From positions 1 to 48,188 of the forward strand of contig VBWE01000026.1 in assembly GCA_006218065.1 (NCBI GenBank): 48,188 nt of DNA, given 5' to 3'. The notes below the pieces were generated by a model, which saw only the letters and a program-made list of their open reading frames with translations, was not told where the DNA came from and made no database searches. The DNA is from Bacteroidota bacterium. Its GTDB lineage: Bacteria > Bacteroidota > Bacteroidia > Palsa-965. The translations under genes were made by a program, and so were the position numbers. Each line of letters opens with the position of its first letter. The first letter of the stretch is position 1. Positions 1 through 48,188 of this stretch are shown in pieces.

Positions 1-2037
1 GGACAAACAAACATTTTATGTAACGGACAATGTACCGGTTCTGCAACAGTTACTCCAAGCGGTGGCACTGGCCCATACACCTATTCATGGGCGCCAAGCG
101 GAGGAACGGCTGCAACTGCTACCGGGCGTTGCGCGGGAACTTATACGGTTACTGTTACCGATGCGAACGGTTGTACAATTACGCGAACTTATAACATCAC
201 ACAACCGCCCGCACTCAGCACCACCGGCGGACAAACAAACGTGGTTTGTAACGGACAATGCAACGGATCTGCTACTGTAACACCAAGCGGAGGAACAGGT
301 CCATATACTTATTCGTGGGCGCCCAGCGGAGGAACGGGCACTTCTGCATCCGCACTTTGTGCAGGAACTTATACGGTTACAGTTACCGATGCAAACGGTT
401 GTACAACTACAAGAACATACACCATCACGCAACCGCCGGCCATCACCACCAGCGGCGCACAGACAAACATACTTTGTAACGGACAGTGTACCGGCTCTGC
501 CACTGTAACCGTACTTACGGGAACAGGTCCATTCACCTATGCCTGGGCGCCAAGCGGAGGAACAGGAACTTCTGCTTCTGCACTTTGTGCGGGAACATAT
601 ACTGTAACAGTAACCGGAGCCGGCGGATGTACCGCAACACGAACATTTACTATCACACAACCGCCCGCACTTTCCACAACCGGTGGACAAACAAACGTGG
701 TTTGTAATGGCCAATGCAACGGATCTGCCACTGTAACACCGAGCGGAGGGACAAGTCCATATTCATATTCATGGGCGCCTTCCGGTGGAACAGGTGCAAC
801 AGCTTCTGCACTTTGCGCAGGAACCTATACCGTTACTGTTACCGATGCGAACGGTTGTACAAGTACAAGAACATACACCATCACACAGCCGCCGGCCATC
901 ACCACCAGCGGCGCGCAGACAAACGTACTTTGTAACGGAGCATGCACAGGTTCTGCTACTGTAACAGTACTCACCGGAACAGGTCCATTCACCTATGCCT
1001 GGGCCCCAAGCGGCGGAACGGGTGCAACAGCTTCTGCACTTTGCGCGGGAACATATACTGTAACTGTAACCGGCGCAGGCGGATGTACCGCAACACGAAC
1101 ATTTACTATTACTCAACCACCCGCACTGAGTACTACCGGCGGACAAACCAACATTCTCTGCAACGGGCAGTGTACCGGCTCGGCAACAGTTACCGCAAGC
1201 GGAGGAACAGGCCCATATACATATTCATGGGCGCCCAGCGGTGGAACCGGGACTTCTGCATCCGCACTTTGTGCAGGAACATATACTGTTACTGTAACGG
1301 ATGCCAACGGATGTACGATCACAAGGACTTACAACATCACACAACCGCCAGCACTTTCCACTACCGGCGGACAAACCAACATTCTGTGCAACGGGCAGTG
1401 CACCGGTTCAGCAACTGTTACCGCTTCCGGAGGTTCTTCACCGTACACGTATGCATGGGCTCCTTCCGGTGGAACAGGTACATCTGCATCTGCACTTTGT
1501 TCGGGAACATACACCGTTACAGTTACTGATGCAAACGGTTGTACCATCACAAGAACTTATAACATCACCCAGCCGCCCGCACTCAGCGCTTCTGCAGCAG
1601 CCACACCGGCCACCTGCGGAGGAAGCAACGGTTCGGCAACAGTTACTCCCACAGGCGGAACGGGCGCTTATACATATTCCTGGGCGCCTTCCGGCGGAAC
1701 CGGGGCGACAGCAACTGGGCTTTCAGCAGGTGCGTATACAGTTACTGTAACGGATGCGAACGGTTGCACGACAACAACCATCGCGAACGTCACCACAACC
1801 GGCGGCATCACAGCGAACATCACCGCATCAACCAACGTGCTTTGCTTCGGAGGAGCAACCGGATCGGCAACGGCAGCAGGCTCCGGCGGCTCAGGACCTT
1901 ATACATATTCGTGGGCCCCAAGCGGCGGCAGTGCAGCCACTGCAACCGGGCTGATCGCAGGAACTTATACAGTAACTGTTACTGATGCATTCAGCTGCGT
2001 GGCAACGGCAACGGTTACTATCACGCAACCGCCGCAA
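1..2037 (+). repeat. Tandem 228-bp SprB repeats, nine units
   Basis: The first cysteine codon of each unit falls at 19, 247, 475, 703, 931, 1159, 1387, 1615 and 1843, an exact spacing of 228 bp (76 codons). The first units partly alternate between an ITTSGAQTN type and an LSTTGGQTN type, so part of the array has a 456-bp higher-order period. Confidence 0.9.
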
Positions 2038-5000
2038 CTCACCGCATCAGCCTCTTCTTCACCGGTGCTTTGTAACGGTGGTGCAACAGGTTCTGCAACC
2101 GTTACCGCTTCGGGTGGAACAGGTGCGCTCACGTATGCATGGACTCCTTCCGGCGGAACCGGAACTACAGCCACAGGTTTGACTGCTGCTACTTATACGG
2201 TAACAGTTACCGATGCAAACGGATGTACAACAACTGCAACAACAACAGTTACGCAGCCCACTGCACTGACGGCAAATATTTCCGCTTCAACAAACATTTC
2301 CTGCAACGGTGGTTCCAATGGTTCTGCAACAGTTTCTGCTGCCGGCGGAACAGGCGCTTATACTTATTCATGGGCTCCCTCGGGTGGAACAGGAACAACA
2401 GCAGGTTCGCTTGCCGTCGGATCATATACGGTAACTGTTACTGATGCGAACGGATGTACAACAACTGCAACAGTAACCATCACTGAACCGACTGCTGTTA
2501 GCGGAGTAACTTCTTCCACACAAGCCACATGCGGAGCATCCAATGGATCGGCTTCGGTTGTAGCTTCCGGCGGAACAGGAGCTTATACGTATTCATGGGC
2601 GCCTACTGGCGGAACCGGATCAACTGCAAACAGTCTTGCTTCAGGTAACTATACGGTCACAATAACTGATGCAAATGGTTGTACAGGAACTGCAACAGTA
2701 AACGTTGCCAACGCCGGCGGACCCACTGCAACGATCACCGCTTCCACAAACGTTTCCTGTTTCGGTGGTAACAACGGAACAGCAACCGCTTCTGCTTCCG
2801 GTGGAACAGGTCCTTATACGTATGCATGGACACCTTCCGGTGGAACCGGTGCAACAGGCACGGGCATGATCGCAGGTAACTACACCGTAACAGTTACTGA
2901 TGCGAACGGTTGTACGAATACAACAACAGTAGCCATCACCGAACCGCCGCAACTCACCGCATCGGCTTCTTCTTCACCTGTACTTTGTAACGGTGGCGCA
3001 ACAGGTTCTGCAACCGTTACCGCTTCGGGTGGAACAGGTGCACTCACCTACTCCTGGGCGCCATCCGGCGGAACCGGTACAACTGCCACAGGTTTGACTG
3101 CGACGACTTATACGGTAACAGTTACCGATGCAAACGGATGTACCGTAACAGCAACAACAACTGTTACACAACCCACTGCATTAACTGCAAACATTTCTGC
3201 TTCGACAAACGTTTCCTGCAATGCAGGCAATAACGGTTCTGCAACTGTTACTGCTTCCGGTGGAACGGGTGCGTATACTTATAACTGGGCGCCGAGCGGC
3301 GGAACAGGAACTACCGCAGGTTCGCTTATCGCAGGTGCGTACACGGTTACGGTTACTGACGCGAACGGATGTACAACAACTGCAACGGTAACCATCACCG
3401 AACCGACTGCTGTTGCAGGAGTAACATCATCAACTCAGGCGACCTGCGGAGCATCCAACGGATCGGCTTCCGTTGTAGCTTCCGGCGGAACAGGCGCATA
3501 TACGTATTCTTGGGCGCCCACAGGCGGAACAGGATCAACTGCAAACAGTCTTGCTTCGGGTAACTACACCGTTACAATAACTGATGCAAACGGTTGTACC
3601 GGAACTGCAACAGTAAACGTTGCCAACGCCGGCGGACCTACTGCAACAATAACTGCTTCAACCAACGTTTCCTGCTTCGGCGGAAACAATGGAACAGCAA
3701 CCGCTTCAGCTTCCGGTGGAACAGGTCCTTATACGTATGCGTGGACGCCTTCCGGTGGAACCGGTGCAACAGGTACAGGTATGATCGCAGGTAACTACAC
3801 CGTAACAGTTACTGATGCAAACGGTTGCACGAATACAACAACAGTAGTCATCACCGAACCGCCGCAACTCACCGCATCAGCTTCTTCTTCACCTGTACTT
3901 TGTAACGGCGGTGCAACAGGTTCTGCAACTGTTACCGCTGCAGGCGGAACAGGCGCACTGACTTATGCGTGGACTCCTTCAGGCGGCAGCGCAACTACTG
4001 CCACAGGTTTAACCGCCGCTACTTACACAGTTACAGTAACCGATGCAAACGGTTGCACGACAACTGCAACAACAACAGTTACACAGCCCACTGCATTAAC
4101 TGCAAACATTTCTGCCTCCACAAACGTTTCCTGCAACGCGGGTAACGATGGTTCTGCAACAGTTACTGCTTCGGGCGGAACTGGTGCGCTGACTTATGCC
4201 TGGGCTCCTTCCGGTGGAACAGGTGCAACGGCAAACTCACTTGTTGCAGGCGGATATACCGTTACAGTTACCGATGCAAACGGATGTTCAACAACCGCTA
4301 CGGTAACCATCACCGAACCGACCGCTGTTGCAGGAGTAATGTCTTCCACACAGGCCACTTGCGGAGCATCCAACGGAACAGCTTCCGTTGTGGCTTCGGG
4401 CGGAACCGGTGCATATACATATTCATGGGCTCCTGCCGGTGGAACTGCTTCGACTACCACAGGCGTACCTGCGGGCAACTATACAGTTACCATCACCGAT
4501 GCAAACGGGTGTACTGCAACAGCAACAGTAGCTGTTACAAATGCAGGCGGCCCGACAGCAACATTATCCGCATCCACAGATGTAACCTGCTTCGGTGCAA
4601 ATGACGGAAGCGCAACGGTTACTTCTGCCGGGGGAAGCAACCCGATCACGTATGCATGGACGCCTTCGGGCGGTTCCGCTGCAGCGGCAACAAACCTCGG
4701 ACCGGGAACATACACCTGCACGGTAACCGATGCCAACGGATGTTCTTCTACGGCAACCGTTACCATCACAGAGCCGCCGCAATTAGTAATCACAAGTTCA
4801 AGCCAGGTAGATATCCTCTGCTTTGGTAACAACACCGGTTCGGCAACTGTTGCCGCATCGGGCGGAACAGGTGCTTATGCATATGCGTGGGTTCCTTCCG
4901 GTGGAACCGGGGCAACAGAAAGCAACCTGGTTGCCGGTGGCTATACTGTTACAATTACGGATGCGAACGGATGTACCACTACACAGACGTATACCATCAC

Positions 5001-6927
5001 CGAACCGCCGCAACTCACACTCGCCGCTGCCGGTTTTGATGCCACATGCTTCGGCGCATGCGACGGGCAGGTTGTGGTTATCCCCGCCGGCGGAACACAG
5101 CCTTATGCTTTTGCATGGAACACAGGATGCACTTCACCCAGTTGCAACAGCATGTGCGCAGGAACGTATTCCATTACAGTTACCGATGCCAACACATGCA
5201 CCGTGAGCGGAACAGCAACAGTCAACGATCCGCCGCAGCTGCAACTGAGCACTTCCGTTGTGGATGCACACTGTAACCAGGCCGATGGTTCTGCAACAGT
5301 TACTGCAACGGGCGGAACAGGAGCTTATACGTATAGCTGGTCGCCTTCCGGTGGAACCGGCGCAACAGAAAACAACCTGGTGCCCAACGTATATACCGCA
5401 ACGGTTACCGATGCCAACGGATGTACATCAACCGCTACGGCAACCGTAGGAAACCTGAACGGGGTTAACGTGCAGGTGAGCAATACAACAAACGCAACCT
5501 GTTTCGGCGCCTGCGACGGACAAGCGACGATCACACTCAGCGGAGGCAATGCACCATATACTATTGCATGGCCATCGGGTGGAAATGCAACTACAGAAAC
5601 AAATCTCTGTGCAGGAAATTTCGTGGTGAACGTTACCGATGTGGACGGCTGTCCCAGCACAGCAACCATAACAATCACCGAACCGCCGCAGCTGCAGGTA
5701 ACCACGAACACACCGCCGGTAATCTGCATCGGGCAGAACGTAACGCTCACAGCAAATATTTCCGGGGGAACAGCGCCTTACACGGAAGTATGGACACCTT
5801 CAGGCCCGAACGTTTCTCCGACTACGACAACAACCTACACGGTAAACGTCACCGATGCAAACGGATGTACAACAGCCGCACAAACAGTAACGGTAACGGT
5901 TAATCCCGCCCTGAACGTAGTTGCTTCACCCAACGTGTCCATCTGCCCGGGCGCTAACACACAGCTCTCTGCTGTTGGAAACGGCGGAGACGGTAACCTG
6001 ACATATACCTGGACTCCCGCACCCGGCGCCGGAAATCCGGTTACTGTCTCTCCGTCAAGCACAACGGTTTACACGGTAACAATTACCGACGGATGCGGAA
6101 CGCCCGCTGCTGTTTCTACCGTTACTGTTACCGTACTCAGCCCACCCGCAGTGGTGTTCACATCCGATGTGCAGTCGGGTTGCGCACCGCTTTGTGTTTC
6201 ATTTACCAATACCACTCCGAGCGCTACTTCATGCTCCTGGGATTTTGGTGACGGCGGCACCGATAACACAACATGCAACCCGGTGTACTGCTACAATACT
6301 CCAGGAGCCTATGATGTAACACTCACTGTAAGCGATGCAAACGGTTGCGTTTCCACGCTGCTGATACCCGCGTACATCAACGTGTTCCCTATCCCGGTTG
6401 CTGAGTTTACGTACGGACCGCAGCCCACCACCATCCTCAATCCGACCATCTCATTTACCGATCAGTCTATCGGCGCAAGTTCCTGGAACTGGAACTTCGG
6501 TGATCTGCTCAACTCCGCTTCCAGCCTGCAAAACCCGAGCTTCACCTATGCAGATACCGGTTGCTACGATGTTACACTGACCATCACCAATGCCAGCGGA
6601 TGTACTGCTGATACCACGCATCAAGTTTGTATCGAAGGAGACTTCGTGATCTATGCACCGAATGCCTTCACTCCGAATGATGACGGTAAGAACGACCTGT
6701 TCCTCCCGGTCGGCGTCGGTATCGATGAAGCCAATTTCGAAATGTGGATTTTCGATCGCTGGGGTAATATGATTTATTACACGGACAACCTGTACAAAGG
6801 ATGGGACGGACATGCTCACCAGGGTGAAGAAGTTGCACAGATCGATACCTATGTCTGGAAAATCAAACTGAAAGACATCCTGGGCAACAAGCACAGCTAT
6901 ATCGGAAAAGTAAGTCTCATTAAATAA
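1..6927 (+). CDS. Giant SprB-repeat adhesin with CHU_C domain (5' truncated)
   Basis: The reading frame is open from base 1, so the true start lies outside the window; 2308 residues are visible. About 25 SprB-type repeats of roughly 76 residues fill bases 1-5700 (each with a CNG or CFG cysteine, PYTYSW, GTYTVTVTDANGC). Two Ig/PKD-like modules follow, then PKD domains with WDFGD and WNFGD motifs at about 6240-6600. The C-terminal gliding-motility-associated domain (CHU_C) starts near 6650 with APNAFTPNDDGKND and ends in GKVSLIK. SprB-type proteins are cell-surface adhesins exported by the T9SS, and CHU_C is the type B sorting signal that generally relies on a PorP/SprF-like partner. The repeats are very rich in Thr, Gly, Ser and Ala, with about two Cys per unit. 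The assignment as a T9SS-exported surface adhesin is firm; ligand and gliding role are unknown. Confidence 0.93.
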   Translation, partial: GQTNILCNGQCTGSATVTPSGGTGPYTYSWAPSGGTAATATGRCAGTYTVTVTDANGCTITRTYNITQPPALSTTGGQTNVVCNGQCNGSATVTPSGGTGPYTYSWAPSGGTGTSASALCAGTYTVTVTDANGCTTTRTYTITQPPAITTSGAQTNILCNGQCTGSATVTVLTGTGPFTYAWAPSGGTGTSASALCAGTYTVTVTGAGGCTATRTFTITQPPALSTTGGQTNVVCNGQCNGSATVTPSGGTSPYSYSWAPSGGTGATASALCAGTYTVTVTDANGCTSTRTYTITQPPAITTSGAQTNVLCNGACTGSATVTVLTGTGPFTYAWAPSGGTGATASALCAGTYTVTVTGAGGCTATRTFTITQPPALSTTGGQTNILCNGQCTGSATVTASGGTGPYTYSWAPSGGTGTSASALCAGTYTVTVTDANGCTITRTYNITQPPALSTTGGQTNILCNGQCTGSATVTASGGSSPYTYAWAPSGGTGTSASALCSGTYTVTVTDANGCTITRTYNITQPPALSASAAATPATCGGSNGSATVTPTGGTGAYTYSWAPSGGTGATATGLSAGAYTVTVTDANGCTTTTIANVTTTGGITANITASTNVLCFGGATGSATAAGSGGSGPYTYSWAPSGGSAATATGLIAGTYTVTVTDAFSCVATATVTITQPPQLTASASSSPVLCNGGATGSATVTASGGTGALTYAWTPSGGTGTTATGLTAATYTVTVTDANGCTTTATTTVTQPTALTANISASTNISCNGGSNGSATVSAAGGTGAYTYSWAPSGGTGTTAGSLAVGSYTVTVTDANGCTTTATVTITEPTAVSGVTSSTQATCGASNGSASVVASGGTGAYTYSWAPTGGTGSTANSLASGNYTVTITDANGCTGTATVNVANAGGPTATITASTNVSCFGGNNGTATASASGGTGPYTYAWTPSGGTGATGTGMIAGNYTVTVTDANGCTNTTTVAITEPPQLTASASSSPVLCNGGATGSATVTASGGTGALTYSWAPSGGTGTTATGLTATTYTVTVTDANGCTVTATTTVTQPTALTANISASTNVSCNAGNNGSATVTASGGTGAYTYNWAPSGGTGTTAGSLIAGAYTVTVTDANGCTTTATVTITEPTAVAGVTSSTQATCGASNGSASVVASGGTGAYTYSWAPTGGTGSTANSLASGNYTVTITDANGCTGTATVNVANAGGPTATITASTNVSCFGGNNGTATASASGGTGPYTYAWTPSGGTGATGTGMIAGNYTVTVTDANGCTNTTTVVITEPPQLTASASSSPVLCNGGATGSATVTAAGGTGALTYAWTPSGGSATTATGLTAATYTVTVTDANGCTTTATTTVTQPTALTANISASTNVSCNAGNDGSATVTASGGTGALTYAWAPSGGTGATANSLVAGGYTVTVTDANGCSTTATVTITEPTAVAGVMSSTQATCGASNGTASVVASGGTGAYTYSWAPAGGTASTTTGVPAGNYTVTITDANGCTATATVAVTNAGGPTATLSASTDVTCFGANDGSATVTSAGGSNPITYAWTPSGGSAAAATNLGPGTYTCTVTDANGCSSTATVTITEPPQLVITSSSQVDILCFGNNTGSATVAASGGTGAYAYAWVPSGGTGATESNLVAGGYTVTITDANGCTTTQTYTITEPPQLTLAAAGFDATCFGACDGQVVVIPAGGTQPYAFAWNTGCTSPSCNSMCAGTYSITVTDANTCTVSGTATVNDPPQLQLSTSVVDAHCNQADGSATVTATGGTGAYTYSWSPSGGTGATENNLVPNVYTATVTDANGCTSTATATVGNLNGVNVQVSNTTNATCFGACDGQATITLSGGNAPYTIAWPSGGNATTETNLCAGNFVVNVTDVDGCPSTATITITEPPQLQVTTNTPPVICIGQNVTLTANISGGTAPYTEVWTPSGPNVSPTTTTTYTVNVTDANGCTTAAQTVTVTVNPALNVVASPNVSICPGANTQLSAVGNGGDGNLTYTWTPAPGAGNPVTVSPSSTTVYTVTITDGCGTPAAVSTVTVTVLSPPAVVFTSDVQSGCAPLCVSFTNTTPSATSCSWDFGDGGTDNTTCNPVYCYNTPGAYDVTLTVSDANGCVSTLLIPAYINVFPIPVAEFTYGPQPTTILNPTISFTDQSIGASSWNWNFGDLLNSASSLQNPSFTYADTGCYDVTLTITNASGCTADTTHQVCIEGDFVIYAPNAFTPNDDGKNDLFLPVGVGIDEANFEMWIFDRWGNMIYYTDNLYKGWDGHAHQGEEVAQIDTYVWKIKLKDILGNKHSYIGKVSLIK
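2038..4782 (+). repeat. Three tandem copies of a 915-bp higher-order SprB repeat
   Basis: Blocks starting at 2038, 2953 and 3868 are each exactly 915 bp (305 codons) and each contains four SprB units. A fourth, divergent block begins at 4783. Within a block the cysteine spacing is 231, 228, 228 and 228 bp. Blocks 1 and 2 are almost identical in protein sequence over their last two units but differ at many third codon positions. Confidence 0.88.
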
Positions 6928-6940
6928 AAACTGAACTGGA

Positions 6941-6976
6941 AACGTCCGCTGAAGTTTTTCAGCGGACGTTTTTTTT
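6941..6976 (+). terminator. Intrinsic terminator of the SprB gene
   Basis: A perfect 13-bp stem (AACGTCCGCTGAA, 6941-6953, with 6958-6970) and a 4-base loop run straight into a T tract ending at 6976, 14 bp after the stop codon. Confidence 0.93.
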
Positions 6977-7045
6977 GTGCTCTTTCTTCCCGCTTTTATT
7001 CGCGATTGAATTCGTACCTTAGCCATCCGCAACACATAAACTCTT

Positions 7046-8680
7046 ATGAAGAAAAAAATTACACTGGCTGCTCTTACAGCCCTCTCTGTTTTTCCGCTCA
7101 CGGCACAACCCCCGGTATGGTGGGGCGTACGTTATAACGCACCATCCGACCAGGCCGATGAATCAAGATCAATCGTTGTCGACGCAAGCGGGAACAGTTA
7201 CGTCACCGGCTCCACGTTTAACAGTAACGGAAATCTTGACGTAACAACGATCAAGTACGGCCCCGGCGGACAAACGCTCTGGACTATGAATTATGACGGT
7301 GGAAATGATAACGATGAGGGCAGAAAAGTGTGCATCGACAACAGCGGGAATGTTTACGTTGTAGGTTATACCAAAGTAAGCACCGGCCAGGATATTATAA
7401 CCATCATGTATAATTCAAGCGGCGTGCAGCAATGGGCCACACCATATAATGGCGCAGCAAATACAACGGACGAAGGTCTCGGCATAGATGTCGATGGATC
7501 CGGCAATGTGTATGTTGCAGGATACAGCACGGAAACCGGTATCGATTTCGATGCCGTTACGATTAAATACAATGCCGCAGGCGTTCAGCAATGGGCAATG
7601 ATTTATGACAGCGGCAATTCCGGTAACGATGAACTGCGCGACCTCGATGCAGACGGCAACGGAAATGTTTTTGTTGTGGGATCCTGCGACAGTACAGGTA
7701 TTCAGACCAACGGGCACATGATGACTATTGCGTACAACACATCCGGCGTACAGCAGTGGATGAAGACATACAACGGTTCGGACAACAGTAACGATTACGG
7801 CAAAGCGATCTGTCTCGACAAATTCGGCAACGTGCTTGTTACAGGATACAGTTACCAGACCAACCAGTGGTTCGATTACGTCACGGTAAAATACAATGCT
7901 GCCGGCGCTGAACAATGGAATCAGCGTTACAACTATGGCAACAATCGTTATGACGAATCCTGGGATATTATTGCCGACACACTGGGCAACGTTTATGTTA
8001 CAGGACAAAGCCAAGCAACAGGAAACAACAGTACACCTCCCGATTTTGCAACGATCAAATACGATCCTAACGGATCACAGCAATGGGTGTCACGCTACAA
8101 CGCCCCGAATAACAACGACGACAGGGCTTATGCCATCGCGCTGGATGATTCACTGAATGTATATGTAGCCGGGTACAGCAAAGCAGCAACAACCGATTTT
8201 GATTTTACGACTGTTCGCTATAATAATGCCGGTGTGCAGCAATGGGTACTCACGTATGATAATCCCGTTGCAAGCAACAATGACCGCGTAAACGGGCTCG
8301 CAGTCTGGCCAAACGGAGATGTTTGGGTAACAGGTCCCAGTTCTAACCTGACGAATGACGATTATATGACCATTCGTTACAGCTATTCGACTATCGGCTA
8401 TCTTGAATTCAGCAGTTCCCCGGGCCTTGAACTTTGGCCGAATCCTGCAACGGATCAGATCAGCCTGAAAATTGACGCATCACAACATGTTTTTGCAGAT
8501 GAAATCCTCGTAGATATTTACGATATCAGCGGGCGATCTGTAAAAACGCAAAACCTCATTTCGAATACCGTCGGAAACTATTCGCTTGGTGTCGGAGGTC
8601 TTGGCAAAGGCTCATATATTATTTACATTAAAAACAGTCGTGGACAGGCTATGGGACAATCCCGCCTCATTGTTCACTAA
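7046..8680 (+). CDS. SBBP-repeat (beta-propeller-like) protein, T9SS type A sorting domain
   Basis: This is a 544-residue secreted protein. It begins with a Sec signal peptide (MKKKITLAALTALSVFPLTAQ). About eight repeats of roughly 55-60 residues follow, each with a GNxYVTGxS core, a DxxTIKYN segment and a GVQQW...Y segment, as in SBBP-type beta-propeller repeats. The last ~80 residues (ELWPNPATDQISL to SRLIVH) match the Por-secretion C-terminal sorting domain (type A), so the protein should be exported across the outer membrane by the T9SS and processed there. The start is supported by the signal peptide beginning directly at this ATG. It lies between its own and the upstream gene's terminators, so it is probably monocistronic. 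Cargo function is unknown. Confidence 0.9.
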   Translation: MKKKITLAALTALSVFPLTAQPPVWWGVRYNAPSDQADESRSIVVDASGNSYVTGSTFNSNGNLDVTTIKYGPGGQTLWTMNYDGGNDNDEGRKVCIDNSGNVYVVGYTKVSTGQDIITIMYNSSGVQQWATPYNGAANTTDEGLGIDVDGSGNVYVAGYSTETGIDFDAVTIKYNAAGVQQWAMIYDSGNSGNDELRDLDADGNGNVFVVGSCDSTGIQTNGHMMTIAYNTSGVQQWMKTYNGSDNSNDYGKAICLDKFGNVLVTGYSYQTNQWFDYVTVKYNAAGAEQWNQRYNYGNNRYDESWDIIADTLGNVYVTGQSQATGNNSTPPDFATIKYDPNGSQQWVSRYNAPNNNDDRAYAIALDDSLNVYVAGYSKAATTDFDFTTVRYNNAGVQQWVLTYDNPVASNNDRVNGLAVWPNGDVWVTGPSSNLTNDDYMTIRYSYSTIGYLEFSSSPGLELWPNPATDQISLKIDASQHVFADEILVDIYDISGRSVKTQNLISNTVGNYSLGVGGLGKGSYIIYIKNSRGQAMGQSRLIVH

Positions 8681-8708
8681 ATAGTTAAAAATCATTGCAT
8701 TATATAAT

Positions 8709-8741
8709 AGTCCCGGCCCAAAATCCGGGACTTGCTTTTTT
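8709..8741 (+). terminator. Intrinsic terminator of the SBBP gene
   Basis: AGTCCCGG (8709-8716) pairs with CCGGGACT (8725-8732) around an 8-base loop, followed after TG by CTTTTTT to 8741. It lies 28 bp after the stop codon. Confidence 0.88.
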
Positions 8742-8835
8742 ATCTGATTTTTTAGGATTTCTTATCCTTATTTTGTTATTTTGTATAAGCTATGGAAGGT
8801 GTCGCCCGACATTGACCATAGTAAACTTGGCAAAC

Positions 8836-11800
8836 ATGAAAAAATCTTCCTTGTCCCTTTTGGCGGCATTTATGCTGCCGTTCGTTGTCCTGCACGCGCA
8901 ACCCACCATTTGCACGCCCAACGCAGGTCCCGACCAAACGATTTGCGCGCCTAACTGTGCTACGCTTACGGCAACATTTTGCCCGACAAATGCGACCACA
9001 GCATACACGGTTGCCGCAATTCCGTATGCTCCGGACCCGTTCAATGCAGGCACCGCAGTACCGCTCACCGATGATTCCTGGTCACAGATTATCAACCTTC
9101 CTTTTCCGTTTTGTTTTTACGGAACGGTTTACAACCAGTGCATCATCGGCTCTAATGGCGCGGTGGCTTTCTCGTGGGGTGGTGTCCAGGTTCCTGGTGG
9201 CTATTTCACCTGGCCGATACCCAACACACCGGTACCGACTCTTGCTGCCGGCACACCATACAATTGCATTATGGGCCCCTGGCATGATATGAACCCGAGC
9301 GTCGGCGGAACAATCCGCTATGCAACTTATGGTACTGCGCCCTGCCGCCGTTTTGTTGTAAGCTGGAATGCCGTTCCGATGTATTCCTGCGGAACTCCCT
9401 CTACACAACAGATTACGCTTTACGAAAAAACAAACATCATCGATAACTATCTCCAGAACAAACCGCTTTGCGCCGGATGGAACGGTGGTAAAGCAATCCA
9501 GGCTGTTCAGAATGCTGCCGGCAATACGGCAACTGTTGTCCCGGGACGCAACACACCAACACAGTGGAATGCAAACAACGATGCCCGCCGTTACACACCG
9601 AGCGGTGCTCCTACGTATACCATCAACTGGCTGAACATGTCCACTATGGCATCTGCCGGTAATACCGCTTCCATCAGCGTATGCCCGACTGCAACAACAA
9701 CGTACCAGTTTGAAGTTACTTACACCAACTGCAACAACACAACCGTAACACAAAGCGACCAGGTTGTTGTTACCGCGAGCCAGCTCATTGTAAACATGAA
9801 CCCCACCAACGTAAGCATTTGCCAGGGTGGAAATACACAGCTCAATGGAACCACACCGGGAGCAGTAACATATTCCTGGTCGCCTGCAGCGGGGCTGAGC
9901 GCAACGAATATTCCAAACCCGGTAGCGAGTCCGACAGTGACAACAACATACACCGTGACCGCCACTGATGCGAGCGGTTGCCAGGGAACAGCAACAGTTC
10001 TTGTAACTGTCAACCCGATGATGTCGGCGAATGCCGGGCCTGATGATACAACCTGCGCGGGCACACCGATCCAGCTCAACGCAACCGGCGGGACCAGTTA
10101 CCAATGGTCTCCGGATCCTTCGCTAAGTGCAACAAACATCAGTAACCCGAACGCGACACCGAATGCGACAACGACCTATACGGTACAGGTAACCGACGCA
10201 AACGGTTGCGTAGGTACAGACCAGGTAACGATCAACGTTGCTCCCACTCCGCTGGCGCTGAACTCAACCGGTTTACCGGCCACCTGTTTCGGCACTTGCG
10301 ACGGGCAGGGCATTGTTATACCGAATGGCGGATACCAGCCTTATACTTTTGCCTGGTCTTCAGGCGGAGCCGGGCCGAGTGAGCCTAACCTGTGCGCAGG
10401 AACTTATACCATTACGGTAACAGATGTTGCAGGATGCTCGCAACAACAAACTGTTACCGTCACCGAACCTACTGCAATTGCTTTACAGACAAGTTCTACT
10501 ACTGCAAACTGCGGACAGAGCGACGGTTCTGCTACGGTTACTCCCAATGGCGGAACATCGCCGTATATTATTGCATGGTCGAGCGGCGGAAACCAGACTA
10601 CAGAAAGTAACCTCGCAGCAGGCACATATACTGTTACTGTAACGGATGCGAATAACTGTACATCGCAAACAACGGTTGTTGTACCGAACACTCCCGGTGT
10701 TACAGCACAGGTTACAACGTTCACCAATGTGATATGTAACGGCGCCTGCGACGGAACTGCGGACGGAAGCGGCATTAATGGAACAGCTCCTTACAACTAC
10801 AGCTGGAGCAGCGGTCCGGCCACACAAAACGTAACCAATCTTTGCCCCGGAACATATACGGTTACTGTTACGGATGCCAACGGATGTTCCGGTACAGAAA
10901 CCGTAACCATCACGGAACCTCCCCTGGTTACACTTACTCCACCGGCATCCACAACCATTTGTATCGGTCAGAGTGCTGCATTGCAGGCCACCGGTGCGGG
11001 CGGTGTAGGTCCGTATGTATATGACTGGCAGCCCGGAGCCCTCACAGGTAACCCGGTAAACGTTAACCCGGTTGTAACAACAACCTATACGATGACAGCC
11101 ACTGATGCAAACGGTTGCGTTTCGGCTCCTTCGCAGGTAACGGTAACGGTTAATCCTCCGCTCACAGTTACTCCGTCCGCAGCAGTAACAATCTGCCCGG
11201 GAGGTTCTACTCCTTTGTCTGCAGTCGGAGGTGGCGGTAACGGAACATATACATATACCTGGCAGCCAGGCAACCTGAACGGATCGCCCGTTAACGTTTC
11301 ACCGAACGCGACAACAACATACACCGTAACCGTAAGCGATGGCTGCGGAACACCGGTCGCAACAGGAACTGTAACGGTAACCGTACAAGGTGTTCAGGCT
11401 GTTGTATTCGCTGCATCCACACCTACGAGCGGTTGCGGACCGTTATGCGTAAATTTTGTAAATACCACGCCGAATACGGCAAGTGTACTTTGGGATTTTG
11501 GTGACAACACAACATCCTCAGCAGCATCACCGACGCATTGCTTCACCACGGGCAGCTATAGTATTGAACTCACGGTCACGGATGTAAACGGTTGCACCGG
11601 AACAACGACGATGCCCAACTACGTTACCGTGTATCCCAATCCTGTTGCGGACTTCACGGCATCGCCGATGGTAACCACAGCATTGTCGCCGAATATTAAT
11701 TTCTTCGACCAGTCGCTCGGATCTACAAGCTGGACCTGGTCGTTCGGTGATGTGCTCGGATCATCTTCATCGTTGCAGAATCCGTCGTTCAACTATCCCG

Positions 11801-12174
11801 ATACCGGAACATTCATGGTCATGCTTACCGTCACCAATAGTTTCGGTTGCATTGACAGCATTGAGTACCCGATACTGATCAAAGAAGACTACGCACTTTA
11901 TGTTCCGAACACGTTCACACCGAACGGTGACGGAATTAACGATTTCTTCTTCCCCCTGGGAATCGGTATTGATCCCGACCGTTTCGAAATGCTGATCTTC
12001 GATCGCTGGGGTAATCTCATTTACAAAACAATTGACATGACCAAAGGGTGGGATGGAAAAGTACAAGGCCATCCTGATCTTGCACAGATTGATACCTATG
12101 TGTGGAAAATCATCACTTTTGATCCGGATGGATCACGCCGCAGGTATATCGGGCATGTCAACCTGATCAAATAG
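8836..12174 (+). CDS. CHU_C (T9SS type B) surface protein with SprB and PKD repeats
   Basis: The product has 1112 residues. I place the start at 8836 rather than at an in-frame start at 8695, because a good signal peptide (MKKSSLSLLAAFMLPFVVLHAQ) begins here and 8695 lies inside the preceding terminator region. After a short CxPNAGPDQTICAPNC segment comes a ~220-residue N-terminal domain with an FPFCFYG...IGSNGAVAFSW pattern and several cysteines, which I cannot name with confidence. Ig/PKD-like modules follow (TYSWSPAAGLS, YQWSPDPSLS), then three SprB-type units, two more PYVYDWQPG-type modules and PKD domains (WDFGDN, WSFGDV). The CHU_C domain starts at about 11900 (VPNTFTPNGDGINDFF) and ends in GHVNLIK. 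It shares the PKD-PKD-CHU_C tail with the gene at 1-6927, suggesting common ancestry. Two tandem TTATTTTG octamers at 8768-8783 are possible but unproven promoter elements. Confidence 0.9.
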   Translation: MKKSSLSLLAAFMLPFVVLHAQPTICTPNAGPDQTICAPNCATLTATFCPTNATTAYTVAAIPYAPDPFNAGTAVPLTDDSWSQIINLPFPFCFYGTVYNQCIIGSNGAVAFSWGGVQVPGGYFTWPIPNTPVPTLAAGTPYNCIMGPWHDMNPSVGGTIRYATYGTAPCRRFVVSWNAVPMYSCGTPSTQQITLYEKTNIIDNYLQNKPLCAGWNGGKAIQAVQNAAGNTATVVPGRNTPTQWNANNDARRYTPSGAPTYTINWLNMSTMASAGNTASISVCPTATTTYQFEVTYTNCNNTTVTQSDQVVVTASQLIVNMNPTNVSICQGGNTQLNGTTPGAVTYSWSPAAGLSATNIPNPVASPTVTTTYTVTATDASGCQGTATVLVTVNPMMSANAGPDDTTCAGTPIQLNATGGTSYQWSPDPSLSATNISNPNATPNATTTYTVQVTDANGCVGTDQVTINVAPTPLALNSTGLPATCFGTCDGQGIVIPNGGYQPYTFAWSSGGAGPSEPNLCAGTYTITVTDVAGCSQQQTVTVTEPTAIALQTSSTTANCGQSDGSATVTPNGGTSPYIIAWSSGGNQTTESNLAAGTYTVTVTDANNCTSQTTVVVPNTPGVTAQVTTFTNVICNGACDGTADGSGINGTAPYNYSWSSGPATQNVTNLCPGTYTVTVTDANGCSGTETVTITEPPLVTLTPPASTTICIGQSAALQATGAGGVGPYVYDWQPGALTGNPVNVNPVVTTTYTMTATDANGCVSAPSQVTVTVNPPLTVTPSAAVTICPGGSTPLSAVGGGGNGTYTYTWQPGNLNGSPVNVSPNATTTYTVTVSDGCGTPVATGTVTVTVQGVQAVVFAASTPTSGCGPLCVNFVNTTPNTASVLWDFGDNTTSSAASPTHCFTTGSYSIELTVTDVNGCTGTTTMPNYVTVYPNPVADFTASPMVTTALSPNINFFDQSLGSTSWTWSFGDVLGSSSSLQNPSFNYPDTGTFMVMLTVTNSFGCIDSIEYPILIKEDYALYVPNTFTPNGDGINDFFFPLGIGIDPDRFEMLIFDRWGNLIYKTIDMTKGWDGKVQGHPDLAQIDTYVWKIITFDPDGSRRRYIGHVNLIK

Positions 12175-12190
12175 ATTTCAACAACGCAGA

Positions 12191-12232
12191 AATAAGCCCC
12201 GGTAAAACCTGTTACCGGGGCTTATTTTGTTT
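12191..12232 (+). terminator. Intrinsic terminator of the CHU_C gene
   Basis: A perfect 15-bp stem (AATAAGCCCCGGTAA at 12191-12205 with 12212-12226) and a 6-base loop, followed by a T-rich stretch. Confidence 0.93.
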
Positions 12233-12255
12233 GAAAAACGAGGTTTAAAACATTA

Positions 12256-12286
12256 TTTGCTCGGAATAATTATTTTTTTATCTTTG
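12256..12286 (+). promoter_or_regulatory. Bacteroidota-type promoter of the collagen-like/S74 gene
   Basis: TTTG at 12256-12259 (-33 element), a 19-bp spacer, then TATCTTTG at 12279-12286, a perfect match to the -7 consensus TAnnTTTG. The ATG lies 25 bp downstream. This is the best-formed promoter in the window. Confidence 0.75.
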
Positions 12287-12311
12287 TTATTCGACAGAAC
12301 CCGCGAAAACC

Positions 12312-14354
12312 ATGAAAAAAACTTACTCAAAATTCCATTTGTGGCTGCTCACTATTGTTGCAATTTTCTTGGCAGAATTTGCAGTAGCACAGCCCAACAA
12401 CGTTGGTATCGGAACCACGACACCCAACGCTTCATCGATACTTGAATTGCAATCAACAACCCAGGGCTTCCTCGTGCCGCGCATGACAGCTGTTCAGCGC
12501 CTGGCGATTATAGCTCCGACTGATGGATTGCTTTGTTATGATACAGACTCGCTCTGCTTCTTTTACTGGAAGGTTGTTCCCGGCGCATGGTTTTCGCTTT
12601 GCACATCAGGAACAGGTGGTGTCGGACCGACAGGCCCGACCGGAGCTGCCGGTACTGCCGGACCTACAGGTCCTGCCGGTATTAACGGCGCTACAGGTAT
12701 TAACGGAATCAGTTGCTGGGATATTAACGGTGACGGTATCCAGGATCCGGGAGAAGACGTAAACAGTGATGGTGCCTGGGATGCGCTGGATTGCGCAGGA
12801 ACTCCCGGACCCGCAGGCGCTACAGGTGCCCAGGGAATCCAGGGTGTAACCGGTGTAACTGGTGATACAGGTCCGACCGGCGCTGCAGGTACAAACGGCG
12901 CTAACGGAGCAACCGGTCCGACCGGCCCCACAGGTGCAACAGGAGTTGGAACAACTGGTCCGACCGGCCCTGCCGGTGCAACGGGCGCTACCGGTCCGAC
13001 TGGTTTCGGTATCGGGCCCACAGGTCCTACTGGTCCTGCCGGTACAAATGGAACGAACGGCGCTACAGGTGCTACCGGTGTAGCAGGTCCTACGGGCCCT
13101 GCCGGAACGAACGGTACAAATGGTGCTACAGGCGCAACTGGCCCTGCCGGCGCTAACGGTGCAACCGGCCCGACTGGTGCTAACGGAACAAATGGAACGA
13201 ACGGTGCTACCGGTCCGACTGGCGCTGCAGGTGCTAACGGTGCCACTGGTGCTGCAGGTGCAACCGGTCCGACTGGTGCCAACGGAACGAACGGAACAAA
13301 TGGTGCTACCGGCCCGACTGGTGCCAATGGAACGAACGGAACAAATGGTGCAACCGGCGCTACTGGTGCCGCAGGAGCCAACGGTGCTACTGGTGCAACC
13401 GGAGCGGCTGGTGCCGCAGGTGCTACCGGCCCCACAGGCCCGACCTGGACACTCACCACTCCGACTGTAAATGCAAGCGGTACACTTACTGTAAACGGCA
13501 CAGCCGGATCCGGCGGACCTGTTACAACTGCAGGACAATTCTGGATCTGCTCTCCGAATACAGCCGGTACGAATTCGTTAACTGCAACCGGTTTCCTCGG
13601 AACAAGTTCAAACAACCATATGGATCTTGTTTCCAATAACGTTGTTCGCGGACGTCTCTCGAACCTTGGAGAATTCTTTATCGGAACAACCAATACGGTT
13701 CTTGCAGGCGATCTTATGAACGGTGTCGGTAATGCGACATTCCCCTGGGCTGTGAATGGATATTCCGCATTCAACGGCGGCGGTACCTATGGAAGTATTA
13801 CCGCAGGTACGACAAACTTCGGTGGTGTACAAGGTGAGTATTCTGGAACCAGTGTAAACGGTGCGGGTGTTCGCGGTATCGCAATCAACCCGACTTCGGT
13901 CGGTGTATTCGGTGTGGAAAATACCGGTGGTGGCTGGGCCGGTTATTTCAACGGCGATGTTAACTGCGCACTTCCTTTCGGATATTACAACCTGTCGGAT
14001 TCTCGCCTGAAAACCAATGTAAAGCCGATCGAAAACGCACTGGATAAACTGATGAAAATCCGCGGTGTTGAATACGATCTTAATCAATCGCAGTATCCTG
14101 ATCTTGTTCCTGTACAATCACACAAACTTGGTGTAATTGCCCAGGAAGTAGAAGCTGTTTTCCCGGATCTCGTGAAAGAGAAAAACGTAACCGGCGTAAC
14201 TGCAAAACGCGGCGTAACGGAACCCAATTCTTCCTACCGTATGAAAGCTGTTAACTACGACGGTCTTATTCCTGTACTGATCGAAGCAATAAAAGAACAG
14301 CAGAAGCAGATCGAACTTCTTCAGAAAGAAGTCGACAGCCTGAAGAAAGATTAA
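12312..14354 (+). CDS. Collagen-like protein with C-terminal peptidase S74 chaperone domain
   Basis: The product has 680 residues, with a signal peptide ending FAVAQ. A ~70-residue N-terminal domain ([32 protein letters not shown]) is typical of tail-fibre-like proteins in Bacteroidota. Gly-X-Y collagen-type repeats (mainly GATGPTG and GTNG) cover about 12625-13440. They are interrupted once by a 30-residue loop bounded by Cys with two DxNGDG/DxNSDG calcium-loop-like motifs. After the collagen region comes a Gly-rich segment and then a C-terminal S74 domain (intramolecular chaperone of endosialidase type). Its LSDSRLKTN motif keeps the Ser and Lys that form the self-cleavage dyad in phage homologues. 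It ends in a short coiled coil. By family analogy it should trimerise and may shed its chaperone domain. I see no T9SS domain, so its final location (periplasm or surface) is open. Confidence 0.88.
12625..13443 (+). repeat. Gly-X-Y collagen-like repeat tract with internal tandem units
   Basis: A long in-frame run of Gly-X-Y codons encoding mainly GATGPTG, GANG and GTNGTNG units, interrupted at about 12709-12798 by the calcium-loop insert. Near-identical GANGTNGTNGATG blocks recur between about 13170 and 13360, suggesting slippage or recombination growth. Confidence 0.85.
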
Positions 14355-14376
14355 TCATACAGCATTTTTATTGTTA

Positions 14377-14407
14377 AAATCCCCCGGTTGAACCGGGGGA
14401 TTTTTTT
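14377..14407 (+). terminator. Intrinsic terminator of the collagen-like/S74 gene
   Basis: The stem AAATCCCCCGG / CCGGGGGATTT with a short TTGAA loop runs directly into seven T residues. Confidence 0.93.
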
Positions 14408-14490
14408 GTTCGTATTGCACTGAACTCATAATATATTACCCCAAGACTCTTAAATGAACTGCCTGGATTTTTTAATTGGCCGAAATGGCT

Positions 14491-14498
14491 TATTTTTG
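14491..14498 (+). promoter_or_regulatory. -7 box of the second collagen-like gene
   Basis: TATTTTTG matches TAnnTTTG exactly and sits 32 bp upstream of the ATG. No correctly spaced -33 TTG is visible. Confidence 0.5.
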
Positions 14499-14530
14499 AT
14501 TAATGTCCCTAAACACAATCTAACGTAGCC

Positions 14531-16657
14531 ATGAGAATAAAAATCTACGCCTTCTTAGCATTTGCATGCATTACATCTGTTGCAATTGCACAACCAAACA
14601 ATGTCGGTATCGGAACAACAACGCCGAATGCCAATTCTATTCTTGAACTGCAGTCCACAACACAAGGCTTTCTTGTGCCGCGTATGACCGCCGTTCAGCG
14701 ACTGGCAATTGTAGCGCCGACTGACGGTTTGCTTTGTTATGATACGGATTCTCTCTGCTTCTTTTACTGGAAAGTTGTTCCCGGTGCCTGGTTTTCGCTT
14801 TGCACATCCGGAACAGGCGGCGTAGGTCCTACAGGACCAACGGGTGCAGCAGGTACTGCCGGTGCAACCGGACCTGCGGGAGCAAACGGTATTAACGGAA
14901 TCAATTGCTGGGATATTGACGGCGACGGCGTCCAGGATCCTGCTGAAGATATAAACACAGACGGTTCCTGGGATGCGCTGGATTGTGCAGGAGCTCCCGG
15001 TGCAACAGGCGCCACAGGCCCGACGGGTTTTGGCGTAGGTCCCACAGGTCCGACAGGCGCTAACGGAGCTACTGGTCCTGCCGGCGCGAATGGTGCTACC
15101 GGCCCCGCAGGCGCTACCGGTCCTTCCGGTCCGAATGGCGCTACCGGTGCAACCGGCGCAGTTGGAGCCAACGGCGCTACAGGCCCCACAGGTCCTGCCG
15201 GCGCAGCTGGCGCCACAGGCCCCACAGGCCCGACATGGACACTTTCTTCTTTGACTTACAATGCCAGCGGAACCATTACGCTGAACGGAACTGCAGGTTC
15301 CGGCGGCCCGCTCACCACTACTTCCGGCGCATGGCTCACCACAGGTAACTCCGGAACAGTGGCCGGTACAAACTTTATCGGTACTACCGATGCGCAGGAC
15401 TGGGTAGTTAAAACCAACGGAAGCGCAGCAGCCAACGAGCGCATGCGTTTTCTGCAAACCGGCCCGAGCGTGATCAACAGAACTACTGCACAGGCAGGCG
15501 ATCTTTTCTCCGCTTACGGTTCGGGCTACGCGCTGGCGATCAACAGCACTGCCGGTGTACACGATTACCCGATCAACGGATACAGCACGGGCGCTTTTGC
15601 CGGCATGTACGGTGAAAATACCGGAACGGGACAAGGTGTGCTGGGGATCAGCACGACTACCGGTGTGGGTGTATTCGGACAAAACGGAAATAACCTGGGC
15701 TTTGGTGTGGCTGGTGTAAATACTGCAGGCGGACAAGGCGTACTCGGTACATCCACAACGGGTTTTGGTGTAAACGGAACAGCAAACGGTGCAACAGTTA
15801 CCGGTGTTCGCGGCTTTAACCAGGCTGTCAACGGAACAGGTATTATCGCACTCGGTACAAACATCACCGCGGGAACTGTACTTGCAAACGGCTCCGGCCT
15901 CTCTGCAAACGGTACGGCAAACGGCGTTTACGCGATCGGTACGAATGCGGTTACCGGAGTAGGTGTGATGGCCGGCGGTACAAACAACACAACCATCAAC
16001 ACAACCGGGCAAGGTGAAGGTCTTGCAGGTAACGGAACCATTTTCGGTGTTTCCGGTTATGCTACAGGCGCACTGGCAAACGATCGCTGGGGCGGCTATT
16101 TCGACTTCCTGGGTTCGGTAAACGGTTTCGCTTACGTCGGCGGCCGCACAGGCGGAATTGACTACGGTATTCTTTCTGCCGGAACCAAGTTCACTATGGT
16201 TCAGGACTATGCCGGGAAATATCGCGGTATGGCTTGTATCGAAGCACCGGAAATTCTTTTCCAGGATTACGGTGTCGGACAACTCGTAAATGGGAAAGCG
16301 CATATTACCATTGATCCTGTTCTTGCAAAAAACATTCGTGTAGATGCCGAACATCCGCTGAAAGTTTTTGTTCAGCTGGAAGGTGATTGCAAAGGCGTTT
16401 TTGTCAGCAACAAAACAGCTGATGGTTTTGATGTAACCGAACTCAACGGCGGCAACTCGAATGTATCTTTCAGCTGGAGCATCGTAGGCAATCGTGCCGA
16501 CCAGCTCGACCAAAGTGGACAGGTTGAATCCGCTTATTCGACATGGCGTTTCAACGAACTCTCCGGCCGCGTGAAAAGCGTCCAGATGCAGTCGCAGCAA
16601 ATTAAACCGGCTGATAATACTCCGGCGATGCCGAAGAAAGACGGATCGCAGCGCTAA
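14531..16657 (+). CDS. Collagen-like protein with tail-fibre-type C-terminus (paralogue of the upstream gene)
   Basis: The product has 708 residues, with a signal peptide ending VAIAQ. Its N-terminal domain is nearly identical to the upstream paralogue, with only a few substitutions up to [18 protein letters not shown]. The Cys-bounded DxDGDG/DxNTDG insert is also conserved. The collagen tract is shorter (about 14825-15235). The sequence after it (GPTGPTWTL, then [14 protein letters not shown]) is again shared. From about 15330 the two diverge. Here there is a region of GVxGxxxxGxGVxG-type repeats that could form a beta-helix. The C-terminus ([38 protein letters not shown]) I recognise from bacterial tail-fibre-like proteins but cannot name. 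There is no S74 domain and no T9SS sorting domain. The C-terminus probably determines binding or assembly; function is unknown. Confidence 0.86.
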
Positions 16658-16679
16658 GTCATTCCATTAAGAAAAACGA

Positions 16680-16713
16680 AATCCCGTCCGGAACAATCCG
16701 GACGGGATTTTTT
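16680..16713 (+). terminator. Intrinsic terminator of the second collagen-like gene
   Basis: A perfect 13-bp stem (AATCCCGTCCGGA at 16680-16692 with 16697-16709), an ACAA loop and a following T tract. Confidence 0.94.
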
Positions 16714-16905
16714 GTGCGTGATGCTGTGCAGTTTTTTTCATAGCCCTTCGAAGGAGTTTTTCGGACCGGCTGAAGCGCATGCCTCGCAGCACCCATATCC
16801 ATTGGCTTTCCCGGGTCGAGGAACAGTTTCCTGCTGTCCGAAGCTGGCAGTTTCGGACAACTGCGCTGCTATTCCGAAGAAATTCCAAATAGATTTTGCG
16901 ATAAT
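16714..16905. other. Gap between two convergent terminators
   Basis: About 190 bp with no convincing gene. The only structure seen is the inverted repeat TGTCCGAA / TTCGGACA at 16835-16859. Open frames here run through the terminators and are not credible. Confidence 0.6.
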
Positions 16906-16939
16906 AAAAAAGCCGCCTTTCGGATGAAAGGCGGCTTTT
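16906..16939 (-). terminator. Terminator of gyrB
   Basis: AAAAGCCGCCTTTC (16908-16921) pairs perfectly with 16926-16939 around a 4-base loop. Read on the minus strand it ends in a run of T, 22 bp after the gyrB stop. Confidence 0.9.
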
Positions 16940-16960
16940 CATTTTATGCAACGCGTTTAA

Positions 16961-18949
<1,989 letters not shown>

Positions 18950-18960
18950 TTAACGGATAC

Positions 18961-18968
18961 CAAAGATA
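18961..18968 (-). promoter_or_regulatory. -7 box of gyrB
   Basis: On the minus strand this reads TATCTTTG, a perfect TAnnTTTG match 38 bp upstream of the gyrB ATG. No clear -33 element at the right spacing. Confidence 0.55.
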
Positions 18969-19029
18969 CGATTTTTAAGGGTGCGGATCGCCGGGAAACT
19001 CAATAAAATCAAGGGGTTTCAGGGTGTTT

Positions 19030-19051
19030 TTATCAACAAAAATGTTGATAA
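19030..19051. promoter_or_regulatory. 22-bp palindrome TTATCAACA-AAAA-TGTTGATAA upstream of gyrB
   Basis: Two 9-mers in inverted orientation, each one base different from a canonical DnaA box (TTATCCACA). It lies about 110 bp upstream of the gyrB start and 70 bp beyond the stop of the next gene. It lacks a T tract in either direction, so it does not look like a terminator. It could be an operator or a DnaA-binding site; this is inference from shape only. Confidence 0.35.
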
Positions 19052-19120
19052 ATAAGGAGTGTAAAATTTGGTAGTTAAGGGAAGTTTACTCTGGCTTTTT
19101 TCAGCCTCCCGGAACGTCTC

Positions 19121-20797
19121 TTAAAACGCGTAGGAAAGCCCGCCCATCACGTTAAACCGCTGCGTGGGATATTCGTTCCAGCGGTAGTATCGCTGCGAAG
19201 CGAGGTTGTTGAAATGCACGAAGAAGGATAAAAATTTCGTGTACCGGTATTCCAGCGCGATGTTCGCATCCACTGCTCCTTTGAGTTCCGTCGCCACGAA
19301 AGCGCCCGTGCTGTCGACCGTGCGGGCGAACTGCGGGCCGATCCAGAATACGTCTGCGCGTGCGGTGATCTTATCATCCAGGCCGGCTTTCGTATCCGGA
19401 ACGCGGTAAAGCGCGGAAATACCCGTGTTGATGGCGGGATTGTGCCAGGCTTTCAACTGGTTCTTCGCGGAGTAGATATGGTAATCGGCTTTGGCCAGGA
19501 CGCGGATCTTTTCATTCCGGAGGAATTGTATTTCACCGTGCAGCGTAGTTACATCCACCGTATCGTAAATCACGTCGAATTTATTCTGCAGGTAATCGCG
19601 CAGTTCCGAAGCGTTGACAAAGAGCGCCATGTTGCGGCGTTCCTGGTGCGAAATTTTCAGGCTGTAGGCGATGGATGATGAAATACTTCCTTTGAGCCCC
19701 GCGTAAATCAGGTTGCGGTTCTGCGTATTCCGCATTTCGGCGCTGGCTGCGGGCAACATGAACGGGTTCAGCTGCGTAAGCGAACGGTACGAATTCCGCT
19801 CAAGGTTGCCGGTAATGCCTGCATAAGGAACGAGGTAATGTTTGAATACATCGAAACTGAATTCCGCCTGCGGGAAGAAATACGTGCGCGTGTCTTCGCT
19901 GCGGATGTCGCTGTAAAGCCCCATGCCGATCATCGCTTCAAAACGTTTTCCTTTGGCGATGAATGCGGGCTGAATTTTGAAGATGGTGCTGCTGACGGTG
20001 TCTTTCGCGGTTTTGTTGTTGTTGTAATCGATGCCGATATCCGCCGCGATTTTTTCGGTGTTGAGGAAACCATAACCCGAGCCGCCGATCACGAAATTAT
20101 TTTCCGACGCGTTGTAAATGTCGCCGAAATGGAAGTACCGCATCTTCACATCGTGGTTGATCTTCGACTGGTCGGTGTAATGGCTCTGCAGGCGCAGTCC
20201 ACCGCCGAACCAGTTGTACCGCTGCACAATGGCATCGGAAGTAAACGTATTCGTATCGGCGGTCGATCCGTAAAAATGAACCACGTCGCGGTCGTAGCCG
20301 AGGTCGCCGGAAAGCGTATGTTTTTTCAGGAAATGTTTCCCGTAAAGCGTCACCGCGTTCTGGCTCATGCCAGAGAAGCCCGCCACATCATCCACGCCGT
20401 GATTGATGGAAAAATGTTTCGCATAAATTCCCGCGTTCCAGCTTTTCGAACGGAGCATGCTGAAATAACCTTCGCCGTAAACCGAATTGTACGTTCCGTA
20501 ACCCGCGCGCAGGTAGGTGCGGTAGAGTTTTTTGATCGGGTCGTTCGTGATCTTCGCGGGGCGGATCGTATCGAGTACGAACGTGGTTGCAACGCGCCGC
20601 GAATTGATTTCGTACTTAAACTGCGGCGCACCGATCACGGTATCCTGCGTGCGCGGGTACTCCGAAGGTTTACCTGGATGTTTGTTGATGATACTTTGCG
20701 CCGCACCGGCTGCTTCGAGACTGTAATCGCCCTGCGCGGAAACAAAAACAGCGGAGCAAAGCAAAAGGGCAGTGGCTGAAAATTTCATGCGTCTCAT
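19121..20797 (-). CDS. Putative outer-membrane beta-barrel protein, partner of the TPR gene
   Basis: The product is 558 residues from the ATG that overlaps the upstream TPR gene stop (ATGA). An alternative Met three codons later (20788) gives MKFSATALLLCSAVFVSAQG, a clean signal peptide. The rest is rich in aromatic residues and alternating short strands (LRAGYGTYNSVYGEGYFSML, GGLRLQSHY, EYRYTKFLSFFVHFNNL) and ends in a terminal aromatic (YAF), all typical of an outer-membrane beta-barrel. It resembles barrel regions of TonB-linked proteins but shows no plug domain. I do not recognise a specific substrate. The 4-bp overlap means translational coupling with the TPR protein, so the two probably act together at the outer membrane. 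Confidence 0.8.
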   Translation of the reverse strand: MRRMKFSATALLLCSAVFVSAQGDYSLEAAGAAQSIINKHPGKPSEYPRTQDTVIGAPQFKYEINSRRVATTFVLDTIRPAKITNDPIKKLYRTYLRAGYGTYNSVYGEGYFSMLRSKSWNAGIYAKHFSINHGVDDVAGFSGMSQNAVTLYGKHFLKKHTLSGDLGYDRDVVHFYGSTADTNTFTSDAIVQRYNWFGGGLRLQSHYTDQSKINHDVKMRYFHFGDIYNASENNFVIGGSGYGFLNTEKIAADIGIDYNNNKTAKDTVSSTIFKIQPAFIAKGKRFEAMIGMGLYSDIRSEDTRTYFFPQAEFSFDVFKHYLVPYAGITGNLERNSYRSLTQLNPFMLPAASAEMRNTQNRNLIYAGLKGSISSSIAYSLKISHQERRNMALFVNASELRDYLQNKFDVIYDTVDVTTLHGEIQFLRNEKIRVLAKADYHIYSAKNQLKAWHNPAINTGISALYRVPDTKAGLDDKITARADVFWIGPQFARTVDSTGAFVATELKGAVDANIALEYRYTKFLSFFVHFNNLASQRYYRWNEYPTQRFNVMGGLSYAF

Positions 20798-23700
20798 CGG
20801 CCGCCTCCTTCTTTTTTCGGTTCTTCCGGCTGTTCTTTCGGTTTCTCTTTCGGTGTGGGCGAATTGTCATACAAATCGTTTTCCTGGCTGCCGTCGAGCG
20901 GAATGAACGTATCTTCCGGCTTTACGGCCTGTGAACGTTTGGCAGTAATGGCTTCGAGCGCAGCGAGTTTATCCTGGGCTTCCTGTTTCAGCTCGGGCAC
21001 TTCGCCGTTGTCGGCGTAATTTTTCAGGATATACTTCGCCTGGAACGTATCTTTCAGCGCGAGATAATTATCCGCAAGCAGCAGGAATCCGCGGCCTTTC
21101 CAGTACGGGTACCCGCCGTAATCGCTCACGTATTTGAACAGTTCTTTTTCAGCCGTCTTGTATCCTTTTTTCCAGTGGCCGATGTAAATGAGATCGTATT
21201 TCGCCTCGGCTTCCATTTCGTTTTTCATGTTCGCCTTCATCACGGAAGTGAATTCCGTTGAAGCCGCATCGTAATTCTGTTTTCCGAAAGCGGATTTGCC
21301 TTTGATGAAATGCGCCTGCACGTAAACATCTGCCGGCAGCTTGTCGATCATGATCGCTTTCGAAGCATACGCCACCGCCGAGTCGATTTTATCCTGGTAG
21401 AAATAGCAGCGCATGAGATTCACCTGCGCATCCTGCCGCACCGAAGCCGATTCCGTTATCTTTTCCAGCTTTGCAAGCACGGCAGCAGCAGCCGGCCATT
21501 CTTTCTGCTTGTAATAAATGTACCCCGCACGCTGCAAAGCGGATTCGGTGAATTTGCCGGAAGGTTTGCCGATGATGACGTTATAACTCGCGAGTGCATT
21601 CGTTACGTCATCGTTTTTAAACTGGCATTCCGCTTTCATGTAATGCACTTCGGTGGTGTAATAGCCGTTCGGAAAACGCTGGATGTATTTTCCCGCCTGC
21701 GCGATCACTTCGCTGCAGTTGCCGTTGCCTTCTTTGTACACGTTCACCATCGCCACGAAAGCCGAACTGTCCTGCGCGAAATTCGACTCGCTGAAGCCGT
21801 ACTTCGTTTTCATCGCTTCCCATCCGTCGATATCGCCCTGTGCGAGGTAAATTTCCTTGCACTGCTGCAAAGCGGTTTGTTTTTCTTCACCCGAAGCGAG
21901 TTCCAGCGCTTTGGTATAAGCATCCAGCGCGCTGGTCATGTTCATCACGTTGGTGTGATAAATCAGGCCCATCTGCATCAGGCATTTCAAAGCAAAAGGT
22001 CCTTTCGGCTGATCGTTGTACAACTGCTGGTACGCTTCGAGCGCTTTATCGAATTGTTTCAGGTCATGGTACGTTCTCGCCTGCTGGTAACGCGCGCTGT
22101 GCACGTAGGTTGTTTTCGGATACTCCGTGAGCATGCGCTTCAGCAATTCTGCTTTCTGATCTTTTTTGCCGAGATAGCCGAGCGCCATCGCCTGCTGGTA
22201 CATGGCGTAATCGCGGCCTGCCGGAAGATTCATCGCTACCGCTTCGCCGTAAAATTCGGCGGCGTTGAGATGATCCGGATTCGGTTTCTTCATGAAATAC
22301 GCGTCGGCCATCCGCATATAAGCATCGGCAATACGTTCGGGTTTTTCGTTCGTTTTGCCTGCGATGAATTTCCGGAACCAGGTGGCGCTTCCTTCATAAT
22401 CGGCCTGCTGGAAAAGCGCGTAGCCGATATTGTAATTCGCCGTGTTGAATTCCGGCAGGTTCGGGGCGCCGGGCGTGTTCTGGAAAGCTTTGTAGCTGTC
22501 TATCGCTTTATTGTATCCCGCTTTTTCAAACTTGTTCGCATCCGCCTGCGCGTACAGCGCTTCCGCTTTCCAGTAATGCGCGTACGCGGTGAGTTTGCGG
22601 TTTACCGGGTACTTCAGCGCTTTATCGAGATGCGCGATGGCGCCGCTGTGGTCCTTGCTGTTGAACAATTCGACCGCGCGGTTGTAACATACCTGCTGGT
22701 ACGCCGGCTGCAGCGCCGGACTAATGACTTTGATCTGCTCGATGGACTTGAGCGCGTCGCGGTAATTTTTCGTACTCAGGTAAACGTTTACCAGGAAACT
22801 GTACGCTTCGTCCTTGCGCGCGCTGTTCGGGTATTCGTTGATGTACTGCTGCAGGGCTACGATCGCTTCGTTGAACGGGCTGTACGAAAGTTCATAGCTC
22901 AGGCGCGCGTAGCTGAACAAGGCATCTTCACGCAGCCCTTTATCGAATTTCATTTCCGACGCTTTTCCGAACGCATTCCGCGCGGCGGATTTATTATCGA
23001 TGCGGACGTAACAATCGCCCAGGTGATACCAGGCGCTCTGCGAAAGCGTATCGGAAACCCCGGCGATGGCATCCTGCAAATACGGAATCGCTTCGTTGTA
23101 CTTGCCGGTTTTATAGTAGCTGTAACCGATCTCGTACAAATCGGAGCGGCGCATGCCGACGGAACCGGCGCGGTATTTTTCGAAATACGGGATGGCCTGT
23201 TCGTAGCGGCCGGTGCGGTAATACGATTCGCCGATGATGCGTGCGATTTCGGCGGCGCGTTTCGCTTTTGCGGAATCGAGCAGGGCCGGCGCATACACGA
23301 TCACTTCGTCGTACTTGCCCTGCAGGTAATAGATCTGCGCGATATAATACGGCACAACCGGTCCGAACGCTTCGTTGCCGACGAGCCGCTGAAATCCGAG
23401 CAGCGCGGTTTCGTAATTGCCTTCGATGTAGCAGATATGCGAGAAATAATAATTGGCCGGCGGCGTGTATTTGGTATCCACGTCTTTGATCTCGTAGAAA
23501 TCGTGCTTCGCGGAATCCAGTTTTCCTGTTTCGAAATAACAGTACCCGCGCTTGAAAAAGAATTCGGGCAGCTCGTCTTTTTCCAGGTCGCGCATATCCA
23601 CTTTCGCGAACCAGTCGAGGCTCTCCCGGTAATCTTTCTTCCGGTAATTGTATTTGCCGAGGTGAAAGTAAACACGATGCGCGCGCGGACTTTCGGGATG

Positions 23701-23997
23701 ATCTTCAAGAAATTTCTTCAGCAGGATTTCCGCGTCCTTGTTAAAAAGCTCCATCGCGCAAACCGCGTTGTAATATTCTGCATCGATGCGGACGAGGTTG
23801 TTGATATCGCGCACGGCAGCAACATTACGGAAAGCTTCCTGCGCGGCGCTGAATTTTTCTTTTTCAAAAAGATCGAGACCGCGGTGGTATTCCGCATCGG
23901 GATCGAGGAAAATCTGCGACTGCTGCGCGCGCGCAGGCACAAGGCAGGCGAAAAGAAATGCGGTAAAAAGACAACACAAAAACCGTTGCGCGTTCAT
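20794..23997 (-). CDS. Large periplasmic TPR-repeat protein
   Basis: The product has 1067 residues, with a signal peptide ending VPARAQ. The chain is built of tetratricopeptide-type helical pairs almost throughout. Examples are AEYHRGLDLFEKEKFSAAQEAF near the N-terminus, SDLYEIGYSYYKTGKYNEAI in the middle and AHFIKGKSAFGKQNYDAAST near the C-terminus. It ends in a charged, proline-rich tail (PKEKPKEQPEEPKKEGGGR) that is probably disordered. TPR arrays are protein-binding scaffolds, and the signal peptide puts this one in the periplasm or anchored at the envelope. It is the first gene of a two-gene operon with the overlapping barrel protein, so a scaffold-plus-barrel complex is likely. Related pairs exist in other Bacteroidota as far as I recall, but I know of no described function. 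Confidence 0.86.
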   Translation of the reverse strand: MNAQRFLCCLFTAFLFACLVPARAQQSQIFLDPDAEYHRGLDLFEKEKFSAAQEAFRNVAAVRDINNLVRIDAEYYNAVCAMELFNKDAEILLKKFLEDHPESPRAHRVYFHLGKYNYRKKDYRESLDWFAKVDMRDLEKDELPEFFFKRGYCYFETGKLDSAKHDFYEIKDVDTKYTPPANYYFSHICYIEGNYETALLGFQRLVGNEAFGPVVPYYIAQIYYLQGKYDEVIVYAPALLDSAKAKRAAEIARIIGESYYRTGRYEQAIPYFEKYRAGSVGMRRSDLYEIGYSYYKTGKYNEAIPYLQDAIAGVSDTLSQSAWYHLGDCYVRIDNKSAARNAFGKASEMKFDKGLREDALFSYARLSYELSYSPFNEAIVALQQYINEYPNSARKDEAYSFLVNVYLSTKNYRDALKSIEQIKVISPALQPAYQQVCYNRAVELFNSKDHSGAIAHLDKALKYPVNRKLTAYAHYWKAEALYAQADANKFEKAGYNKAIDSYKAFQNTPGAPNLPEFNTANYNIGYALFQQADYEGSATWFRKFIAGKTNEKPERIADAYMRMADAYFMKKPNPDHLNAAEFYGEAVAMNLPAGRDYAMYQQAMALGYLGKKDQKAELLKRMLTEYPKTTYVHSARYQQARTYHDLKQFDKALEAYQQLYNDQPKGPFALKCLMQMGLIYHTNVMNMTSALDAYTKALELASGEEKQTALQQCKEIYLAQGDIDGWEAMKTKYGFSESNFAQDSSAFVAMVNVYKEGNGNCSEVIAQAGKYIQRFPNGYYTTEVHYMKAECQFKNDDVTNALASYNVIIGKPSGKFTESALQRAGYIYYKQKEWPAAAAVLAKLEKITESASVRQDAQVNLMRCYFYQDKIDSAVAYASKAIMIDKLPADVYVQAHFIKGKSAFGKQNYDAASTEFTSVMKANMKNEMEAEAKYDLIYIGHWKKGYKTAEKELFKYVSDYGGYPYWKGRGFLLLADNYLALKDTFQAKYILKNYADNGEVPELKQEAQDKLAALEAITAKRSQAVKPEDTFIPLDGSQENDLYDNSPTPKEKPKEQPEEPKKEGGGR

Positions 23998-24114
23998 TGA
24001 ATAGATAATAAGGTTTAAAGGTAGTAGCCCTCAAAGCATCGGTTTTTCAGGTGAAGTCTAAGTTATCAACGCGCCGGTGTTGAAATTATTGCTGTTCTTT
24101 CCCTTGCAGGCGGC

Positions 24115-24143
24115 TTTGTCCGCGGGGCATTTAACTAATTTTG
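24115..24143 (+). promoter_or_regulatory. Promoter of ftsE
   Basis: TTTG at 24115-24118, 17-bp spacer, TAATTTTG at 24136-24143 (TAnnTTTG). It lies 69 bp upstream of the ATG. Confidence 0.6.
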
Positions 24144-24212
24144 GGACAGTTCCCGGCTGCGCCCGAACTGACGGCCGGGCCGTCCAATTGATAGTAAGCT
24201 ATAATATTCACT

Positions 24213-24911
24213 ATGGGACTCGATACGATCATTTCGCTTGAACAGGTTTCTATTTTCCAGAAGCATACCATGGTGCTGGCGAATGTTTCGTTCCATATCG
24301 ACAAAGGCGAATTCGTTTATCTCGTAGGCAAAACCGGCAGCGGGAAAAGCAGCCTGATGCGCACGCTTTACGCCGACGTTCCGCTGAAGCACGGGAAAAT
24401 CACCATCGCCGGTTACGATCTTTCCACGATACGCCGCAAGGAAATTCCTTACCTGCGCCGCAAGCTCGGCATCGTTTTCCAGGATTTCCAGTTGCTCTAT
24501 GACCGGAACGTGAACGAAAATCTTTTTTTCGTGATGCGCGCCACCGGCTGGAAAAACAAAAACGAGATGCAGGATCGTGCGCAGGAAGTGCTGGACAAAG
24601 TAGGACTGGCGACCAAGGGACATAAAATGCCGCACGAACTTTCCGGCGGGGAACAGCAGCGCGTATCCATTGCCCGCGCATTGGTAAACGATCCGGAAGT
24701 AATTCTCGCCGACGAACCCACCGGCAATCTCGATCCGGATACTTCGGAGGGAATCATCCGCCTGCTCATCGACATCAGCAAAAATGGCCGGGCCGTGCTC
24801 GTGGCCACGCACGACGTGCTCCAGATCAACCGCAATCCTTCCCGGACGCTGCGTTGTGAGAATGGGGATGTGAATGATTCTGTCGCTGTAAACGAGAGCA
24901 CCTCTTCCTGA
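24213..24911 (+). CDS. ftsE: FtsE-like ABC transporter ATP-binding protein
   Basis: The product is 232 residues, a single ABC ATPase domain. Visible motifs are Walker A GKTGSGKS (39-46), Q-loop Gln90, signature LSGGEQQR (143-150), Walker B VILADEP (163-169) and the switch His200. The [28 protein letters not shown] stretch and the GNLDPDTSE following Walker B are characteristic of FtsE and the related LolD/MacB class. FtsE with FtsX forms an ATP-driven complex that controls peptidoglycan hydrolases at the division site. No ftsX lies next to it, so the partner must be encoded elsewhere. MurB nearby is also a cell-wall gene, but no operon is formed. Confidence in ABC ATPase is near certain, FtsE rather than another member is likely. 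Confidence 0.85.
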
Positions 24912-24924
24912 TTAACCGATTTCT

Positions 24925-25027
24925 CAATTTGAAGATTTGAAAATGGGCGCATCTTTGCGCAGCTTAACAAACTCTTATAGTCATTGCTGCGCTCGAAGAG
25001 GATGGGCATTTTCAAATTTTCAAATTG
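24925..25027. repeat. 103-bp element with 21-bp near-perfect terminal inverted repeats
   Basis: Arms at 24925-24945 and 25007-25027 match at 20 of 21 positions. Inside is a second inverted pair GCGCAGC (24957-24963) / GCTGCGC (24986-24992). It fills the gap between the convergent ftsE and glycosyltransferase genes and may act as a bidirectional terminator or be a small repeat element. Confidence 0.7.
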
Positions 25028-25035
25028 ATTCATTT

Positions 25036-26151
25036 TCAAATCAATTCCACAATCTTCTTCGCATTCGCTGCATTGGAAAAATCACGTTGCAGGACTATTT
25101 CTCTTTCGGAAAGAACGGCCGGATCAAAATCTGAAGTGAATTTTTCGCAAACTGCATTTTTCATGGCCGCGGGAGAATCGCAAATGGTACAGAGTTTTTC
25201 CAAGCCGGTGTTTGCGACCATCGGCGTGTTCACGATACAATGCCGCCCGTTGAACAAAGCAGCGAGCAATTTCAATTTTATGCCGGTCGCCTGGAAAGTC
25301 GGCAGTACATTGATCTGCGCATCGCGGATCAGTTCATCGATTTCCGGGTGCGGAATATTGGCGCGGATACTGATATTTTTAAATCGTGCGGATGCCTCCT
25401 GCAATTCCGCCGAAGGCTTGTTCCCGGCGATGACCAGCGGGATATCGAGATCGTTGAAAACTTCGTTCACGAGGTAAAGCGCAGCCTGGTTGTTCTCTCC
25501 TACTTCGAGATTGCCGTGGTACAAAACGAAGTCGCCTTTTCCCGGTTTTGCCTGCAGTTTTTCGGAAGGATGGAAAGCGGGAACGTGATGCACATTCCTG
25601 TATCGTTTCGCAAGTTGTTCGGCATCCGCACGGGCTATAGCCAGCACAGCCTGCGCTTTGTTCAGCTGCTGTTCGAACTGCGCCAGTTTTTTCGACTCTG
25701 AAATAAAATAGCGGCGCCTGAAAAAACGGTTTTCCACTTTCGCCAGCGCGGCATAATAATCGTGTTCGATATTGTGCGTGCGGACCAGTTTACGTTTGTT
25801 CGCAAAACGCGGATCATCCAGCAGCATGCAGCAGTGCAAACCTTCGAAAAGAACCGGGTAGTCGTCGGCCAGCAGGCGCTGCGCCAGTTGCTCCGAGCTT
25901 CGCGAAACCACGATGAAAGGCAGCGGAGAAAACATGAGCGAAGGATTTTTTTTTCGCGGGTAATAATGCACCGACGCGCAGATCTCATCGAGCTGAGCCG
26001 AAGCGGGCCGGCCGTACTGGAAACAATGCAGGTGTATGTTTACGCCGGCAGCATGCAAAGCTTTTACCTTGAAAAAAATATCGATCACCCCGCCGTAATT
26101 CGGCGGACAGGGAACATCGAAGGCTACGATATGCAGGTGCTTTGCGGTCAA
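25036..26151 (-). CDS. Glycosyltransferase (GT-B fold, family 4-like)
   Basis: The product has 371 residues with no signal peptide, so it acts at the cytoplasmic side. The N-terminal Rossmann-like half starts HLHIVAFDVPCPPNYGG, where the PxxGG is the usual acceptor-side loop of GT-B enzymes. A middle segment (KLVRTHNIEHDYY) has the conserved HN. The C-terminal nucleotide-sugar half carries DFVLYHGNLEVGENNQA, PLVIAGNKPS and a VLPTFQATGIKLKLLAAL stretch in place of the usual acidic-residue donor motif. It probably adds a sugar to a cell-surface glycan. Donor and acceptor cannot be told from the sequence. It lies 209 bp downstream of another glycosyltransferase on the same strand, but a repeat element separates them. 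Confidence 0.82.
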   Translation of the reverse strand: MTAKHLHIVAFDVPCPPNYGGVIDIFFKVKALHAAGVNIHLHCFQYGRPASAQLDEICASVHYYPRKKNPSLMFSPLPFIVVSRSSEQLAQRLLADDYPVLFEGLHCCMLLDDPRFANKRKLVRTHNIEHDYYAALAKVENRFFRRRYFISESKKLAQFEQQLNKAQAVLAIARADAEQLAKRYRNVHHVPAFHPSEKLQAKPGKGDFVLYHGNLEVGENNQAALYLVNEVFNDLDIPLVIAGNKPSAELQEASARFKNISIRANIPHPEIDELIRDAQINVLPTFQATGIKLKLLAALFNGRHCIVNTPMVANTGLEKLCTICDSPAAMKNAVCEKFTSDFDPAVLSEREIVLQRDFSNAANAKKIVELI

Positions 26152-26215
26152 GCAGGTAGAATTGCTGCGAATTTCGGATTTATCCCGGAACTATGATCAA
26201 AGCAGCCGTTCTTTT

Positions 26216-26344
26216 TACCGCGGGGGCGCTGAGTCGCAGAGTTTACGCAGAGAAATTCAAAACTCTGCGGCAGAGGCCGTGGGCCTGTCCGCCGTACAAC
26301 TCTGGCAGGCGGGCTGACTCTGCGCTCCCGGCGTCTCCGCGGTA
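26216..26344. repeat. Imperfect palindromic intergenic repeat (~129 bp)
   Basis: The left end (from 26216) begins TACCGCGGGGGCGCTGAG and the right end (26318-26344) is an imperfect reverse complement ending CTCCGCGGTA. Inside, CGCAGAGTTT (26235-26244) pairs with AAACTCTGCG (26260-26269). The CGCAGAG-rich sequence looks like dispersed repeats I recall from other Bacteroidota intergenic regions. No other copy is in this window. Confidence 0.65.
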
Positions 26345-26360
26345 TAACTTCCGCAAATTT

Positions 26361-27476
26361 TCAGAGAAATTTCGAGTAAACGGATTTCAGTTGCAGTTCT
26401 TCCTGTTCCCAGCACAATTCCGTCCTGGCGCGGGCGGCGTTTGATTTCCAGGTTTCATAATCCGGGGAAGCGAGCATTTCCGTCATCACCCGTGCAATCT
26501 CCCGCGGATCATGGCTTTCAGCGATGCGGCCCACGTTATACTTCTCCACAACCTGCCGGACTTCGACGAGGTTTGAAGCGAGCACGGGGACACCGGCGTG
26601 GATGTAATCGAAAATTTTATTCGGCAGGCTGAACCGGTAATTGATATTCGTGTCTTTATCGAGCGTGAGCCCGATACCGGCAAAATGCGTGTATGCCTGC
26701 AGTTTTTCGAACGGCTGGCGCGGGATAAAAATCACTTTTTCTTCCAGCTTGTTTTTTTTCACCATCTCTTTCAGCAGGGGCAGCACGTCGCCGCTTCCGA
26801 GAATCAGCAGCACGGCATGATCCACGTACTGCATAGCTTCCACGGCTTCTTCGGCACCGCGCTGGATGTTTATGCCGGCGCCCTGGAGCAGGATGATGCG
26901 TTTGTTTTCGGGCAGCCCGAGTTCGTTCCGCGTCATGGAAACGGTGACTTCGCTTTGCAGCCGGGGCATGTTGCGCACCACCAGCGGGCGGATTCCGTAC
27001 TGTTTTTCGTACCAGGCGGCGATGGAATTATTTACCGTGAACATGTGTTTCAGCTTCGGCACCAACCAGCCTTCGAGTTTTTTCCAGGCTTTTTTCCTGG
27101 CTGAATTTTCCGCCAGTTCGGGGACTTCGGTAAAAATTTCGTGCGCATCGTAAACCAGTTTCGTGCCTTTGAGTTTCGAGATGAAAAAGTTAGGCCAGAG
27201 CGTGTCCAGGTCGTTCGATACGAGCACGTCCGCCCGGCGGAAAAGCAGGAAGAACAGCAGGCGCAACTGGAAAAAAGCGTAAAAAGCGGGGCCTTTCTCA
27301 AAAAACAGGAACATCCGGTGTGTGCGGTACTTCCGTGCGTTCATGGACAAACTTTCGCGGCGGCGGCGACCGACCAGCAGCACATCGTAGCCCATATCGT
27401 GCAGCGTGGTGCAGACTTTATGCACCCGCTGATCGGTAACCAGGTCGTTAATCACGGAAACGATGGCTTTTTTCAC
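26361..27476 (-). CDS. Glycosyltransferase family 4-like protein
   Basis: The product has 371 residues and is cytoplasmic. The N-terminal half opens AIVSVINDLVTDQRVHKVC followed by a hydrophobic stretch (FYAFFQLRLLFFLLF, about residues 65-79) likely to touch the membrane, then DVLVSNDLDTLW and KLVYDAHEIFTE. The C-terminal half has RIILLQGAGINIQRGAEEA and AVLLILGSGD. It then has the donor-binding region YRFSLPNKIFDYIHAGVPVL, where the LPNKxFDYxxAGxP pattern is diagnostic of GT4 enzymes. It likely works in surface polysaccharide or glycan synthesis with the downstream glycosyltransferase. It is not closely related to that gene despite the identical length. It is divergent from murB, with a 75-bp shared promoter gap. 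Confidence 0.85.
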   Translation of the reverse strand: MKKAIVSVINDLVTDQRVHKVCTTLHDMGYDVLLVGRRRRESLSMNARKYRTHRMFLFFEKGPAFYAFFQLRLLFFLLFRRADVLVSNDLDTLWPNFFISKLKGTKLVYDAHEIFTEVPELAENSARKKAWKKLEGWLVPKLKHMFTVNNSIAAWYEKQYGIRPLVVRNMPRLQSEVTVSMTRNELGLPENKRIILLQGAGINIQRGAEEAVEAMQYVDHAVLLILGSGDVLPLLKEMVKKNKLEEKVIFIPRQPFEKLQAYTHFAGIGLTLDKDTNINYRFSLPNKIFDYIHAGVPVLASNLVEVRQVVEKYNVGRIAESHDPREIARVMTEMLASPDYETWKSNAARARTELCWEQEELQLKSVYSKFL

Positions 27477-27530
27477 AACCTTGTGTTGATGCAGCGAAGT
27501 TAGAAAAAACGCGGCGCGTTGTTTTTGGTC

Positions 27531-27538
27531 TAATTTTG
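27531..27538 (+). promoter_or_regulatory. -7 box of murB
   Basis: TAATTTTG (TAnnTTTG) only 13 bp before the murB ATG, implying a very short leader. No well-spaced -33 element is visible. Confidence 0.45.
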
Positions 27539-27551
27539 TGCTGCTATAACG

Positions 27552-28568
27552 ATGCTTTTACAGGAAAATTATCCGCTCCGCAAACTGAACACCTTCGGTA
27601 TGAACGCCAGCGCACGCTGGTTCACCGAGGCAAATTCCATGGAGGATCTGCACGAACTCTTCGGCGATTCCCGCACGGAGCAACGCCATGCGATGATTCT
27701 CGGCGGAGGCAGCAATATCCTGTTCACCAAAAATTATGACGGCCTGGTGATCAAAAACAACCTGCTGGGCATTGAAAAAATACGCGAGGACGATCAGCAT
27801 TATTATATCAAATCCGGCGCAGGCGAAGTATGGCATGCTTTTGTGCTGCATTGCATCGCGAACAACTATGCCGGGATAGAAAATCTTTCCCTCATTCCCG
27901 GGAGCGTGGGCGCCGGACCGATGCAGAATATCGGCGCTTACGGCGTGGAACTGAAAGACGTTTTTCACGAACTGGAAGCTTTTCACACGGGTGAAAAAAC
28001 GATACGGAAATTCAGTCATGCCGATTGCCGTTTCGGGTACCGGGAAAGCGTTTTCAAACGCGAGTTGAAAGATCAGTACGTCATCACTTCCGTCACTTTT
28101 CGTCTCTCCAAAACGCCGAAACTCAATACCAGCTATGGTGCCATTGAAAAAGAGCTGGAGCAGATGGGCGTTACCGAACCGGGTATCGCATCGGTAAGCC
28201 GGGCGGTGATCCATATCCGCAGCAGCAAACTTCCCGACCCGGCGCAGATCGGGAATGCAGGCAGCTTTTTCAAAAATCCCGTGATCGGTGCGGCGGAACA
28301 CGAACGGCTGAAAAAAGAATTCCCGGAAATCGTGAGTTATAAAAATTCAGATACCGATTTTAAACTCGCCGCCGGATGGCTCATTGAACAGTGCGGCTGG
28401 AAAGGTTTCCGCCAGGGCGATGCCGGTGTTCATAAGGACCAGGCGCTCGTGCTGGTAAACTATGGAAATGCAAAAGGCGAAGAAATCTATGCACTTTCGC
28501 AACGCGTGCTGGATTCGGTAAAAGCGAAATTCGGCGTGCTGCTGGAAAGAGAAGTGAATATTGTTTAA
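27552..28568 (+). CDS. murB: UDP-N-acetylmuramate dehydrogenase
   Basis: FAD enzyme that reduces UDP-GlcNAc-enolpyruvate to UDP-MurNAc with NADPH, the second committed step of peptidoglycan synthesis, in the cytoplasm. The 338 residues match the type I (E. coli-like) length. Motifs: FAD-binding ILGGGSNILF (49-58), IPGSVGAGPMQNIGAYG, FGYRES with the catalytic-site Arg164, GNAGSFFKNP with the proton-donor Ser238, and the C-terminal LEREV with Glu334. The start is supported by the conserved N-terminal PLRKLNTFGM. The last codon and stop (GTT TAA) lie inside the left arm of the inverted repeat that follows. Confidence 0.97.
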   Translation: MLLQENYPLRKLNTFGMNASARWFTEANSMEDLHELFGDSRTEQRHAMILGGGSNILFTKNYDGLVIKNNLLGIEKIREDDQHYYIKSGAGEVWHAFVLHCIANNYAGIENLSLIPGSVGAGPMQNIGAYGVELKDVFHELEAFHTGEKTIRKFSHADCRFGYRESVFKRELKDQYVITSVTFRLSKTPKLNTSYGAIEKELEQMGVTEPGIASVSRAVIHIRSSKLPDPAQIGNAGSFFKNPVIGAAEHERLKKEFPEIVSYKNSDTDFKLAAGWLIEQCGWKGFRQGDAGVHKDQALVLVNYGNAKGEEIYALSQRVLDSVKAKFGVLLEREVNIV

Positions 28569-28729
28569 AATTCCTTCGGAATAGTCTTTTATTAAGCGGC
28601 AGTCGGCAGCAGCAGCATTTGTATTGCAGCAATGTTCCTGGAAAACCCAGGCAACAAGCGAAGCGCACTACGTTGACTGCCGCTGCCGACTGCTGCTGCT
28701 ACCGGATCTATTCCGAAGGAATTTTAAAC
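28563..28729. repeat. 167-bp element with perfect 22-bp terminal inverted repeats between convergent genes
   Basis: The arms at 28563-28584 and 28708-28729 are exact reverse complements (outer ends GTTTAAAATTCC). A second inverted pair GCAGTCGGCAGC (28599-28610) / GCTGCCGACTGC (28682-28693) is nested inside. Both murB and the convergent gene end with Val-stop (GTT TAA) exactly at the outer ends of the arms. It may form a long cruciform or RNA hairpin and end transcription from both sides. Confidence 0.85.
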
Positions 28730-30277
28730 AGTCTCTTTTCCCTTCCGGTATTTTTCTTTAACCACATCCCCGAAAGCCCGTCCTTCTATCTTCCCGGTCA
28801 GCCAGCTGATAAAATCGAAATACTCCGTTGTTCTTCGTTCGTGCGGATCGGTAACGAGTTGTTCGAGTACGGTTTTCAGCCCGGCAAACGCTTTTTTGGT
28901 TTCGGCAGGCGTATGCATCTGCGGCATTTTTTTGCGGATGAAATCGATCATGGCCTGCTCGAGGCGGAACAGTTGCTTTTTCCCGGCAAGGTACCGGTAA
29001 GTCGATTTCACAAAGTATTCAAACGAATCTTCATGACCGAGTTCGTAATGGATAATGAGGTTGAACAGGTGTGCGAAAATGCGGATGTCTTCACGCAGTT
29101 CCGATTTTTCGTTCAGTACCTGGTTGAGCCAGTGCAAAGCTTTCCGGTAATTGCCGTTGCCGAAATACGCATACGAAAAGGTGTAGCAGAAACTGATTTC
29201 CGTCGATTTGGGCATATCGTTCCGCAAGGCTTGCACGGCTTCTTCAATTTCGCCGATGAGTTGAACACCGTGACCGAATTCTCCCCGATGTATGTAATAG
29301 TGCAATACCGAAGCGCAGCAACTCATCAGCCGGATGCGGGTCGCCGGGCCGTTGGCAGTATCGTGTAATTTTTCTATGACTTTCCCGAAAGCATAAGCCA
29401 GTTCCCGTTCATGGGCGGTGTATTCGCAGGCTATGATAAAACTGTTCAGCGCCGAAGCATACACATGGGGAAGTATATCCATCTGTTCCGGGTGATTTTC
29501 AAAATGGCGCAGGGTTTTCAGACGGTATTCGTAACAGGCGGGCCAGTCGTTCAGAATCATATAATACATTCCGCAGACGGTGAAGTGATAATATTTTTCA
29601 TGGAACGAAAGTGTATCCGGGTTACGTTTCATGAGCGGCGAACGGAATATTTTTTCGAGCGATTCCCGGTTGTTTTTCTGGTAAAGCACTCCGCCGCTGC
29701 GGAACAGGCGAAGCATCCGGAGCAGCAACACACGGTACGCGACCATCGCCTGCACAGCCGCAGCCGCGGTTTCGCTGTCTTCGAGAATACGATCTACTTC
29801 CAGGTCCGTTTTCTGAACAGTGGCGAATGTTTCGTTCAGCAAACGTTCTTCCCAGTGCAGGATATCGGTCAGCAGGTACATACGCTCGTTATCCGCTGCC
29901 AGTTTCCGCGCTTTCTGCAAAAGCCGCAAACTCTGCCGCAGCAGCCTCCGGTTGAAAAGCAGTTCCGTTTCCTGCAGCATATTCCTGATCCGGCTGTCGA
30001 TGCTTTCGCCGGCATGCAGGTTGCGGAGACTTTCGAGCAATAAATCGTAGAGGTATTTTTTCCTGTTGGAAAATTGTGCCGGTGTAATCTTCGGAATTTT
30101 TTTCAGGATTTTTTTCTCATCGTATTTTTCCTGCGCGTCGATCAGGCGAAAAAGTGTGATGTATGCATTTTGCGATCCACGTTCCTGCGCAGAAGCAAAA
30201 ATCCGGAAATGCCTTTTCTCCGCTTTCGTCATCGTGCGGATCAATTCGAAGAGATCTTCGGAAGGTCGTTTTGGCAT
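28724..30277 (-). CDS. Helical cytoplasmic protein of unknown function
   Basis: The product has 517 residues with no signal peptide or membrane segment. It begins PKRPSEDLFELIRTMTKAEKRHFRIFA and has a strongly charged, alpha-helical composition with repeat-like helical pairs (e.g. SYAYFGNGNYRKALHWLNQVL near residue 370), suggesting a TPR-like superhelix. I do not recognise catalytic motifs. Similar uncharacterised proteins occur in other Bacteroidota, as far as I recall. It converges on murB through the shared inverted repeat and is divergent from the GEVED gene across an AT-rich 150-bp gap. Confidence 0.78.
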   Translation of the reverse strand: MPKRPSEDLFELIRTMTKAEKRHFRIFASAQERGSQNAYITLFRLIDAQEKYDEKKILKKIPKITPAQFSNRKKYLYDLLLESLRNLHAGESIDSRIRNMLQETELLFNRRLLRQSLRLLQKARKLAADNERMYLLTDILHWEERLLNETFATVQKTDLEVDRILEDSETAAAAVQAMVAYRVLLLRMLRLFRSGGVLYQKNNRESLEKIFRSPLMKRNPDTLSFHEKYYHFTVCGMYYMILNDWPACYEYRLKTLRHFENHPEQMDILPHVYASALNSFIIACEYTAHERELAYAFGKVIEKLHDTANGPATRIRLMSCCASVLHYYIHRGEFGHGVQLIGEIEEAVQALRNDMPKSTEISFCYTFSYAYFGNGNYRKALHWLNQVLNEKSELREDIRIFAHLFNLIIHYELGHEDSFEYFVKSTYRYLAGKKQLFRLEQAMIDFIRKKMPQMHTPAETKKAFAGLKTVLEQLVTDPHERRTTEYFDFISWLTGKIEGRAFGDVVKEKYRKGKETV

Positions 30278-30396
30278 TTTGATTAGATAGATATTACAAT
30301 GTTAAATATATAAAAATCAATTGATTATAAAATAATTTATCCATTGAATATATGAGTATTAATGAATATTGTTTTCCCCCGGAGAAGGCAGCGACC

Positions 30397-30404
30397 TAAC
30401 TTTG
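30397..30404 (+). promoter_or_regulatory. -7 box of the GEVED gene
   Basis: TAACTTTG (TAnnTTTG) lies 23 bp upstream of the ATG, downstream of a very AT-rich stretch (30290-30370) shared with the divergent gene. Confidence 0.55.
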
Positions 30405-30427
30405 ATTCTCAGTAAAACCATATAACC

Positions 30428-31285
30428 ATGAGAAAAATCTACACAACGATCACAACAGGTATTTTCGGTATGCTGCTTTGCACAGTCAGTATATCTGCAC
30501 AAACCTGGTGCACGCCAACGACGGCTACTCCGTATAACCAGAATATGCCGGGTATTACTTTTTTCTCGATGAACACGATCAGCCGCACATCAGCCGATCT
30601 GGAGAATTATCCGAACAACAGTTATGTAAACACCGGGCTTTCCACCAACCTCACAGCCGGCAATACATACAACGTTTCTATTTCCTACACCATCGATGCA
30701 TCGATCTGCCCGGACATGAACCTTCGTGTATGGATTGATCTGAACCAGGACGGGCAGCTCGACGATCCGGGCGAAACCTTGCTTTCGGTAAATAACCAGA
30801 CCAGTCTTTCGTATACCGGAACTGTCACTATTCCTTCAAGCGCAATGACAGGTACAACGCGGATGCGTGTAACAGCCAAGATGACCAGCAACGGCGGACA
30901 TACTTCGCCCACGCCATGCGACATCCCGGTTGATCCTTTTGGTTATCACGGCGAGTTCGAAGATTACACGGTTGTCATTGCTGCACCCACTGCCGTCGCT
31001 TCGATTGTTGCACCGGTGGTTTCACTCCAGGCCACACCGAATCCATCAACGCCGGAAAGCGCCGGGATTTCGTATTCGCTGAACGAAGAGCGGACTGTTA
31101 CACTCGAAATTTACAATACTGCCGGGCAAATCGTCGCTGTACCGGTGAACAACGAACAAAAAACCAGCGGCAATCATACTGTTTCGCTTGCAAGCACGGA
31201 AATTCAACTGGCAGCCGGGATATACTTTGCGCGGATTACCGCAGGAGATTTCCGGCAGACTGCCAAACTGGTTATCCGTAATTAA
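30428..31285 (+). CDS. Secreted GEVED-domain protein with T9SS type A sorting domain
   Basis: The product has 285 residues, with a signal peptide ending SISAQ. The central domain has NLRVWIDLNQDGQLDDPGE and GYHGEFEDYTV, the hallmark of the GEVED domain found in secreted Bacteroidota proteins. The last ~75 residues (SLQATPNPSTPESAGISYSL to AKLVIRN) are a Por-secretion C-terminal sorting domain (PNP motif, LEIYNTAGQ, GIYFARI). It should be exported by the T9SS. There is no catalytic domain, so it is a small surface or secreted protein of unknown role. A strong terminator follows. Confidence 0.88.
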   Translation: MRKIYTTITTGIFGMLLCTVSISAQTWCTPTTATPYNQNMPGITFFSMNTISRTSADLENYPNNSYVNTGLSTNLTAGNTYNVSISYTIDASICPDMNLRVWIDLNQDGQLDDPGETLLSVNNQTSLSYTGTVTIPSSAMTGTTRMRVTAKMTSNGGHTSPTPCDIPVDPFGYHGEFEDYTVVIAAPTAVASIVAPVVSLQATPNPSTPESAGISYSLNEERTVTLEIYNTAGQIVAVPVNNEQKTSGNHTVSLASTEIQLAAGIYFARITAGDFRQTAKLVIRN

Positions 31286-31305
31286 CGGGTACCGCACATG
31301 AGTGG

Positions 31306-31343
31306 CACAGCGCGGTTTGGGAGAACCGCGCTGTGTTTTTTTT
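31306..31343 (+). terminator. Intrinsic terminator of the GEVED gene
   Basis: A perfect 12-bp stem (CACAGCGCGGTT at 31306-31317 with 31324-31335) and a T tract to 31343. It ends 14 bp before the next start codon, so the next gene must have a promoter inside or just after the T tract. Confidence 0.92.
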
Positions 31344-31357
31344 GTATCTTCATTAAA

Positions 31358-31705
31358 ATGAAAAAACGTTTTATTCCATCGGTTTTCCTGTTCGGCCTGG
31401 CAGCCGGGTGCACGGCGGATAAAGCGTTTGCGCCAATGACCTGCGAAAATCAGCACGTCACTTATTCGCAAACCATCTTACCGATCATTAACGCGAGATG
31501 CGCCATGCCCGGATGCCACGGGGCGGGATCGGCCACAGGAGATTTCACGGCTTATGCGGGTGTAAAAGCGAAAGTGGACAACGGTTCTTTCCGGCTCCGG
31601 GTAATTGATCTGCGCGTGATGCCGCCGCTTACCCAGGCTCCGCTGAGCGATGAGGATATTTTCCGGATCACCTGCTGGCTCGATGCGGGCGCACCGGATA
31701 ACTAA
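31358..31705 (+). CDS. Small lipoprotein with a CX4CH haem-type motif
   Basis: The product has 115 residues. I chose the ATG at 31358 because it begins a lipoprotein signal peptide (MKKRFIPSVFLFGLAAGC, lipobox LAAGC with Cys18), while an in-frame ATG at 31298 would place the terminator hairpin inside the gene. The mature part has one CAMPGCH motif at 48-54, a CX4CH spacing seen in cytochrome-like lipoproteins of Bacteroidota instead of the standard CXXCH. A later Met in VMPPL could be the distal ligand, and DIFRITCWLDAGAPDN closes the fold as in short cytochrome c domains. It probably carries electrons at the cell envelope. No redox partner gene is adjacent. Confidence 0.75.
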   Translation: MKKRFIPSVFLFGLAAGCTADKAFAPMTCENQHVTYSQTILPIINARCAMPGCHGAGSATGDFTAYAGVKAKVDNGSFRLRVIDLRVMPPLTQAPLSDEDIFRITCWLDAGAPDN

Positions 31706-31721
31706 AAGCAGGTCGACGGTT

Positions 31722-32993
31722 TTAACGAATAATAAACCCAACTTTTTTCAGATCATCCCAGAATCCCGGGTATGATTTTTTCACCACGCCGGGATCATTG
31801 ATCGTCACTTCTCCGAATTTTATTGCCAGCGGCGCCAGCGACATGGCCATGCGGTGATCTTCGTACGTATCAAAAACAAGCGGCGATTGTACGGCTCCGC
31901 CGAAAGTCACCGCCTCCATCAGTCCCGGCCCCGGTTCGGTAAGCGTTGCGCCGATTTTCGAAAGCTCTTTGATGAGTGCCGTTACGCGATCGGTCTCTTT
32001 TATCTTGAGCGTATGTACTCCTTTGAAAAGTGACGGCACTTTAAGCGCTGCAGAAACTACGGCAACCGACTGCACAATGTCCGGCGTATCTGAAAAATCG
32101 AAACCGAAAAGTTCGGAAGGCACGCGCGGCGCTTTGGCCAGATGCACACCGATACCGTTTTCATCAAACGTGCTGTTCACACCGAAGAACGTAAAAAGAT
32201 GCGCGAGGATCGAATCGCCCTGCAAACTCTCTCGTTGCAATCCTTCGATACGAAAATCAACCTCATCCGCGAGGGCGGCAATGGTGTACCAGTATGATGC
32301 AGCGCTCCAGTCCGGTTCAACCGAAATGGTGATGATATCTTCCGCGCTCGGCAGGTAAGGCTGCTGGCTCACGGAGATCGACGTATCGTCATCCTGCCAC
32401 ATGGCATACACCCCGAGCTTTTCCATGATCCGGATGGTCATGTTGATATACGGGCGCGAGGTGATCTCTCCCTTGAAGCGCATCACCAGCCCGTTGTGCA
32501 GCAGCGGCGCGATCATGAGCAAGGCGGAAATGAACTGGCTGCTTACGTTTCCTTCCAGTTCGATTTCACCTCCGCGCAAAGCAGCGCCTTCGATCTTCAG
32601 CGGGGGAAAACCTTCTTCTTCGATGTAATCGATTTTTGCACCGATCCCGCGCAAGGCATCGACGAGAATACTGATCGGTCTTTTCTTCATCCGCTCGGTC
32701 CCGGTCAGCACGCGCGTTCCGGCCAGCGTTGAAAAATACGCAGTGAGAAAACGCATCGTTGTACCTGCTGCACCGGTATCGAAAACATAATCTTCTTCGT
32801 GCGGGCGGGAAACTTTTTCGAGCAGCGCTTTCAGCGTAACGGTATCTTCCGCATCGGCAAGATTCTCGATGTAAAAAGGTTCTTCGGATAAAGCCTGCAT
32901 GATGAGCAGGCGGTTGCTTTCACTTTTGGAGGCGGGAAGCGTGATGCTGCCTTTGAGCGTTTTGCCTGGATTTGAAACAATGTAACGCTTCAT
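31722..32993 (-). CDS. aroA: 3-phosphoshikimate 1-carboxyvinyltransferase (EPSP synthase)
   Basis: Sixth step of the shikimate pathway: joins phosphoenolpyruvate to shikimate-3-phosphate, cytoplasmic. The 423 residues match the family. Motifs: LPASKSESNRLL near residue 18 (Lys and Arg of the active site; the usual GSKS is ASKS here), GAAGTTMRFLTAYF with the catalytic Arg, TGTERMKKRPI, SSQFISALLM, and the C-terminal KETDR and DTYEDHRMAM. The gene lies 5 bp downstream of aroB on the same strand, so the two are an operon. The downstream end converges on the small cytochrome-like gene with only 16 bp between stops. Confidence 0.96.
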   Translation of the reverse strand: MKRYIVSNPGKTLKGSITLPASKSESNRLLIMQALSEEPFYIENLADAEDTVTLKALLEKVSRPHEEDYVFDTGAAGTTMRFLTAYFSTLAGTRVLTGTERMKKRPISILVDALRGIGAKIDYIEEEGFPPLKIEGAALRGGEIELEGNVSSQFISALLMIAPLLHNGLVMRFKGEITSRPYINMTIRIMEKLGVYAMWQDDDTSISVSQQPYLPSAEDIITISVEPDWSAASYWYTIAALADEVDFRIEGLQRESLQGDSILAHLFTFFGVNSTFDENGIGVHLAKAPRVPSELFGFDFSDTPDIVQSVAVVSAALKVPSLFKGVHTLKIKETDRVTALIKELSKIGATLTEPGPGLMEAVTFGGAVQSPLVFDTYEDHRMAMSLAPLAIKFGEVTINDPGVVKKSYPGFWDDLKKVGFIIR

Positions 32994-32998
32994 GGCCG

Positions 32999-34099
32999 TC
33001 AGTGGGTTACGTTTAAAGCAGCTTTTTCACGGTAAAAATCCAGCGATTCGAGTATGAGTTCGGTAGTGCATTTTTTATTGACCACCGCTATCCCGATATC
33101 ATCGAGCAAGGTAAAGTTAATACCTTCACCCGTATTTTTTTTATCATGTTTCATCAGCTCGATCAGGCGGTGATCAGCCACGGGCTCCAGCCTGATTGTT
33201 CCGTACTTGTCGAAAAGTATGCTGGTGATCTGATCCACTTTTTCCGCGCTGAGTTTTGCGCAGCGATGCGAAAGATACACTTCGCAGATCATGCCCACGA
33301 CGATGGCTTCGCCGTGCAGCAGGGTGACGGATGCCTGTTCCAGGAAAAAAGTTTCCACGGCATGTCCCACGGTATGCCCGAAGTTGAGCGATTTCCGGAT
33401 ACCGCCTTCGGCAGGGTCACGATTTACGATGTCGTTTTTAATTTCAACCGAGCGGGAGATGATCGTATCCCAGGACGAAATATCGGCTACGTTCAGCCGG
33501 CAAAGTTCCGACCAGTATTTCGCGTCGGCTATCAGGCCGTGTTTAAGCGCTTCGGCGAAGCCCGACATCATTTCGCGCCGCCCGAGCGTTTGCAGGAAAG
33601 GAGGATAGATGCAGATCGCGCGCGGTTCCGCAAAAACGCCGATTTCGTTTTTCAGCCCGTCGAGGTCCACACCGGTTTTTCCGCCGATGGATGCGTCGAC
33701 TTGCGCAAGCAGCGTAGTAGGCACGTTCACAAAAGCGATCCCGCGCTTGAACGTGGAAGCCACGAATCCGCCGAGGTCGGTAATTACACCGCCGCCCAGG
33801 TTCACCAGCAGCGACTGCCGGTCGGCGCCCAGTTCACTGAGCACACGCCAGACCTGGATGCAGGTTTCGATGGTTTTGTTTTGCTCCCCGCTTTCCAGTT
33901 CGATGATTTCCGCGCCGGTAAGCCGGGGAACCATGGTGATGAGCCGCGGCAGGCAATGCTGCGAGGAATTTTCGTCTGCCAGGATGAACATGCTGCTGAA
34001 TGAATTCCTGCGCAGGAATTCGTTGAGGGAATCCGGCGCGGTTTCACCCATGAAAACATGATCGTTTCCTTTACCGATGGGATGCTGAGCGCCGGTCAT
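32999..34099 (-). CDS. aroB: 3-dehydroquinate synthase
   Basis: Second step of the shikimate pathway (DAHP to 3-dehydroquinate), an NAD and Zn-dependent cytoplasmic enzyme. I place the start at 34099 (MTGAQHPIGKG), giving 366 residues, the usual family length. An upstream in-frame ATG at 34228 would add 43 residues translated from the palindromic repeat and is not credible. Motifs: NLGGGVITDLGGFVAS (NAD binding), VPTTLLAQVDASIGGKTGVD, the metal ligands Glu in GFAEALKHG, His in NFGHTVGHA and His in LLHGEA. It is the first gene of the aroB-aroA operon. Confidence 0.96.
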   Translation of the reverse strand: MTGAQHPIGKGNDHVFMGETAPDSLNEFLRRNSFSSMFILADENSSQHCLPRLITMVPRLTGAEIIELESGEQNKTIETCIQVWRVLSELGADRQSLLVNLGGGVITDLGGFVASTFKRGIAFVNVPTTLLAQVDASIGGKTGVDLDGLKNEIGVFAEPRAICIYPPFLQTLGRREMMSGFAEALKHGLIADAKYWSELCRLNVADISSWDTIISRSVEIKNDIVNRDPAEGGIRKSLNFGHTVGHAVETFFLEQASVTLLHGEAIVVGMICEVYLSHRCAKLSAEKVDQITSILFDKYGTIRLEPVADHRLIELMKHDKKNTGEGINFTLLDDIGIAVVNKKCTTELILESLDFYREKAALNVTH

Positions 34100-34149
34100 A
34101 TGGACAAAGAAACAAAAACGGGGGCTTGTTTCAAAATCGGTAGTCCGTT

Positions 34150-34392
34150 GACTCACCCCCCGGCCCCCTCTCTCCGGGTGAGTTTCGTTGGTTTTCCAAA
34201 ATACTGTCTTTGCATCACTCACCCGCAAAGAGGGGGAGCCACAACTTGAGTTACCGGAACTACTTTAACACTTGCGTCAAAGACGCAAGTGTTAAAGTAT
34301 TACGACACCCCCTCTTTGCGACGTTGTCGCAAATTCGACTTTTGTTTATGCAAAACTTACAACGTCGGAGAGAGGGGGCCGGGGGGTGAGTC
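34150..34392. repeat. 243-bp triple-nested perfect palindrome (MITE-like)
   Basis: Three perfect inverted repeats are nested: outer arms 27 bp (34150-34176 with 34366-34392, G/C-rich, beginning GACTCACCCCC), middle arms 13 bp (CGCAAAGAGGGGG at 34224-34236 with 34308-34320), and inner arms 18 bp (34261-34278 with 34282-34299) with a 3-base AAA loop. The element fills most of the 338-bp gap between the divergent aroB and proline dehydrogenase genes. It holds no gene. No obvious target-site duplication flanks it. Confidence 0.92.
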
Positions 34393-34410
34393 CCGAACCA
34401 CTATTCCGCT

Positions 34411-34418
34411 TAACTTTG
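34411..34418 (+). promoter_or_regulatory. -7 box of proline dehydrogenase gene
   Basis: TAACTTTG (TAnnTTTG) lies 19 bp upstream of the ATG and 18 bp beyond the palindromic element. The -33 position would fall close to the end of the element. Confidence 0.5.
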
Positions 34419-34437
34419 CCCGGATTTCAGCATAGCT

Positions 34438-35604
34438 ATGGTTTCATTCGACAATACGGAAGTAGCGTTCTCCGGTAAATCCGACAAGGATCTCAAGCGT
34501 TCATACTGGCTGTTCCGGCTCATCGGCAATCCCATGCTGGTCAATGTGGGTTCGGGCATGACGAAGTTTGCGCTCGCTATTCATTTCCCGATCAAGGGCA
34601 TGATCAAAGCCACTATTTTCAAACAGTTCGTGGGCGGCGAAACGATCGAAGAATGCGGGAAAACCGTGGAAGCCCTCGGCAAGTTCGGCATCGGAACCAT
34701 CCTCGATTATTCCGTGGAAGGCAAGGAATCGGAAAACGATTTCGAACACTGCAAAGCGGAAACGATCGCCACGATCAACCGGGCCGCGAACGACGTGCAT
34801 ATCCCGTTCTGCGTTTTTAAAGTCACCGGGCTTGCGCGTTTTGCGCTGCTCGAAAAACTTTCGGCTGGTGCTGCGCTGACAGCGGAAGAGCAGCAGGAAT
34901 GGCAGCGCGTGGAAAACCGCGTGGATGAAATCAGCAAAACCGCGCACGATCGCAACAAACCGCTGTTCATCGACGCGGAAGAAAGCTGGATCCAGCAGGC
35001 TATCGATAACCTGGCCGATGCGATGATGGCGAAGTACAACGCTCCGCGTGCGATCGTGTACAATACGTTCCAGCTTTACCGGAAAGACCGGCTGGATTTC
35101 CTGGAGAAGTCATTCGAAAAAGCGCAGCAGGGCAATTACCATCTCGGCGCGAAATTAGTCCGCGGCGCCTACATGGAAAAAGAACGCAAACGCGCGGCCG
35201 ACATGAATTATCCTTCGCCCATCCAGGATACGAAAGCCGATACCGACCGGGACTACGATCTCGCGATCCGTTTCTGCGTGGGGCATAACGACCGCATTGC
35301 GCTTTGCGCGGGAACGCATAATGAAGCGAGTTCCCGGCTGCTCGTGCAACTGATGCAGGAAAAAAATGTGAGCGCGGGAAATCCGTATATCTACTTTTCG
35401 CAACTGCTCGGCATGAGCGATCATATCAGTTTCAATTTATCGAATGCCGGTTATAATGTGGCGAAATACGTGCCCTACGGCCCGGTGAAAGAAGTGCTTC
35501 CCTACCTCATCCGGCGTGCGCAGGAAAACACGTCGGTGAAAGGACAGACCGGGCGGGAACTGAGCCTGATCATCAAAGAGAAAGAACGCCGCAGGAAAAA
35601 ATGA
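34438..35604 (+). CDS. Proline dehydrogenase
   Basis: FAD enzyme that oxidises proline to pyrroline-5-carboxylate, the first step of proline catabolism. The product has 388 residues and is monofunctional; the P5C dehydrogenase half of PutA is absent and must be encoded elsewhere. Motifs: AKLVRGAYMEKER (KLVRGAY at 239-245, FAD/substrate site), YFSQLLGMSDHISF around 319-332, and YLIRRAQENTSV with the Arg359-Arg360 pair that binds the proline carboxylate. No signal peptide; peripheral to the membrane in known homologues. The start follows directly after a -7 box. Preceded by the palindromic repeat element. Confidence 0.93.
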   Translation: MVSFDNTEVAFSGKSDKDLKRSYWLFRLIGNPMLVNVGSGMTKFALAIHFPIKGMIKATIFKQFVGGETIEECGKTVEALGKFGIGTILDYSVEGKESENDFEHCKAETIATINRAANDVHIPFCVFKVTGLARFALLEKLSAGAALTAEEQQEWQRVENRVDEISKTAHDRNKPLFIDAEESWIQQAIDNLADAMMAKYNAPRAIVYNTFQLYRKDRLDFLEKSFEKAQQGNYHLGAKLVRGAYMEKERKRAADMNYPSPIQDTKADTDRDYDLAIRFCVGHNDRIALCAGTHNEASSRLLVQLMQEKNVSAGNPYIYFSQLLGMSDHISFNLSNAGYNVAKYVPYGPVKEVLPYLIRRAQENTSVKGQTGRELSLIIKEKERRRKK

Positions 35605-35721
35605 GTTGTTCATTCCTGCCTCTACCCTCTCCCGTTTTTTCGAATCTCACAAATGACCTGCCCGGGTTGGTCCGACCTCCGTTATCTTATTATCTTGCGT
35701 GCTGCAACACCGTATAGTTTC

Positions 35722-36764
35722 ATGCAGGAGGAAAATAACGACAAACAAAAACGAATAACTGAACGACTCGCTCTTTCCGTTCGCGCACTTACAGGCGTGA
35801 TCGCAGTCCTGCTCGGCGTGATCGTTTTTCTTTCCTACCTCGTTGTTTACGGATGGCCTGAAACGGAAAAAATAATCGTACAAAACAATAGCGCTCCCGG
35901 TGAAACGAATACCATTCCCCTGATACTGCGGGCTGGCCTGCGGGAGACAGCGGGGAACTGCTCCGTTACGGGCGTGATCTTATCGCGAACACTTCGTATT
36001 ACCTGGGACCGCACGGAAAAGTATCCGCAAGCAGCAACGGCATGAATTGCCAGAATTGTCACCTCGATGCCGGCACGCGGCCGTTCGGAAATAATTATGG
36101 CGCAGTTTCTTCAACCTATCCGAAATTCCGTGGGCGTTCAGCAAGTATGGAATCCATCCCGAAACGGGTAAGCGATTGTTTCGAACGCAGCCTGAACGGA
36201 AAATCGCCCGATCCGGCCAGCCGCGAAATGCAGGCGATCATCGCATACATCAACTGGCTCGGATCGAATGTAAAAAAAACGGAAAAGCCCCTCGGCTTCG
36301 GTATTATTGATCTTCCTTTCCTGTCGCGTGCTGCGGATACTGTGAAAGGGAAACTGGTTTACGATACGCATTGCAGTTCTTGTCACCAGCCCGGCGGACA
36401 GGGCGTCATGAATGTGGCAGGAACAGGATATACTTATCCGCCGCTTTGGGGAGAACACAGTTATAATATCGGTGCGGGACTTTTCCGTTTGTCGCGCTTT
36501 GCCGGTTACGTGAAATACAATATGCCGCAGGGCGTAACTTACGTAACGCCGAAACTTACGGATGAGGAAGCCTGGGATGTCGCGGCGTATGTCAACTCGC
36601 GGCAGCGCCCGTTTAAGGATCTGTCGGGCGACTGGCCCGATATTTCTGCCAAACCCGCGGATCATCCGTTCGGGCCTTTTACGGATTCATTTTCAGAACA
36701 GCAGCATAAGTTCGGACCATTCGATATCATTGCGGACGCGCAAAAAAAAGGCGGTAAGAAATGA
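35722..36764 (+). pseudogene. TsdA-like dihaem cytochrome c, broken by a one-base frameshift
   Basis: Two overlapping frames together make one protein. The first (from ATG 35722) gives a membrane anchor (about residues 24-45, VIAVLLGVIVFLSYLVV) and a linker ending NTIP. The second, entered near 35920, continues PDTAGWPAGDSGELLRYGRDLIANTSYYLGPHGKVSASSNGMNCQNCHLDAG, the expected sequence just before the first haem. Adding one C to the CCCC run at 35917-35920 restores the frame exactly (IPPDT). The rest has two haem sites (CQNCH near 36050 and CSSCH near 36373) and RVSDCFERS, whose Cys sits about where TsdA places its haem-ligating cysteine. TsdA enzymes interconvert thiosulfate and tetrathionate in the periplasm. 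Real inactivation, phase variation and a sequencing error are all possible. The second part alone could start at ATG 36042, but would lack an export signal. Confidence 0.8.
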
Positions 36765-38188
36765 GGAAGTGTTTTTATTTTTTGTTTTCTGTCACGGTAT
36801 TCCTGTTTACCTCCCTGCAGGCGCAGGAAAAAACAGACAGCGCCGGCCGTTTCAGCCGCTTTATCAAAAAAAGTTCGTACGGCATTTCGGTTCGTTCGTT
36901 TTTCATGTCCACCATAAACGAAGGCAAACCCAAAGACGATCATGCACAGGCTGTCGGCGTGGCGCCGTTTTACAAAACGCCTCTTTTCGGCGGGCGGCGA
37001 AGCACAGACGGATTCCGTTTCACTGTAAAAGGTCACGTGATTATAAATGCTTTTTCATCCGCACTCGATGAGCCCGACCCGGTAACCGGCCAGATCAACC
37101 GCTATGAAACCGGCCTGTTTGACGTGACCGATATTTCAAACAAATATGAACTGTTCCGCCTGGGCGAATTGAATCTCAGCTACCAGCGAAAGCAGTTTAA
37201 GTTTGTTGCAGGCCGGCAGGTTTTGCAAACGCCGTTCATCAATATACAGGACGGCCGTATGTTTCCTACTTCGGAAGAAGCGGCATGGATTGAACAGAAA
37301 CTGGGCGGTAAAAAATGCGATGTAAAACTGCAGGGTGGCTGGATCACCCGTTTCGGGCCGCGGTCGACGATGAAATTTTATAACCCGGGTACGTCCATCG
37401 GCCTGTATCCTTCGGGCGTTTCAGACAGCGGCGCTAAATCCGGTTACCCGGGCAACGTGCAAAGCAACGGCGTGGGCGTCGCAGGAGTTATTCTGAAAAA
37501 AGGAATATGCGCTACAGAAGCCTGGAACACGTATATCGAAAATGTGAGCAATACGGCCCTGTTTTTAAATACGTGCACCTGGAAGATCGGGAAAGACAGT
37601 ACGCGCAACCGGTCGATGGCCATTGGCGCTCAGCTCATCCGGCAGGATGCTTCCGGGAAAGGCGGCAACCCTGATTCCACACTCCGTTACCAGGAAGTCA
37701 AAAGTAAAAACTGGGTTTACGGTTTTCGCGCAGCTTACAACGGCAAGGACTGGAATGTCACGGCGAACTATACCCGGATCGAAAAGCTCAGCCGTTTTCT
37801 TTTTCCGCGCGAGTGGGGACGCGATCCGTTTTACACCTTTCTCCCGCGCGAACGCTGCGAAGGCCTCGGTGATGTGCATGCATTTACGGTAACCTTCGAG
37901 AAGAAATGGGGCACTGTACTGAAGTCGGGAACCGGTCTCGGTTACTATGATCTTCCCGACGTGAAAAATTTCCGCCTGAATAAATACGCGATGCCTTCCT
38001 ATTACCAGGGCAACGTATTCCTGCAATTCACGCCCGGGAAAAAATGGAAAGGTTTTGATCTCTTCCTGCTCGTGATGGCGAAAAAAGGTGTAGGAGAAAC
38101 TTACGGAAGCTCCAGGTACACGTACAACCGGGTGGATATGCTGCACATCAATCTCGTCATCAACTATACGCTTTCGAATTCGAAGTAA
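36761..38188 (+). CDS. Putative outer-membrane porin, OprD-like, linked to the cytochrome gene
   Basis: The product has 475 residues, with a signal peptide ending LQAQ. The start ATG overlaps the cytochrome stop (ATGA), so it is translationally coupled. The chain has alternating strands and loops, with FAGRQVLQTPFINIQDGRM-like features (VAGRQVLQTPFIN near residue 150) as in OprD/OprB-type porins. It also has VYGFRAAYNGKDWNVTANYTR and ends INLVINYTLSNSK. It probably forms a barrel that lets small anions or organic solutes through the outer membrane. The coupling with a TsdA-like cytochrome suggests transport of its substrate, which is inference. A bidirectional terminator follows. Confidence 0.75.
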   Translation: MRKCFYFLFSVTVFLFTSLQAQEKTDSAGRFSRFIKKSSYGISVRSFFMSTINEGKPKDDHAQAVGVAPFYKTPLFGGRRSTDGFRFTVKGHVIINAFSSALDEPDPVTGQINRYETGLFDVTDISNKYELFRLGELNLSYQRKQFKFVAGRQVLQTPFINIQDGRMFPTSEEAAWIEQKLGGKKCDVKLQGGWITRFGPRSTMKFYNPGTSIGLYPSGVSDSGAKSGYPGNVQSNGVGVAGVILKKGICATEAWNTYIENVSNTALFLNTCTWKIGKDSTRNRSMAIGAQLIRQDASGKGGNPDSTLRYQEVKSKNWVYGFRAAYNGKDWNVTANYTRIEKLSRFLFPREWGRDPFYTFLPRERCEGLGDVHAFTVTFEKKWGTVLKSGTGLGYYDLPDVKNFRLNKYAMPSYYQGNVFLQFTPGKKWKGFDLFLLVMAKKGVGETYGSSRYTYNRVDMLHINLVINYTLSNSK

Positions 38189-38201
38189 GGTTTTCGGAAA
38201 A

Positions 38202-38248
38202 AATAAAAACGCAGCCTCGCATGAAGCAAGACTGCGTTTTTATTTTTT
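38202..38248. terminator. Bidirectional terminator between the porin and M4 protease genes
   Basis: AATAAAAACGCAG (38202-38214) pairs perfectly with 38232-38244, with A and T tracts on both sides, serving the convergent genes ending at 38188 and 38255. Confidence 0.9.
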
Positions 38249-38254
38249 TGAAAA

Positions 38255-41200
38255 TTACCGGATCACTACCCGCTGCGTCATCAGCGTTTCTCCGCTCTTC
38301 ACCTGCAGGAGATAAACGCCTTTCGCCCACGACCCTGCGTTTATATCGAGTCGTGTAGCGCCGGCGGCCGCTTCAACAGCACGGTCCAGTACCGTTTGCC
38401 CGAGCAGGTCGAACATACGGAAGGAAACGGTTTGCGCGGAAGGCGATTGCCAGAGCACGGTAAAGTTTCCGTCGGCCGGGTTCGGGAAAACGTTCAGCGA
38501 AACGAGGTTACTGTTCTGCTGCACGCCGGTGCAAACATCCACGAGGATGATTTGCGTAGCCGTGCCGGTACAATTTCCGTTCTGCGTATCGGTGTATGAA
38601 TATGTGATCGTATGTGATCCCGGCCCCGCAGCATTCGGGTCGAAGGTGCCGCCGGTAACACCGGGGCCGCTGTATGTGCCGCCGGCAGGTGATCCGCCGG
38701 TAAGTGCAAAGGGAGCGGTTACATTATAGCATACCGTATCGTAATCCGCAGCAGTATAGCTTACACTCGGTGCGCCGATGCTTGCCGTAACCGGAACGCG
38801 CGGCCCGGTGCAGGGCGAAAGCGTCATGCTCCAGTCGTAGAGATAATAATAGTAATTCGGTCCGGCGGAAGAACCGGTGATTTCCACTACGTTATTAAAT
38901 GTGTACGGGTACGCCGCTCCGCTATTGTTGCGGTAAAGGTTCATCTGCGTGCCGCCGATGCGGTAACTTCCCGGCGTAAGCGGAATGTTCAGCGTGATCG
39001 TATTCACACCCGTTGGAACATTCACCGTGTACTGGTTGACCTGGTTGCCCTGGCTGTCCCACAAGGTAAACGTGCGGTTGCCGGCTGCGGGAGCATTTAC
39101 CAGCGCGGTGGCCAGCGTGCAGTTCTGGAATACATCGAATTCGAGCCACTGGATGGACGTATTGTTGTGATTTCCGCCACCTCCGAAAGAATATGTCGGC
39201 GGACCCACGTTGCCCGGGGCCTGCGCTACCTGTGATTCTACGTAATATGTCGTCGTGCTGCTCAGCAGCGGTGTGGTGTAACTCGTACCCGTGTTGACGG
39301 ATGTTCCGCCCGACGGCTGTGTGAACCATTCCAGCGTTCCTGTTCCGTTCGCGCTCAGCGTAACCGAAGCCGGAACCGTGCAGGTACCTGCTCCGGTTAC
39401 CGCGGGTGCGGCAGGAGCATTCACCGTAACGTAAGCAGATTGGATAACCGAATCCGAACCGCAGGCGCCGCTTACCGAAAGCTGCACGTTATATGTTCCT
39501 GAAGCGGTGTACACGTGCGCAGGATTGTATTGCGTGCTCGTAGTATTGTCGCCGAAATTCCAGGTAGCGTTCGATACGTTGGTGCTTGTATTGCTGAAGT
39601 TCACCGTAAGCGGAACGGAGCACCCGGAAGTGATGTCGGATGTAAATGATGCGGCGGCTGTGGCAGAAAAGAGACCGCCGACTCCGCAGGCGTACCAGGC
39701 GTTTGCCGTGGCTACTACTTCGGGCGAGCAGGCGCCGAAAATATCCTGCGCCGACTGGATAGCGTACGTTCTTGCATCCGCGTACTGTGATGTGCTGATG
39801 AGATAAACCGTCAGGTTCCGGAAAGCGATCTGCGCGGCATTGTTGATACCGAGGCCGGTAACGCTGTAGCTGTCGCCGAGGTCGTTGGTTCCGCTTCCGC
39901 CCTGGCAGAGCAGGTAGAACCAGAAATTCTGTACGCCGCTGTTGGTATGCACGCCGCCGTTGTCGGCTGTGCCGGTGTACCAGTTCGTACCGTTGTAACA
40001 ATCCGGGTCGCCGAACTGGTTCGGGTTGCTCATGCTGCGCAGGGCGCTTCCCTGGTTCACCACGATTTCTTCACCGATCTGGAAATTGGCGGTAAGCGGT
40101 TTGGAATAAAATTCGATCGAAGTACCGAACATGTCGGAGAACGATTCGTTCAGCGCGCCCGATTCGTCCTGGTAATCCAGTCCCGCTGTATTTTCCGTAA
40201 CGCCGTGCGTGAACTCATGCCCGCAAACGTCGATGCCGGTAAGCGGGTTGAATCCGCCCGACTGCTGGCTTCCGTCGCCGTAGCTCATCGACTGCCCGTC
40301 CCAGAACGCGTTGTTGTAATTGCTTCCGTAGTGCACGTATGAAACCATCAGCATGCCGCTTCCGTCGATGCCGTTGCGGTTGTGCTGCGACAAATAATAG
40401 TCGTATGTTTTCTCCGCGCCCCAGTGTGCATCGGTAGCCGTATGATCGTCGTTCACGGTCGAAGTCCAGTTCGTGCTGTTATTAACAAAATCAACCGCGT
40501 TGCCCTGGTTCGTACTGTTCGCTAAGTTGAATGTATGGATGCCTTGTCCGCGCGCAGCTTCGCGCAGGCGGTACTGGCCGGCGCTGAAATTATCGCAGGT
40601 GATATTCTGCGTTCCGCTGTACATGGTATTCGCCGTTGCAGGAACATCGATTTCATGGATGCGGTTTTCGAAATGAATGATCTCGCCGGTATGCGCATCG
40701 AGGTAAACATACTGCCGGCTCATCGGTTCGGCTGCGTAGATGTCGAACTTCCAGGCGAGTTTCATATTACGTTTGAAAATATCGCCGCGCTCCGCGATGA
40801 TCAGCAGTTCGCCCTGCGGGAAATAGGTTGCCGAAAGATCGTTTTTGATATGCTTGAGCATGGTTTCTTCTTCGGGCAACTGCCATTTGTAAATGCGCGC
40901 ATGCACGTACGCCATCGCACGGCTCAGCGCATCCTGCACGGAAACCGAAGGATTCGTATTGATCTGCAGCCCGTTGAAGAACATCCCGTTCACCGATTCC
41001 ACCGCGCCGTTTTTTTCGTGAATGATGTATTCCCCGCCTTTGACCGGGATATTGTTATAAAACTGCCGGTAGCGGTAGTGCGTGAAACCGAGGTTGTCTT
41101 TAGTCGTTTTAAAATGCTGCCATTCGTCGGCGGGCTGCATTTTCAGCGGGCCGCGCAGTTTGGAAAAAACGTTCATGGCGGAAGGACCGGCGCCTTTGGC

Positions 41201-41359
41201 GAAGGCGATAAACGAAGGCACCTGCGACTGTTTGTTGATCAGCACCGTTTCGCTGCCCGGGCAGATGCGGTTGGCTTCACTGCCGGTAAAAGATTGCTGG
41301 GCGAAGATCACGGATGTCGTGCAGGACAGGGCGATCAGGACGTAGCTTTTTAATTTCAT
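38255..41359 (-). CDS. Thermolysin-type (M4) metalloprotease with PKD and T9SS sorting domains
   Basis: The product is 1034 residues, a secreted zinc endopeptidase. In order: signal peptide ending VIFAQ; fungalysin/thermolysin propeptide (FTHYRYRQFYNNIPVKGGEY near 92-111) and PepSY-like part; the M4 catalytic domain with HEFTH at 381-385 and the third zinc ligand Glu405 in NESFSD; GGVHTNSGVQN with the active-site His later on. A PKD domain (WNFGDN) follows, then an Ig-like module with EWFTQPSGGTS, a further beta-rich region, and a C-terminal Por-type T9SS domain (SLNVFPNPADGNFTVLW to QRVVIR). The propeptide should be removed in the periplasm or outside. It probably degrades external protein for nutrition; no partner genes lie next to it. 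Confidence 0.95.
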   Translation of the reverse strand: MKLKSYVLIALSCTTSVIFAQQSFTGSEANRICPGSETVLINKQSQVPSFIAFAKGAGPSAMNVFSKLRGPLKMQPADEWQHFKTTKDNLGFTHYRYRQFYNNIPVKGGEYIIHEKNGAVESVNGMFFNGLQINTNPSVSVQDALSRAMAYVHARIYKWQLPEEETMLKHIKNDLSATYFPQGELLIIAERGDIFKRNMKLAWKFDIYAAEPMSRQYVYLDAHTGEIIHFENRIHEIDVPATANTMYSGTQNITCDNFSAGQYRLREAARGQGIHTFNLANSTNQGNAVDFVNNSTNWTSTVNDDHTATDAHWGAEKTYDYYLSQHNRNGIDGSGMLMVSYVHYGSNYNNAFWDGQSMSYGDGSQQSGGFNPLTGIDVCGHEFTHGVTENTAGLDYQDESGALNESFSDMFGTSIEFYSKPLTANFQIGEEIVVNQGSALRSMSNPNQFGDPDCYNGTNWYTGTADNGGVHTNSGVQNFWFYLLCQGGSGTNDLGDSYSVTGLGINNAAQIAFRNLTVYLISTSQYADARTYAIQSAQDIFGACSPEVVATANAWYACGVGGLFSATAAASFTSDITSGCSVPLTVNFSNTSTNVSNATWNFGDNTTSTQYNPAHVYTASGTYNVQLSVSGACGSDSVIQSAYVTVNAPAAPAVTGAGTCTVPASVTLSANGTGTLEWFTQPSGGTSVNTGTSYTTPLLSSTTTYYVESQVAQAPGNVGPPTYSFGGGGNHNNTSIQWLEFDVFQNCTLATALVNAPAAGNRTFTLWDSQGNQVNQYTVNVPTGVNTITLNIPLTPGSYRIGGTQMNLYRNNSGAAYPYTFNNVVEITGSSAGPNYYYYLYDWSMTLSPCTGPRVPVTASIGAPSVSYTAADYDTVCYNVTAPFALTGGSPAGGTYSGPGVTGGTFDPNAAGPGSHTITYSYTDTQNGNCTGTATQIILVDVCTGVQQNSNLVSLNVFPNPADGNFTVLWQSPSAQTVSFRMFDLLGQTVLDRAVEAAAGATRLDINAGSWAKGVYLLQVKSGETLMTQRVVIR

Positions 41360-41516
41360 GGGTATCGTTCTTCTCGTTTGGGAAATACGCGGGCGAAAGA
41401 TGCCCTAAGTCATCCACAAGGTAGCGATACCGTCGGCAAAAACAAACACCCGCGAGCCGGGATAAGTAATATGTCCAAGAGAAAGTAACAATCTGCCTGC
41501 GCGGCGCCTGCCGGTA

Positions 41517-41939
41517 TTATTTGCAGTCGCAGGTTTTTTGTCCTTCGGGGAAAACGGCGATCAACTGCGAAGTGGAATCCTTCAGGCAGGCTGCAAAGCG
41601 TACCTCCAGCGGCTTCCCGGCTTTGTCTTTGATTTTCACCTGGTATTCGTGGCAGGGTTCTTTCGAGGTATTGCTGTTGCCGAAATCCACGTCGCCTTCT
41701 TTAAGACCGTTACGTACGTCGGTCAGTGTGATTTCGTAGCAATCCATCACGCATTTCGGGCGGTCCTGCACGCTCATGGTGCTGCGCGTGAGAAATTTCA
41801 GCACACGTTCATTGGGGAACCAGCCGGATAATGCGTCTCCCCTGCCCTTCCATAAAGTAAAGTAGCAGGCGAGAAAACTGATGGTGAAACCGAAAAGAAA
41901 AAGGCGGAAGCGGCGCCAGAATTTGGATCTGTCTTTCAT
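41517..41939 (-). CDS. Small membrane-anchored protein, DUF4258-like
   Basis: The product has 140 residues. An N-terminal membrane segment (FRLFLFGFTISFLACYFTLW, about 11-30) is followed by an extracytoplasmic domain. It has RPKCVMDCYEIT, a middle EGDVDFGNSN, LEVRFAACL, a conserved-looking EGQKTCDCK end and six cysteines (counting only the soluble part). The pattern resembles DUF4258-type proteins of Bacteroidota, from memory. The cysteines could form disulfides in the periplasm or bind metal. Function unknown. It stands alone between the M4 protease and the alanine dehydrogenase-like gene, both on the same strand. A near-consensus -7 box (TGACTTTG on the minus strand, 41954-41961) lies 14 bp upstream. 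Confidence 0.7.
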   Translation of the reverse strand: MKDRSKFWRRFRLFLFGFTISFLACYFTLWKGRGDALSGWFPNERVLKFLTRSTMSVQDRPKCVMDCYEITLTDVRNGLKEGDVDFGNSNTSKEPCHEYQVKIKDKAGKPLEVRFAACLKDSTSQLIAVFPEGQKTCDCK

Positions 41940-42057
41940 GATTTAAAATTCCTCAAAGTCACTGTGCTGAAAACCGACGGTGAATTTCGGAATAAGTACG
42001 TCAATAAAAAAGCAAAGGGCAAAAGCAAAAGACAAATTGTAAAATGACTGGTTAATC

Positions 42058-42188
42058 AAGTCTCTGGTACAACAGACCCGGGTACCGAAGTCTTGGGTAC
42101 CCGAGTCTCTGCTAGTCGAAGTCTAAAAGACTTCGACTAGCGAAGTCTCTATAACGAGGACTCTTTAAACAGTCTATTCTACAGTCTT
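42058..42188. repeat. Degenerate AGTCT array with two hairpins
   Basis: AGTCT recurs about every 12-30 bp (42059, 42089, 42104, 42120, 42144, 42170, 42183). Within it GCTAGTCGAAGTCT (42111-42124) forms a perfect 14-bp inverted repeat with 42128-42141, and CGGGTACC (42079-42086) pairs with GGTACCCG (42096-42103). It lies between the alanine dehydrogenase-like stop and the next gene, so it may serve in transcription termination, or be a mobile or expanded repeat. Confidence 0.7.
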
Positions 42189-42210
42189 TGGAAAATGATC
42201 TCCGGAAAAA

Positions 42211-43437
42211 TCAAAACGCCGCTACCAGCAGTTCGATGTCTTTCGACGGCATATTGTAAAGTTGTCCGAGCGTTTTGCTGGTGAGGATACCATTATAAAG
42301 GTACACGCCGTGCCGTACGCCCATATAGCTGCGGAGCATATTGCTGATGCCGCCTTCTTCGCCCATGTTGAGCAGCGTGGGCGCGAAAATGGTACTCAGC
42401 GCGTACGAAGCCGTACGGGCCACGCGCGAAGCGATATTCGGTACGCAGTAGTGAATCACGCCGTGCTTGCGGAAAACGGGCTGGGTATGGTTCGTTACGC
42501 GCGACGTTTCAAAACAGCCGCCCTGGTCGATGCTCACGTCGACGATTACGGCGCCCACTTTCATTTCGCTGACCATGTCTTCGGTAACCACGCAGGGCGT
42601 TCGTCCGCCGGCTGCGCGCAAAGCGCCGATGGCTACGTCGGCCGTTTTCAGGTGCTTGGCGATGACTTTCGGCTGGATGATGGAGGTGAAAATGCGTGTG
42701 CTCAGGTCGCTCTGCAAACGGCGCAGGCGGTAAATGGAATTGTCGAATACTTTAACCGTAGCGCCCAGTCCCAGCGCGGCACGCGCAGCATACTCGCCCA
42801 CGGTGCCCGCGCCGATAATCACTACTTCCGTCGGCGCCACGCCCGAAATACCGCCGAGGATGGAACCCTGCCCGTTATTCACGTTGCTCAGGTATTCCGC
42901 CGCGATCAGGATGGATGTTCCGCCGGCAATTTCGCCCATGGAACGGATCACCGGGTAAATGCCGTCCTCGTCCTTGATCCATTCGAAAGCGATGGCGGTG
43001 ATTTTTTTGTCCATCAGTTTTTTCAGGAAATTTTCCGATTGCGCGGAAAGCTGGAGCGTGGAAAGCAGGGTCTGCTTGGGCTGCATCAGGTCGATCTCTT
43101 CGAGTGAAGGCGGAGCGACTTTCAGAATGATTTCCGATTTCTTATAAATCTCATCCGGCGAATAAGCGATCTGCGCACCGGCTTCACTGTAATCGTTGTC
43201 CTGGAAATTGGCTCCTTTGCCCGCGCCGGTTTCCACGATCACGGCGTGACCGTTGTTCACGAGCAGGGCCACATCGTCGGGGGCAAGCGCCACGCGGTTT
43301 TCCTGGAAGGTGATTTCTTTGGGAATGCCGATGTTCAGGCAGCCTTTTTTACGCGCCACTTCGAGCATCTCTTCCTGCGGCATAAAAGCGCCTTTGGCAA
43401 GAGACAATAAAACATCTTTAGATGGTTTGATGGACAT
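42211..43437 (-). CDS. ald: Alanine dehydrogenase / transhydrogenase alpha family enzyme
   Basis: The product has 408 residues and is cytoplasmic. In known relatives the enzyme interconverts alanine and pyruvate with NAD. Motifs: NIGIPKEITFQENRVALAPDDV (pyruvate-binding Arg48), VETGAGKGANFQDNDYSEAG, IILKVAPP with the substrate Lys106, the NAD fold VVIIGAGTVGEYAARAALGLG (209-229), and VDVSIDQGGCFETS with the catalytic-site Asp. The His that helps catalysis in the well-studied enzyme (LHL motif) is Gln129 here (STLQLS), so true alanine dehydrogenase activity is not certain. It also has about 30 more residues at the N-terminus than the ~370-residue standard form. It appears to be a single-gene unit. 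Confidence 0.85.
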   Translation of the reverse strand: MSIKPSKDVLLSLAKGAFMPQEEMLEVARKKGCLNIGIPKEITFQENRVALAPDDVALLVNNGHAVIVETGAGKGANFQDNDYSEAGAQIAYSPDEIYKKSEIILKVAPPSLEEIDLMQPKQTLLSTLQLSAQSENFLKKLMDKKITAIAFEWIKDEDGIYPVIRSMGEIAGGTSILIAAEYLSNVNNGQGSILGGISGVAPTEVVIIGAGTVGEYAARAALGLGATVKVFDNSIYRLRRLQSDLSTRIFTSIIQPKVIAKHLKTADVAIGALRAAGGRTPCVVTEDMVSEMKVGAVIVDVSIDQGGCFETSRVTNHTQPVFRKHGVIHYCVPNIASRVARTASYALSTIFAPTLLNMGEEGGISNMLRSYMGVRHGVYLYNGILTSKTLGQLYNMPSKDIELLVAAF

Positions 43438-43636
43438 ATCCGAGCGTTAAATGAACGCGCAGGAAAACGGGGGAAAGCGCAAGAATGGCGGTATTTTACC
43501 GGGAATGCAGCGGCGCCTCCTTCCTGCCCTGCGATTGGTAAATATACTTCGTTTTACGGAGTTAATTGCAAAAGGTCACGGCAAGGCAATCTCATTCCCG
43601 TTTTTCCCGGGTCAGCGGAGAACTATTCGACCGGCT

Positions 43637-44725
43637 TTAATTAAAACTCGCTTTGTTTTTATTCTGATACAGAAACGGGCTCGGCGTATTAAACCGCAAA
43701 ACAATCTCGAAACCGCCTCTTCCGGTAGTTGCTGTTTTCAAGCCGGAAACGTTGGTATCGTAACTGATCCCGATAGCATACTTATCCACTTCAAAAAGAA
43801 AATACGGGACCACAGCGTCCTGGTTCCTGTAATTGCATCCGAGTGAAAAGGCCGTGCTCTTCACAAAACCCGTGTATTTTGATTCTTCCCTGGGCTTGTA
43901 CTTTAGAAGCATCCCCAGCACGAGTTCTTTTTGTGCACCCTGCTGTGCATAAAGCACCGACGGGCCGACAGAATAATGCGAGCTTTTTATACCAAAGAGA
44001 GAACTGGCATGCGCCGTCCATTTCCAGTACAACTGTTCAGGAGCTGTAGCCACAAACGCCTGCTTCGGATTATTCAGATGCGAAAGCGAAACACCGAGGT
44101 TAAAATATTTGTGATCGTTGGCGGCCATATACCGGCTGCCTTCACCGTATGACCAGAGAAGTCCGCAGGAAAAATCGCCGTATGTAAACGACTGGTTGAC
44201 GAAATTTTCGCCGGGGCCGGTATTGGGATCGTATACACCGCCCGAATACTGGCTGTTCCAGCGCAGGCCGGCAGGGCTGATACTGCGTTGTGCAAAGCCA
44301 CCCATTAATCCTGCGGAAAGCCGGTTGGTCTCGTTCAGCTTGCTGTGATAAGCCACGCTCAGGTTTCCCTCAGTTTGTTTCATACTTCCGTCGCCCGCCT
44401 TGTCGGAAAATACATTTACCCCGAAGGCAAGTCCCTTCATCAGTTTCTTTTTAAAAACCCCGGTCATCTTATCGATCTTGATCCAGTTCGGCTGGCCAAG
44501 CTTGAATTCGAAGGTGGCTGCCGCAGTCCGGTACCCGTTCAGCGATTTCCACTGGTCTTTATAATGAAGCGTAGCCTGCAGATCTTTATAAGCAGAAGTG
44601 AGCGCAGGATTCAGCGTGAGCGGCGCAAAATTATACTGTGAAAAATGGATATCCTGCGCCTGTGATTTTAAAATGGTCTCCAGGAAAAAAAATACAGCCA
44701 GGTTTTGAGCAAGTTTCTTTTTCAT
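43637..44725 (-). CDS. PorP/SprF-family T9SS outer-membrane protein
   Basis: The product has 362 residues, with a signal peptide ending KSQAQ. The N-terminus DIHFSQYNFAPLTLNPALTSAY is the family signature (QYxxxPLxLNPAxTG-like), and the rest is a barrel-like pattern (YSVGPSVLYAQQGAQKELVLGMLLKYK, RGGFEIVLRFN). SprF/PorP-type proteins are required for exporting or anchoring T9SS cargo that carries a CHU_C domain. The gene starts just 10 bp downstream of the stop of the giant SBBP/SprB/CHU_C gene, so the two are almost certainly cotranscribed and PorP is the dedicated partner of that cargo. Confidence 0.92.
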   Translation of the reverse strand: MKKKLAQNLAVFFFLETILKSQAQDIHFSQYNFAPLTLNPALTSAYKDLQATLHYKDQWKSLNGYRTAAATFEFKLGQPNWIKIDKMTGVFKKKLMKGLAFGVNVFSDKAGDGSMKQTEGNLSVAYHSKLNETNRLSAGLMGGFAQRSISPAGLRWNSQYSGGVYDPNTGPGENFVNQSFTYGDFSCGLLWSYGEGSRYMAANDHKYFNLGVSLSHLNNPKQAFVATAPEQLYWKWTAHASSLFGIKSSHYSVGPSVLYAQQGAQKELVLGMLLKYKPREESKYTGFVKSTAFSLGCNYRNQDAVVPYFLFEVDKYAIGISYDTNVSGLKTATTGRGGFEIVLRFNTPSPFLYQNKNKASFN

Positions 44726-44735
44726 GATGCGGATT

Positions 44736-47700
44736 TTATTTGATCAGGCTTATGTTTCCTTTTTGTAAAAATGTTTCCCCGTTGAGCAGTGTGCCGCTGA
44801 AATAATATGCAAACACCGCCATATTCAATGGCTTGCTCTTGTACGTACCATCCCAGCAGGTATTCAGGCTGTTGGTTTCAAAAACCAGCTCACCCCAGCG
44901 ATCGAAAATTTTCAGTACGAAACTTTCGAGGCACACATGGCCGGGGACGCATAACTGGTCGTTACGTGCATCTGCATTGGGAGAAAACGCATTCGGCATC
45001 AGCTTGCTCAAATCGAGATTATTGCACGGAATTTCTACTGTGATCGTTATGCAGGCGGTGTCGCTGCAACCGTTGGTATCGGCTACAACCACACAATATG
45101 TTTCCGTTTGCGCAGGATTTACTGTCGGACTTATACAGTTCATACAACTCAACCCGGCAGCAGGTGACCAGGAATAACTTGTTCCACCTGCCGCAGTCAG
45201 CTGTACATTATCTCCCGACGTAATGGAAGTAGCGCTCGCGCCCGCCACAGCGACCGGCAACGGGGGTTGTGCAACCGTTATCACCTGGCTTTGTGTGCAT
45301 CCGTTTGCATCGGTAACAATGACGGTATATGTTCCGGCAAGCAGCGCGACGGCAGTTTGCGTGGTTTGCCCGTTGCTCCAGTTGTACGCATAAGGAGTGG
45401 TTCCGTTTGCCGGCGTTGCAGTAGCCGTTCCATTATTTGCATCGCAGGTCGCATCCACCGATGATGACACGATCGTTATGTTGTTGGGTTGCGTAACGGT
45501 TACGGTTTGAACATTCGTACATCCGTTCGCATCGGTAACGGTTACGGTATATGTTCCGGTTCCCAGCGCTGTGGCGGTTTGCATGGCTTGTGCGTTGCTC
45601 CAGCTGTACGTGTAAGGTGATGTTCCGTTAGCCGGTAATGCCGTTGCAGTTCCCGTATTGGAAGCGCAGGCCGTGGGCGTGGATGTTGCCGTGAGCGTAA
45701 GCGGATTGTTTGACGTAACGGTGACCGTTTGTGTTTGCGAACAGCCATTCGCATCTGTAGCAGTAACGGTGTATGTTCCTGCAAGAAGACCTGTGGCCGT
45801 TTGCGTGGTTTGCGCATTGCTCCAGCTGTACGTATAAGGCGGTGTGCCGTTGGCCGGGTTTGCTGTTGCCGTTCCTGTGCCCGAAGTACAAACGGCCGGC
45901 GTTGATGTTGCCGTAAGTGTCACGGGATTATTTGCCGTAACTGTCACCGTTTGCGTTTGCGAACAGCCGTTGAGATCCGTAATGGAGACTGTATAGGTTC
46001 CTGCAACAAGGTTTGTCGCAGTTGCTGTTGTTTGTGCGTTGCTCCAGCTGTACGTATATCCCGGCGTTCCGCCGGAAGGATTCGCTGTAGCCGTTCCGAC
46101 AGCTCCTGTGCATAATGTCGGCGTAGAACTCGTTGAAACAGTAATTGCAGCCGGCTCTGTTATCGAAACAGTTTGTGTTGTGGTGCAACCATTCGTATCA
46201 GTTACGGTAACCGTATATGCAGTGGCAATAAGATTGACTGCCGTTACTGTTGTCTGCGTATTGCTCCATACATACGTATAGCCGGGACTTCCGCCAGAAG
46301 GTATTGCGGTTGCCGTTCCGGTTGCGTTTCCGCTGCAATCCGCATCCGTACCTGTTACGGTTACTGTGAGCGGCGATGGTTGTGTAATTGCAACTGTTTG
46401 TGCGGATGTGCAGCCATTGAGATCGGTGACCGTCACTGTATAAGTAGCGGCAGTAAGATTGGTTGCGGTTATTGTTGTTTGTGCATTGCTCCATGCATAT
46501 ATGTAACCGGGACTTCCGCCGGAAGGTACTGCTGTTGCAGTTCCGGTGGCGTTTCCGCTGCAATCCGCATTCGTGTTCGTTACCGTTACCGAAAGCGGCG
46601 ACGGTTGTGTAACGGCAACTGTTTGCGTTTGCGTGCATCCGTTTGCATCAGTGATGGTTACCGTGTATGTTCCTGCGGCAAGTCCTGTTGCAGTAGCTGT
46701 TGTCTGCGCATCGCTCCACAAATACGCCAGGCTTCCTGTTCCTCCGCTCGCCGTTACTGTTGCTGTTCCGTTGTTGCCTCCGCTGCAGCTTACATCCGTA
46801 CTTGTTGCAGATGCGGTTATAGCTGGTGGCTCTGTGATGGTAATCGTATCCGCAATCGTCGCACTCGCAGCATCTGTAATTGTCACCGTGTATGTGCCGG
46901 CACATAAACCTGTTGCGGTCTGGCTTGTTTGTCCGCCGGTCCAGGCATATGTGTACGGAGAAGTTCCGCCTGCAGGATTTGCCGTGGCCGTTCCGGTACA
47001 TTGCCCGTTGCACAGGATATCTGCTTGTGCAGAAGTTATTGTAAACGGAATCGTTGTGCAGAATTTGGCAACGAATGCATCCACGCTTCCGCCACCCATA
47101 GCCTGGTGTGCGCCGACCGTGGAAATATTATTACTGCTTTGCGCTTCACCCACCCCGATCACACAGCCTGATGCTTCGGCAGTTATTCCGTAGCCCGCAT
47201 CGCGTATCGTGCCACCGTAATAGGTTCCCCACTGGCGCACGCCCGCAGGATCATATTTTTCCAGGAAAGCGTCCCATTGTCCGCCGGCAAAAACAGTTTG
47301 CTGCGCACCAACGGTTGCAATATTATTTCCGCTGGCCGTGTACCCGATAGCGATCAGGTTATTATTCAGATCGGAACATACATCGCTGAAACCTTCATCG
47401 GCAGTTCCTCCGCAATAGGTTCCCCACTGGCGCACGCCCGAACCGTTAAACCGGGCAAGATAGGCATCATAATTTCCGCCGCCGAAAACCGGCTGCTGCG
47501 AACCTACCGTGGAAATATTTCCTGCGCTCTGGGTCTGGCCTGAAATGATGACGTTACCATTCGCATCTGCACAGATGCCGCTTTCACTTGTAAAACCAGA
47601 TCCGCCGTAATACGTTCCCCATTGCCTTACGCCGGCCGCGTTAAACTTCACCAGCAAACCGTTGAAGGAACCCATGTTCATGGTCTGGTGCGCACCTACC

Positions 47701-48188
47701 GTGGCAATATTATTTGCGCTTGCAGTGTATCCCCCGAGAAATACATTGCCGGTCGGATCGACAGCAACACCCCACCAGCTGAGCTCATCGTTGCTTCCGC
47801 CATAATATGTTCCCCATTGCCGCGTGCCTGCCGCATTGAATTTTACTACATAAATATCATACGTTCCGCCGCCGAACGCAGCCTGGTGAGCACCCACGGT
47901 TGAAATCGCGGTAGTGCTTTCTGTCCATCCCGACGCGTAAATATTTCCTGTACCGTCAACCGCTACGCCGCTGGCGGATTCGTCAAAACCGGAACCGCCG
48001 TAGTATGTCGCCCACAAACGCGCTCCGGCGGAATTGAATTTCAAAACGCAACCGTCCAGCAGTCCTCCTCCGAAAACTGTTTGATGCGCACCGACTGTCG
48101 CAATATTGGCGGTGCTCGTGGTCCAGCCGGCTACGGCAATATTCGCACTTGCATCTGTACCGACTCGTGCGCACACATCATCGCCCGA
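44736..48188 (-). CDS. Giant SBBP + SprB adhesin with CHU_C domain (5' truncated)
   Basis: The frame is open to the right edge (codons at 48186-48177 read S, G, D, D), so the start lies outside; 1150 residues are visible. The upstream part has about six SBBP-like repeats (RQWGTYYGG, GNIxASGWTES, STVGAHQ) covering about 47000-48188. Eight SprB units of ~75 residues follow (PYTYSWSNAQTT, GTYTVTVTDANGC) at about 45240-47020. Next come an Ig-like module (SYSWSPAAGLSCMNC) and a CHU_C domain (NAFSPNADARNDQLC, FDRWGELVF) ending GNISLIK. Export through the T9SS with the porP product directly downstream is well supported. Its SBBP half resembles the T9SS type A protein at 7046-8680 in repeat type, though not in sorting domain. 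Confidence 0.92.
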   Translation of the reverse strand, partial: SGDDVCARVGTDASANIAVAGWTTSTANIATVGAHQTVFGGGLLDGCVLKFNSAGARLWATYYGGSGFDESASGVAVDGTGNIYASGWTESTTAISTVGAHQAAFGGGTYDIYVVKFNAAGTRQWGTYYGGSNDELSWWGVAVDPTGNVFLGGYTASANNIATVGAHQTMNMGSFNGLLVKFNAAGVRQWGTYYGGSGFTSESGICADANGNVIISGQTQSAGNISTVGSQQPVFGGGNYDAYLARFNGSGVRQWGTYCGGTADEGFSDVCSDLNNNLIAIGYTASGNNIATVGAQQTVFAGGQWDAFLEKYDPAGVRQWGTYYGGTIRDAGYGITAEASGCVIGVGEAQSSNNISTVGAHQAMGGGSVDAFVAKFCTTIPFTITSAQADILCNGQCTGTATANPAGGTSPYTYAWTGGQTSQTATGLCAGTYTVTITDAASATIADTITITEPPAITASATSTDVSCSGGNNGTATVTASGGTGSLAYLWSDAQTTATATGLAAGTYTVTITDANGCTQTQTVAVTQPSPLSVTVTNTNADCSGNATGTATAVPSGGSPGYIYAWSNAQTTITATNLTAATYTVTVTDLNGCTSAQTVAITQPSPLTVTVTGTDADCSGNATGTATAIPSGGSPGYTYVWSNTQTTVTAVNLIATAYTVTVTDTNGCTTTQTVSITEPAAITVSTSSTPTLCTGAVGTATANPSGGTPGYTYSWSNAQTTATATNLVAGTYTVSITDLNGCSQTQTVTVTANNPVTLTATSTPAVCTSGTGTATANPANGTPPYTYSWSNAQTTQTATGLLAGTYTVTATDANGCSQTQTVTVTSNNPLTLTATSTPTACASNTGTATALPANGTSPYTYSWSNAQAMQTATALGTGTYTVTVTDANGCTNVQTVTVTQPNNITIVSSSVDATCDANNGTATATPANGTTPYAYNWSNGQTTQTAVALLAGTYTVIVTDANGCTQSQVITVAQPPLPVAVAGASATSITSGDNVQLTAAGGTSYSWSPAAGLSCMNCISPTVNPAQTETYCVVVADTNGCSDTACITITVEIPCNNLDLSKLMPNAFSPNADARNDQLCVPGHVCLESFVLKIFDRWGELVFETNSLNTCWDGTYKSKPLNMAVFAYYFSGTLLNGETFLQKGNISLIK

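Follow-up and report, generated by a model that had tools for sequence, protein, structure and literature searches.

The window, by which we refer to the whole stretch of 48,188 nucleotides that was analyzed, carries an element of inverted repeats at positions 34150–34392, placed between two divergent genes, aroB on the minus strand and proline dehydrogenase on the plus strand. The initial annotation had described three nested perfect inverted repeats in this gap, and an inverted-repeat search of the window recovered all of them, an outer one of 27 nt (34150–34176/34366–34392), a middle one of 13 nt (34224–34236/34308–34320) and an inner one of 18 nt with a 3-nt loop (34261–34278/34282–34299). 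No other perfect inverted repeat with close spacing in the window is as long as the outer one, and a uniform-base estimate yields an expectation of approximately 1e-9 perfect inverted repeats of 27 nt within 300 bp per window. Two further 20-nt inverted repeats, with 90% of their positions paired, are found one in each half (34164–34183/34217–34236 and 34308–34327/34359–34378). Because these imperfect repeats lie inside the halves, we read the unit as a left end hairpin, a central hairpin and a right end hairpin; the repeats themselves stand as annotated, but their triple nesting is better described as a central hairpin between two end hairpins that differ from each other. The window copy and its surroundings comprise the following parts.

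32999–34060, minus strand: aroB (3-dehydroquinate synthase), left neighbor
34140–34149, no strand: degenerate stretch continuing the left end outward, GTAGTCCGTT (the flanks of 63 ends give the family consensus GTAGTCCGGGG)
34150–34176, plus strand: left outer arm, with the conserved end GACTCACCCCCCGGCCCCCTCTCTCCG
34176–34224, plus strand: end-hairpin module of the alpha type (left-end lineage), stem GGGTGAGT/ACTCACCC
34224–34236, plus strand: left arm of the 13-nt middle repeat, CGCAAAGAGGGGG
34237–34260, plus strand: asymmetric linker, AGCCACAACTT...; most copies carry a beta or gamma module on this side
34261–34299, no strand: central hairpin of 18 bp with loop AAA (inverted-repeat search, copy comparison)
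34300–34307, plus strand: linker on the other side of the core, TTACGACA, which reads TGTCGTAA on the opposite strand
34308–34320, minus strand: right arm of the 13-nt middle repeat (inverted-repeat search)
34320–34366, minus strand: end-hairpin module of the beta type (right-end lineage), stem GACGTTGT/ACAACGTC
34366–34392, minus strand: right outer arm (inverted-repeat search, end-core matches)
34411–34418, plus strand: Bacteroidota-type −7 box of proline dehydrogenase, TAACTTTG, with an equivalent box in eight relatives whose site is empty
34438–35604, plus strand: proline dehydrogenase, right neighbor

Folded as single-stranded DNA, positions 34140–34402 reach –86.6 kcal/mol compared to –33.6 kcal/mol for shuffled sequences (z = –13.4). 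From this folding energy the formation of a hairpin or cruciform, one of three roles initially considered for the palindrome, is plausible, and it is probably part of the mechanism. The second role, that of a stable RNA, was not supported as far as a dedicated RNA is concerned, as no Rfam family reached threshold in a search of the element. An intrinsic terminator, i.e. a hairpin and T-run located 3' of a gene, was rejected in agreement with the initial annotation, since gene starts diverge on both sides and both neighbors are transcribed outward, aroB on the minus strand from approximately 34060 and proline dehydrogenase on the plus strand from 34438.

The divergent pair of aroB and proline dehydrogenase is kept in eight relatives, where the spacer measures 141–257 bp, against 378 bp here, and does not contain the element. 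The empty-site comparison that had been suggested as a check thus identifies the window copy as an insertion. A TAnnTTTG box precedes proline dehydrogenase in each of the eight relatives, and the window element ends 18 bp before the corresponding box. Such boxes are also enriched just outside element ends in general (10 of 63 flanks, with approximately one expected), which we read as placement of the element beside promoters and not as a promoter effect, as the element itself yielded no established –33 match. A consistent target-site duplication was not seen in the flanks by eye, the boundaries being blurred by the GTAGTCCGGGG extension. In the genome of a sister genus, G005, copies of this end sequence enclose hairpins of a simpler kind, which in turn surround a central hairpin. 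One G005 copy is followed by what appears, by eye, to be an IS110-type transposase gene, and an element of that genome (L263) appears to be interrupted by a transposase-like ORF, IS110-like by eye.

The element belongs to a multicopy family. A 21-nt core of its ends has 61 matches in the genome with at most three mismatches, 46 of them exact, while the reversed control pattern has none, and the whole element as a query returns 113 local matches. A single copy with drifting arms had been named in the initial annotation as the outcome that would speak against its proposals; the end-core count excludes a single copy, and the arms do vary between copies but stay paired. Both ends were found on one contig for 21 elements. 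The true number is roughly 30–40, as many further ends abut the edge of a contig, and this figure is approximate because with so many contigs ending inside an element some elements are split. Contigs that start or finish within an element include C12, C21, C36, C37, C39, C49, C63 and C67, among others. A scan of the whole collection with the pattern of the extended module, in which the records of the bacterium's own genome were possibly left out, gave two stretches, both from one Saprospiraceae MAG, so that the exact extended module is rare.

Each half of an element consists of the end GACTCACCCCCCGGCCCCCTCTCTCC, a hairpin module of approximately 45–50 nt and the sequence GCAAAGAGGGGG. The modules fall into lineages, alpha and delta of the left type and beta and gamma of the right type, apart from a few exceptions. 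Nineteen complete elements could be typed at both ends, and every one of them joins a left-type to a right-type end, for which the chance would be approximately 2e-6 if ends were joined at random, with the reservation that the left/right grouping was drawn after inspection of the data. Elements with two like ends are absent, yet long perfect palindromes may be lost or remain unassembled, so that this is no proof of a rule. In most copies the orientation of the core goes with the end types, and in the window copy (L001) and in L002, L005 and L012 it is flipped relative to them. In these four the flipped core lies between the 13-nt inverted repeats, as if recombination had inverted it.

Pairing within the hairpins is conserved while their sequence changes. 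In 20 distinct 8-bp module stems, 7.45 of the 8 positions are paired, compared to 4.8 with shuffled partners, where the maximum was 6.1, and all 12 distinct central arms, of 14–20 nt, are perfectly paired. Sequence change with kept pairing fits repeated copying or conversion combined with a requirement for the hairpin. The extreme foldability and the pairing kept across copies would also be compatible with a selected structural site that is not mobile, be it a BIME-like site for binding of gyrase or IHF, a terminator or a structured RNA, and the copies do occupy intergenic gaps beside promoters and stops. The empty spacer in the eight relatives argues against such a site, however, as do the lack of an Rfam family and the mixed orientations of the genes adjoining the copies (8 divergent, 7 tandem and 4 convergent), which are unlike those of terminators, and we regard it as very improbable.

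The third role initially proposed, that of a non-autonomous mobile element, is borne out by the many copies and by the empty sites in eight relatives. Short, non-coding, bounded by terminal inverted repeats and present in many copies, the element has these features of a MITE, and its two inverted REP hairpins around a spacer, again in many copies, are those of a REPIN. We are thus highly confident that it is a mobile, non-autonomous repeat of the REPIN/MITE-like kind.

REP repeats are among the commonest bacterial repeats and are normally linked with Y1 tyrosine transposases (RAYTs), to our knowledge the only enzymes so far tied to them. A classical REPIN moved by such a transposase is suggested by the two Y1_Tnp genes that the genome encodes, by a GTAG/GTGG-like tag in the element ends and by the presence in Bacteroidota of TnpA_REP subclass 2.6, with its atypical flanking structures (PMC6006769). 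Nevertheless, none of the element ends lies within 1.5 kb of either Y1 gene, and none of 30 Y1_Tnp genes from relatives has a hairpin of the element type nearby, so that Y1_Tnp was rejected as the mobilizer and the RAYT explanation appears unlikely to us. One of the two own Y1 genes, in L061, instead adjoins another palindrome, GAGTCTCTGCTAGTCG... (L061:2017), which recurs at positions 42103–42149 of the window, differs from the element and is probably this genome's RAYT-linked REP family. As the enzyme link that defines a classical RAYT-REPIN, a RAYT carrying the same palindromes, was found neither in the own genome nor in relatives, the element is not one, and it is REPIN-like in its architecture.

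A different association emerged from a survey that started from preselected gene families, DUF559 and Y1_Tnp. A free DUF559 gene of the genome (L067:120–491), adjoining fabD, is situated between two element ends, the only 2 of the 61 that flank such a gene. The leuS gene holds an in-frame REP-DUF559-REP insert (L094:1380–1860): a single open frame of 1078 aa runs through it, with the synthetase domains to either side, so that an additional nuclease domain is predicted for the leucyl-tRNA synthetase. A REP-flanked DUF559 cassette is also present in ileS (L093:1400–1810; the gene was identified by eye from its sequence), which contains in addition a separate in-frame repeat without DUF559 (L093:118–170), with the peptide LPLSAGEGAGGE. 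In relatives, visual inspection showed further repeats lacking DUF559, within tsaD and within a GNAT gene, and DUF559 domains are located within metH and acs of other genomes.

The DUF559 protein matches Pfam PF04480 with an E value of 9e-27, and the predicted model of the genome's own member (pLDDT 89) matches the Neisseria endonuclease-like protein NGO0050, with weaker matches to AbaSI and to the homing endonuclease I-Bth0305I. Residues E, D and H are invariant in 31 aligned members. As modeled, DUF559 has the I-Bth0305I-like catalytic fold with conserved acidic residues, and it is a putative small nuclease of the Vsr/EDxHD-like type. Since hairpins of the element's kind bracket its genes across the class, it is a candidate mover of the repeats.

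The proximity of repeats was assessed in the class for 80 DUF559 genes that stand alone or are carried in cassettes. Of these, 14, from 12 genomes, have the exact hairpin, CCCCTCTC-N2-16-GAGAGGGG, at a distance of at most 200 bp, compared to 0.39 expected from genome-wide counts under uniform placement, and an intergenic bias could explain a few-fold excess, but not a 36-fold one. With a broader definition, any hairpin with 9-nt pyrimidine arms no farther than 250 bp away, 39 of the 80 genes are positive and 15 are bracketed on both sides, whereas none is found in the flanks 430–700 bp away (0/80) or beside the Y1_Tnp genes (0/30); by the same definition approximately half of the stand-alone DUF559 genes have no such hairpin nearby. 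Outside the bacterium's own family the exact hairpin occurs in 27 of 38 genomes with DUF559 and in 2 of 19 without, while the DUF559 subfamily with an insertion of approximately 10 residues, which includes the own gene, pairs with CCCCTCTCT-type repeats and the standard subfamily with CTCTCC or CTTCTCC types (11:1 against 1:16, with arm types scored by eye and unclear cases left out), two comparisons that are not independent, since the genomes are related; shared ancestry is left uncorrected in all of these tests. Four genomes of the same family have repeats and no DUF559 match, three of them being only 59–84% complete. In the part of the DUF559 literature covered, no link to palindromic repeats was found, and an earlier description may exist.

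The element was inserted between the promoters of aroB and proline dehydrogenase in this lineage, and the data suggest a mechanism for its movement. Its ends may fold into hairpins in single-stranded DNA at the replication fork or by extrusion as a cruciform, and a cognate DUF559 nuclease, encoded elsewhere between the same repeats, would recognize and cut them. Repair would then copy the element to a new site, and the copies that persist would be those in intergenic gaps or inserted in frame. We consider this full explanation, a mobile hairpin element inserted here and moved by a cognate DUF559 nuclease, to be probable; movement by DUF559 as such is the best single hypothesis, held at about even chances.

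The main rival is that the repeats are targets and not cargo, which DUF559 homing nucleases cut and invade after something else had spread them. The match of DUF559 to the EDxHD homing endonuclease fold is in line with this, and the DUF559-free repeats found in frame in ileS and, by eye, in the GNAT gene and tsaD of relatives indicate that repeats can arrive first. Some genomes contain repeats but no DUF559 match, and REPs are known as targets of other IS elements (PMC1525189). On the other hand, DUF559 lies between repeat hairpins in the cassettes within leuS and ileS, in the manner of a unit, and outside the own family the genomes without DUF559 are far poorer in repeats. Homing into existing repeats is rated as rather unlikely, at odds well below those of mobilization by DUF559. 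A broader reading, for which we find slightly less than even support, is that DUF559 represents a second, non-HUH class of REP-mobilizing enzyme, that REP/REPIN-like elements of Bacteroidota spread with their cognate DUF559, and that the REP-DUF559-REP cassettes are autonomous units that may also enter essential genes in frame.

Palindromes that are tolerated in frame inside proteins are a feature of the Rickettsia palindromic elements, which the in-frame repeats resemble in this respect; here, sequence and phylum differ, and there is a link between repeats and a nuclease gene. With REPINs, which are paired inverted REPs (PMC3116915), and with BIMEs the element shares two inverted hairpin repeats, conserved ends, a diverged interior and a scattered intergenic distribution. 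It differs from them in its length of approximately 243 bp, its third, central hairpin and its two non-equivalent end types, and in being linked to DUF559 and not to a RAYT. As in the RAYT/TnpA_REP subclass 2.6, a small nuclease-type gene has palindromes at its flanks that are also present at other places in the genome, but the enzyme in question is a PD-(D/E)XK-like DUF559 nuclease rather than an HUH one. With the EDxHD homing endonucleases of the I-Bth0305I type (Taylor 2011, as cited in PMC9403480), the DUF559 cassettes have in common the fold of the protein and the location in conserved genes, but REP hairpins bracket the cassettes, which are part of the reading frame and have no intein or intron.

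A tight link of REP repeats to another nuclease fold would provide a mechanism for REP-rich genomes whose repeats are RAYT-free, and DUF559, a widespread domain of unknown function, would gain a testable job. It would also explain the presence of REP-derived peptides within conserved proteins, such as LPLSAGEGAGGE in IleRS. The two-end architecture with its compensating stems offers a clear substrate for such a test.

Two further repeat structures are found in the window. A nested inverted repeat at 28562–28730, with perfect outer arms of 23 nt and inner arms of 21 nt, is unrelated to the element in sequence. Positions 1–6120 are occupied by a long array of repeats of approximately 228 bp, with related shorter blocks further on, which probably encodes a large repetitive surface protein.
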